From Chondrosia reniformis (lineage: Eukaryota > Porifera > Demospongiae > Chondrillida > Chondrillidae), in assembly GCA_947172415.1 (NCBI GenBank), contig OX359196.1, positions 1,490,501-1,554,500 of the forward strand: a stretch of 64,000 nucleotides of DNA, read 5' to 3'. Numbering within the stretch: position 1 is the first letter of the stretch; every line of letters starts with the position of its first letter. Both the position numbers and the translations under genes were made by a program. The notes under the pieces were generated by a model that worked only from the letters and a program-made list of their open reading frames with translations, did no database searches and was not told the DNA's origin. This document shows, piece by piece, positions 1 to 64,000 of this stretch.

Positions 1-224
1 TGCCAGTGATATATTCTTGATACAAAAATCATTAAATCCATTAGAGGCAGCCTGGAGTGACAAAGGAATAGCAATACTGAAATGCTTGGATATAAAGTTA
101 TTAAAAATGTAATTACATAGCAAGTGCCAGATGAGGTAGATAAGTAAAACAACACACAAGTGTGGATTCCTTTGGGAGCACCCCCTCCCCATCAAAGCCT
201 AGAGATTAATTAGCACCCCCAGCC

Positions 225-480
225 AACACTGGTAGTCCACTCATAGAGTAGCCCTTGACTAGAAACCCATCAATAGTAGCCAATGACTAGAAGCCCATCA
301 ATAGTAGCCCACCAGCAGTAGCCCATGACTAGAAACCCATCAATAGTAGCCCACCAACAGTAGCCCATGACTAGAAGCCCATCAATAGTAGCCCACTAAT
401 AGTAGCCCATGACTAGAAGCCCACTAATAGTAGCCCATGACTAGAAGTCCACCAACACGAATAGTAGCCCATCAATCAGC
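225..480. repeat. Minisatellite, about 25-30 bp units
   Basis: Imperfect tandem copies of a unit built from the words AGTAGCCCA, TGACTAGAA and GCCCATCAAT recur through this stretch, with unit lengths varying by several bases. No reading frame is kept. It lies downstream of the minus-strand gene that ends near 1409. Confidence 0.8.
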
Positions 481-519
481 CAACAAATACATACAAAACA
501 TACGTACGTATGAATAGTC

Positions 520-1345
520 TAACACATCATATTTCTTACATCTACTTTAGAGTAAAGGCCTATATGGAACTAAACTTAGTATATGTACGTATGTACGTAT
601 GTTATGATAAACAGATAATACTGTTTGGCTGACAATACATACGTAAGAGCTAAAATAGGGTAGGTGTTTACAGTGTATCTATGTACGTACATATGTACAT
701 GCAACACTGACTATAAAGAGAAGGAAATAATACATGAAAGCTCTGTGTGTGTGTGTGTGCTTCAGTGAGGCTATCCCACAAGATTGCCATAACATACAGT
801 AAACAGAGCTTAATTGAACTGAAACAAACTCAAGCAATAAACCTCACTTTTCATACAAATGGAATTGATGCATTACTTTATACAGTGCCATAAAGGAAAG
901 TATTCAGGTGTTCATAAACTGGTTTAGGGGGAGTACAAAGCAATCAGATGAACTAATTTGATAATTCTCCAAATTCTCCCAGAGAGACAACATTTGAACT
1001 ACAGACTTATCACAATCTGAAAGACACCAGATATATATTTCATGCCTGTTCACATATCCCATTGCATACATGGTATGCACATTATCAGTGGAGCTATGTG
1101 CCATTGTATTCATACTACGCATATCATAAAAGGACTCACAAAAGATCAAGAAGAAGACAAGATTCCAAGGGTCACTTGATGAAGGGTGGAATTCCCAGAA
1201 ACAGCTGTCTGGCCCAGTGGGGAAGAAGACAAGTAGTAGAAGGAGAAAATTCTTGTATCCTCATCCAAAGCTCTCACTCACTAGGTTTAGTTCCCTATAG
1301 GCCTTTACTCTAAAGTGGATGTAGCATGTAAGAAAAGTGGTGTAG
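520..1345. repeat. MITE-like interspersed repeat with inverted ends (family R1)
   Basis: The left end (about 530-575) and the right end (about 1280-1335) are inverted copies around the shared word TTTAGAGTAAAGGCCTATA. The inner right part (1140-1270) contains stretches that recur at 15045-15290, 42955-43195 and 58425-58550, including CTCATCCAAAGCTCTC and AACAGCTGTCTGGCCCAGTG. The open frames here are shadows of the repeat. I did not find a clear target duplication. Confidence 0.55.
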
Positions 1346-1408
1346 ATTATTCATATCGGGAGGAAAACAAAACAAAACTGGTCCTAGAGAATCAAAGGAA
1401 TTAATGAG

Positions 1409-4400
1409 TCAGACCTGTTTCTTGTACTTTGACCTTGTTGGCTCAGCCTCCTCATCAGAAGTGTCTGAGTATTCGCTGTCCGTCTCCTCTTGCATGTCAG
1501 AAGCTGAAGAGGATATGGATGTGTCTAGTCTTGGCCTTGATATTTTCTTTAGCAGTCTTGCTTTGTCCTAAATAAGTGTAAAAAAAAAAACAATTATAGA
1601 TATATGTAACATTGTATATGTATATATGTATGTACATAGTTAGAAGTAATATTCACTGGAAAATACATATCACCATAGCCTTTGCACAGGCCAAGTGCAT
1701 ATAACTCCCTTACTTCATGTAGTTAGAAGTGTACTGTTACAGCTCTCATAAGCAGCTAAATCAATACAGAACTTGAATAACAGAGTTCTCAATTATAGAG
1801 TAGCTAAGGGTGCTGTGTACTCTGACAGCAGTTGATTAAATTACAGAGTTTAGAGTAGTTTCATTAAAAATGTTTCATATAGTCCTAATACAATAACTAA
1901 AAGTTAATATGGCTACAGTCTAGTTAGCTTTCCATATGCATACATACCTATATACATAATACATAATACATATTACGTAGGCCTGTCACGCAATATCCGG
2001 TCCGCCGCGATAACTCATCCGGCGGATTAGTTATGGCAATAAAATGACTGCCATAAACGATCCCATCGTGCCATAACTCATCCGATAGTGCCCGCGCGCG
2101 GGAAAACTGCATCAAAGGCATTGAAATGACTACTACAGGCTGTGAAGATCATCCTGAGGACTTACCAAAAGACAATGACTTAGTTGAAGATGTTTACCAG
2201 TACTTGACACACGGAATGTATCCCGCTCTAGCGACAAATAATCAAAAACGAGTTATTCGTAACAAGGCGAAAAAATTCTCTGTACGAGATGGTGAACTGT
2301 ACTACATTAATGTGAAACGAGGGCGTGGCAATAATAAAGTAAGCCTTCTATATTGTACATCGTATATTCATGCGGCAAAAATCGCGATAATTAATGCGGA
2401 AATTAGTGCAATTCCACAACCTCTGACCAATAATAAAAGAGACAGAAAATGCACAGATACACATGTTAAAGGGAGAGTAAGAGGGTATAGAAGTATATAT
2501 TTATTTTTACTTAATATATAGCCAGCAGTGGAGGTAAAGTACATCCGTCATGATGATGAGAGGATTAGAATTTTGAAGGACTGTCATATGCATCCTACCT
2601 CTGGTCACATGGGTGTCAAGCGTACCCTCTCAAGGATAACAGACAGGTTTATGTGGCCTGGAGTGGCAAGGGATGTTGAACAACTGGTATGATACCCGTT
2701 GATGTGTTTATATATCATACATATAAATATCTTAATTCCTATATGTATATGCAGGTGAAAACCTGTGATATGTGTCAGACGGGAAACAGAAAGATGACAC
2801 AAACGTACTCAGAACTCCATCCCATATGATACCCTAAGAGGCCCTATGGTGCACTGTTCTAAATGCAAGGAATGGTATCATAGGCTTTGCTGTAACATCC
2901 CAAAGAAAACAATAGATAATCCCACAAGCTCCTACATTTGCCCAAGTTGCCTCAGCCATGACACACTAACTTAAATAAATTTTAAATTTACAAACTATAG
3001 CTTATTTACATTGTATAACTTTGGCATACATGCATGCATGAACAGTTTGAACAAGTAAGGCTGTATACTAATTGATAAGTTAAAAATATTTTTTAATGTG
3101 CATGTGACACTTCGTCAAGACTACACACAAAGAGTAAGGCATAATCAGACTGAGTCTGCGATGTTGTAATTAGGCCCAACTTGATCGACATGCAGGGATC
3201 TTGAGGAATCATGAATACAACAAATCAACACACATAATAGCCTCGGAAAAGAGTTCTCTGTAATTAACATGTTAAAGCTCGGCTTATTTAACAGCTATTC
3301 AAAATTTGGGTTGTGATCATTTGCCTACTAGGCAATCATAATCACCAAAAGGTGAGGTGGCTGTAGCCAACCCTTTATGCATGCACCAATTGTATTTGTA
3401 CATTCATCATGTACAGTAAAGTGAAATAATGCAATCTAAAACGAATTCATAAATTCACTATAATTGAGCAAACTGCATGGTGATCTGGGCTATTACGTAC
3501 AGTCAGATTCATCAAACTAGGCTATAGAGTTATATTAAACTTAATTAGTTCATACAGTATTATAGCTCAACACAGTTCAGTTTGGTGTGTGATGAGGGCA
3601 TATAATGATAGTAACTGACACTTAATTTATCGCTAATCCATTGTCCCAACTACGCGAAGATATGAAAGTTTTCACTAATATATGGCTAATGCGCTGCCAA
3701 AACAACTTTCCGTAGTAGGGCAAGTCGTACACGACAGAAACTTACCTTTCACATACCGTTATCGATAAAAGCTACAATTCATTCCTTGGCACTGAGATTA
3801 AATCCTTTAAACGCTATAGTACTTCTGACGGATCGGTTATTGCAAGGTAGGATTACCTATGGGCAGCTATAACTAGTCCGTGCGGAGTAGATATGGCGTC
3901 TATAACTTATCCCGGATATGTTACGGCAGCTATATCCGTTCCTACCCGGATAAGTTATAGACCGGATAAGTTATTGCGTGACAGGCCTACGTACGTATGT
4001 ATACGTAGAATACATACATGGGTGCAATATACACACATTTCCTACTGAACTGGAAGTGAATTTCGTAGCCGTCCTACAGATATACGTATGTAGTAAACGG
4101 CTTGTTAAAACCTTTAAGTTTGAGTAAAGGGAGTCTACAGCCAAGCCATTCGCTTAAAAGCGAGTAAAATAACCTTAACCACAGCCTAATTTCGTTGCTA
4201 ATTTGCTAGATTAGCAAACAAACCATTTAGTGAAGACAATTCTACCCACGCGAGAATTAACGAAGCATGAACAACAAATTCTAGAACACCATGAACGTAA
4301 CGAGGAACAAAGATGGTACGACGTGTTTCTTACGTGTCTCATGTCTCCGACAGGTGGTCGCTGTGCCGCCTTCATACTGGTGGGGCTAAGAGTGCAATGG

Positions 4401-4534
4401 CCTTCGATCTCCAATTCGGGGCGGGTAGAGCTGGATAAAGGAATGTGAAGGGGTACTCCGCCAAGCGAGTTTGACCCTCGCTTTGATGACCTCGAACCAC
4501 CGCCGTTTGTACCATTCCCATTGCGTTGAGCCAT
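1409..4534 (-). CDS. Small hypothetical protein with acidic Ser-rich tail (two-exon model)
   Basis: Exon 1 is 4534-4334: ATG, 67 codons rich in Gly, Ser and Asn, then a strong GTAAGA donor at phase 0. The terminal exon is 1567-1409: a TTTAG acceptor, phase 0, 52 residues ending at TGA. Joining them gives about 119 residues. The tail has a basic start (DKARLLKKISRPRLDTS) followed by an acidic Ser/Asp/Glu segment (QEETDSEYSDTSDEEAE) and a basic end, which suggests a nuclear protein. I do not recognise the family. The 2.8-kb intron contains the Ginger-like element at 1984-3983, and further exons inside the intron cannot be excluded. It is head-to-head with the EF-hand gene, start codons 99 bp apart. 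The pairing of the two exons is inferred from strand, phase and the lack of competing frames. Confidence 0.45.
1984..3983. mobile_element. Ginger-like DNA transposon, 2.0 kb, with 4-bp target duplication
   Basis: The termini are TGTCACGCAATA at 1984 and its exact inverted copy ending at 3983. They are flanked by the 4-bp direct repeat GGCC (1980-1983 and 3984-3987). Inside each end, copies of ATAACT(C/T)ATCCGG recur as subterminal repeats (near 2009, 2080, 3905 and 3960). TGTNR ends and 4-bp duplications are the published hallmarks of Ginger transposons, whose integrases resemble those of Gypsy retroelements. The element encodes an H2C2 integrase zinc finger and a PHD-like finger (2126-2974), but I see no DDE catalytic core, so it looks like a compact, probably non-autonomous derivative. 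The right part (about 2990-3880) has no gene that I can support. Confidence 0.75.
2126..2974 (+). CDS. Transposon protein: integrase H2C2 zinc finger plus PHD-like finger, no DDE core
   Basis: Exon 1 (2126-2338) and exon 2 (2522-2686) join at phase 0. Exon 3 starts at 2755. Exon 2 carries the integrase zinc-binding head, with His at KDCHMHPTSGHMGVK and FMWPGVARDV. Exon 3 supplies the Cys pair in KTCDMCQ. The frame then closes at 2829, but a PHD-like half finger (MVHCSKCKEWYHRLCC, then YICPSC) is open in another frame from about 2848 to a TAA near 2974. A 34-nt excision (GTACTC to CTAAG) would restore phase, though it is short for an intron; a frameshift is equally possible. The rve catalytic core that normally follows H2C2 is absent. 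The protein could bind DNA or chromatin but should not catalyse integration. Confidence 0.6.
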
Positions 4535-4633
4535 CCGTCCTCAATTTATACAATATTATCTAAGGAATGAGGAAACCCCTGAATTTAATGAGGTCTTGGG
4601 TCATATGTAACTAAGGGCAACCCAGCGTCCAAA
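4535..4633. promoter_or_regulatory. Candidate bidirectional promoter
   Basis: Only 99 bp separate the start codon of the minus-strand hypothetical gene from that of the plus-strand EF-hand gene. I see no obvious TATA box. The call rests on geometry alone. Confidence 0.35.
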
Positions 4634-7600
4634 ATGGCCGGTACTGAAGATCTTGGTTTGAGAAGACTATTTCGACCTCCTTTAGACACTTTGTCAGTAG
4701 AAGAACAAGTAGATTACTACAGGAAAAGAAACTTGGTGCAAAGTAAACTTCATAGAACCGCTTCTTCGTCCTTTGAAGTTCCATTAATCAGAAGGCGGGT
4801 GATCGATGCGTCTACATTTGAACATCGTACTGAAGGTGAGATACAGATAACATTTACAGTAAATCCAATACCACAGAACTTAGATTTATACTGTTTCACA
4901 AGAATCGGTACAGTTTTAAAGAATGAATCCTGCGTAAAAGTTTTTCAGTTAAGATTGCTAACAATTAGGTTACCCTACAACATTCCGAGTACGTATATAC
5001 AAAATTGTCACTTCTTGCCTTCTATGTGCAGATCATGATATTGGATCACAAGTGTGTAGAGTTCCTTTCAAAAGGAAGGACAGACTACCGTTAGTTCAGC
5101 CTCGAGCTACTCAAGAAGATAGGCAAGGAGGAGACCTTTCTGTCACCAAAGCTGGCATTAGTTCTAAAGACTATGACAGCTACCAGAAGTGGTTGTCAGA
5201 TCGACGTACTCTAAGAGAGAAGTTTGATCGCATGGGCCTCAGTAAAACATGGCTGCTGGCCAAAGATAGGACTGTACTAGAAGGGAAGATCCTCGGCAAC
5301 ATGTACATCAAAGAGCAGCAGATGAGGGAAGAAGTAGAAAGATCTCGTCAAAAGGTACACAGTCCTCTATAGTCCCATTGATCATACGTACTGTATATAT
5401 ATATATTCACAAGTACGTATGTACTATGTACGTGTGGTCTATGCACTGTACGTATACGTATACTAGATGATAAGAATTTCTTCTAACTGTGCCAAAGTTA
5501 TCTTTGAGATGGTTCATCTTGATCTGTTGAGCATCTAGAGATACGTATAAAAAGAGACAGCGTCCAGCAATCACCATCAGTCTATGACGAATACCTCCAG
5601 CGTTGAAGCATCTGATTCCAGAGAAACAAACTGTGTCTCTAGATGCTAAAAATGAACCATCTCAAAGATATATACATATGTATCTATATGTATGTGTGTG
5701 ATGCAACAGACTGCATGTATAAATAATATAAACATTTTCCTAAAGCACAGGGTTGACATCAATATGAGGCTTTAAGGGAAAACACTTGAAATAGACTGTT
5801 TTCCTATATAGACCTGTTACTTAGGGTAATCTATAGAGCTTTGGATAAGGTTTCAATTTTATATCCATTTTATATCCATTTTACTTCCTTTTTCCACTAT
5901 TCTGAAGCTGTTCCTGGGAAACCACCCTTTATCAGTGACCCTGGGAGTCTTCATCCACCTATATTTTTTCAAAGTCCTTAGCATGCACATGAATGTACTG
6001 ATATACGTATTGTGGTACGTACATACATACAGTATAAGTACGTACATATACGTACAATCACTATACTTGCATAGGTTATGCTACGTATGTACGTACGTAC
6101 GTACGTACATGTTTCACTAGGCTAATGTGTAATGAAACATGTCCTTGTGTCAATTTGTACAGTTAGAAATGGTTGAAAGTTCTGGTACTACCCTCTGTGT
6201 ACCCAAGAAGGCCAAACCACCACCTAAGCCAAGGATGCCATTAGGCTTACCAAAATTAGAAGAATACATCTCACGGAATCAGCTAACTCTTTTAGACTTA
6301 TTTAAGAGAATAGACCATAATAAAGATTGGCGTATTAGTGCAGAAGACTTTGTAAGATATTTCAAGCAATGTAAGGCAGACCTAAGTGACAGTGAACTGA
6401 AGGAACTGTTTGCCTCTTTTGAGGTGAAAAGGAAAAATGCAGTTACCTATAAAGAGTTTATCTCGGGAGTAGCCAAATGGAGTAATAGGTACTGCAGCCA
6501 TTTTCATGAGCCTAGTCAGGTACAAGAAGATACAGAAGAACAGCACGAGGAACAATCAGATGAAGACATGGAATCTGATGAGTATGAAGACACTGAAAAG
6601 CAGTTGCCTGCTGAGAAGAGTGTAGACTCAGTTACCGAATGTTTTGAATCTACAGATACCACTTTGAGTGGTGTAATAGGAGATGTCGATGGGCGTTACA
6701 GAAAGAAACTTCAAAAAGAATACTGTTGTCTTTGTAATATTTGTGAAGATCATGATTTGGTTTTAAGTGAAGCTCTGTTACAGAGAGGTGAGCTTGTTGC
6801 TGCTTGTCTGCATGTGAATCTAAACAGTGTACGCACGTACATACATCCGTAGTTGTCATCTTCTAAATGGGAAGGACTAGAGTAGTCTCAAATCCAGCCC
6901 CTATCCTCCATGCTTGTCACTATTGCACAATTACTTAGGATAATTACATAATAGTGATGGCTCTCATGCTCACAAATGGAAGTTTTATATACATACGTAT
7001 ATACGTACGTACATATCTTTTAAAGTCTACTGCATGTGAAGGTGCTTGTAAATCCTACAAAACCTACCCTGTACGTACGTATGTATGATTTATCAAGTGG
7101 TTCTAGTTGTTGTAAGTGTTTGATTTTCAGGGTACTGGTAGTATTTATTTTTCTTTACATTATCCCCAGCTCTGCTGCTACCTGAAGATCATTCTAAGGA
7201 AGCCATTTTGAGCTCCTTATCGAAGCCTAAGGGATCTAGCTTGTTATCACGGGATCTTGAGAGAGTAGTGACACCAAAGGAACCATCCACCAAGAGTAGT
7301 GTTAGTAGATATGGTGGAGCCTACACTCAGTTAAGAGGTTTGTTAAGTTTCTCACGGACTGTTTATAATTGTACATATTTACATACGTACGTACGTACGT
7401 AAACTCTACCTGTATTTTATGTATTTCATGACACTGGAGTTAAATGTAGTTAAAATATATACGGATTAAAGGAATGATGTTTATTTCATGAGATGGATAA
7501 TTATCAGAATTATTATGCTGAACCTAGTGAAGTCTTATATTGGCTGAGGGACCACAGTGCTATTGAAATGGCATAATAATTCTGTAATATTAGGCTTTGT

Positions 7601-8828
7601 ACAGTTATATCCCTTATGTAGTTTGCATTTAATACGTCCTGTCATCTGTTTTGAATGCTGCTACTGCCCAAATAAAGATCTCAGCCAGTCTATATCTCCC
7701 TACATTTGGATCACTGTATTGAGAAGTGCTTTTACGTATTCAACCGGTTAGACTTAAAGATGGTCTAAAGCTGATCTTAAAGGGTCAAATCATTAGACTA
7801 CGGATTTACCCAGTACCTAAATCTCTGAATGTGTGCATACGTATGTACATACTTCAGTATGCGTATGCACTTATGTTAGACCTTTCATTTTGTACTAAAG
7901 GCACACATATCTACGTACATACTCTGTTGATGCTTTACAGGTCCAAGGAAGGGGAGAGTGGTGAAACTGTCCACTGGTCGAGCTAGAATTCAATCAAAAA
8001 CAGACTGCTGGATGACATTTGGGCAATATATGGACTTCATTAAGTATGTACATTCCCAATAATGCTGCTGTATATGTTGATGCAATCCATCATACTGTGT
8101 ATAGCTGGGACATTTGGTAGGGATTTTAATTTGATGGTTTGCTCACGGATAACCACCAAAATTGGTTTTTAATTCTCATAAAGCAAAGTTACAGCTGGCT
8201 ATTATGATAACCAGACAGGGCAACACAGTATACCCAACCATTGTTGACTGAATGATATCACAAACTTGAGCTACAACACTGTCAAATATTAAATTCCGTC
8301 AAATTTTCTGGGTATATGATATGTACATACGTATATACAAATACAGGAATCTCTGATACAAGACAGGTCATGTTCTGAGGTCCCTAGTAGAGGGTGTCCT
8401 CATTTAGAAGATTGTTTACATGCTTGACAAGTGTCTATTATGGCAATTATGTACGTACATGGTCGTATATCTACATACATACGTACTTACATACGTACGT
8501 ATGTATGTAGTAAGCAAGGGTAATACCCTGTTACCATTTTGTCATTCGTATGTATGTACGTAGGTCTTTGGGTTCGCACTATGAACTGAAGCATCATAGT
8601 CCTCCAGATCATTCTGCTTTCTGGCCAGGCTCCATGTTAGACAAGTTGAGGCTGTACATTGATGGAGACAGTAGGAAAGCCAGTTCTGTCAATAATGTCT
8701 TCCTAACAGTGAATCATCAATCAGTGTCAAGTCCTTCAAGCGTGTACACATCAAGATGTGGCTGGCCCCAGAACCAGGCAGGCTACATTCAGTTTGGACA
8801 ACCTAGTCACAAATCATATATTTTGTGA
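4634..8828 (+). CDS. EFCAB12: EF-hand protein resembling EFCAB12
   Basis: The six exons are 4634-4835, 5032-5354, 6163-6787, 7170-7337, 7941-8043 and 8564-8828. All have GT-AG borders with continuous phase, giving about 561 residues. Exon 2 has the motif YQKWLSDRRTLREKFDRMG. Exon 3 has a Pro/Lys linker, then a canonical EF loop at about residues 226-237 (DHNKDWRISAED, with Trp at the usual Gly), then a degenerate second EF-hand (EVKRKNAVTYKEF) and an acidic stretch. The last exon carries FWPGSMLDKLRLYI. From memory these features and the length fit the poorly studied EFCAB12 family, which probably binds calcium; its cellular role is unknown. The symbol is a similarity call and not proof of orthology. 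A polyadenylation-like AATAAA lies about 60 bp after the stop. Confidence 0.65.
5495..5670. repeat. Hairpin MITE in intron 2 of the EF-hand gene
   Basis: An inverted pair: TATCTTTGAGATGGTTCAT near 5500 and its reverse complement near 5645-5665. Inner arms share TGAGCATCTAGAGA and TCTCTAGATGCT. Related ends (GATGGTTCATCTTTC) occur at about 22500-22530 and 51915, so it is a dispersed family. Confidence 0.6.
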
Positions 8829-11800
8829 TTTTAAATTTTTAATGTATTCTACAAATTAAAGCCTTGTGGTTCAGTCCCATGTAAATGAATAAAATTGAAA
8901 TGTTGCACTAAAGTTATGAAGATATTTAAGTTAATAACTGTTGCTAGTTCACATACTGACCCTAGTGTACTATGCACATGATGCACTTAAATAAATAATT
9001 ACAAAATGAAATGATTTCTATATACGACATTTTGACCTTGGTCTTCATTAGTTACAATAGAACAAGTATGAGGTATCAGATTGGTCTATTTGTAGTAAAG
9101 AAGGTGATGATGTCAAAATAAGAAGAAATAAATGAATAGGATGTGGCAAACATATTGGTCAGGAAAAGGTACAGGGGTTCTACACTGTATAGATAGTTAC
9201 ATACCGCTGTCCAAGGAAAATTTGGAGGGTTAGTCGGACCTCAGTGTGATATTGACATTTGGCAAGATATCTGTTTTTGACATCACTCTTGTCTTGGCCT
9301 CCTGAGGTCTCAAGCTCAGAACACTTGTCAACTCAGTATACATGTATAAAGTGTATACGTATAGCTGTACAATTACGTACGTATATGTAAGCGTGATCTT
9401 AGGACTCTGTTAACCTTTTACAGGCCCTTTAGCAAGATCCAAACTTTCTCCAGCTGAACTACTGATTCTTATATGTAGTCAATTAACCTTATAATTGAGC
9501 AATATAAATCTGTCGACCATATGCTCAAAGAATACTTGCATGGCAGAGGCATACATGTACATCTTAGTAAAGTCTACATTGTACAAACTACATAATAAAT
9601 CTAAATCTAGTTTGACATCAACCATAAAGTACGCATGCAGATTCAATTCTTATGCAACATTAATTATTTATTTGGTTCCATTCTTGTTCACTTTAAGGTA
9701 TGTACCACATTCTAGCAGCTTTGTATCCACTTGTTTGTCTTGTCTTATTATTTACAACTTTGTTGTTACTCCTTTATGAACTCTAGGACTTATCAGAATG
9801 CACTGGACATTTCTAGGATGACAAGTTTGACTAAGAGAGTGACAAATAAATGGACAAGATGATGGGAGATGCTACATGCACAGCTAGCTATGTGAAGTTT
9901 TGGTACTTATAGGAATCATGCATGTTCTTTTAAATAAAGTTAATATGTACTGTAGATAACTTCATGGTTACATGGAAATCATTCATGCTCTTAATAAAGT
10001 TCATTTGTACTTTTAAACATTGTATACTACCAGCTAATTATAAGTTAATGTTCTAATTGTTCAGTTTGCAGCCTGGATTAATTGCATGGATTGCAGCTGT
10101 TGCTATGGCAATCTTGTTATTTAGATGTAACCATGGTAATTTGTACTTTGTTGGTTGTATGAACTTTTTGTTCTTAAATGTCAGGCATGTTTTCCTCAAG
10201 TCTGACTAGAATGATAAGAATTGTTCTTATAGTTAGTTGTCTATATATCAACCCAGGCCAATAATAACAATACATTTTTAGCATGTTTATTCCCTACTGT
10301 GAGTTTCCATCACACTACTTTTTGTGTCTTAAAGTGATGAAGGAAGGTAATGTTAGGTTAACCAAAGGAATCACAAACCTGTTTTTCATACAGTCTGAGT
10401 TTGGATTTAATCCATAGCTCTCAGCTAATGTTCTCCAGCCAAACCAGAAATGCGGCAGTGCTCAGCTGGAGAGCTTCTTGGCCTTTTACAAGCCATTTAA
10501 TAGGTCAGCTATTAGTTTAAAGTGTCTCTATGCTATGCCCTGGAGCCAAGTATCTGGCTGTTCCTGTTGAAGCATATAGCTAGCTGCTTGGGTTTCATAG
10601 TGATCCTTGTTCCAGTTTTAGTTAAAGTATGTAAGACCCTGGGGCCTGGTACCTTTTAGTTTAAAGTAGGGCATGTCAGTTTGTATTCTTTGTGTGATAA
10701 TCATATCAGATTATTTGTGATTGACTGTTACTTAGAGAACTTTGTATAGTCCAGATTATTGTTATGAACATTTATGAGGAATAACAAAGAACAATGGCAG
10801 GTCTAGTGCAAAGCAACTCAGTAACTATCCTATGACAGGGAATTATATTTGTTACAATAGCCACATTTCAATCAGAACTTTTCAGAATAGAAGCATAGTA
10901 ATTGCCATTGAACCAAACCAATTATTGGCCAATTGGCCATCAAACCTGTGATGATCTCAGTGTCCCAATGTCAGGTTTGCTGGTAAAGAGTGTATTTTAT
11001 GTTACCCCTCAAAGGCTAGAGTGAGAACATTTTATAACTTGCATTGTATATTTTCTAACGTTGAATGACAAATTTAAGTATTTATCAACTTTGACAATCA
11101 GTAAATTATGTCTACTATAGCTATGGGACTTGTACACTGTCTCTGGACTACTTTGCCATCTCTGCATGTAGACATTGTTCTTTGGTTACAAGTACTAAAT
11201 GGTGATTTAGTTTTTATAATATGATTTAGGGAAATTATTACTATAGTATTTAAAGTAATCAAACTGCAGCCTCTTAATTGATGTGTGTATTAATTCATCT
11301 AACTAAATTATTTGTCTTCTAAGCCTTATATCCATGCAGAGTACAGCTATATATTCCAAAATGTACATTTCGTTTTCTCTTTGCATATATAGCCCAGTTT
11401 CATCTCCAACAATACCAAAGAAGAGTTTCTATAGCAACCAGTTACCATGGCAGCAAGTCTAATTAAGGGTCCAAAACTCTGATAAAGAAAAGGTTACCAC
11501 TGTACTTTATTACACACTTCATGGAGTCCCGACACACTGGTATGCATTCAAAGAGATATTAATATTGTTAGAAACTCTGATTCTCACTGTCCAAAGATTA
11601 TTTTTCAAGAAAAGATTTCACCTCCAGTTTATGGCCAGGCTCTGCTAGGTCATACTCCAACAAATACCTATAGTTCAATTAAAGTAAATATAATAATGAA
11701 TAGTCCTATACACATTATTGATTATGTAGTAGTTATTGGACACTTTTGAAGAAGAGAAGGTGAAAGATTCAATAATACTAATCAATATGCAGTATTTGAA

Positions 11801-13261
11801 TTTCATTTGTTAAATAGGATTTGAAAGATTTTTATGTATATGAAGCATGCTGTCTTTGATCTAAATTTTATGGCCTATATACCAATTGAAACTGTCTAAT
11901 TATAATCTATACATACATATGCCTACATTCCGGCTTCTAGCTGATAAATCTTTGTATCCACATGGTTCTTCTTGACATGTCCAAACACTATTGGTAAGGT
12001 CTTGTCCTAAGACAAAAGAATTAAAATTTAATCTTGCCTGAACTACAGAGCTATATGAGGAACTGCCTCTCTTACTGTTTGGTTTTGTGTTACAGAATGG
12101 TTGACCTACAAAATGGCTGCACTTTAATGGAATTTAGGTAATTGGCAGCTTTACCTTATATTTGAGGAGGCCAGCAACTTTAAGTTTGTTTAAGCTTGTC
12201 AATTAACATCTAGTGGTTCTGTAGTCCTGAAGTTGTGCAGCATAAAATAAGGACCCATGTGGACCTTGTTCAAGGAAGTGTTGGGTTCTCCCACTTCTTC
12301 TTCTCTTCTCTCTTCATAACACACTTATTAATAAACATCAAAGGCAAATAAACATATAAATACTTCAAGGTTCTGAATCCCATAGTTTCATACCTCTTAA
12401 AATGTTTCTTTTAAGATTGTCAACCTGACCTTATGAAAGCAAATTAATGTACTTTATTTTCAATACATTAAGATATTTGTATGTACATATATACGTATGT
12501 ACATGTAGCAATGCATATATTGTGAACGTATATGTAGTTACAAGATGTATGACTATACTTTGAGATGGTAGTTTTTTCCTCCTTTTTAGCTACACAATAT
12601 AGAGAGTCAAGAAAGGATCACTAAATCACAGGTGCATCACCAATAGAGGTATTGGATCCTATGAGTCCAAACAACACCAGAGATCTAACAAGGCAGATCA
12701 GGAGGATCATCCATATATTCTTGAAAGTATATCCTCTACAAATGTATCTGTAGACATTTACTTTAACTGATTATGATTTAGGAGTATTTAGTTTGTAATA
12801 CTCACCCTGAATGTCATGTTTGCTTATGATGATCTTCTTTGAATAAACGGTTTCCATGTTAGGACAGGTAATGTGAAGCCCCCTGGCTCTCAAATAATGT
12901 ATATCTGTTATATAATCTTTAGACATTTAATTAAGTTATAAGTAGGGATTGACAGTGCACCAACTTAAGTTACAATATATATATAAGGTTAGCGATTTAA
13001 CTATAAATGGCTTATCAAAATGAAGAGATTGACCTTGTCATTCATGCAAAGATTAACAAAAGATCAGGAAGAAGACGAAGAGATTTCCGGGTCTAATGAT
13101 GGAATTCCCTAAATTATAGCTAATACAATAACGACAAATTAGGGGCAGCCCCCTAATGGCCGAAGCCTTCGCGTATGGTTTCATGAAGACCTATTAAAGG
13201 GTTTTAAATGAACGATTCATGGGAAACAGTTTCACTTTTAAGAAACATAAAGTCGCGGTAG
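8829..13261. other. Long gene-poor interval
   Basis: 4.4 kb of AT-rich sequence with few TACGTA runs and no convincing gene. I note a possible minus-strand exon at 9203-9330 (separate entry). There is also a short plus-strand stretch at 10066-10136, between an AG acceptor and a GTAATT donor, that would encode a hydrophobic segment (LIAWIAAVAMAILLF); I do not call it. A degraded fragment of repeat R1 lies at about 13040-13120. Decayed insertions are the likeliest explanation for the rest. Confidence 0.5.
9203..9330 (-). other. Candidate orphan exon
   Basis: On the minus strand a frame runs open from an AG near 9330 to a GTATGT donor near 9203. It encodes about 42 residues including KNRYLAKCQYHTEVRLTLQI. 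Composition looks coding, unlike the surroundings, and both ends have splice-like borders. I found no partner exons on either side and do not recognise the family. It may be a relic. Confidence 0.25.
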
Positions 13262-16200
13262 ATGGCGTCTTTAGTATCATCACCATTCGCTAGACTGCCG
13301 AAGTGGATGTTTGTGCCCTTGTTTACCCACTTAACCGTTCTTTTGTGCTGTTGTGGAAGACTTCTTTCGCATTACTATAAGAGCGATCGCTGGGTGCGAA
13401 GGTTTCAGTATGTCTTGTGGACTTCGAGTTCATTCGGACACGTCGTTCTTGTCATTATCATTCTTTTGAAACTTAATGGATTTAAGAATATATATATTGT
13501 TTTCAGTACTCCTTTAACGTTTTATAGAACTTGGAAGAAAACTGTCTCTAAAATTGGAGGTGTCGTAAGCATTCTCCTGTTTCTGGCTATTTTGTTCGTG
13601 GGTTATTCGTGTTTTTACCGGTTTCTAGTGCTGCATGAACTCGTAGGTTTTTCCCGGAGTCAGCAACTTTTACTGGTCATAGCATCCGGTGCCTACTTTG
13701 CCTTTGTAGCTACCGAAGGTTAGTAACTTATGAGGGGCTATGTTTGTCTGTACGTACAGCCATGAATAAATTATTTTATTATTTTTAATGTAGATTGACA
13801 TAGAGGCCTATATAGCCCAGTTAGTAAGGGGTTCCATTAATTTGCCACTTGTAGTCCATTCAGCCTTTTACACAGTATATAGCTATGCCACTTATAATAT
13901 GTTCAGTTTTTAGAAATATACATACAGCATGTAAAATGTAAAGCTAACGGTACTTACCACCGTACTTAGCAAAGACCGTTGTGAAATGTTACGTTAGCCA
14001 CCTTACTTTTACGTTTTTAATTAAGCCACTTAAAAGCCACATTACTAAGTGCCTGACATATATACATAGAGATGTATATGAAGCTAGCGAAATACATATG
14101 AATATGGTTGATAGACCTAGACCTAGTATATTCCTGAATTTATTGCTTCTGGAAAGTTTTTTGCCAACTTATAATTCAATTTTAATTTTGTGTGTATCTT
14201 ATATGTATACTGTAGGTCTTTATCTTATAATACTTCTTGTGAATGACCGCACACTTGAAGCTTACAAAGGCAACAGGGAGAAGACAGCCACCTTAAGGAA
14301 TGGACTCCAGTGTCTATCCTTGGTTAATGGTCTCTTATTAGGCTATGACATCACCTGGATCATTTATGTGGTGGAATTATATGGTGTGAGACATGTGTGG
14401 ATATTTGAAGTCGGGTTTCACATCACGCATGTCAGTACCTTATTGTATGACATCATTGCTCTTATGGCGCTATTTGACATATACACTTACGTAAAGTTTG
14501 ACATAGAGGAACCTCAAGTGACTAAAAAAGAGCACGAAGCAACTGATGAGGCGAAGGCATATCTGGGTGGTGTTGAACGGTGGAAGGGATATCTAAATCT
14601 TTCTAGTTGGGCATTCTTTATAATAGCAATAATGCGTACTATAGCAAACCTAAAGGATTTCTCAGCTTATGTGTTTGAAGGAAGTGATGCAATACTATCC
14701 GTAGCATTGTGGATAGTAGGAATTATGTCTATAAGTGTTAAGATATTTGTTTTATATAGACTCCTATTCAAGCCTTTCTTTATATCACTCAGACAAAGGA
14801 CCACTTCTGATATTCCATCAGTTCTTTTCTTTCTTTTTTCAATAACCATGTCTGTTTTAGTTGTTTTTGAACAGATTTTTGAAGCTTACGATATGTGGCT
14901 CAAAGACATGACTGTGCCTCTGTTGGGAGTTGTACCTCTTGGCTTATATGGAATATGTTATGCAGCATTGCTTGTTGCTGAAGGTTAATCAATTTGAGTA
15001 ATCTAAAAAAATTCCTACACACTACGTATGTGTACATACATGCATGCCAAGGATTTACAGAAGATTAAGATGAAGAAAAAGACAAAGACTCCCAGGATCA
15101 CTGATGAAGGGTGGAATTCCCAGAAACAGCTGTCTGACCCAGTGGAGAAGAAGATGAAAGAGAGAAAAAGAAGAGAGAAAAGACTCCTGTATCTTCATCC
15201 AAAGCTCTCTCCAGGCTTAGTTCCCCTATAGGCTCTTTTACAGAATAGGCATATAGCATGTAAGAAAATGGTATCTTAGATTTTTCATACGTATTTCTTT
15301 TCTATATATAGTACAGGGATTTAATTTGAGACTTCTGTATACAAATTTACATTTATCATTTTATGTATAGGTTTGGTAATGATTTGGCTGTCAAACACTA
15401 GTGGTCAGGAGGACCTACATAGAGAGGATGTGATATTGATTCTTCAAACAGCCCAAACGTCTAGCAAGTTGTACTTTGGACACAGTGTGCTGTATCTGAC
15501 CACTGTTCCACAAGGGAAGATCATTACAGCCATTGGTAGACTCTGCGGACCTCCTTTGTTCCACTTTGCTGTAACCTTATATTACGCCAGTCATATCAGC
15601 AGATGGAAAGAATTACGAGTAAGTATGTTATAGTCTGTGGATAGAGTGTTCACATATGTACATGTGTATTTAGTGACAAGTGTTTGACTTGTGATGAATA
15701 AATACTGTAAATGAGGGAAGTCATCCAAACTCACCATCATTAAAGTGTACCACACTGATGAGCCGAAATAAGAACAAACAGCTGTCTGTGGTTCTTTGGT
15801 GAATTTTATTATATACCATCTTGAATGACTGGGAGGCGATCACTGGTCGCCAATTTAATAGGACTTTAATAGGATCAGCCAAGATTAGATTGCAGCCACT
15901 CTGTTGGTTTGGCTTAATACATTTCCAGTGATTATTTGTTTATCATAAGATCATTGTCAGCCACCAGCTTACAAGGCACATAAGATTCCTATGCAGGGTC
16001 ACTACTAGATATCCTGAAAGAGCTTTATGGCCCACTGGAGAAAAGAAGATAAGTATATCTCTGGATCCTAATACATAATCTAATATCCTCATCCATAGTC
16101 TAATTGTATACTAATGAGTTATGGTAGCTCTGTGAGTTTGCTCTAATTTAGGAAAATTAATAATGTTTCCTTAATATAATCGTGATAGTTGTATGTAGGT

Positions 16201-18950
16201 CTAGACTACATACAGTATGTAGGAAAATGGTGTTTATTATAATATATCCTATCTATATTTTTTATACATAGCCCAAAATAGGAGTTGACCTGTTATCTTC
16301 ATTAATAGAGCTCTTAAATGTTGAACACACCAGATATATTGTGGCACTGTGCCTAGTACCAGAGGTCTTACGGCTATGTCTCCCCTCCCAAAGAGGTCTC
16401 ATCTCTCTTGGTGTACGTTTCTTTTACATATTTGCCTGTATTTTCTGGATTAAGTGGATGGTTAAGCTTCAAGGACTCACAATTATTTGGTTATGTTTGA
16501 AGAAAATATTTAAGACATTAAGAAACTTGGAGTGCCATAAGTTCCTTAAAGAGGTGATACTAGGAATGTTCATATTTAGTTTGATATTGGCTACCATACT
16601 AGCTAGCTGCAACCGTGCTTACTTTACCTTCAACAAATGGACTGGGTCGAAAGAAATAAGCTATCTCTTGCTCATTGTGTTGCTACCTTTGCAGTGTATC
16701 TCGGTTACCTTTCAAAGTGAGTTCATTTTACAGTCGGTGATGCATCATTCTTCTCATTGTTTTTGTAGAAATCAGCCATTTTCTGTAGAATGTATTCATT
16801 TTGCTGTGTACCTGCTTTGTTCATTTGTCAGTGTAGTCATTAATCTGTGGTGGCATTATTGTCCATTTGTGAATCAATCTAAACGTCCTATATACACAAG
16901 AATGTGTACCTTTATATATATATACAGAGTCTATATTGATATTACATATATACATGTTATGTCATAATTCTAATTACATGTTCTATTATACACGAACATA
17001 GGTCTCCTTCTCGGTGGTATGGCTATTGCATCTGGCACAATCAAAGAGGTAGTAAAGGAAGGCTCATTACCAAACCTCGTTGAGAATATTTCAAAACTAT
17101 CCACTCTTAATGTAGTCTTATATTTAGATAATCTCACATTTACAATTACGACTGCTGAAGTGGAAAGCAGAAGTCTACTACTCTTCCAGTGTACTTTGCT
17201 GGTCTACCATCTTGTCAGCTGTGCTTTGGTATACTATGTCTCCAATATACTAGCTTCCATTCAAGTCAATTACCAATGTGTTCCATCAGGTGACATCAAA
17301 GAGGATACCAAAACTGATTCGGAGGTTAAAGAGGGGAGACATTTGTTAAGTTCCTATGTTACTGGTCTGCCTCATTTAGGGACTTTCATGATATGGAAGA
17401 ACATGGCTCTTATTGCCAACGAATGGGAAAGAGAAATATTTACACTTACAATGCTCTTAGGCATAGCACAAAAATTCCTAGAAGAGGCTGTAGCTGTTAA
17501 ATTAGCCTTCAGAACCTGTGCAGTATTGGCTTTGTTACTTGTAAATACACTGATGTCTTTTTATATTACAAGGAATATTGTTACCAAGGACCATATGAAA
17601 AGGATTATTAAAGATCCATTTTCACTATTGATTGTGATAAGTGGGTTACTTGGAATGCTTGAAGTTTGGACTTCATTCTTAAACCAACAAGCCAGCCATC
17701 CTTTAGAGAATGCTTTGCTAATACTTCTGGTTCTTTCAAATTTTACTTTTATAGCACATGAAGGTAAGATATGTACGTACCTTTTATAGCACATGAAGGT
17801 AAGATATGTACGTACCTTTTATAGCACATGAAGGTAAGATATGTACGTACCTTTTATGGGTATATAGAGTATGTACATTGAGATGATTTAATTCTAATGT
17901 GCTTACGTAATTGACAGCCCTGCATACAAAAGAGATATTACACTACACCTGCTTGTGCTTAATATAGACTTAATCTCCATTTGTATTTCATATATTCAAT
18001 GAAACCTTCCTAATCTGATCACTTATGCATGCATGGGACCCAAATTTATCTGGATAGCTGGATGTATTAGAGCTATATACAGTATATATATGGTTTATAC
18101 ATTAGATTGATTAAGGTTTATAAAATGAAGTACAAGTGTATTCTTTGAACTCAATTAAGTGGTCCTGGAAACCAATTCAGTGACTGTCCAAGAGTTATGC
18201 ATGCATATATACAAGTTGTATATATGAAAAGGGGGGAGTTTATTGCACTTGAGCCTGTGCTAGGCTATTGTTGCAAGTAATAAACAACACTGGATAATTA
18301 CTGTTATTAAATATGTTTATTACTTGCAAGTTGTATATACATACGTACGTATATGTACAAAAATAATATCCTGGATGCATGCTTATTACATATATTTTGT
18401 ATGCTCTCTGTTTGCAGCTGTTGTGATTTTGTTCTTGGTGAAGGCCAACAAACAATGTCTGAGCAGGACTGAATATTCAAATGTAGTTGGTGTACTACTG
18501 AGAGCCAATGGTGGTTATGCCATTTATGGAATTCTGTCTGTATTTGCATCACTTACAAAACATCACAATGGCGAATTATCATTAGAGATTCTCCTAGGTC
18601 AGTTGACTTGTTCAGTGCTTGTGCCAATGATGATGATTCCAATCCTGATGATGAAATGGAATGATTATGAGGAAAGCATGGTGATAGCAAATGATCATTA
18701 CTCCAAAGACATGAATACCCTGACAGAGAATTGGGCTTTGTCCAAGTCTGTTCCATGCAGCTTGCCACACACTCCACCTGAAAAACGTAAATATGTAATG
18801 TCACATGTATCCAGCTGTCCTAACATGCCATCTGAAGGTCATGAATATGTAGTGCCACATGTTTTGCCAGTCACTCCATCTGAAGGTCAAGAATACGTAG
18901 TGCCATATGTTTTGCCAGTCACTCCATCTGAAGGTCATGAATATGTATAG
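13262..18950 (+). CDS. Large polytopic membrane protein of repeated multi-TM modules (unrecognised family)
   Basis: The six exons are 13262-13718, 14216-14983, 15371-15618, 16272-16716, 17002-17763 and 18418-18950. Phases are continuous, giving about 1070 residues. Modules end with a membrane helix closed by E-G (FAFVATEG, AALLVAEG, FTFIAHEG; the third ends TFQS) at a phase-1 intron. The next module begins with a hydrophobic G/S-L-x-L-type start (GLYLIILLV, GLVMIWL, SLLLGGM). I count roughly five modules, the full ones of about 230-255 residues with about six or seven helices each, and more than 20 helices in total. The matching intron phase and boundary residues suggest growth by exon-module duplication. 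The C-terminal tail has three near repeats of PVTPSEGHEYVVP. There is no signal peptide or catalytic motif. It might be a transporter or receptor, but I assign no function. Confidence 0.7.
15045..15290 (+). repeat. Interspersed repeat R1 copy (intron of TM-module gene)
   Basis: Shares long stretches with 1140-1335, 42955-43195 and 58425-58550: AACAGCTGTCTG, CTTCATCCAAAGCTCTC, TTCCCCTATAGGC and ATAGCATGTAAGAAAATGG. Open frames over it are repeat shadows. The opposite end of R1 appears inverted near 23290-23400 and 59230-59280. Confidence 0.7.
15780..15945. repeat. Interspersed repeat R2 copy
   Basis: Contains AGCTGTCTGTGGTTCTTTG, GACTGGGAGGCGATCACTGG and TTTCCAGTGATTATTTG. Related copies lie at 54085-54245 (inverted) and in the long palindrome at 59455-59860. 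Confidence 0.65.
17747..17851 (+). repeat. 35-bp triplication spanning a splice donor
   Basis: Three adjacent, essentially identical 35-bp units run from TTTTATAG through CACATGAAG and GTAAG to ATGTACGTACC. The first unit contains the real exon-intron border of exon 5 in the TM-module gene (CATGAAG|GTAAG at 17763/17764). Units two and three therefore each hold an acceptor-like TATAG, a 9-nt CACATGAAG and a donor. Confidence 0.9.
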
Positions 18951-19453
18951 TGCACTCCATCTAAAAAACTTCAATTTGTGATATAATTGCAGCAAGTGAT
19001 AGTGACTGTAAAGGTGCGCTCTCAGTAACTTTTTGGAAGACATTGCTTGCATGCATGGAAATTACTCTATATAGACTCACATCATGCATCTTTAAAAGAT
19101 TTATATAATTTTTATTTGGATTAATTATAAATTCAATCATTAGCTAGACTTAGCCCTTTCAGATAAAGGTTGAATGGCACAATGAAACAATTAACTGACT
19201 CTCCCTATATATATATACCCAGTTGCATGCAAACTACGTATGCTTTGAGGTTTTTGTGTGACTTTTAAACCCTTGTGGTTGGGCTGTCTTTACTGATTTC
19301 AGTTTGTATAGCATGTCACAATATAATAAACAATCATTATTATTATTATTATACACACAAAAACTCTTGTCCAGCTATGCGAGTTGTCAATATCATGTAT
19401 GTATCATTTCCTTCAGGTACTCTTCCAAATGTAATGTACCACACATGCAATGA
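18951..19453. other. Convergent intergenic region between TM-module gene and kinase gene
   Basis: The plus-strand gene stops at 18950 and the minus-strand kinase stops at 19454, so this holds both 3' ends. I see a short (TAT)n tract near 19335-19350 and a ( TA )n run near 19205, but no gene. Confidence 0.5.
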
Positions 19454-22400
19454 CTATACATTCAGTTGCAGATATTCCATCCCTGCAAGTCCTTCGATGA
19501 TATTGGATTCAAATGATTGCTTTATATCAGAAAAAGATGGCCTCTCTGCTGGATCTTCACACCAGCACTTCATAATTAGATCATAACTGCAGAAGTGGCA
19601 TAATATTCATGACATGATTTACAGTATAATGGCTCCATAAGAGCCAGAGTGTAGCCTGCAGTAAGAACATCAGTTTTTTGTTTCATATACATTATACGTA
19701 TACTGAACATACGTACATATACACATGTACACACTCACACTTCATCAGGACAATAGCTTGGTTTCTCCAATCTATACCCACTTGAGAGTCTTGGAATTAT
19801 TGTGTTCTGTGGAATGTCCCAGTACGGTATGCCTCCTGCAGAGAGAATTGATTAAAAGTATTAATATGTTTCACTTCTTTTAGAAACATAGTACTCACCA
19901 AAAGTGTATATTTCCCACATTGTTATGCCATAAGCCCATCTATATATATGTATGTATTATGTAGATGAATAAATATAAGTGTAAGCATTGGGTGTTTATA
20001 CATATTATATTAGTGTGTATTATACTCACACATCAGACGTCTCTGAAAATATTCCTTCCATTACTGTTTCTGGAGCCATCCATCGGAGAGGAAGCTTGTC
20101 CTTCAAATCAGACACATACTCTGGTATTTCTCTGGATAACCCAAAGTCTGATATCTTTAATGTTCTTTTCTCATCCACCAGAACATTTCGACAGGCGAGA
20201 TCACGATGAATTATACCAAGTGATGTTAGAAATGACTAAACATATGTGGTACATACGTATATTGTCTCACAGCAGATTCTCATTATTACATGCAATGTAC
20301 TGTATATTTAATATAATGCAGTAAATTTAATGATATTATTAATTGTTTATACTTTCTGTATATCATAAGGAGGATTGTATATATTATACAGAATACATGT
20401 GCAATCATAAACAAACATATAACACAATACAACTGCACTCACAAAATTATTTAATAAATTTCTGCTTTCTAATTTTTAAACTGGACAATATTAATGTTAG
20501 TACATTGATCATAATAGGAGATTACGTGACTGTATGCAGACATTAATTCATTCTACAGGGTTAAATATTAAGTAGCTGTACATGTATCAAAAATCAGTGA
20601 TCTTAATTGACAATGTATGTTAGATTCACCATTCCATCAGCTATTTGAAAGCCAAAAGACAGAAAATCTTCTTTTCCCACTTCTCCAAGTGAAACATAAT
20701 GTAAATCATTTAGTTGCACTTGGTTAGGAATGTTACTGTCTGCATTTGTCAGGTTGACATCCTCAGATTTGTTGTTTATTTCTGGTAGAATATAATCTAC
20801 CTCATTATCCTTTGTTGTCTCCCTAGTACCTACATTTTTCTGAGGATATACACTTCTCTTTAAGCTAACAGAAACTAGCTCTTCCTTTTAAAATAGATAT
20901 ACATGTATATACAATCTCATACATTTTCCTTCCAGAATCTCAACCAGTCTCTCAAGTTTCCAAATGGTACATATTCCAACAGAAGTGACACAGGAGCTGA
21001 CAGTGTAACACATCCAACCATCCTAACAACGTGAGCATTGCCTTCAGAAGAAACTTTCTTCAACAACTTAATTTCAGACAGAAAGTTTTCTACATCTCTC
21101 ATTGAAAGTCCGTTATTACCTTATTAAGATTATTAAATGTGAGTGTTACTCAGTAACTTGCTTCAGTATTAAACATTATTGTTTAATACATTATACAAAT
21201 GTATATAAAAACATACAGATCATACTAAATAGGTTTATATTCTGTGGTGTATATAAGTATATATTGTATAAACACTTTCCTGACCTTTTAGTACTTTAAC
21301 TGCTATTGTATATGGACATTTGCCCTCTGCTATAGCTACCATAGTGTGCTTCTTCACTTTAGCAGATTTAACTTTGAAGGAAAGCAATCCTTTGTAGACA
21401 CACCCAAAGTTACCATCTCCTAACTTTTCATTGAGTTTAAAGTCATTATGAGTCAACTCCCAATCATCACTCTCAAATTCTTGAGGTACCATGGCTAGCC
21501 AAGTCTTCTACATGTATACAGGTACAAATCGATGCTTACTGTCTCATTTTAGCTCTACGTACCTTAGAGATACATAACATTTTTTGCCTTATAGAGAATA
21601 TCAGGACTAACCATGATCATTTCATCAGAAAGCATTTCACCAATACTGCATGAATATACAGTATGGCAATGTATATGCAAGAACAAATTAGTATTATTAA
21701 ATTGAAACAGGTATACCTATATATTTGTGTTGTATGACTACAAACCTTTTTTGTTTTGATTTCCATCTGATCCATGCAATTATAGTAGTTATGAGAGCAA
21801 TAATTATTACAATAGTCACGACTAAGAACACTGAAACAGCCACTAATATTACCATTTCAAAAGGTAAATCATCTATATATATGGCAAATTGTATAAATGA
21901 TATATACTGTACAAATAAATGTTGCAGTAATATATGTAAATGTGCATGTATAGGCACAAATACACTAACCATTGACCATAGGATTAGGTTCATTATAACA
22001 CTCCATTGAACTCAGGTTACCATGTTGGATAGTTCTGAGTTTGTTTACTTTTTCAAAATTCATCATTGCATCATCCACTGAAGATGTTACAACATACATG
22101 CACATTGCCAATTTGGTAAGATATAATACAGTATGTCAATTAAATCATAATGTAAATGTATCATTGAAAATCCTACTGTTAATTCCAGTGACATTTAAAG
22201 TGACTTCAAAGCACTTATTTCCCTTTACTTCAGTGTACTGAATGTCAGAAACAAGTACATGTCCCAAAGGAACATCAGCTACTACAGCTATGGTATCAGC
22301 CAATTCAAACCTACCATAAGATTGTTGGAGTTTTCATATACGTATGTACGTACATGTACACACTAAATATACTCAATTATGAAACAATGACAGCTATATA

Positions 22401-23786
22401 TCAATCTTATATGGATGCTTCATTTTTCAACACTTTGAGTGTTATTGTGAATAAGATCTTTGGATCAAGACACCCAACAAAAATTTAGGCATATTGGATC
22501 AGATGCTCAAAGATTTGAAAGATGAACCATCCAAAAGTTTAACGTAGTTAGGAGAAATCCTTATTCCATTAATATACCTATCAATGTTGTTTAGTTTCCT
22601 TCCATTCCTCAGGAAGGCAAGAGTCACTGTATTCTTAGCTTGAAGAGTTGGGATGATGACGGCACATGACAAGGGCTCACCATCAGTTGTAGCTATGACC
22701 AAAGTCCTTCCCAACACTAAACCAAACAAGAATCCCATTTTCAACAGTTATATATCTGTATGAGTATGTACAGAGATTGACCTCACCAGAATTTGGTCCT
22801 GTTAGATACAACAAGTCATCATAGAATGCGTATGTCTTCACTTTAGCACCAGTTCCAGACTCAACTGTCAGTTGTCCAAGCTTTCCAGTTAAGTCTCCCA
22901 TGGCACATCTCAATTGACTCTCTACTGTACAGTCACTTGTATAGTTACCAGTCATGGATACATTAAATGGATTATATGTTGAATAGGAGCTGTTACAAGA
23001 TTCATTTAGCACAGTTGTTGAAATATACCAGTTCAATTTCATGTTCTCCTATAAGCATAATATACTTTTATAAGTTAATCACAATGTCATATATGTATAT
23101 ATGTCTAATCCATGCACATATACTGTATAAAAATTATAATTGCATTAATGACTTACCACAATATTTTTTGAAATGTTCACAGCAATAAATGTTGGTCCTA
23201 AAGTCCAGCTGGTGTATTGTATAATCTGTTCCTATATATCCATGAACAAATATACGTATATATATACTTAGTATGTATATCTTTAAATATGCTACATCTA
23301 TTTTAGAACAAAAAGCCTATAAGGAACTATGTAAACCTAGTGAGAGCTCGAGCTTAGGATGAAGATATAAGATATTTCTCCTTCTCCTGTACATATTGTA
23401 TGAACTATATAACATAATATTTGCACTGCATTGTTTAATTTTCTTATTGCACAAAGTTTTCTTTCTAACATTCAAGCTTAGTCATAAATATGAAACTTTG
23501 TATATGGTGATAAGGTAAACAGAATTTCTCAATTAAGTAAATATCAGTAAGTTTTTGTATTATACATATATAGTATGATGCAGCATATACAGACTGACTA
23601 TAGATATAAATCCATACAGAATTGGCCCTTCAAATGTAGCTAGAGATGTTGACAGGTAGCTGAGGTCTTTTTCAAAATGTGGAGCAATGTAATTACAATC
23701 AGTATCATTAACCTGTATAAGTACAAGGACAATTGCAAGGACATGTATATATTACAGAAATTTCTTCTGGGCATATATTATCATAG

Positions 23787-23820
<34 letters not shown>

Positions 23821-25575
23821 CAAAGCTCTTACCGCATGTCCTATAATTGAAGCTGGGCCTAGCAGTGGAACTTCCATAACAGTCCACACATCAATCAGCT
23901 CATTATTAGGTAAGTCACCGACTGCTATAACATCTTGAGTAGTTACACCTTCTATAGTAGCATTCCTCCATGGATCAAATATTGCACTTCGATCAGTACA
24001 GCTAATGTTTTTACCACCAATTTGGTCCAAAATCTGATATGCTAGCAATTCACTCTCAGAAGGAGAGGAGAAAAAAGTGTGAAAGTACTTTATAAATTGT
24101 CGCAAGGTTGGTTTATCTTTGTAAGATGCCCCCAACTGTAGTGCAGATGATATCCGAGCACATGCTAATATTTCTCCACTCTCCTTGTCGCGGATACTTA
24201 TTCCTTTATTGATAAAATTGTTAATCTTCACATTGCTTGAATGATGAATTATCATGGATTGAGCTTGTGGAAGAGGAGATGGTTCAATTATGATATCATC
24301 GACTAACAAGATGTCTTCTTCTGAAACAGTACTGGCACAATCTTCTGGTCTCACTGAGAAGGGTAACTGAATAAGAAGACCTTATATATTGTCTTCAGAT
24401 TTAACAATACAGTCAGTTAAATTTTGAAATTTAAATTAATTACTTACTATTATGTTATCGTGAAGGATTATTTGAACTGGTACAGAAAATGTCAGATTTG
24501 ATGATCTTGTAATGAACAATTTAGTCACTGTATATAAATCTGTATATATATTATATTGAATAAATGTATATGAACTTATATAATTGGGAGTGTCAATTGC
24601 AAGTATCCTATATAATTTATTTTAATAATATTTCACACAAAAATTAATCTTCAATATTAAGTAATTTAATACAGCTATACCTACATGCAGAGTAAATTGA
24701 AATGTAAAATGCATAATTAAAGCCTACTTGGAAATAAGATCAAATCATTTGTGTACAGTACAATTGCCATATACAACTAATAACGAACAAGATATATATG
24801 AGCATAATCACCGAAGGATGTGATTATAGCCTTACTTGTGCTGTTCAGGATATTTATACATGTCCTTTAGAAGCATGTATTAATTATTAACTTATATATA
24901 CGTACATAACATGCATGTATACTTACATCTGTAGTGTACCAGATAGACCCTTCCACCAATACCATTCACAAAGTCAGCAAAGGCACCTGCTGAGGGTAAC
25001 TCGAAAGACACTATCACTCCACACAGGACTGGCTCATGTCTAACATACAAGACTACAGATCGAAACATAATATCATCCATCGATAGTCCAGTAATACTTA
25101 TAGTGCTGCCACGGCTGGCTGTAAGGTTCAGTAATCCATTTCCCAGATACTCCTTTGTACATCTCTTGTTTGGTGGTAAGGTATAGTCTGTAGGCAGCTC
25201 ATGTATGGTAAAATGATAATTTGACAGAGTAGAGGGTTCCAAAGTATTAACTGAAGTAGTAAGTGTCTTTCTTTGTGAATCGTATCGAAAAAACAAAAGA
25301 AGTTGCACTCCATTCATTTTACTTTCAACATATCCTTAATAGCAGAAAAATATATATACGTATATAACTGATGGTCACTTCAATTATCCGACTTATATAT
25401 AAATTAAAGCAATATTTACACTCAAACAGCTTTAGATTTTGTATCCTTACTACGTATATACAGGAATTATAGGTCTAGATGAAGTATTTATCTTACCACT
25501 GTTAAATGGTGTCACCTGAGCACCTCCTCGCCACAACAGGCTCAGTAGTGTAACTAGGTAGCAGCACACCGCCAT
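19454..25575 (-). CDS. Receptor tyrosine kinase with SOD-like ectodomain repeats
   Basis: Nineteen exons on the minus strand run in continuous phase to about 1090 residues: 25575-25497, 25334-24927, 24527-24448, 24366-23833, 23712-23599, 23231-23157, 23048-22787, 22716-22528, 22287-22177, 22077-21970, 21872-21746, 21645-21612, 21507-21285, 21119-20923, 20884-20630, 20235-20030, 19939-19899, 19835-19739, 19586-19454. A signal peptide (MAVCCYLVTLLSLLW) leads about four Cu/Zn-SOD-like units with conserved motifs (MGDLTGKLGQLTV; LTGPNSVLGRTLVI; VLCGVIV, ILACARI, LSCAVII). The paired cysteines of the SOD fold persist, but most metal-binding His are lost. One TM helix lies near residues 660-686. 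The cytoplasmic kinase is complete: GDGNFGCVYKG, AVKVLK, EIKLL, an 85-residue insert with DYILPE and HYVSLGE, HRDLACRN, DFG, WMAPE, and CW..DP..RP. It should be catalytically active. The exact border of exon 8 to exon 9 is the weakest join. Confidence 0.85.
23789..23818. repeat. (TA)n microsatellite in kinase intron
   Basis: About 15 TA units immediately downstream (minus strand sense) of the donor of the exon ending at 23833. Confidence 0.85.
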
Positions 25576-26159
25576 CTACAGTATGTGGTCAATATTTTGC
25601 TCTCTCAGTTGGGAAACTGTAAGGAATGGAAAGAAAAACATGTTACTGTTTTATTTATATAAAAACCCATGCAATGTTTACATAGCAGGTGGAGATTATA
25701 TAGAAAACAACATATCCCCCTACGTACTGCATATGACAAATACCTCAAAATGCATAATGTACATCTGTATATGTATGTGCAGTGTGTATGTATATATACC
25801 ATAATGAAAGAATAACACTACGTATATATATATTCAACTTCAGTCAAGTACTGCACAGTGAAAGTTACAATGCTCTGACTCTTGTGACAGCTATAATTAA
25901 GTTAAATATTAAATGGTACATTTATAGTCACATGGCCCTGGTATATAATCCCTATTAAATCTAGTCCTTTTGAGGTAATAACATATTGAAGATAAAGCTG
26001 AAAAGGAAAGCATTTGGTCTATTAAAATGTCCTATTAATATGAATGAAAAATAACAATACACAATTACTTCATAATATATTATTTGGCATACACATATAG
26101 TATATAAACAAGACTCTGAACTATATCCACTGTTCAGAATTAAGGAGAAACTATATAAA
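25576..26159. promoter_or_regulatory. Divergent promoter region between kinase and beta-helix genes
   Basis: 584 bp between the start codons of the minus-strand kinase (25575) and the plus-strand beta-helix gene (26160). Geometry suggests a shared or adjacent promoter. A TATATAAA-like run lies at about 26099-26107. The small frames inside are not supported as genes. Confidence 0.35.
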
Positions 26160-29100
26160 ATGAAGACAGTTTCCTTCCCAAAAGTAATTTTGTTAACAGT
26201 TATACTGAGTCACTTCTCCGCAGATTCAAAGCACCAAACCTTCTGGGTCAAGCCATTTCCAGATGGCAACTGTGACAACAACCTACCATGTAAGACCCTT
26301 CAAGATTATTGCCAAAATCATCCTTATGTATTCTCTAAATCAAATTCAACATGGATATTTTTGCGTGGTATTCATATGATTGAAAATGGTAGATTCAATA
26401 TTGTTAATGTTGAAAATGTTACAATAATGTTTACTTTACTACAGCCACAAAAGGTACTGTTATGAAATTTGTGAGGCCAAGTGGAACCTACAAGATAAAT
26501 AATTGTACATTTATAGGTTACTGGTCACTCAGCATCAACATATCAGAGTGTGCTCAAAAGATCAGTAATAACTGTTGTTTTCATTTGAACTTTACCAGCA
26601 ATAGACTAGATAATGCTGAAGGATTTTCAGTAACATACTTGCAATTGCCAGTCTCAAAAGTTTACCACAACATAATCATCAATATATCTAATTGCATATT
26701 TGAAAACAGCTTTTACTCCAATGAACATCCCATAACCCCCACCATCAAAGTGAATATTAGTGGGAACTACCCTAGCGGAATATTCATTGTAACAGTCAGC
26801 CATTCAACTTTTGCCTACAATTCAGACACTCTACCAGTAGGTTTTGAAGGAGTCGTTCATGCTATCCTTCCAATGAAAGTGTCTCATTCAAAGACCATTC
26901 AATCAACAACCATTATTGAAATACAGAAATGCAACTTCACTAACTGGACAATGGCAATTAATATTACCATTTTCTACCCAAAACAGAATAAAGCTATCTT
27001 ACCCAGTCCTCCTAAAATTAAAATTGAGAAGTCTTGGTTTAAAGTAAAAAGTCGTTTTAGCATTCATGAATGTGTGAAATGCTTTCAGTCTTACTTTCAT
27101 TGGAGAATACTAGAGGGACGCCCTCCTAAGGAGGAAGTATCTGTAGGGTCTCTAAAGGATGTAGCAATTGAAATGACAGAATGTAAAATTGTCAGTATCA
27201 TTACAGATTACATTCATACAGTTATGTACTTGCAAGGTTTTTGGAAGTATCCTGTACGTTTTACTAATAATGACATATTTGTAGACTTTGCGTGTGGTAT
27301 ACATTTAAACAATTCTGTCCTTAAATTGCAAGGTAAGAATTTTATTAACCAAGAGAGGGGAGATTGCCAACAACTGATAATGTCTTACAACTCCTTGATT
27401 GTATTCAACGACAACAGTCAATTGCATTTTTCCGAGTTTAAAATAACACATAAGAAAGGAAATATTCTATTACCTCCACTGGAAGGCTTTGAAGGGACCT
27501 ACAGTGAATATGTAAACTGCATAACTGGGAAAGCAGGATGTAAAGGATTGTGTTTCTTTCAATTTGAACATGACAGTGGTCACCTTCTCTCATCAAAAGA
27601 AGTGCTCAATCACAGTTCATTCATAGAACCTGATATTGGCCTGCCTAAAACAGAGGGTACTTACTTCATATATAATGGTCACTTACTAAATTGTAGAGTG
27701 GAAACAACTGATGGGTTGATAGCAGTGGATAAAACTTTATTCATGAAATACCTCATAACACCAAAAATATGGAAGTTCATTTACAACTCTACTGAGGAAA
27801 TTATATCATCACCGGCTTATTACATATGCTTATGCAATGAAGAGAACCTCAACAACCAATCACTTTGGGACTGTAGTCAAGAGACATATGAAGTAGTACC
27901 TCTAGGGCATCAGGTGTCATTATATGCCAGTGTCTTAGGTGATTTGAATTCTTTTATACCTCTTCATTTAAAAATAGAGACCTCAGAGAGCAAGGAACTG
28001 AAGGAAAGCATTCTATTTGTTGATATTTATTCACCTTGTACAAAGGTATTTGCACGAACCTTTGAAGAACGAATACCATTGAAAAATATAACTGTTTCAC
28101 TTCAAGCAACCAGTCAGAATAAGGACTTAACCTTAGAGCACAGAGTGGTGCTACATGTGCCTTTAGTGTGCCCCATTGGATTTAAACTTATCTACAGTAA
28201 TGCGTCTGCAAACCCATTTGCAAGTTTAAAATGTAATGATGTTTTAGAGGAAACTGGCTTTGAATGTATCAGTAAAAAGGAGGTATTCTACAAGCAGACT
28301 AGACACTACTATTGGTTAGGCCTTGCTGGCGATACTTTGGTTTTCACAAATTATTGTCCTCTCTTCTTTTGTAATAACATTCTTCATGCAGAAGGAATAG
28401 CTATGAGTGACATAAATTCAAGCAAACAATGCAATAAACAACAAATACGTCAAGGTTTCCTCTGCAGTGAGTGTCCTCAAGGATACAGTTCTGTCTTTAG
28501 AGGATTACAGTGTACAAAGTGCCATGGACCTTGGTATTTGATCTCTCTCGTCTATGCTATTGTCGGATTGTTACTCATTGCTCTTCTCTTCTTATTCAAC
28601 TTGACAATAGTACAGGGGACCATTAATGGAATCAGTCTCTATGCTAACATTATATACCTCTACGATGACTTCCTACAGGAACATGCTGGTGAACCATTTT
28701 ACAGTATCATTTCCATTCTTAATTTTGGAAGTGCAAGTGGAACCTGTTTTTATGATGGAATGAATGAATTTGCAAAAGTAATGCTGCAATTTGTCTTTCC
28801 AATTTATCTCTTCTCACTTGTGGTTATCATTATCATTGGAGCACACAGGTATAATTTCAGGATATTCAAGGTAAGCTTTGTAGCTAAAAGAGCTGTACCT
28901 GTACTAGCTACACTGATGATGTTAACTTACACCAGTCTGACAGGAGCCATCATCACTGCTCTCAGATACACAAATGTCTACACTCATGATTCTATATAGG
29001 ACCCCTTCACCACGCTGGCTCTATCAGCCAACCCTTCTGTACTTCCAAGGGAAGCACTTGGCTTTGGGAGTAGTTGCGGTGATAGCCTCTCTTCTCTACC

Positions 29101-29897
29101 TCATTCCATTTACTGTAGTCACACTGTTTGGTGACCTGCTCAGAAGAATGTGTATCAGAAGCTTATGGTTCAGCCACTTTCTTGATGTATTCCACGGAGC
29201 TTACCGCTGGCCCCTTGGCTTCTGGTTTGGACTTAGACTAGTCATCAGAGTCACTTTCCTCGTTTTGCAGATTGTACTACCAATTCAAGCATTTGCATTG
29301 CTTGTATTTTTGATAATGTTTGGATTTTTCATCTCAGAAATTCATATAGTTAAGCCATTCCATAGGAGAAACACTTACACTAATACAAAAGAGGTTAAAG
29401 GATGCATGAAGAAATTCAGGAAAATTGCTCAGTGGTTTGCAAAGATTGAAAACAATGAGACCCTTTTTTTCTCCAATATCATCATTACTAGTGTATTTGT
29501 ACATTCAAGCACATCATCTTTGATATCCAGTATAGCTACAATACTTTCTGTATTGGCTGCAGTTATTCAACTTGGGGTCATTATAGCATACCATGGATAC
29601 ATGTACTTCCCTATTCCAAAGAGCATCAAAGATAGATGGAGAAGCTTCAGAGAGTTACAAAGAGAAAGAAAGAATCATGCTTTAGCTCTTAAGGAACAGA
29701 GGCAAAGAGTTCAACCTCAAGAACAAACAGAGCAGTTTCCATTTCAGCACATCCATGTTCTGGCAGCTGGAGTGCCTAATGAAGATGAGAGTACTGATGA
29801 AGAAGAAACACCTTTCAGTCAGAGCGCAACAAATTCTGAAGGAAGAGCACAACAGAAACATGCAGAATTGCTGGAACCTCTAATTACTACAAAATAA
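26160..29897 (+). CDS. Beta-helix ectodomain, multi-TM surface protein with two frameshifts (possible pseudogene)
   Basis: Three overlapping open frames form one protein of about 1240 residues. The first (26160-26460) has a signal peptide (MKTVSFPKVILLTVILSHFS) and a Cys-containing N-terminus (NCDNNLPCKTLQDYC). The second (frame of 26462-28999) is Asn-rich with repeated I-x-N-C-x-F motifs typical of right-handed beta-helices and many N-glycosylation sites. It continues to a Cys-rich knot (GFLCSECPQGYSSVFRGLQC) and several TM helices. The third (to 29897) carries more TM helices and an acidic tail. Frame changes near 26430 and at about 29000 (beside CTATATAGG) have no good intron explanation: the only short AG-bounded candidate at the first site gives the wrong phase. 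Either the gene is newly inactivated or the assembly has two indels. The architecture matches large uncharacterised surface families I recall from sponges. Confidence 0.65.
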
Positions 29898-30120
29898 TGT
29901 GTGTCATACATAATACGTACATGCACACATGCACAGGATTATATACATACAGTATATATTAGATGCACAGTATGATGAAACTTATGAATGACTTGTTCAG
30001 TTTATATTATCCAATTAATTTATATAGAAGGTAAATTTGTTGGATATGCTCATGATCGTGGGTACATATAGTAACAATGGAAGTGAAACATATATAATAG
30101 AGTGAATCAAAAGCTTATAC

Positions 30121-30470
30121 ATTTGTACAGATAATGTACTCCACTTGTTTGGAGTAAGGGTTTCTGAAACTGAATGCCTTCATCGTCAACCACATCCAAT
30201 TTCTGTCGCGACTCACAAAGCGATACCTCACTGTTGGCATGGGAACAGCTTTCTGAGATGCTGTGAGGAATTGGTGGAAGGAAGTTACTACATAGCCACT
30301 AGCCATACACAAATTGAAACCAGTAATCATATTCATTCATATTTATAATGATATTCATGATGCCAAGCTCACCTTCATGAAACAGCTCCACAATCTTACG
30401 GATATCATCAGGGTGGAAATACTCATAGCAGATCCTGTGGCAAGTATCCTAACACAGCTGTGTGAGATGT
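30121..30470 (-). pseudogene. ARNT/BMAL-type PAS-B fragment (copy 1)
   Basis: Minus-strand exon b (about 30262-30130) encodes VRYRFVSRDRNWMWL and SFRNPYSKQVEYIICTN, ending at a GTATAAG donor. Exon a (about 30460-30370) encodes VLGYLPQDL and YFHPDDIRKIVELFHE, ending at GTGAGC. These are the core strands of the second PAS domain of ARNT/BMAL-class bHLH-PAS factors. Exon a has a deletion that breaks the frame between QDL and the tyrosine motif. No bHLH or PAS-A exons are visible, so I treat it as a relic. A sister copy lies at 43397-43770. Confidence 0.65.
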
Positions 30471-30834
30471 CACATGACTATTGCACAATAATGTGTGGCC
30501 ATTATATAACACTTCATTTTGTTTTATTACTAAGGAGATAGTAGCTTCAAATAGAAACTACAAATTAAAGCCTTATGTATAGTATGAAGAGGGTGCATTC
30601 CTAATTAACTACAAAGTCCTCTTATTAAAAAACCACTAGTTAAATAAAAGCGCCTACTTCTTAGTAAGATCCCACCTGTGGTCCAGATGACCTCCTTAAT
30701 TTGGTGATATTTGGTAGTTCAACATTATACATTTATCTCAAAACAATAAAGTTTATCAATTATGATTTGTGTGTTACAGGACCATCAACTATAATAATAA
30801 AACTTCTAATTACTTTAAGCTGTCCTTGAAATGA

Positions 30835-33800
30835 CTAAACTGTCACTTTATGGACTCTCAGAGCGCCTGCTAACGTTTGAGCAATCTCCTCATGGACTTC
30901 ATAGCTCGAAGAGGTATCTCGGAGAACTTGAATGAATCTCTTGACCGACTCTACCGTACCGCTAGTATACAAGTGATCGACCAGTTCTTCGTTTGCCTCT
31001 TTGGAATTGTTCTTATTCTGAATGGTCTGTTTAAGCGGCATGTTGATAATTCCTTTAGCAAAGAGGTCTTCTCTGATATCCTTTGTGCAGAGCTGATTCA
31101 CTAAGATGGTGTAAACTGATTGAATGGCATCTTGTAATGAGGTAGAGGGAGACAGAGCCATTTTGGACAAGCTGACTACAGAATTGCTATCTCCTCCTTC
31201 AGATAACCTCCTTGAAGTAGGAATGGAAGGGTTCTTGGAGGATGGCCCAGGTGTGTCAGTGAAGGGTGGTGGAGTTGTCTTTAAGTATTCAGTTAGCTTC
31301 TTCTCTTCAATTGAACCACAGCTGCCTACACGAGAGAAAAGTATAGACATTCTGAATCAAGAATTTAATTATAAATGTCCAAAGTACAAAGGCATACTTT
31401 GATCTTGAGATTTACTCTCTCCTCCTTCGCTTGTCTGCTCTTGAAGAACCCAGTACTCCTCAGGGTCATCACATTCATTACTTGAAGCTGTCTTTAGAGT
31501 AAACTATTGAAAGTATGATAATTATAGCTGTAACATACAAACAAACTACACACGTGATAAAAATAAGAAGTTAGACAAGTTAGATTTGCTACACACAATG
31601 GTGACTCACTGTTGCTTCAGTGCTTTCAACTGGAAAGAACCAGACCTTTCTAACAGGCACTGAATGCAACTCTCTACATCTTCCCTTTGGTCTGGTACAC
31701 TTTAGTGTCATGTCTTCTTCTTCAGATTCAGACAGTAGGGCCAAGTGGGGAGAACCATTTTGACAATCGCAGATAAAGCAAACTTGAAGATAAACTTTCT
31801 TCAGGAACTCCTCACCCATAACGGACCTACTGACTGCTTCAATTTCTTCTTTTAAATCACCTTTAATGGCAGCACAATGATCATGAAGCTTCTTCAAATC
31901 AGCAGGACACGGACCCTTCTTACTGAGGATGAAGCTCTTGAAGCAAAAGACAGCTACCTCAATCCTTCCAGGTATGTCCATCAGGAAGACCTCTAGATTA
32001 CCATAGGTGTACCTGATGGTGGATCGATCAGAATCATTAGGACATGTTTTCCACTTTTTCTTGTTAGCTAAATGGACAGCTAACTGGCAGAAGATGCTTC
32101 TGGGCAGATCAAGCAGATTCGCACTGAAGGCATCCTCTTTGAAATTGAAGGCAAAGCAAAGAGGCTGCACGGCTGTGCAATCAGGAATCTCAATATGGCC
32201 TTTGGGTAGGACCATTGGCATAAAGAACCTCCCTGGTCCAATTTCAGCTGTGAAGGAGCGTTTCTGCAGCACTTGAAGAAGCCATTCACTTGGGGTTTCT
32301 TCACTGATCCCAACTTCTTTAATAAGCTCTTGATAATCTCTCTCGTTAATTATTCCCTCATTTTTGAATCTCTTAGTTGCAACCCGCTGAGGATTACGTG
32401 GATGAAATCGAATTATGAGAAGCTTTGAAATCTCCTTGTACAGAAAGGTTGTATCTGTACACACCCAATTAGATTCAAGGGGAACTCCCTTCAGCTCATA
32501 GTAGGCAAAGAAGCCAAAGTGGTGGAACAATCGAAGTAGTGCCAGAAACTGGTCATCAGCTTGACGACCATCAATGTAGTCATTGGAAAGACAAAAATTT
32601 TTGAGGTCTTGGCATTTGATAAAATGGTGAGGGGTTCGCTTTATAGTAAGATCAAGGAAATACCACATCAACGGCATTTCCAATCGAAGGCAGCACTCCT
32701 TGTCGGAGATAAAGGAGCGAAGAAGGTTGAGGTAGTCCTGATCCTCTTTAGTAGCAGGATGGTCTTGTGAGAGGTACATGAGGTTGTTGACAAGAAAGGC
32801 AGTCTGGTCTGGAGCATCAACAAGGTGCTCACGATAAGGCTTTGAATTCAGCTCCTTCAAATGGGATTCAATGGAATGAAGGATTTCTTGGTTATTCCCC
32901 ACTTCCATCAACTTATCCTTAAAGGTGCCCACAAGAAACATTCGGAGGCGTGGCACCTTTATTTCCACTGGAAGCTCTGGTTGCCGTAGTGATGTGGTGT
33001 AGATGTCAGATAAGGAGTGCTGAATGACATCCCAGGCACTCTTGGAGGAGGAAATGGACTCGCTGGTTTGGCTGTCTGGTCGGTATGTCTGCTTCACTCG
33101 TTGGCTGAGATTCTGAGAGGAATCAAACACATGGATGTAGGTCGCTGGAAGAGTAAGCAAACAAGGTAAGGAGTCTTGAAACTCAGGTTGGCCTCCAGTG
33201 TCAAGGAGATGGATGAACGTCTTTTCAGTCAGCTTCAGCTCATCTAGATTGGTGCTCTGCAACAAGTCATCCCGTGCTTTGGAAAGGCTTGTGAGCATAT
33301 CATCCGGCTGTTCAACTGGAATAGCTTCCTCCATCTTCCTTGGAGGTGAAATGGTGCTAAGGCATGGATCCTCAGTGACATCAGTCACCAAGTGCTCTTG
33401 ATCAAGTTGCTCTGCAGTGCTTTCTGTGCTAGGAAGGACAGGGAAACCAGGATATGTGTCCTTCACTTTGTAATCTCCTTCAGCCGCACACTTTCTGATG
33501 GAACCTTCCATTTTGGAATCTGTGACTAACGTCCACACTGATGAACCTTCCTCTACCTGATACTGCTCCGAAGTGACGGCCACCACTTCTGGTCTCTCAA
33601 GCACTCCAGTACTAATGTGAATCTCCTTTGATTGGTTGTGGGCCAGAAGATGCTTCAATGAAGACTTTCCTACAAATGATGCTCCACAGACTACACACCT
33701 AATGACATTAATAATCACAGATCCGTGAGTGTCCTTTGCCTTATGGTAATGCTGATTCCAGCTCTGCAAGGACAAAGTTAACAATAAATAACTGTTAAAA

Positions 33801-36800
33801 GTAGTTTCATTATGTCTATATCTACAGCAACTTGCACGTTTTCATGTGCTTCACTTGATATCTATCAAATAGGAATGACCAAAAAATGGCTGCCCTATCC
33901 AATGTATTAGCAAGCAACACCCCATAAATCACCTTTGAAGTGATTTTTGGTTATATTTGGTTATTTGCAGCCATTAATGCACGCTTTTCTAAAAGCCAAA
34001 ATATTTTTTCGTCTTTTATTGAATGGACTATCACTAATAAGTGAACTTGTGCGGACACGTAAAAATTATAAATCGTCATAAATATTTCCGAACTAGGGAA
34101 TAGACAGCCCTAAGTCCGAATCTGCTCTACAAGAAACATGTTAATTGTGAAGAGTGAAAATTGTGATCTTCTCAGACACCATTTTTAGATAAGACATCAT
34201 GGTTTTTAACATATTTCTCTTGTCTAAGGCGGTTTTTTGCCAAGAAAACTTTCAAATCAATTTAAAACATTTACAAAAATGATGTTAGAAATAGGAATGG
34301 CAGTGCTCACTAATACATCTGCAAAAAGTATTGAAATAAGACACTGATTACATGATAAGGCTAATCATACAGAAGTTGCATATACGTATACTGAAAAATA
34401 GGTAATTTAACCATACACTTCTGTGTTTGGGCGCACCATTCCTACTTCTAAGTAAATGTTTTTCATTTACTTGTTCGTATATATATCTTCTGTAACATGA
34501 AGCCATACAATGTGATTGGCAAATGAAAACAATATAATATAATACAATATAAAAATGCTAACTGCATTTTCTGTTGATGGAGCATCACTAACTTCTTTGT
34601 TGTCGTCTTCATCTTTTTCTTCTTCGTCATGGTCTTTTTCTAATGTAGTTGACTTATCCTGACCCTATAAGATATGCAAGTCTTGTATCATTATATATGA
34701 ATTGAAGGGTTTATATCTGTTAAGCATTACAGTATGGTACACGTCAAAACTATTGTGAGATTCAGTGGCAAGTTACATTGCAAGGTATAAAACAATGTGT
34801 CCATTCTATCAAAAATATTAAAATTACATGTTTACAAATATATATATTGCACACTTCTCACCTCATCAGACAAAGACATCAGATATTCCTCAATATGATG
34901 ATGGTGATTACTTTGAGCTAACATTATTGCTGATTCACCAAGCTATTCAAATAGAAATAGGTCACATTATACAAGTAGTAATGTAATATGCAATATTCAC
35001 TTAATATAGATAAATAAAGATAAAAATAGGACCCCAGCTATTAAATATTAAAGCAGTGCATTTCCATACCTTTGTCACAGTCTTTGGATCCATTTTGAGG
35101 ACAGTCATCAGATATTGTACTATCTCAAGTGAACCATTCTGTGATGCACAGTGTAATATATTCCATCCATTCTAAAGTGACATGAAAACCATCATGATCA
35201 ATGGATGGACCTATCTACGGTACAAGACAGAAAAAAGTTGACGGAATACATGCTTATTACGTATGCGCCTACGTGTCTTCCTACGGTTTATCTACGGGCG
35301 TAGAATAAATTTGCTATGCCTCTCTTATGGTTAATCGCTATGGGCATACTAAAGTAGTATTAATCGATAAAGTTGAATTAATGAAAGACGTGTTAACGTA
35401 CTTCTCCTAGGCGTGATATTTATCAGAATCAAGGATGATTCGCAAAAGGCAATAAATAGTTAGCGCGTATAGTACTTATTCAATCTACGGTAAGTGGTTA
35501 TATTACGTACGTTTATGTCTACGCCTTATCTACGGGCGTAGATAAAAACGTATACGCTCTTGCTACGTATCCTATTACGGGTTTATCTATGGGCGTAATA
35601 CGTCAACTTTTTTCTGTCTCGTACTGTATATCATACACACTTAATCAGTTACATGTACAAGTGGATTCACACATCTCACCTCATTCACAGTCTGTGGATC
35701 CATTTGACAATCTTTAGTGAAATACTTTACAAGTCCAAACCGACCATAACGAGCTGCTATGTGCAATGAATTTGATCCATTCTATACACAACAGAAATGA
35801 GGAAGCATCAATAATATATAATTCATTTCAATGTCACTTTTATAACAGACTCATTAAATATAGAAGCTGTGCATTTCCGTACCTTTTTCACAGTCTTTGG
35901 ATCCATTCTGTGGACAGTCATCAGATATTGTACTATCTCAAGTGGACCATTCAGTGATGCATAGTGTAATGTATTCCATCCATTCTAAAGTGATGTGAAA
36001 ACCATCATGATCAATGGATGGACCTACTTACAGTAGACATTAAAAAAGTATACGTTTAGTTTCCTTTATGCAGAGTTTTGTTCTTACAAAAACTGTGTGA
36101 AGACGATACACAAAGAACGATCGTCTTCAAAAAACGATCATCTGTACTTTCTAAAGCATGCGAAACGGTCTTGCGTAGGAACGTATGCACATTAGAAACG
36201 CTTCATGTTAATTATAGTCCAATTGTTCAAGTATTTCACAAGTAAGCTAAACACGTATTAACCCTTTCCGCGCCAACTTATTGCGTGGGCGGCCCCATAC
36301 CTTATGACTGACTTTTTTGAAGGCCACGTGATGTACGTAAGCGCTACGTGTAAGGTAAGGTTGTTTTTACGAATGAGGAAGTGAAGCGCTACGTGTAAGG
36401 TAAGGTTGTTTTTACGAATGAGGAAGTGAATTCCCGTCAAGTTTAGCCTTTCGAATCAAGTGAAGAGAACGGACCAGGCACTAACCCTAACCCTAACCCT
36501 ATGCGGTCGCATTCAGAGCCTGATCAGTTCTCTTCACTCACACGGTACGTATACGGTTAATTCAAAGGGTTATCGGCTGCATATAATTATCATGACGATG
36601 TATATCGTCTGCGGTCATTAAAGGGTTAGCGTGTTTAACAGTACTTTACAACTTACGTCGGAATGCAAGCAATAGACAATTGATCGTTTTATTCATTTCG
36701 TAGGCCTATAATAAGGACGATCTAAAACACTTTGGGACGAATTGAAGACTAAGCCAAAACAAAACGTCAACTTTTTTTGACGTCTACCGTAGATACAACA

Positions 36801-39717
36801 CAACATCAGTTACACGTACAAGTGGATTCACATATCTCACTTCATTCACAATTTGTGGATCCATTTGACAATCTTTAGTGAAATACTTTATAAGTCCAAA
36901 CCAACTATTACCAGCTGCTATGTGCAATGAATTTGATCCATCCTATACACAACAGAAATGAGAAAGCATCAATAATAATCCACTTCAATGTCATTTCTAT
37001 AACAGACTTATTAAATATAGAAGCAGTGCATTTCCGTACCTTTGTCACAGTCTTTGGATCCATTCTGTGGACAGTCATCAGATATTGTACTATCTCAAGT
37101 GAACCATTCTGTGATGCAAAGTGTAATGTATTCCATCCATCCTAAAGTGACATGAAAACCAAAGGATGGACCTACCTATACCATATACACAACATCAGTT
37201 ACACGTACAAGTGGATTCACACATCTCACCTCATCCACAGTCTTTGGATCCATTTGACAATCTTTAGTGAAGTACTTTACCAGTCCAAACCGACCATAAC
37301 AAGCTGCTATGTGCAATGAATTTGATCCATTCTATACACAACAGAAATGAGAAACATCAATAATAATCCATTTCAATGTCATTTATATAACAGACTTATT
37401 AAATATAGAAGCAGCGCATTTCCATACCTTTGTCACAGTCTTTGGATCCATTTTGAGGACAGTCATCAGATATTGTACTATCTCAAGTGAACCCTTCTTT
37501 GATGCATAGTGTAATGTATTCCATCCATCCTAAAGTGACATAAAAACCATCATGATCAAAGGATGGACCTACCTATATCATACACACAACATCAGTTACA
37601 CGTACAAGTGGATTCACACATCTCACCTCATCCACAGTCTTTGGATCTATTTGACAATCTTTAGTGAAATACTTTATCAGTTGAAACCGACCATAATGAG
37701 CTGCTATGTGCAATGAATTTGATCCATTCTATACACAACAGAAATGAGGGAGCATCAATAATAATTCTTTTCAATGTCATTTTTATAACAGCAAACAGCA
37801 GTGAGGTATTTCACTACTTCAAGATGACCTCCCTCAGCTGCTAAATGAAGTGCACTTCTACCACACTACAGATGTCATTTAAATATACAATTACATCAAA
37901 CTTACTTAATGCAATGCATGTAATATCATGGCAAAACAGTTCAAATGAACACAAACATAATATGTGACCGCTAATAAGTGAACTTATGCTGACACGTAAA
38001 AGCTATAAATCGTCATAAATATTTCCGAACTAGGGAATAGATAGCCCTAAGTCCGAATCTGCTCTACAAGAAACATATTAATTGTGAAGAGCGAAAATTG
38101 TGATCTTCTCGGACACCATTTTTAGATAAGACATCATGGTTTTTAACATAATTCTCTTGTCTAAGGCGTTTTTTTGCCAAGAAAACTTTCAAATCAATTT
38201 AAAACAAGTAATATTAAGAAGAAAAAAGGGGGAATGTGGTTATTACAAGTAAATATAAAACATTTACAAAAATGATGTTAGAAGTAGGAATGGCAGTGTT
38301 CACTAATACATCTGCAAAAGGTATCGAAACAAGACAGTGATTATATGATAAGGCTAATCATACAGAAGTTGCATGTATACTGAAATTTAAGCAACTTAAC
38401 CATACACTTCTGTGTTTGGGCGCACCATTCCTATTCCTGGTTAGAACGCTATAGAGCGTGTAGAGCATCGAAACATGTTTTGGTATTTAGGAAAGCGTGC
38501 ATTAATGGCTGCAAATAACTGGATACAACCAAAAATCGCTTTGTTGTTGATTTACGAGGTGTTGCTTGCTGACACATTGGATAGGGCGGCCATTTTTTTC
38601 CAGCCATTCCTACTTAGAGAGTACTACTGTACTCTCTGATATGTGACCTTCCACAGGAATTTATGTATTCAAGGTTGCAATGTAAATTTGTCAGGATGGG
38701 TAAAAACGTAAACAGTTACGAATGGTAGTTGAAAAATGTACCATATTCATTCAAATCTAAATGTAATTGCATAATCGATATATGCTTTTTGTTCTGGTTT
38801 TTGTCCTGAGTTCATACGATCATAATACGAATCGAAATGTCTCATTGCAACTTAGAGGAAGTTCTTGAAATATTAGAGAAGGAATTCGAGGAAGTTGATG
38901 AATCCGTTTTTTTGAAGATGAGGAAAGTGAAGAAGTTGGAACTTCAATTGAGCTTCAGAATAGCAAATTTCTTCTGTTAGATCCTCATCAATATCATTAA
39001 AATTTGCCGCCTTAGTTTGCATCTCAAAATTTAATTTGCTATTACTCTTCGATGAAAGCCGTATGGAAGAAAAAGTATTTCACACTGAATTAAGCTGCGA
39101 AATCTGCAAAAATCCCAATTTTGACTTTTGGGCCTGAAATACATAAATTCCCATGGAAGGTCACATGCATATACAGTAACTGTATAAATAATATAAACAT
39201 AAGTTGAACTCATCCTTGTATACACTTAATAATTCCTCACATTATCTCTGTTCATCCATGACAACAGCTCAGGATGAGTATGAAGAAACTGTTTAACTTT
39301 GGGTACATCACCCAACTTCACAGCCAGTTTAAAGGAACTCTGAAATTAAATGATAAACTGATCTTTTCACGGACAACACAACATATTCCTACACTTAACC
39401 ATAGATACCAGCTCATCCCTTGATCCACATTACATGAGGAATATACGTACAACTAACACACATACTTCAACACATGATAAAGTGTCTATAGAGAATAGTA
39501 CCTCAACATCTTCAACTGATGATTCAGAATCAGAATAATCATCTTCTACATTCACTTTAGATTCAGAACTAGTATCATCCTCTCCATTAGTGTCTTCCAA
39601 TTGTACATCACCATCCTCTATATCTCCCTCAACAGGTAGAGAGGGACCTTCATCACCTCCATCTCCTCCAGTGATCCCTCCTACATGAATATCATCTTCA
39701 CTACTACTGGTCTCCAT
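30835..39717 (-). CDS. Ankyrin-Roc-COR-CARD protein (Roco-like GTPase)
   Basis: The minus-strand exons are 39717-39502 (acidic N-terminus, in-frame stop just upstream), 39339-39241, 37865-37797, 37728-37627, 37529-37428, 37331-37230, 37141-37040, 36942-36841, 35984-35883, 35781-35680, 35171-35070, 34942-34862, 34664-34563, 33763-31610, 31491-31398 and 31325-30835. Phases are continuous, giving about 1373 residues. Most ankyrin exons are exactly 102 nt and alternate two types (NGSNSLHIAA and GWNTLHYAS). The large exon has a Roc GTPase: P-loop GASFVGKSS, LLDTGGQPEFQD, GTFKDK. A COR-like region follows. The last exon has a CARD-like death fold (SVYTILVNQLCTKDIREDLF). Such proteins are thought to act in innate immunity or cell-death signalling; that role is inference. 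The ankyrin exon at 37865-37797 is short by about ten residues. Confidence 0.75.
33870..34450. repeat. MITE copy (family R3) in intron of Roco-like gene
   Basis: Begins with TAGGAATGACCAAAAAATGG and ends with the inverted word CACCATTCCTA. A close, rearranged copy is at 37965-38620, where CTAATAAGTGAACTTGTG-like and AACTAGGGAATAGA stretches match. A shorter relative is at 39990-40110. Confidence 0.65.
35223..35621. mobile_element. Tc1/mariner-like MITE, TA target
   Basis: Ends C(A/G)AGACAGAAAAAAGTTGACG inverted at 35223 and 35621, flanked by TA on both sides. The interior repeats palindromic TCTACGGGCGTAGA-like motifs. It sits in an ankyrin intron and encodes nothing. Confidence 0.75.
36031..36789. 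mobile_element. Second TA-flanked MITE, carrying telomere-like repeats and an inner hairpin
   Basis: Inverted ends CAGTAGACATTAAAAAAGT and CGGTAGACGTCAAAAAAAGT, flanked by TA. The interior contains a 45-bp direct duplication at about 36339-36428 and an inverted pair (GTGAAGAGAAC near 36459 and GTTCTCTTCAC near 36525). A (CTAACC)3 run lies between the two arms. Confidence 0.65.
36479..36500. repeat. Interstitial telomere-like (CCCTAA)n
   Basis: Three to four units of the animal telomere repeat lie in the loop of a hairpin inside the MITE at 36031-36789. Confidence 0.8.
37965..38620. repeat. MITE copy (family R3), rearranged
   Basis: Shares long stretches with 33870-34450, including the inverted terminal part (GGCCATTTTTTTCCAGCCATTCCTA near 38590-38611, in mirrored order). 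It has an extra internal end at about 38437, so it looks like two nested or fused copies. Confidence 0.6.
38621..39240. other. Intron remainder of the Roco-like gene; tiny ORF
   Basis: Non-coding on the minus strand. A 47-codon plus-strand ORF (38837-38980, starting MSHCNLEEVLEILEKEFEEV) is acidic and coiled-coil-like. It may be a scrap of a transposase but cannot be assigned. Confidence 0.3.
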
Positions 39718-40743
39718 TACATGGGTACCGGTGTCATTACCAGCTGGAGGAGCTGGTCTCTAAGGTACCTGAGAGGGTAGAGTAAAGAGGTCATTTAGGG
39801 CTGCATATGTACAATTAAATCTTACTTATTCAAGTTATAGGTACTCCACTATATATTCATTTTATATAGCCACATATATATTCATTATAGCCACATGTAT
39901 ATCCATATAGTCTGATCTGGTGAAGTAATTACACTATTTGTTGTCCGATTCTAAACATTCAAAAGACTACATGGTGAACCATCTCAAAGAAAAAGTATCG
40001 AAACAAAACAGTGATCATGAGAGATACAGCTATATCATACAGAAGTGGCATACTAAGATTTAAGTTACTTATCCATACATCGCTTCTGTGTTTGGGCACA
40101 CTATCCCTACTAAACACAAAAGTGATGTGTATGGATTGTTTCGATACATTTTCAAGATGTGTTATTCATTGTTGCAACACCTAACTATGTACTTCTAACT
40201 ACACGTATACGTGTTCTCTTCTAATTACACGTTACTACTATTTCTTTTCGTAACATGAAACATAAAATCGAATCACAAATGAAAATGGTAATCTAGTATG
40301 AATTGGGACTCGACTGAAGTGGCGAAGCATTAATATAAAATTTTAAAATTTAATACTGTATAAAAATTTTGACATAAACACTCCTACCTTCCTTCCTCTT
40401 CCAACTACCGCGAAACTCTAATTTTATAGCTAATTGCTGAACACTCTACGATATCCAATAGTACAAACAACATATAACCTACGATTATAACCTACAGATA
40501 CACTTTCTTTCTAATCCGGGTATTAAATTATGACAAATCTTTCTCTTAGTGGTGATATCACGTGAATTACCGAATATTACGTTTGATCATCATAACATAA
40601 TTATGAAGAATTTGCATATTCTATATAACCCATTTTATACGTATATCATGCATTTTCTTTGTATAATATTTGTAGATCTTATACGCTTTTCACAGCAAAT
40701 TATTAGTAATTAAGCACTTGGAGACATATAGCGTTTCTTAATA
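39718..40743. other. Upstream region of the Roco-like gene
   Basis: A pyrimidine-rich acceptor just upstream of the start codon (about 39770) suggests a non-coding 5' exon further away, and a short uORF overlaps the leader. An R3 repeat relative lies at 39990-40110. The rest is AT-rich with no gene. Confidence 0.4.
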
Positions 40744-41599
40744 CGCAGTGGCTATTGATCCGGCAACCGGACGTCCATTTCGCGGCTATTGATCACAGAT
40801 CATAAGCGCCAATCAGATTCCTGGATATTCTTTAATAGTTTTGCCGGCCAGCTATAGCTACGGTCGTCCTTCAGACTCCGAGTACGATTGAAGATGCCAA
40901 TATGATGTCTTGAATCGTTCTCTGAAGGAATATGATGTCTTGAATTGTATTTCATCTTCGAGTCACGAAGTGCAAGGTAATTTTAGTGACTCTTCCGCGA
41001 TTCTTACGTGTGTAGGCGAATGATACAAACTCGGCTATCCTTGCCGATTATAATTCATCTTTCCAGCCTCAGAGTGGGCTATAGCTATGTTTCTGATATC
41101 TCGTAGTATTGCATCATGTAGCTGTGCATTTGTTTCCTGACATAAAACGTTTTGCTGCATGGGCCTAGTAGCTAGCTAAGTAGCTTATTAGGATTACAAA
41201 ACATGTTATTGTATTAAGTACAATTGCAAGATAAAGAGTTCAGTCAAGGGTACTGAAAACAATGCAAGTCCTGCCCCTGGAGACTGCGGCACAACACTTA
41301 CTACAGAACCACACCTTTGCCGTAAGAATCGCGGAAGAGTCACTATAAAATTACCTTGCACTTCGTGACTCGAAGATGAAATAAAATTCAAGACATCATA
41401 TTCCTTCAGAGAACGATTCAAGACATCATATTGGCGTCTTCAATCGTACTCGGAGTCTGAAGGACGACCGTAGCTATAGCTGGCCGGCAAAACTATTAAA
41501 GAATATCCAGGAATCTGATTGGCGCTTGTGATCTGTGACCAATTGCCGGATCAATAGCCGCGAAATGGACGTCCGGTTGCCGGATCAATAGCCACTGCG
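40744..41599. mobile_element. Mutator-like MITE with about 265-bp inverted repeats and 9-bp target duplication
   Basis: Left arm 40744-41008 and right arm 41321-41599 are inverted copies over their length, starting CGCAGTGGCTATTGATCCGG. The flanks carry the 9-bp direct repeat TTCTTAATA (40735-40743 and 41600-41608). Long inverted repeats with a 9-bp duplication fit the Mutator/MULE class. The interior (about 300 bp) holds no transposase; a 71-codon frame across one arm is a shadow. Confidence 0.85.
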
Positions 41600-41888
41600 T
41601 TCTTAATAAGTTAAATTGTAAATTTGATGTGTACATTCCAAAGGTGTCACACACTAGTTTGTATCACACAGAAGTGTAACTAAAAGTGTATATATATAGA
41701 TGCAGCTATCAATGTAGATGTCTATTTGGTAACTGACAATAATATATTTCTTGTACAGTGAGGTTTATCAGATAATGAAATATAAACAAATAAATGGGAA
41801 AATGTAAGAATGTGTAACAACATGTCATTGCAACATAAAGTGGGTCCATTGCGCAACACAAGGTACTCCTACCCTACAGCAATACTGG

Positions 41889-41940
41889 TACATACATACA
41901 TACATACATACATACATACATACATACATACATACATACA
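41889..41940. repeat. (CATA)n microsatellite
   Basis: About 13 tandem CATA units immediately 3' of the ARNT-like pseudogene. Confidence 0.95.
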
Positions 41941-41951
41941 CAGCACTGTTT

Positions 41952-43770
41952 TCAATCCAAGATGGAGTCAAGATCCATGTCTTTGAAGGGCTGGACAGGA
42001 TTGAAGGGATCCACATCTACCTGATCAAAGAGTGCTTGGAAGTCGCTTGGGTTGTCTAGTCCTCGGATGATGGCCATGTAAGCCTCCTTTGAGCCCTCCA
42101 GGTCTATGGTCTGACTGTCAAACAGTCCTTCTGGGGCACGAATAGGGTTTCTTGGCTGGGAGTTGGGCAGCTACTGGCCAAAGGGGTTGTCTGGGGTATT
42201 CCCCATTCTGTTGATCACATCACGAGCCAAAGCAGAGTTCTGTTCAATATCAACTCTCTGGTGCTGTACAGTGCCACTTGTTGTGGGTGGTTGCCAAGGA
42301 AACTGCTGTTGAGGATGTCCCTGGATGGGATGAGTTACAGAGGTGGGAGCAAATGAAGTGGCAGGTACATTCTGCATTGGTCTGGTGGAACTGCCATAGG
42401 GCTGCACCATTCCCATTCCGCCTTGTGAATTTGGAGTGGAATTCTGCTGCACTGATCCATACATGTTACCTGATCCCATGGGCTTGCTGTGCCATGGTCT
42501 GACGTACAAACCTCTCGGTCAAGTCTCTCCTGTCCACAATGTCCACAGTATGCAGGGCTGGCTATCCGGTGGAGGATGGCTGCTGGAAGATCTGAAGGGG
42601 AGGACTGGATGGCTTTGTAGGTTTGCTGAGGAGGAGAGAAAGAAGACTATCGTCTCACTACAAGTACCATGAACTCAATACACAGGAGCACATAGTGACA
42701 TATGTTACATATCAGATATACTTACATACGTATACTAGACAGATGATTATCATCGTGGGGGCGAGCATACCTTTCCGAGCATAGCACCTGAACACAGTAG
42801 TCGATTAGCCGTATTTTAGACTGCAGGAGGGCGAATGCGAAGTAGCCTTCCCTGCATTGCCTTCCTCTGAGCGTAGCACCTGAACACAGTAGTCGATTAG
42901 CCGTATTTTAGACTGCAGGAGGGCGAATGCGAAGTAGCTACAGACATTGTATATATACAGAGCCAAGGAATCACAAAAGAGCAAGATCAAGAAAAGATTA
43001 CCAGGGTCACTGATGAAGGGTGGAATTTCCAGAAACAGCTGTCTGGCCCAGTGGGGCAGAAGAAGAAAGAAAAGAAAAGACTCCAGGACCTGTATCTTCA
43101 TCCAAAGCTCTCTCCAGTTTTAATTCCCTATAGGCTTTTTTACAGAGTAGGCATAGCATGTAGGAAAATGGTGTATTAGATTTTTCATATAACACTCATA
43201 ACTTACTATAATCAATCTTAAATGTCAATAGAACAATATTGACCAATTTTTTAAATACATACGTACTATAGTTATTAATAAACATATTCACATAGCAAAT
43301 CTGCATACATGCACATAATACTCTTCATATAACAAACAAACATGCATATAACACATAATAAAGTCAGATGACTCACTTTAAAAGTACATTTGTACAGATA
43401 ATTTACTCCACTTTTTTGGAGTAAGGGTTTCTGAAACTGAACGCCTTCATCGCCAACCACACCCAGTTTCTGTCGCGACTCACAAAGCAATACCTCACTG
43501 TTGGCATGGGAACAGCTTTCTGATAGGCTGCAAGGAATTGGTGGAAGGAAGTTACTACATAGCCACTAGCCATATACAAATTGAAACCAGTAATGATATT
43601 CATTCATATTTATAATGATATTCATGATGCCAAGCTCACCTTCATGAAACAGCTCCACAATCTTACGGATATCATCAGGGTGGAAATACTCCTAGCACAT
43701 TTGACCAATCAGATCCTGTGGCAAGTATCCTAACACAGCTGTGACCCTGGACAGAAGGAGATGTCACATG
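41952..43770 (-). pseudogene. ARNT/BMAL-like bHLH-PAS pseudogene (copy 2): PAS-B plus Q/P-rich C-terminus
   Basis: In minus-strand order, a PAS-B exon a (about 43770-43640: VLGYLPQDLIGQMC, then a stop at the tyrosine, then EYFHPDDIRK) is followed by exon b (about 43525-43397: YCFVSRDRNWVWL). Exon b is cut by TAA where copy 1 reads tyrosine. A Pro/Gln/Gly-rich exon (42625-41952) follows a good CCTCCTCAG acceptor and ends DMDLDSILD. That exon has at least two in-frame stops and a frame change. Joining the C-terminal exon to the PAS exons is inference from strand and order; the acidic, glutamine-rich tail fits a transactivation domain. A copy of repeat R1 (42955-43195) sits between. No function is expected. 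Confidence 0.5.
42955..43195 (+). repeat. Interspersed repeat R1 copy
   Basis: Matches 15045-15290 closely (GGGTCACTGATGAAGGGTGG, AACAGCTGTCTGGCCCAGTG, ATAGCATGTAGGAAAATGG). It lies between the PAS-B and C-terminal pieces of the ARNT-like pseudogene. Confidence 0.75.
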
Positions 43771-44289
43771 ACTATTGCGCAATAATGTGTGGCCATTGTA
43801 TAACACTTCATTTGTTTTATTACTAAAGAGATAGTAGCTTCAAATAGAAACTACAAATTAAAGCCATATGTATAGTATGAAGAGGGTGCATTCCTAATTA
43901 ACTACACAGTCCTCTTATTAAGAAAGCACTAGTTAAATAAAAACACCTACTTCTTAGTAAGAGCCCCCAGATGACCTCCTTAATTTGGTGATATTTGGTA
44001 GTTCAACTGAGGACATATATATCACAAGATATCATTTCCAAAAACCTTACTGGTGCTGTTAAAAGATCTGCAGTTTATAGATAGAAATGATATAGAGAGT
44101 ATTTTTAATTGAAATAAAATTATTTACTTGTTCATGATGGACAACCATTCAGTGACAAGGTATGAATAGAAGAAATCCTGAAAGGTACGAATATATTATA
44201 CATTTGTCTCAAAACAATAAAGTTTATCAATTATGATTTGTGTGTTACAGGACCATCAACTATAATAATAAAACTTTTAATTACTTCAA

Positions 44290-47200
44290 GCTGTCCTTGA
44301 AATGACTAAACTGTCACTTTATGGACTCTCAGAGCGCCTGCTAACGTTTGAGCAATCATCTCATGGACTTTATACCTCGAAGAGGTATCTCGGAGAACTT
44401 AAATGGATCTCTTGACCGACTCTACCGTCCCACTAGTATACAAGTGATCGACCAGTGCTTCGTTTGCCTCTTTGGAATTGCTCTTATTCTGAATGGTCTG
44501 TTTAAGTGGCATGTTGATAATTCTTTGAGCCAAGAGGTCTTCTCTGATATCCTTTTTGCAGAGCTGATTCACCAAGATGGTGTAAACTGATTGAATGGCA
44601 TCTTGTAATGGAGTTGATGTGGTGGATGGTGAAGTTGTACATTTCCTTGTGGATATCTCCTGAGTGTCTTTAAAAATAAACAATAGGTTAATAAGAATAG
44701 TACACATGCATGTGTACATTGTTTAAATTAATCTACTTGAAAGGAAGTAGTGGCCAGTTAATGTGCAGGCCCATATGCAGCTCAAGACTGGGGCCGGGGG
44801 TTCTTCTGTTCTCAAAGTGGAACTCATCATATAGATTAACATGTGATGCTTTCTCATTCACCATGTGTGAAGTGTTTTGCACGCCGCCCCCAATTTCTGG
44901 TGTACACAAGGAGAAGCTCTCGTTAGCTAGCAGCTAAGGCTACTGGTATAATAATAAGTTGCTACTCAGGACTCCTGTGAAGTCAACTCATTACATCAGG
45001 CCTGTACACAGGGGGGAGGGGGGTAAACGAACACCCCGCTCACTTAGATCACATCACATGCAAAAATGTTACAAACTACGTAATTGTTTAATTGTATATC
45101 ATTATGATAGATACGTACGTACTGTCTGTTGAACTCAGTTCCTTTGAAGTATTAACTGACTGTACCATCCAATAACCAGACACCATTTGGAGTGAACACT
45201 AATAACAAGAGACATTTCAGTGTTTAGCAAGTCACTCACCAAGCCTAACAAAGTGTTATGGAACACATTAAAAATTTTCAATTAATGAACTACAACCTAA
45301 ATCTAAAATTATTCAACTGATTGATATACATACATGTACTGTACATACAATTTCACCTACTTCTTCAACAGATGTCAGCTACATTGTTTTTGAGGATACA
45401 TTTCCTGTGTATGTTTGGATTGCATGCAATAGAATGAATCTTTCTGAAACAGAGCCAAGTGAATATAATCTCTGCTACAGTTGCACACGAAGCCATACAG
45501 CATATTGACAGCCCTCCTCAAAGTTCTTCTTAATGGCCATACATTCACCATAGAGCCATTTGATGTCAGCTGATGCATCTTTACCTAAACGGCAGCACTT
45601 GCTGCAAACAACGGCAACCTCAATTCTAGATCTACCAGGTTTCTCCAACAGGTATACTTCCATGTTCTTCCTTAAATACTTAATTGTATATTTGTTGGAT
45701 TGCCCGGGGCAGATCTGGTACTGGTCTCTCCCTGCCAACTGAACTGCCAATTTACAGAAGATTCCTCTGGGGATGTTGAGGAGATTCTTTGAATAGGGAT
45801 TTTGCTGGTCCTTGTAGTTGTATGCAAAGCAGAGGTTCTCCACAATGCAGCAATCAAATTTCGGTGGGTCTCTATTTGGTAGGACTAGTGGAATGAAGTA
45901 GTCATCTGGTTTAGATGGCACTTTAGCAGAGAGATTGAGACTGTGAAGGACTTGGAGAAGCCACTCCGAAGGAATATCTAAGAGATCAGAGCAATCTTCA
46001 CAGCTAATTATACCAAATGATTGTAGATTTTCTGTTGCTTCTGACTTGGGATCAGGAAAGAACTCTATCACAAGTATTTTAGGTGGTATGTCAGCAAGGT
46101 AAAAAAGAGCCCTAAGGAATGAAATAAGCTAAGCAGTGCTTCATACTGCTCATCTTGCTACTCCTTCTCTATGCAGTCACACTGAAGACAGAGTTTCTTG
46201 AAGTCTTCAAATTAGAAAAACTTTTTATGAATTAAAGCTATGAAGACATTCAGCATGAACCATGCAACTGGCATTTCTAACTGTAAACAGCCTTTTTTGG
46301 ATGAGATGAGTAAACACATGTACAGTTTGTTAACCAACTGCTTCTCCTCACTAGAACAACCTCCACAATTTGGCATTTAAATTGTTAACAAAGAAAGGTA
46401 TGTCCTTATCTGCTTTGACAATGTTTTTAAATAAGGCTTTGAGGAGAACATTTTCAAGCGATTCTTGACTCTATCAAAAATTACTTTTGGATCATCTGAT
46501 TTCATTATCTTGTCCCTGAATGTACCAACCATAAAAATTTGAAAATCTGGTTGCTTCACTCCTTGAGGTAGATTGGCTTTCTTGAAAGACATTGTAAAGG
46601 CACTGGACAGTAGGCGTTGCATCATGTCCAGACCATTCATGGAGCAGTGAACAGCTCGGAAGGTTTCACTGTCTGATCGGTAGGTATCCTTAACTGGTTC
46701 ACTGAGGTCCTTTGAAGCATTGAACACATTGATGTATGTAGCTGGACGGTTGAGGAGGAATGGCAGAGCTTCTTGAAATACTGCTTGGCCCCCTGTGTCT
46801 AGGAGATGAATGAAGGTTTGCTCCTTCAATTTTAACTCTCCTACATTTGTATTCTGACAAAATTGCTTGTATTCCTATGCTAGAGAAGAAAGAGAATCCT
46901 GTGGCAGAACTGATTTAGATAAAAATATTTTGTTACTAGCTCTTTTTTGCACAGTATTAGAAGTAGTCTCTTCAACAGGTCTTGGTTGTCGATATTTGGA
47001 ATTATTTGCTGGGGAGGACTGTACATCATCTTGTGTAAGAGATGTGCTAACAAAGGTAGATTGATCTACCTCAACATGGGAAGTGGTACCAGATGAAGGT
47101 GGAATGGTTCTGTCAATTCTGACTGTAGGCAAGGAAATATTCTCACCGTACTCATGAATAGCCTTTCTCACGGCTTCTCCCAACTCTGTGTCTGAGACTA

Positions 47201-47440
47201 GCTGATTTCCAAATGGATTCATCCACTTAAATTGATACTTCTCAGAAGTGACAGTCACCATGCCACTTCTGGTCTCTCTAGTAGTGCAGTGCACTGCTTG
47301 ACTTTTTTGGATTCGTCATAAGCTAACAAATATTTCAATGAATTAAGAAGACTTCCCAACGGCAGAGGATCCAGTCACCAGACATCGGACTATATTAATA
47401 ATGATATATCCACGTTTTTTCACAGCATTTTCATAACCAT
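44290..47440 (-). pseudogene. Roc-COR-CARD pseudogene, paralogue of the 30.8-39.7 kb gene
   Basis: Minus-strand pieces follow the order of the intact gene. There is a P-loop (VRCLVTGSSAVGKSS near 47360, then a stop), a linker frame (47294-46875), a Roc frame (46829-46377, LLDTGGQAVFQEALP, GTFRDK), a COR frame (46071-45475, IPSEWLLQVLHSLNLSAK), and a CARD (44719-44290) interrupted by TAA after ESVKRSI. The frame breaks again near 46370, 46130 and 45480. The CARD and downstream DNA are nearly identical to 30835-31130, while Roc and COR have diverged much more. That suggests an old paralogue partly overwritten by a recent duplication or gene conversion. No ankyrin exons are seen upstream. Confidence 0.75.
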
Positions 47441-47484
47441 ATATATATTCAATGATCTACAAACTTGCTTTGCATATGTATTAG

Positions 47485-47599
47485 TTATACCACGGCGCTG
47501 AGGTGTATATGGGTTTTATATGTATGAGTCATGAGGGCACGTAGCGCCCGAGGGCGAGTACGTATATAAACCCATATACACCTCAGCGCCGTGGTATAA
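47485..47599. repeat. Palindrome, about 36-bp arms
   Basis: TTATACCACGGCGCTGAGG at 47485 is mirrored by its inverse complement ending at 47599. The loop contains GCGCCCGAGGGCGAG. GC-rich compared with its AT-rich surroundings. A second small GC palindrome (CCGGCGGTTGCCCCGGCAACGG) is at about 47728-47752. Between 47600 and 48019 I see no gene. Confidence 0.8.
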
Positions 47600-48019
47600 G
47601 TGATATATACTCCGAAGCTTCTTATGGTTATTTTGGCGGGACTTTAAGAATCCGATGGCAGTATATAGCTTCTTAAACAGAATTTAAAAATCCGAGGGCA
47701 GTATATAGCTTCTTAAATACTGTTATATCCCGGCGGTTGCCCCGGCAACGGGGTATATATAAGCGTATACTTTGATTCGGCCCCATGCTTGATTTAATTG
47801 ACTGCTTTTATTTGGGCATACAAATATTCAAAATCCTAACGAAAACGATTATTAACAATTAAGTATCCTTAAAATACTAAAGAATGATAGTTACTGCCCA
47901 AACATGTATGAACCTGTATAATATAATTAAAATACTGTTAAATGAATCATTGAACAATAAATCATTACTTAACATACATTTCTAATTTGCAAAACATTTG
48001 CAGTCAAAAACTAAAGTTC

Positions 48020-50227
48020 TCAAAGTACTACTACTCTTCTGTTATTACAATCTGCTATGTAAATGACTCCATCACTATTAACTGCTACACCAAAAGGACA
48101 ATTTAATCCAATATCGGTCACTTCATGGACACACTGTCCATCTTGGGTGAAGATGCTGAGCTTATTAGCACCATATGAAGCGACCACTATATGTTCATCA
48201 CTTGTGACTATTATACCATGTGGACACTTCACAATGCCATTTCCAAACTGCCTAATAAACTGACCATTCTGTTGAAACACTTGAATACGATCACCATCTG
48301 TGACGTAGACCAAATCATCAGGTGTTATGAGAATGAAAGTTGGGTGACTAAACTCCCCTTCAGCTTTACTCTTGTGACCAAACCTGTACAGGAATGTACC
48401 TTCTTCTGTAAACACAGAAACACAATGATTCCAATACTCTACCACAAATATATGTCCCTCCTTGTTCACTGCCAAACCACATGGCTTACTAAGTTGACCT
48501 TGATTTTTACCTTTGCCTCTAAACTGCCTCACAAATTCACCAGCTGCTGTGTAGATACTGATGTAGCCATTACTCCAGTCACTGACTAGCACATTTCCTG
48601 TTCTACTTAGTGCGATTCCATACAACCAACCACCACTCTTGACTTTGAAGCTTCTTATAACTTGACCCTGTCTGTTTAGGATAGTCACTTGTCCTTTGTT
48701 ATCTGAACAGTATAGCAAACCATCTGGACCCACTGCCACACCATAATACTTAGAACCATAATTAAATGAAAATGATGGATGCTTAAACTCCTGCTTGACT
48801 GCAGTAATTCTGCTAGCACCTACTACCTTCACTTCTACTGGACTACCTGCTACATCGTGTCCTCCAACAGTCACACTCAGATTACACTTCTCTGACAGAA
48901 CACTCGCAAACTGCACCTCATATGTGCCATCTCTCATGTCTGCTACTTCACCAAACACAGGAACACCTGCTTTCACAGGATTAAGGACAGCCAACACTTT
49001 GTCTCCTCCTCTGCACTCATTGCCTCTCTCATCTCTTGTCATTAACTTGAAATGCAAAGGAGGTTTCTTGTTCCAAGGGCTTATTCTGCAGGTAATGACA
49101 TTGTCCTTCACTTTCACTCCTTCCATAGAGCAGTTTGGAGGATGGGGACTGTGATGGATACTTCCAAGTGATGAGATGTACTTTTCCACTTCTTCTATCT
49201 TACAACTCATGAAAGCAACAGAGGGTTGGATAAAGGCTCTTGGCATTGAGATACTGCTGTTGAGAGATGACATGCGACTGACAATCTTCTTTGTTACCGA
49301 TAACCGCTCTTCTGTTGTTCCATTCAAACTCAACTCTTCAGACAGGCAATGAAAATCATCAAGCTTCTTCAGGCTGACCTTCAATTCTGTCTCGCGTCTC
49401 TCGAGTTCTCTCCTTCCCTTGTCTTCTGCTTCCCTCACTTCAGCAGCAAGACCATCACAGCAGGTTGTCACCATGGCAACCAGATGTTCCTTTATTCCAG
49501 CAATCTCTTCTAACGCATTCTCAGACTGCTGTTGGAGACTAGCTTTGCTGTCCTGCACTTCTTGGAGAGCAGAACTGATTGCCTTCCTTTGAGTCATCAC
49601 GAGTGAAAGACACTGCGTCAAAGTGCTCTTGTTTGACTCTCCCAGCTTATCGTCAATGTATGACACTTTGTGGAAACGATGTGTTTCGACAGAAGAACAA
49701 ATGTGACAAATCATTTCTTCACAATTATCACAGTAAAGTTTACAATTCTCTTTGTGTTTTGAGCATTTGAATAAATCCTCTTTCTTACCGCCTTGTTCAA
49801 ACATTCCTTGCAACGGCTTCATTTCGTGTTTCCTTAAGAGCTTGTGAGATTTGTGTTCATCGACGCATTCCTGGCAAATGAACGCGTCGCAATTCGAGCA
49901 GAAACTTACGGCAGATCTCTCTCCTTCGTGATCCCCTTGACAGATGACGCCTTCCTTCCGGTACCGGTTGCTGAAAGCCTTCCTCAGAGCGAAGGGATGG
50001 TTAGAAAGATCCTTGGGAGACAAGGAGAACACTTCCTCGCAAGTCTGGCAGGAGATTCTGCAATGGAGAATTTTCTCTTGGCATTCTATCTTTTCGCACA
50101 AAGCTAACGAGTGGAGACACGGTAGACATTTTAACTCTTCTACTTGTTCTCCGCAATTGACACAAGAGAGACTAAGCTGGCTGGACTGAAGGGATGGTAC
50201 CGGTGGGATCGCTTGAACCTCCGCCAT
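48020..50227 (-). CDS. TRIM-NHL protein (TRIM2/3/71 type), intronless
   Basis: A single 735-codon frame. Order: a divergent RING-like Cys cluster (about residues 22-66, CVNCGEQ to CQTCEE); B-box 1 (about 94-140, CSNCDAFICQECVDEH); B-box 2 (about 153-195, CDNCEEMICHIC); a coiled coil (about 200-330); a filamin/ABP280-like domain (about 362-460, ending VTVGGHDVAGSPVEVKVV); then about six NHL beta-propeller blades (about 475-735, with repeated GIAVN.DG...V.D..N motifs). Relatives are E3 ubiquitin ligases and/or RNA-binding translational repressors. The RING spacing is irregular, so ligase activity is uncertain. The start codon is the first ATG and gives a natural N-terminus. Lack of introns fits either retro-origin or the single-exon TRIM-NHL expansions in invertebrates. 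Confidence 0.9.
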   Translation of the reverse strand: MAEVQAIPPVPSLQSSQLSLSCVNCGEQVEELKCLPCLHSLALCEKIECQEKILHCRISCQTCEEVFSLSPKDLSNHPFALRKAFSNRYRKEGVICQGDHEGERSAVSFCSNCDAFICQECVDEHKSHKLLRKHEMKPLQGMFEQGGKKEDLFKCSKHKENCKLYCDNCEEMICHICSSVETHRFHKVSYIDDKLGESNKSTLTQCLSLVMTQRKAISSALQEVQDSKASLQQQSENALEEIAGIKEHLVAMVTTCCDGLAAEVREAEDKGRRELERRETELKVSLKKLDDFHCLSEELSLNGTTEERLSVTKKIVSRMSSLNSSISMPRAFIQPSVAFMSCKIEEVEKYISSLGSIHHSPHPPNCSMEGVKVKDNVITCRISPWNKKPPLHFKLMTRDERGNECRGGDKVLAVLNPVKAGVPVFGEVADMRDGTYEVQFASVLSEKCNLSVTVGGHDVAGSPVEVKVVGASRITAVKQEFKHPSFSFNYGSKYYGVAVGPDGLLYCSDNKGQVTILNRQGQVIRSFKVKSGGWLYGIALSRTGNVLVSDWSNGYISIYTAAGEFVRQFRGKGKNQGQLSKPCGLAVNKEGHIFVVEYWNHCVSVFTEEGTFLYRFGHKSKAEGEFSHPTFILITPDDLVYVTDGDRIQVFQQNGQFIRQFGNGIVKCPHGIIVTSDEHIVVASYGANKLSIFTQDGQCVHEVTDIGLNCPFGVAVNSDGVIYIADCNNRRVVVL

Positions 50228-50462
50228 TTGTATACAGATCGAATCTACATTAGAATTCTAACTTCCGGTTAGTATAGAGAAGTCTATGATAATGGACAGT
50301 ATAAGTGCTGAATCATTAATATTGTCAAAAACGCTATTCAGGATTGTTATAATAGTGCGTTGGACATTCTATAGCTATAACATGGTTATATATAGTAGTT
50401 AGAATTCTTTATTTGTTAAGCAAGAAAGTTTAGTCACGAGGGTGAGAGTTTAATTGCCCAAC

Positions 50463-50540
50463 ATGGTGAAATGCCCATATGGTATAGCAGTCACAAATAA
50501 TGGACATATAGTGGTAGCTTCATATGGTGCCCCATGAGTT
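50463..50540 (+). pseudogene. NHL-repeat relic on the opposite strand
   Basis: The plus strand encodes VKCPYGIAVTNNGHIVVASYGA and then a stop. It mirrors blade residues VKCPHGIIVTSDEHIVVASY of the neighbouring TRIM-NHL protein. It is only about 24 codons long and has no start or propeller context, so it is a fragment of an inverted paralogue. Confidence 0.65.
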
Positions 50541-51074
50541 TTTAACTCAATTTTTGTTTCCTTCAAATTAACATAGCTACAGTGTAAATGTAAAAATGTA
50601 CATAATTAGTCGCACTTCAAGTATTATGAAGTGCATGTGCACAAACATTGAAAACATACTAAACTAGGTTACTTCCTCAAAATACATCCTACATATATTC
50701 TATTTTATCTCTGTCCCCTTCTTACGTATCATTAAGAATCCATGCTTAGTAAGTTTTGAATGTAAGAATTGTGCCTGTTTAGAGATAGATGTATATACGT
50801 ATGTATAACTTATGGTAGAGGGTACGGTTAGTATGGTTGGTCAGACGTTACTATACTAGAAGCTAGGAAAGTCATACTTCAATACAATAATAAGTATATT
50901 AAAGGAAATAATATAGAGTTATGTAGATATGTATGTATGAAAAATGAAATATATAATTAATGAAAAGCTATATTCTTGAAATACTTATGTATGCTCCCCG
51001 ATAAATTATATATAGTTTACAAATAAAAACATTAAGAAAGTATCTTGTACTCTGTAAGCATAAGCATTCTGTGG
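50541..51074. other. Intergenic, AT-rich
   Basis: No coding signal. It contains the 3' flank of the SET-domain gene (stop at 51075) and (TA)-rich runs. Confidence 0.5.
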
Positions 51075-54000
51075 CTACCAAAGGAAACCCCTACATTGTC
51101 CTGAACCGCAAAAACATGGTTCCTGTCCATTGATAAAATCAATCTTGTAATCAAATGTCAGCTCCTCTCCGGGAAAGATATCTCTTGCTGCAAAGAATCC
51201 CACATGAGGAAATCTAGGATCCATTGACTCAATCCAGGCATTGTATATGGTCATATTGGGTGAGCACTACATATACACAACAAACAGAAACATATGCATG
51301 TACAATTCAGTTATGTATATATGTATTTGTACATGTTTCAATGTTGTGCTAATGGACAAGTTTGCCAGTAACTGATGTAAACTTTACTGCTCATTAACCA
51401 GTACAGAAATTTAAAATGTATTAAGAGTCAAAAGGCATGAGTTAACGAGTGAATAATCTCACAAGGTAAGAAGGTTGTGATTTCCCTTATCAGCAGATAA
51501 GGGAATGGCCAAAGAATGGCTGACAACCATATGTACAATGAAATATAGGGATCTTAAGATCTAAAGCTGAATTTAAAGCTTTGAAGCTACATACATAAAT
51601 GCTAAATCTAACCGAGTGATTGCAGAATCTTGATATATTGCCATATCTTGTTGAATCAATACTGTAAGGTTTATGAGATGAATCAGTGTCAATATCAAGG
51701 TCAAACAGGTACGTTAGTCCCTTTGAGTTGGAGATTCTCCCTTGATGCTCAGCCATTTCATCTGTAATTATTTCACCAACAAATTCTACAATAAAGCTGC
51801 CCCTAAATTAAATAACAATAAGTGGAAACATACATATTATATTTATTCAGAGTGCACTGTTTCCTATATGCAAAGATGATTTAAGGTTTGTCCCTATAAG
51901 AGAGGATATCTTTTGGATGGTTCATCTTTCGATAATTTGAGCGTCTAAAATAAGTTTGACACAGTTAAAATTCTATTAAGAAAGAATATCCATAGACTTC
52001 AACAAATACCTCATGTTAACTGAGTTATTAATAAACTACGTACGTACTGTAACAGAAAAGGAATTGATACTACACAGAAATTCTATGTACGTACTTACTT
52101 CTCTATGAACACAACTGATTTAATTCCCCATCCTTTAGCTTGTGTCTTGAATATGCACACAGGAATCTGACGTCTTTTCTGCAAAACTCTTCTGTGACAA
52201 GTAGGTCCACACCCACAGGAGGAGCAGCATTCAACAAGGGGTGTGGCAGCACTAACAATTACTTTTCCCTTTTCACTATAGCAAGGCGTGGAACCGAATC
52301 CACTTGCACATACACAGGTTGTGCATTCTCCACCTTCAATACAGCAACAAACAAAGTCTCTTGTTCGTGGTAGTGGCTTTATAATTTCTGGTATCAACCT
52401 CCTATCAGTGATGTAAGTGAAGTCTAAGGGAGGCGGAATGGTATCCACCGTATTTTCAACATAAATATAGGCTTCTATTCCATGGCACGTTTTGTTGAGG
52501 TAGTATTCCCATGCATCCAGTGTGGCTTGGTAGAGAGCATTGGATGATGCCACTGTCTTATAGTGGACTGGTCTGGTGCTGATGAGGTAGGTGGATAGAT
52601 GGTTTGTCGTCAGAGAGAGGATATTAGAATTACAGGATTCAGTAGAAACACAGATCTGCCGTGATAGCTTCATTCTGGGACGGAATGAAAGTTTCCTGCC
52701 TGATTGTTTTCCCAATTCATCTGACGGATCTCCCTCTTGTTTCTCTGGCTGTAAGGAATGTGGGCCAGTCCTGAATGAAGATGGCGTCTGCGTGGTCAGT
52801 TTCACTTCTCTATTTGGAGTTGCAGGGGGAGAGATACTCACTTCAATGGAGCCGCTGGGAATGGTTGGACTGTACAACTCATTCATTGTTATTATTGAAT
52901 GAGTTGTGTGATGCAAGTATTGACTTGCTGAATCTGCTGAGTCAGCATTGCTTTGCCAATCCCTGGGAACTGACACAAAGTTCAGTTTTGAAGTATCTCC
53001 CTCAATTTTAATATGTTTCTTGATGTTCTGCTTGGCTGCCAGAAAGGCTCTCCTTTCCCTTTTGATAATGCTACTCTGAAACACCTTCTTCTGTTTAAGG
53101 GAGTGTCTTTGAATAGATCTGTCTTTTAAGCTCACAAATGTCTGATCTGGTTGTCTCGTGCACACCTTTCGCATCTTTTTTCCTTGCGAGTTCACTTTCT
53201 CTAGCTCCACTATATAGATTTCATTGCTATGTGTATGCTCCTGCATACAATCTCCTTTAGAGGCAGAACTAAATTAATGAGAAAGCGAAATCACTTAATT
53301 AGGAATTAATTATACATATAGGAACACATGAGAGGTGAACTGTATTATATAGGAACACATGAGAGGTGAACTGTACTATATATATAGGAACACATGAGAG
53401 GTGAACTGTACTATATACGTATATAGGAACACATGAGAGGTGAACTGTACTATATATATAGGAACACATGAGAGGTGAACTGTACTATATATATAGGAAC
53501 ACATGAGAGGTGTACTGTACTATATATATAGGAACACATGAGAGGTGAACTGTACTATATACGTAGGAACACATGAGAGGTGTACTGTACTATATAGGAA
53601 CACATGAGAGGTGAACTGTACTATATAGGAACACATGAGAGGTGAACTGTACTATATACGTAGGAACACATGAGAGGTGAACTGTACTATATACGTATAT
53701 AGGAACACATGAGAGGTGTACTTGCGGTGCTCTTTAGCTAAAGTAGTAATGTAATACTGTCATACGCACAGCTAGCCTAAAAAACACAAATGGAAGAAGG
53801 GTTGAATTTAAAGTTGACAGAAGTCATTAACATTGATCAATATTGTAGTGGGCATATGATAGAAATAGCAAATCAAGCAGCATTTTAACTGAGATTGCAA
53901 GAAAACAAAAATCAGAACTGCTGATTTGAAGCAATGTCTAGAACATGAAATTTATGAGATTGTGTAAATAATAGGGTTGTCCTCTATAGTAATTTATCAC

Positions 54001-54774
54001 CTCTTATGCGACAACATCTAGAAGTGTACTTGACAAGGGGAGTTAATTTGTAAAAGCCAGTTCTTAATGCTATGATGACAATATGCTAATCATTTGGAGA
54101 TACTGCACCAACCAACCAGCCAAGTGACTAAAGTCTATCTTGGTTGGGAGACCAATCTCTATTAAAATGGCAACCAGTGATTACCTCCCAGTAATCGAAT
54201 GGGTGAAAGAACCACAGACAGCTTAGGGCTTATCAGTGTGGTAACTTTGGGGTGAATTGGGATGACTGCCTTCAACTTGCTTTAGTTCAATCCATCTTAG
54301 TGAAACACTTGTGGTTACAGTAAGAGTGAAGGCAGACGCTAATCTAAACCACCCAAGGTTACTCATTGGGCTCCTAATACTTCCACTGAAGACTATACTT
54401 TCAAGGCTGACATAACTGAAATGTACAAATAGAAAACTGTCTATGTGTGAAATATTAAACATGCACAGGTGATGAAAATAATCGAACGCGTGTTAAGGAG
54501 AACATTACTCGGTAGCCTACACGTGCTATGTTTGGTGAGGCAAAAGCGAACTACAATCATACCTGTTTGTTAGGTAATGACCCACAGCGTACCTTGAGGA
54601 ATTACTATTGACTTTGTCTTTCCTTTTCTGTTTTCCTATCTGGCTCCTCCGAATATGCCGCTTTTGTGCAGCTGCCGTGCTAAAAAAACTAACGGCGTCA
54701 ATTTTATGGTCGACAAAGTACTCTCTTAACATTTTGGAGAAGCCCGCTAAATCTTTACTGGATATCCAGAGCAT
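51075..54774 (-). CDS. SUV39H-like histone H3K9 methyltransferase (pre-SET, SET, post-SET)
   Basis: The four minus-strand exons are 54774-54593, 53268-52099, 51802-51613 and 51266-51075, with continuous phase and about 577 residues. The pre-SET zinc cluster (about residues 365-435) includes DFVCCCIEGGECTTCVC and CCSSCGCGPTC. SET includes GWGIKSVVFIEKGSFIVEFV, YGNISRFCNHSCSPNM and GEELTFDY, so the cofactor and catalytic motifs are intact. Post-SET ends CFCGSGQCRGFLW. Members methylate H3 lysine 9 to build heterochromatin. I see no chromodomain; the N-terminal 350 residues are basic and Ser/Thr-rich, so it could instead be a SETDB/EHMT-side relative. The start is chosen because an in-frame TAG lies just upstream of the first exon's open frame, though a further 5' exon spliced at that TTTAG is possible. 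Head-to-head with CADPS. Confidence 0.8.
53316..53720. repeat. Minisatellite, 12 copies of about 29-39 bp
   Basis: Twelve copies of a unit starting AGGAACACATGAGAGGTG and ending ACTGTACTATATA. Length differences come from TATA/TACGTATA runs between copies. It lies in intron 1 of the SET-domain gene, about 50 bp upstream of the exon 2 acceptor. Confidence 0.95.
54085..54245 (-). repeat. Interspersed repeat R2 copy (inverted)
   Basis: Carries CCAACCAGCCAAGTGACTAA, CAACCAGTGATTACCTCCCAG and AAGAACCACAGACAGCT, the reverse complement of the R2 copy at 15780-15945. Located in intron 1 of the SET-domain gene. Confidence 0.65.
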
Positions 54775-55251
54775 TTCGCCCTCCTTCTCAATCTGAAATT
54801 GCGCATCCCCAGTCTAAAGTTGTACGAAAGAGAAGTATCATGAATAAGTAGTTTGTGGGTTGCACGTACTGTAATACCTCAGTGTTTATTCTATGATTCA
54901 ATATCTTTTCTGCTACAACTACTGCCATTCGGATCTCCCGCGCGCGAACTACGTAAAACCAGTATCGAAAGTGAACGCAAACAAACGCGCTACAAACAGG
55001 AACTGCACATCGTGTATGAATCGACGATAACAGTTTATGGTTTAATTTATAGTAAGACGGCCGATCATATATATTTTATACGTAATGTACTGATTCATAT
55101 TGGATATCTGTAGACCCTTCAGTATCAGTAGTGAATCTTCACACTCTACGCCTTTTGGACTCCCAAAGACTTACGTATATACCAAGAGAAGTTGTATTTA
55201 TACTGTAGTGGAGTGCTAACAATACAACCCTTATTTGCGCAAAGAGGTATT
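54775..55251. promoter_or_regulatory. Candidate divergent promoter between the SET-domain gene and CADPS
   Basis: 477 bp separate the two start codons. The segment includes a CGCGCGCG-like patch (about 54940) that is unusual in this AT-rich window. An in-frame open stretch upstream of 55252 could extend CADPS by 20 residues, but the ATG at 55252 starts an acidic N-terminus typical of the family. Confidence 0.35.
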
Positions 55252-57706
55252 ATGATACAAGAATTAGAGTCGGAATCATCTGGGTTTTCCAGTGAAGAGG
55301 ATATAGATGCGATGATAGAGCCGATCGCGATAGATCATGGTCACTCTAGTACTCTAAACAGTATAACCAAGCCAGCAGTAGAAAGCGAGCAGAATAGTCT
55401 TTCTCTTCCACCTCAGGAAGGATCTACTGCTCTTAAGCCGCGTAGCGGATCGTTTGGAAAGCCGGTTACCCAGAGGTCGAAACTCAGCTCTAGTCGCAGC
55501 CCGTCGCCCGCACCTACCGCGTCGCCGTCCGCGCCTCGTCGGATAATACGAAGTCGTCCCTTAGTGACACAGAAAGAACATAGTCTGGTTAAAAGAATGC
55601 CAGGTGGGTTATTAGAAGAGAATGCTTTTATAAAACTACTTTCCCTTTTATGATTAAACTGAAGCTACCTACGTATACGTAGATAAATCTATATACTGAG
55701 TGTATAGTCTACTACTGTGTGGTACTGAAGTGTAGATGCACATTATGTTTTTCTAATTGAATTTGCAAGGATATATTACAAAGAATATGTCTAATAGAAG
55801 TATTTGTTAATACTAGTATAGTCGCTTCAGTTTCAAGGTAAACATATATATGCATGGGTCAGTTGTTTACAGTTATGGGAATATGTATATCTTTATAGCT
55901 CAGGTATGTACGTAAATGTACAATTACAATCAGCGAATTTGAGTTAGTATGCTAAAATCTGTTGCTATTTTCACATTATCTCCTCAAAGTGGTCTGTACA
56001 TACTGATTCATTGCATAATTATTGTTATCATTATTATTTATTATTTATTATTATTATTGCCCTTTCAGCGAAAGCTGGTATAAGTCGGGGACCATGAGCA
56101 AATATGTAGAGTTAAATAATTTAGTTAAAATCAGAAATTAATCATATGAAAATATTCTTGAATCTTCTTTTAAATACTGGATCTCTAGCCTCCCTGACTC
56201 CACTTGGCAGTATTCACCATTATACGTACGTATATGACATTCAATAGGATATTATTTAACTTCTAATTCTATGAGTGATTACTTGAAACCGTGCTTACTT
56301 CATCCTTTATCCAAAGTCCAAAATGTATACTTGCATACAAAGCTTTGTTCATTATAATAGTGCTGAGTTCTATATAAAGAATCTAATACATATACCTATA
56401 TATAAGATCTTGTTGTCCATTGTATTGTATCCTTGTACATAGGATATGAAGAGAGAGAGGCAATGCATGAGGTAGATCAGGTTCTTGAGAAGAGATTGTT
56501 GTATGTGCTGATTGCTCGATGTGTAGTATTTCCTATTAGCAAAAGACCCAAGATAGATCGCACACCTCCAATCTACAAGCTAAATCTGACAAGATTTGAA
56601 GAACTCATCTCCCGAGTCAAGAAGTTCCATACCTCAGAAGTACCACAAAGCAGTGTTGAAAGTGATATCATCTCTTGCATAAGAGACTTTCATGAGATAT
56701 TGTTAGGTTCACCTAGAATTGCTCAACTGGTAGAGGATGGGAACCTCTCAACTGCAGAGCTAAAGCACATGTTTTATATTTTTGCAAAGAAGAGGATTGA
56801 ATCATTACAGCAGAATTACCAAGAGAGTGATGTTCCCTTTGATAATCCTTCTCCCACGCTCACTTCAAACCCAGTGGATCTTGCCAACCGATGGAGTGCT
56901 ATGGTTGACAAGATGTGCTTTGAAGAAGAGGTCAGTACATACATATGTATCTACGTATGTACATAATATAGACGAACGTATGTAAAGTATCTATTTTAAA
57001 AAATCCATATTTATATTTAGTAGTATAAATACCTTACACTCATTCAAATATACGTATTGCATACAAATGATTATATTTACTGTATAATCTATTACCTATG
57101 TACGTACATACATACGTATATGTTATTGAATTAGAACAATTTTACACTGTGAAAGCCAGTAAATAAAAGTTATATGACGTCATCTTTCTTTAAGCATTTA
57201 CTTACTGTGGTATGCCTATGGTAGCATCATTATGCTTCAATATACATACATAGGTACACACGTGTAAGCAGTGCAATGAAAATAATTACCTTTAACTACT
57301 ACAAATTCATTCCACAGTATCTTTGTATGCGTACGTACGTATGTTAGAACACCATTTTCCTATATGTTGATATGGTTGACATCAATGTCAGGTTAATGAA
57401 AGTACAAGTAGAATTGGGTGTTATTCTAGGCTTATCTGCAAATATATATATATGTATATAATGTAGTTCTATATGATAGTTTGGCTGATTTGGCTTTAAT
57501 TGAACCTCATCCTTGCAATTATTGTAGGTAGCAAAAGACAGAGGATTTGCTTACCGTTCTTCTGATGATACCTTCTCCCAGACAGAGCTGTTTTCAATCT
57601 TTCAACAAATTTTGGGTGTTTCTGCCTTAGATCATCAAATGTTTTCCACTAAATGTCATGTAAGTTAGAAAGCTTCAGTCACACTGTATACGTACGTGCA
57701 TGCATA

Positions 57707-57785
<79 letters not shown>

Positions 57786-60700
57786 ATTATTATTAAAGTG
57801 CCCATGCATGTACATACATTAAGGTGTAGATAAATGCCAACCAGTTCTGGTTAAGGGGCACAGGGCTATACCTGGACACGTATAAACCATCGCCACTTAA
57901 GGCTACCAAGCCGTCCGCCCAGGTACATAGCCTGACTGCCTGGGCGCATTAAGCCCTCACCACTTAAGGCTACCAGGCCGCACTTCCCAAACAGTCATAT
58001 ACGTATGTACGTACCTACCTTACTTTTTAATTAATAAGACTTCTTGCCATGGCTGAACCTTTCAATGAAGTCGTTAGGTTTTGAGTCTTGTTGAGATAAT
58101 AATGTACATATTATGTACATACGTAGTTATAAAGGTGCAAAATACGTGTATATAAGCCCTATAAATGGGAGTTCTACCAATTTGTAAATAATATGTTAAA
58201 TATGTTCAATTTTTATGAGTGAAACATATAACAATGTTCACACCTATAGGTTCTTGTATTCGTCCTATGTTCTGTTGTGAGTGTACAAGGTCTGACACTA
58301 CCTATATACGTATTTCGTATGTATATTGTACGTATAGTGACTTCTCTAGTTTCCAAGCTAAAAGTTTGCATTTATGCAGTAGGCTTATTAATCAGGATTG
58401 CAAATACTTTAAGCTTAAATCAGAAGAAAGAAAAGAAAAGAGAAGACTCCTGTATCTTCATCCAAAGCTCTCTCCAGGTTTAATTCCCTATTGTTTTTTT
58501 AAAGAGTAGGTATAGCACGTAGGAAAATGGTGTATTAGATTTTCATATACGTATGTATCAGCAAGACTTTCCCATACTGTAGCAGTAGTCTCGTGCACTT
58601 ATGTAAAACATTGGCAAGTCTTTTGACAATGAGTATCAATTCCTATATTATCTCTGGATTTACATATTATGTATGTACATATATATGTTTACATATAAAC
58701 AGAAGTTGTATAATATTACTTGTAGGAAATTGGTAATTAGTGATGTTGTATAGACTTTGTACCCTTTCCTATCTGAGACCACAATTAAGTAATGAAGTTG
58801 TAATACTTTTCCTACTAAACTATAGGAAAATACTGTTTTTCTATTATTTGCAAATGTTGTAAAGTATGTATACACCTTTATGCGATTGTGGTCAGGTCTG
58901 TTTTAGTTTTGAATCGCTAAAGAAGTTTTTTGTTTAAAAAGGAAGCCATTCAGTCATGGTGTGTTAACTTGCAGAGGAAGGACTCCCTTACACCTGTAGT
59001 GCTTCCAAGAAAACCTGAAGCTTTCAATGATCAGAGAATAGGCTTTACAATATTTTTAGTAAATGTGTTTCCATGATGGAAATATAATCACTGGGAGATA
59101 ATATGTATATCCCACTATACTATATTGCCATCATATCATAGCCTTTGCATACATAACTTGGGGTAGTTAACTCCCCTTACTGTGTGTCTAAAGCATTTTA
59201 CCTATGCATACGTATGTACATAATTTACATATATGTCTGTTCTACAATACAAGGCCTATAGAGAACTAAACCTAGTTTGTACATACATACCTACGTATGT
59301 ACATGTCAGAGATTTTGATCATTATGGTATGGTATAATTCATTTTACATGTACTATGTACTTACGTACGTATTTTATATTTGAATAATGAGAGTTAATTG
59401 CACTTGGCCTGTGCAAAGGCTATAATGATAAGCAGAAATGAGCCCAAATGAGGGTGAAACAGCTGTCTATGGTTCTTTGATGAATTTTTCCATCTTGGAT
59501 GACTGGGAGGCAATCACTGGTTACCAATTTGATAGGACTTTGATCCCTAGCCAAGATTAGATATATATAGGTCACTTGGCTGGTTGGCGTAATACTTCCC
59601 AGTGATTATTTTTGCATATATTTTATATGTCATCATCATTTAACTCTGGATATTACCCCTACCCACTCATGTCCCCTGAGGAGCGCAATGAGTGGACATG
59701 AGTGGGCAGGGGTAATATCCAGAGTTAAATGATGATGACATATAAAATATATGCAAAAATAATCACTGGGAAGTATTACGCCAACCAGCCAAGTGACCTA
59801 TATATATCTAATCTTGGCTAGCGCTGAGGGATCATAGTCCTATTAAATTGGTAAATGTACTAGGATATTTAGGTTTATATGCACTTGTTTATTGAACAAT
59901 TCTTAAGAATCAAGTGTAATTTAGAAAGGTTTACAGGCCTACATGTACATATGACACAATATTTGTATCCCGTTTTCCACATTTTCTGATTAGTATAACC
60001 CAGTAGTTTGACTAGTGTTCAAAGTTATAGTAGCACTGATTCGGCTTTACGTATATTACACATATAATTTGATGAAGAGCATTGTGGACATACATATGTG
60101 TGTACATACCGTATAGGCGGAAATTTTGGCAGTGAGCAGATTGGTGGTTTTGAGGGCAATCAGCCAATATTTCAACTGTCATACAACACTGAATGTAGGA
60201 AAAACATCTGTCTTGTCAGTAAATTCACCGAAGTAAAATCTCCTAATTGCCATAATTTGAACAATCCCCCAAATATTTGTCCTGCCAAAATTTCCAGCTA
60301 TATGGTAATAGGTTCATTACTTGAGAATATTTGGCACATAAACTAAAAAGGGCTTGATTGAGAGAAAGGGAAGTACAATAATGGCCTATTTGTAAGTACG
60401 TGGCATCTTTTAGAACCTAGACATATGATTTTTTCAAATTGATTTTTCTTCAAATTCATCTGTCATGTTCTCATGTATGTATGTACGTATATACATGCTT
60501 CCATGTATAGCTCGGAGACAGAGAGGAGCAGGAGTCTGTTTTAAGGAGAGAACTTCAACAGTGGAAAGAAAAATTCCAAAGGGTTAGTGATGATCATATT
60601 AAAGCAGCTTATCTGGCTTTACCTTTAGCTCTATTTACTTTTGCCTGATGACTGTATTGATGCATATATTTACACCTATATATACGTATACACATTATTA

Positions 60701-63700
60701 ATACGTATATGTAGACTGAAAATTTTAAGCTGGATTTTGCCCAGAATGCTCCTGACATTGATAGTCAATACAGACAGGAGATGCTAAGAAAAGTGAATGA
60801 ACTCAATTCAAATCTGGACTCCAGAATATTCAATGTCACCTCTGCTGCAGCCTCAAAACCCAAGAAAGGGTATGCTTGAAGAATGTAACATTTACGTATG
60901 TCCTAAAATCAGTAACTGAAAAGAGGTAGTGTTTTTAACAACATGTACAGTTTAACAAGTGCTCATTTCATCATACCAATACCAGGATAAATTTTAGAGA
61001 GTATCATAAGGGGAGAATACAGTATAGTAAAATATTGATGGGGCACCCTGTGTAGTTCAATATGTTGTTCACTATTAAAATTTGGCAGTTTGACTTACGT
61101 ACTTCAAAGGAGATAAGTATTTTTAAGAGAGTATAATCCCCCCTGCCCCCACCTCAAAGAACCCTGAATACAGTCCAGTCACTGTACACTTCAGGTTGTA
61201 GGTTTGCTGTAAATTCCCACTCAAATGAAAAATGATTATTCATGCATGAATCAGCTTAACTAATTGCTATACATAAGTATTTTATAATGTGTAAAGTCCA
61301 TTTTTATTTATAACTTGTCAATTTGTCAATCAATCACTTTGATTATCACTTCTCCTATCTCTCTCTCTCTCCTGTGTACAAATAATAGATAATCATTTTT
61401 TTATAGTTAACTTTTCTTTTACACTGAGAGTTGATATTTACACATTATTTCTATACATAACTTGATAAGTGAATAGTCACTTGTATTACACCTTAAGATT
61501 ATTCACTCACCATCATAGCCTACGTATATATGCACTGGCCAAGTGCAGTGACTCCCTTACTATTATAAGACTTGTTCATTTCACTGATTCTTAGGGAGGC
61601 ACATCCAGATATTCTGGCAAGTTCCATTCCGAGGCAAGAAATTAGAATGAACCTTGATCTGCGAGTGACCATCCTGGAGGCAACTGGTGTGAAGGATTTG
61701 GTTGGCTCCAAACCTTTCTTTATCACATTTGAGGTACTGTCATGCTGTAAAATTCTTCTGCAGAATTAGTTTCCCCTGGGCCTAAAATGGCAACCGTACA
61801 CTTGTCGAATCATCTGTTTTGTTGAATTGGGCCCTATTATAACATATATACCTAATCCATATGTGTAGTGCCTGAAGTGAGGGAAGAATTGAGTATATTA
61901 ATTATACCATTAGCTGATCTACGTATATCAGGAGCTAGAATTCAATAGCATGAGACTAATGAATAGAATTTTGGCACAACAGCTACCTTAGTTTTCTGGT
62001 TTGGTGTCATTACTTGTCTATTAGATACTATCTGTATTATTCATCCCATCTACGTATATAGCAAATGTGCATATATAAAAAATATAGCCATTCTGTCAAT
62101 CTGTTTCAACTCGATGTAGACTGATTATAACAGCTCGTATAAAACTCAAATTGTGAAACTGTCAACAGATTCAGACTTTGTGAGATTTGATGCCGCTCAA
62201 ACATTTAGAGTAACAAGTCCACTTCCTGAACTCAAATTATGCCTCTGCACAGAATCTTCTGGACTCCTTTCGGATTCAAAGACACTAGCCAAAGTATGTG
62301 AAAAGCCAGGGCCTACTAAATCAGCTATTCCTGTAATATTATGTAGCCAGTAGTATGATAAATGTACATACGTATATACGTATATGTAGTATAGTATTCC
62401 CTACCCAACTGCTATAGGATATCTATAATCCCTAACCAACTGCTATAGAATGTCGTTAATCCCTACCCAACTGCTATAGAATGTCGTTAATCCCTACCCA
62501 ACTGCTATAGAATGTCATTAATCCCTACCCAACTGCTATAGAATGTCGTTAATTCCTACCCAACTGCTACAGAATGTCGTTAATCCCTATCCAACTGCTA
62601 TAGAATGTCGTTAATCCCTACCCAACTGCTACAGAATGTCGTTAATCCTTACCCAACTGCTATAGAATGTCGTTAATCCCTACCCAACTGCAAGAGAACC
62701 TACTAAGACAATTCAGCTGCAGGCGACACATCAGAATGTCCAGACTCATCCAAAAATCAAGCTTTCCATAGACTTCAAAAGACCTGCTCATGTCACCAGA
62801 TGTGGGTAAGTCTCATACTGCCAGCACTTTGTGGTGTAGTATCCTTCATTTTTATTGTATCTATCCAAACTATTTATATTAAAATTTAAGGTAAAGTTCT
62901 TGTTTAGCAGACCATATTTTGTAAGATTTATATAAATGGATAATTTTATAAGCCACATGGTTAAATGATTTATCTCATCAAATGTGAAGATATTGTTGTT
63001 CCTAATAAAAGGATATAGTGCCTACCTGTAAAACATGTACATATTAAAATAATTTATTATTTTCCCATTTTTCAGCTCTGTTTTTCCATTGTATATACGT
63101 AGATATTTGTACTGTCAAGGTACATCAATGTTTCGCACATGGAAGAAGAGATTCTTTGCAATAGTGCAGTTCTCAGAGTACCGGTTCCTCTTGTGTCATT
63201 TTAAGCCAAAGACCTCCCATCCAAAACAGCTATTAGTGTTGGAAGGTTATGTGGCAGACGTGGCTGAAGCTGTATTGCCAACAGGTATGTATCAGAGCTC
63301 TGGTAATGTGTATGTGCGTCTACAGGACAATTCACCGTCTTAATTACCCACTAAGTACAGTATCAAATATCAAAAAAGGTCTTAGAATGGTAGACTTCGT
63401 ACTCACAACTAAGGTACCTGGTGGTGCTAGAAGGCCTTTTCGGAGAATACCACTCCTCATCAGTACCACTGGGTAGCATTCTAGAATCACTTAATTACCA
63501 AGTAACCCTGACTTTTGAACATTATACAACCTACCTAGCAACTCTACTACATGTACATTCTCAGGGAAACACTGTTAATGTTAAGTTAAGGTAAATATTT
63601 GTCATATACTGTATACTACGTATACCCCTACATTCATGTCACCATTACATTGGAAAATAGTAGACTTTGACCTTTACTTAACAAGTACAGCTTTGAAACA

Positions 63701-64000
63701 TCGTAAGGTGTACGTACGTATATAGTTTATATGAAAAGCATGGTGTTCTAATATTAGAGTGATACTATATTGTACATCCAATGTTGCTGCTAATTTGTGT
63801 ATTTCATAATTGTTTCGTCTGTGCCCATATTAGGTGAACCAGAAATACCTCAAGATGGCATTTGGCAGTTTGCTTTGGTAAAGGACGACTCTCGATATCA
63901 GTTTGGTACTGACAGAGAAAAGGACAGATGGGAGTGGGTCATTGGCTTGTATAGGTCCACTGGCCAGGCTCAGCGACCCAGCAAGCAGAGTGTTTCAACT
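55252..64000 (+). CDS. CADPS: CAPS/CADPS calcium-dependent secretion activator, 5' part (partial)
   Basis: Ten exons are visible: 55252-55603, 56443-56930, 57528-57659, 60511-60582, 60715-60869, 61595-61733, 62120-62293, 62666-62805, 63103-63284 and 63834-64000 (cut by the window edge). That is about 667 codons in continuous phase. Domains: a Ser/Pro-rich acidic N-terminus; a conserved N-terminal helical region (LLYVLIARCVVFPI; AKDRGFAYRSSDDTFSQTEL); C2 (about residues 412-525, MNLDLRVTILEATGVKDLVG); PH (about 550-655, MFRTWKKRFFAIVQFSEYRF and DREKDRWEWVIGLYRSTGQ). CAPS primes dense-core vesicles for calcium-triggered exocytosis. The MUN domain must lie beyond the window. The acceptor of exon 8 lies inside a minisatellite (62395-62690). 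Confidence 0.9.
57705..57795. repeat. (ATT)n microsatellite in CADPS intron 3
   Basis: About 30 uninterrupted ATT units directly downstream of exon 3. Confidence 0.95.
57830..57990. repeat. GC-richer dispersed sequence with an internal direct repeat
   Basis: Two copies of C(G/A)CCACTTAAGGCTACCA(A/G)(G/C)CCG about 70 bp apart inside CADPS intron 3. Base composition differs from the flanks. No tRNA or rRNA fold recognised; possibly a SINE-like fragment. Confidence 0.45.
58425..58550 (+). repeat. Interspersed repeat R1 copy (partial)
   Basis: Matches the 3' half of R1: GACTCCTGTATCTTCATCC, TCCAGGTTTAATTCCCTAT and CACGTAGGAAAATGGTGTA. In CADPS intron 3. Confidence 0.7.
59521..59854. repeat. Long palindrome, about 155-bp arms and 19-bp spacer
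   Basis: The left arm runs from TTACCAATTTGATAGGACT at 59521 to GTCC at 59674. The right arm runs from GGACATGAGTGGGC at 59694 to TTAAATTGGTAA at 59854, with few mismatches. The arms contain R2 repeat sequence (CCCAGTGATTATTTTTGC and TTGGCTGGTTGGCGTAAT). It lies in CADPS intron 3. Confidence 0.9.
62395..62690 (+). repeat. 31-bp minisatellite, 10 copies, spanning a CADPS splice acceptor
   Basis: Ten copies of a 31-bp unit containing CCCTACCCAACTGCTATAG and AATGTCGTTAA. The penultimate unit's CTATAG serves as the acceptor of CADPS exon 8, and the last unit is coding (NVVNPYPTA). Two other copies read CTACAG. Confidence 0.9.

Follow-up and report, generated by a model that had tools for sequence, protein, structure and literature searches.

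Cu-only-SOD repeat proteins (CSRPs), a known family in animals, have been described as proteins of 4–12 repeats, often with Cu sites, that are either secreted or attached through a GPI anchor, and they are reported to be required for frog tail regeneration (PMC13017621). For oyster dominin, a SOD protein lacking Cu, a role in the recognition of bacteria is reported in the same source. The gene considered here, designated W, from the demosponge Chondrosia reniformis, probably encodes a receptor tyrosine kinase with a new type of ectodomain, which is drawn from this known repeat protein.

Gene model and domain layout of the receptor

The window, i.e., the whole analyzed stretch of 64,000 nucleotides, corresponds to positions 1,490,501–1,554,500 of C. 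reniformis chromosome 8 (assembly with 15 contigs and a total of 117,379,552 bases); the genome note of this species (PMC12181767) mentions RNA-seq (run ERR10177766) as well as an Ensembl annotation. Wnt matches, of which 25 were counted exon by exon, are in keeping with an animal source. In the exon model derived from the sequence, W is located on the minus strand (25575..19454 of the window; OX359196.1:1,509,954–1,516,075) and comprises 19 exons, which are separated by 18 GT-AG introns and join in phase into a coding sequence of 3201 nt (1066 codons plus stop). The exons were recovered again by spliced alignment, which serves as a consistency check because the profile was built from the models of W and of its copies A and B themselves. 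The protein consists, in order, of a hydrophobic leader, four SOD-like repeats (about residues 28–137, 138–262, 263–383, and 386–546), a tail (547–648), one transmembrane (TM) helix, and a tyrosine kinase. The arrangement proposed in the earlier note (a signal-peptide-like leader, about four repeats, one TM helix, and a complete tyrosine kinase in phase over 19 exons) was thus reproduced in the model, the leader being judged by eye. The interval given there (21746..25575) ends at the TM exon, and the kinase exons reach 19454.

All exons lie on the minus strand. Exon 1 (25497..25575) carries the start codon and the hydrophobic leader (MAVCCYLVTLLSLLWRGGAQ...), and a similar leader exon is present in copies A and B. 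Repeat 1 and the beginning of repeat 2 are encoded by exon 2 (24927..25334), a further portion of repeat 2 by exon 3 (24448..24527), and its end together with most of repeat 3 (AVGDLPNN..PLLGPASIIGHA) by exon 4 (23833..24366). The end of repeat 3 and the start of repeat 4 fall within exon 5 (23599..23712), and repeat 4 continues through exon 6 (23157..23231) and exon 7 (22787..23048, its core) into exon 8 (22578..22716), where its end (GRTLVIATT) is followed by the start of the tail. The C-terminal tail common to CSRPs occupies exon 9 (22177..22310), and its remainder and the stalk occupy exon 10 (21970..22077). The TM helix (near residues 652–672; exon 11, 21746..21872) was assigned by hydropathy (peak 3.46, next hydropathy window 1.63), and 12 N-glycosylation sequons were found in residues 1–650. 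The juxtamembrane exon 12 (21612..21645; 34 nt) is the least certain, having been placed by phase and by likeness to copy A.

The kinase N-lobe is encoded by exon 13 (21285..21507), with GDGNFG of the G-loop and the Lys motif AVKVLK, and by exon 14 (20923..21119), which also includes the hinge. These are followed by a fast-changing insert with Tyr motifs (exon 15, 20630..20839), the catalytic loop HRDLACRN with DFG and APE (exon 16, 20030..20235), the C-lobe (exons 17 and 18, 19899..19939 and 19739..19835), and the kinase end with the C-terminal MEYLQLNV and the stop (exon 19, 19454..19586). All of the kinase motifs are thus present, and the domain matched Pfam PK_Tyr (2.7e-75); the PDB matches, namely, the RET, FGFR, VEGFR, and EGFR kinases, indicate resemblance only and assign no class. 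Among 74 genome matches to exon 16 (150 of 303 candidates scored), 25 were located at 0.97–6.37 Mb of chromosome 11, and the tyrosine kinases of this chromosome appear to be a local expansion.

Several other frames were observed in the window. An 861-residue open frame (26414–28999, plus strand), Cys-rich and then with several TM stretches by eye, gave a sub-threshold DUF7630 match (7e-5); this frame and the receptor gene, on opposite strands, seem to be divergently oriented on either side of a gap of some 0.6 kb. The minus strand carries a Roc-like GTPase frame (31589–33841; Roc match sub-threshold, 1.8e-4), a Roc-like frame similar to it by eye (45475–46874), a TRIM-like 745-residue frame with a B-box, filamin, and NHL repeats (48020–50257), and a Pre-SET motif (52095–53273; 8.6e-11), which is likely part of a histone methyltransferase exon.

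The CSRP ectodomain, its copies, and its proposed origin

The ectodomain of W is homologous to CSRPs (E = 4.2e-31), the alignment running end to end with the C-terminal tail included. The reading of the Cu/Zn-SOD-like repeats in the earlier note as a metal-free SOD fold on a receptor tyrosine kinase is supported, the fold being a probable one. It was overlooked there that the ectodomain appears to be an entire CSRP, tail included, rather than newly assembled from SOD domains. W is nevertheless not a CSRP as defined (secreted or GPI-anchored, with no further domains), since a TM helix and a kinase come after the CSRP part on which it is built. In profile comparison with the Cu repeats of CSRPs, repeat 4 of W gave 99.9% (E = 7.2e-35) and repeat 3 gave 88% (E = 3.3e-6); repeat 2 aligned over only 24 columns (12%), and its position and Cys pair weakly suggest that it is SOD-like. 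Structure prediction gave a SOD fold for repeat 1. The two cysteines of the SOD disulfide, previously said to be kept, were found as a pair in all four repeats (85/131, 199/258, 312/373, and 448/535), and the tail cysteines are paired too. In repeat 4, about 8 residues lie between GRTLVIA and the last Cys, which corresponds to a short loop VII.

Copies A and B are arranged in tandem on chromosome 11 and are 89% and 81% identical to W, respectively, over a 197-residue stretch of the ectodomain; in the DNA alignment of the three genes, from the ectodomain through the kinase end, exons are conserved and introns have diverged. The model of copy B requires two non-AG acceptors (exons 3 and 12), yet nonsynonymous differences from A are almost absent in its kinase. 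The distant copy D (C11:5.533–5.541 Mb) has TM and kinase motifs, and one domain order is common to W, A, B, and D. Adjoining D are three CSRP genes, C, E, and F (5.543–5.560 Mb of chromosome 11), with intact Cu sites and with no kinase found near them by the W kinase search (E up to 1). When stretches of repeat 4 from W and from C were searched against the genome (E up to 0.1), W, A, B, D, C, E, F, and one further SOD-repeat gene on chromosome 8 were returned; more divergent members could escape such a search. At about 7.58 Mb of chromosome 8, a 907-residue frame has SOD-like repeats split by a long Ser/Thr/Pro-rich stretch, and the W kinase search gave no match there. Four other receptor tyrosine kinase loci (10 kb each) contained no CSRP match.

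In repeat 4, all four Cu ligands are kept in CSRPs C, E, and F (WHVH, GH[FY]NP, and VxH), as are both residues of the Cu-only signature (Glu and Asp), whereas none of the four is kept in the kinases W, A, B, and D. In W, A, and B, the Cu His sites are occupied by YIS, Thr, and Ala (in W, YIS for HVH and Thr454 in exon 7 and Ala526 in exon 8), and Ala replaces the signature Glu (Ala479 of W, exon 7). In D, they are occupied by SVN, Val, and Tyr, with Pro for Glu and Asn for Asp; the Glu of the E110/D113 signature is thus lost in all four kinases, and the Asp is kept in W, A, and B. The combination characteristic of Cu-only SOD enzymes (four Cu His with E110/D113) is not found in W, the Zn-site His are absent from it, and the earlier statement that the copper and zinc His are mostly replaced holds. 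As far as the sequence indicates, no repeat of W keeps a copper site. Pfam Sod_Cu scored above the cut-off for CSRPs C (3.6e-9), E (4.8e-7), and F (1.1e-8), W scored below it, and D gave no hit; taken singly, the sequences of the kinase-fused copies point weakly to SOD. Owing to the loss of the repeat 4 ligands and the low Sod_Cu scores, catalysis and copper sensing are unlikely in these receptors.

Phylogenetic analysis placed the W, A, B, and D kinases together (support 100/99) among 8 sponge kinases, and their ectodomains together among 13 rows (94/93) and among 7 sponge rows (92/92). Long branches, including D, were flagged by the program, and the ectodomain branch was unstarred; an earlier tree of the kinases, for which the outgroup was poor, did not resolve D. 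Exons 5, 6, and 8 are of equal length in W and CSRP C (114, 75, and 139 nt), and the phase of the donor after the tail is the same. The matched groupings, equal exon lengths, and donor phase fit, but do not prove, an origin of the receptor in a single event that joined a CSRP gene to a TM-kinase gene.

Selection and candidate function

Between W and A, dN/dS was 0.10–0.11 in the kinase, which is under purifying selection, 0.26 in repeat 4, 0.32 in the tail, 0.34 in repeat 3, 0.64 in repeat 2, and 0.86 in repeat 1 (0.50 for the ectodomain exons overall). Between A and B, repeat 1 had a dN of 0.138 and a dS of 0.037 (32.5 nonsynonymous vs. 2.5 synonymous differences; p = 0.006 in a one-sided Fisher test, without correction for the 27 region-pair tests); compared with the kinase (710–1060, insert included) and with repeat 4, p was 1.2e-5 and 0.002, respectively. 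No such excess was found for W vs. A (p = 0.70) or W vs. B (p = 0.31), dN thus exceeding dS in repeat 1 in one of the three pairs.

W is probably a receptor tyrosine kinase with a four-repeat CSRP ectodomain lacking a Cu site. Ligand binding by the outer repeats, with signalling by the kinase in the manner usual for such receptors, is the most likely mechanism, and the role reported for the Cu-less dominin in the recognition of bacteria speaks for it by analogy. The SOD scaffold would have been freed from catalysis, and its outer repeats would bind a protein or glycan ligand, which may be a microbial molecule, a self molecule, or a CSRP from nearby. Receptors would be brought together by this binding, the kinases would phosphorylate one another, and the Tyr motifs of the insert and the C-terminus may then recruit partner proteins. 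Ligand recognition seems to fit better than metal or redox sensing, since the copies that carry a kinase no longer have the Cu ligands and since the outermost repeat has changed quickly between two of the copies. More tentatively, and with much less likelihood than the receptor mechanism itself, these genes may form a small diversifying family of sponge recognition receptors (immune or self/non-self), in which catalytically dead SOD repeats would be a variable ligand-binding scaffold wired to a kinase and possibly paired with the nearby Cu-active CSRPs.

The main rival is redox sensing via cysteines, which we regard as unlikely: disulfides in the SOD repeats or in the tail would be oxidised or exchanged by extracellular ROS, and the receptor would thereby be switched on, e.g., after wounding. 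This would agree with the paired Cys in every repeat of W and in the tail and with the link of CSRPs to the ROS-linked regeneration of the frog tail (PMC13017621); however, Cys pairs of the SOD type are structural in the fold, and the repeat 4 pair is no longer present in copy D. The proximity of three CSRPs with intact Cu sites to copy D and the predicted contacts of CSRP repeats with each other (PMC13017621) would suit an ectodomain that mainly docks to the Cu-active CSRPs of chromosome 11, serves them as a signalling partner, and itself recognizes little, but repeat 1 changes fast between copies, and we consider such docking quite improbable. Even less credence is given to separate CSRP and kinase genes, or a decaying copy, having been misread as one gene: the non-AG acceptors of copy B would be in line with this, but W has no stop or phase break, the same order recurs at four loci, and W–A dN/dS is below 1 in both the kinase and the ectodomain. 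The ectodomain and kinase exons thus appear to form one gene, as proposed earlier. An active SOD ectodomain producing peroxide at the receptor, for which oyster CSRPs with Cu sites, reported as SODs (PMC13017621), could be cited, is practically negligible in view of the absence of all repeat 4 ligands from the four kinase-fused copies.

Comparison with known systems

Protein searches returned none in which SOD repeats are combined with a tyrosine kinase; sponge proteins are scarce in the collection, and other sponges may therefore well have such receptors. No published description of such a protein was found in the literature as far as it was accessible, and the accessible text of a paper on the holozoan tyrosine kinome (PMC8662651) contains no mention of ‘superoxide’ or ‘SOD’. 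The earlier view that no known receptor kinase is built this way thus agrees with both searches. If the ligand-binding receptor proposed here is correct, it adds an ectodomain type not found in the searches for any receptor tyrosine kinase, an antioxidant repeat protein was co-opted as a receptor in an animal of early-branching ancestry, and the poorly understood CSRP family gains a possible link to signalling. Because sister repeats with and without Cu binding are encoded in the same genome, they can be compared directly.

Among known systems, RET, FGFR, and VEGFR, receptor tyrosine kinases with a long insert, share with W a leader (putative in W), an ectodomain, one TM helix, and a split kinase with HRDLA.RN, but differ in the type of ectodomain. 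The Cu-only SOD5 of Candida, which among PDB sequences matched the CSRP-containing profiles best, lacks the Zn loop, as does W; however, it is an active single-domain enzyme, and its Cu ligands are absent from W. Oyster dominin and the Cu-less CSRPs of arthropods and tardigrades are, as predicted for the ectodomain of W, extracellular and SOD-like without a Cu site, but they are not kinases, and the likeness of role is an analogy only. CSRPs in general resemble W in their tandem extracellular SOD-like repeats, each with one disulfide and without a long loop VII, and in a homology that spans the tail, whereas they often bind Cu and have no TM helix or kinase, W having no Cu site left.
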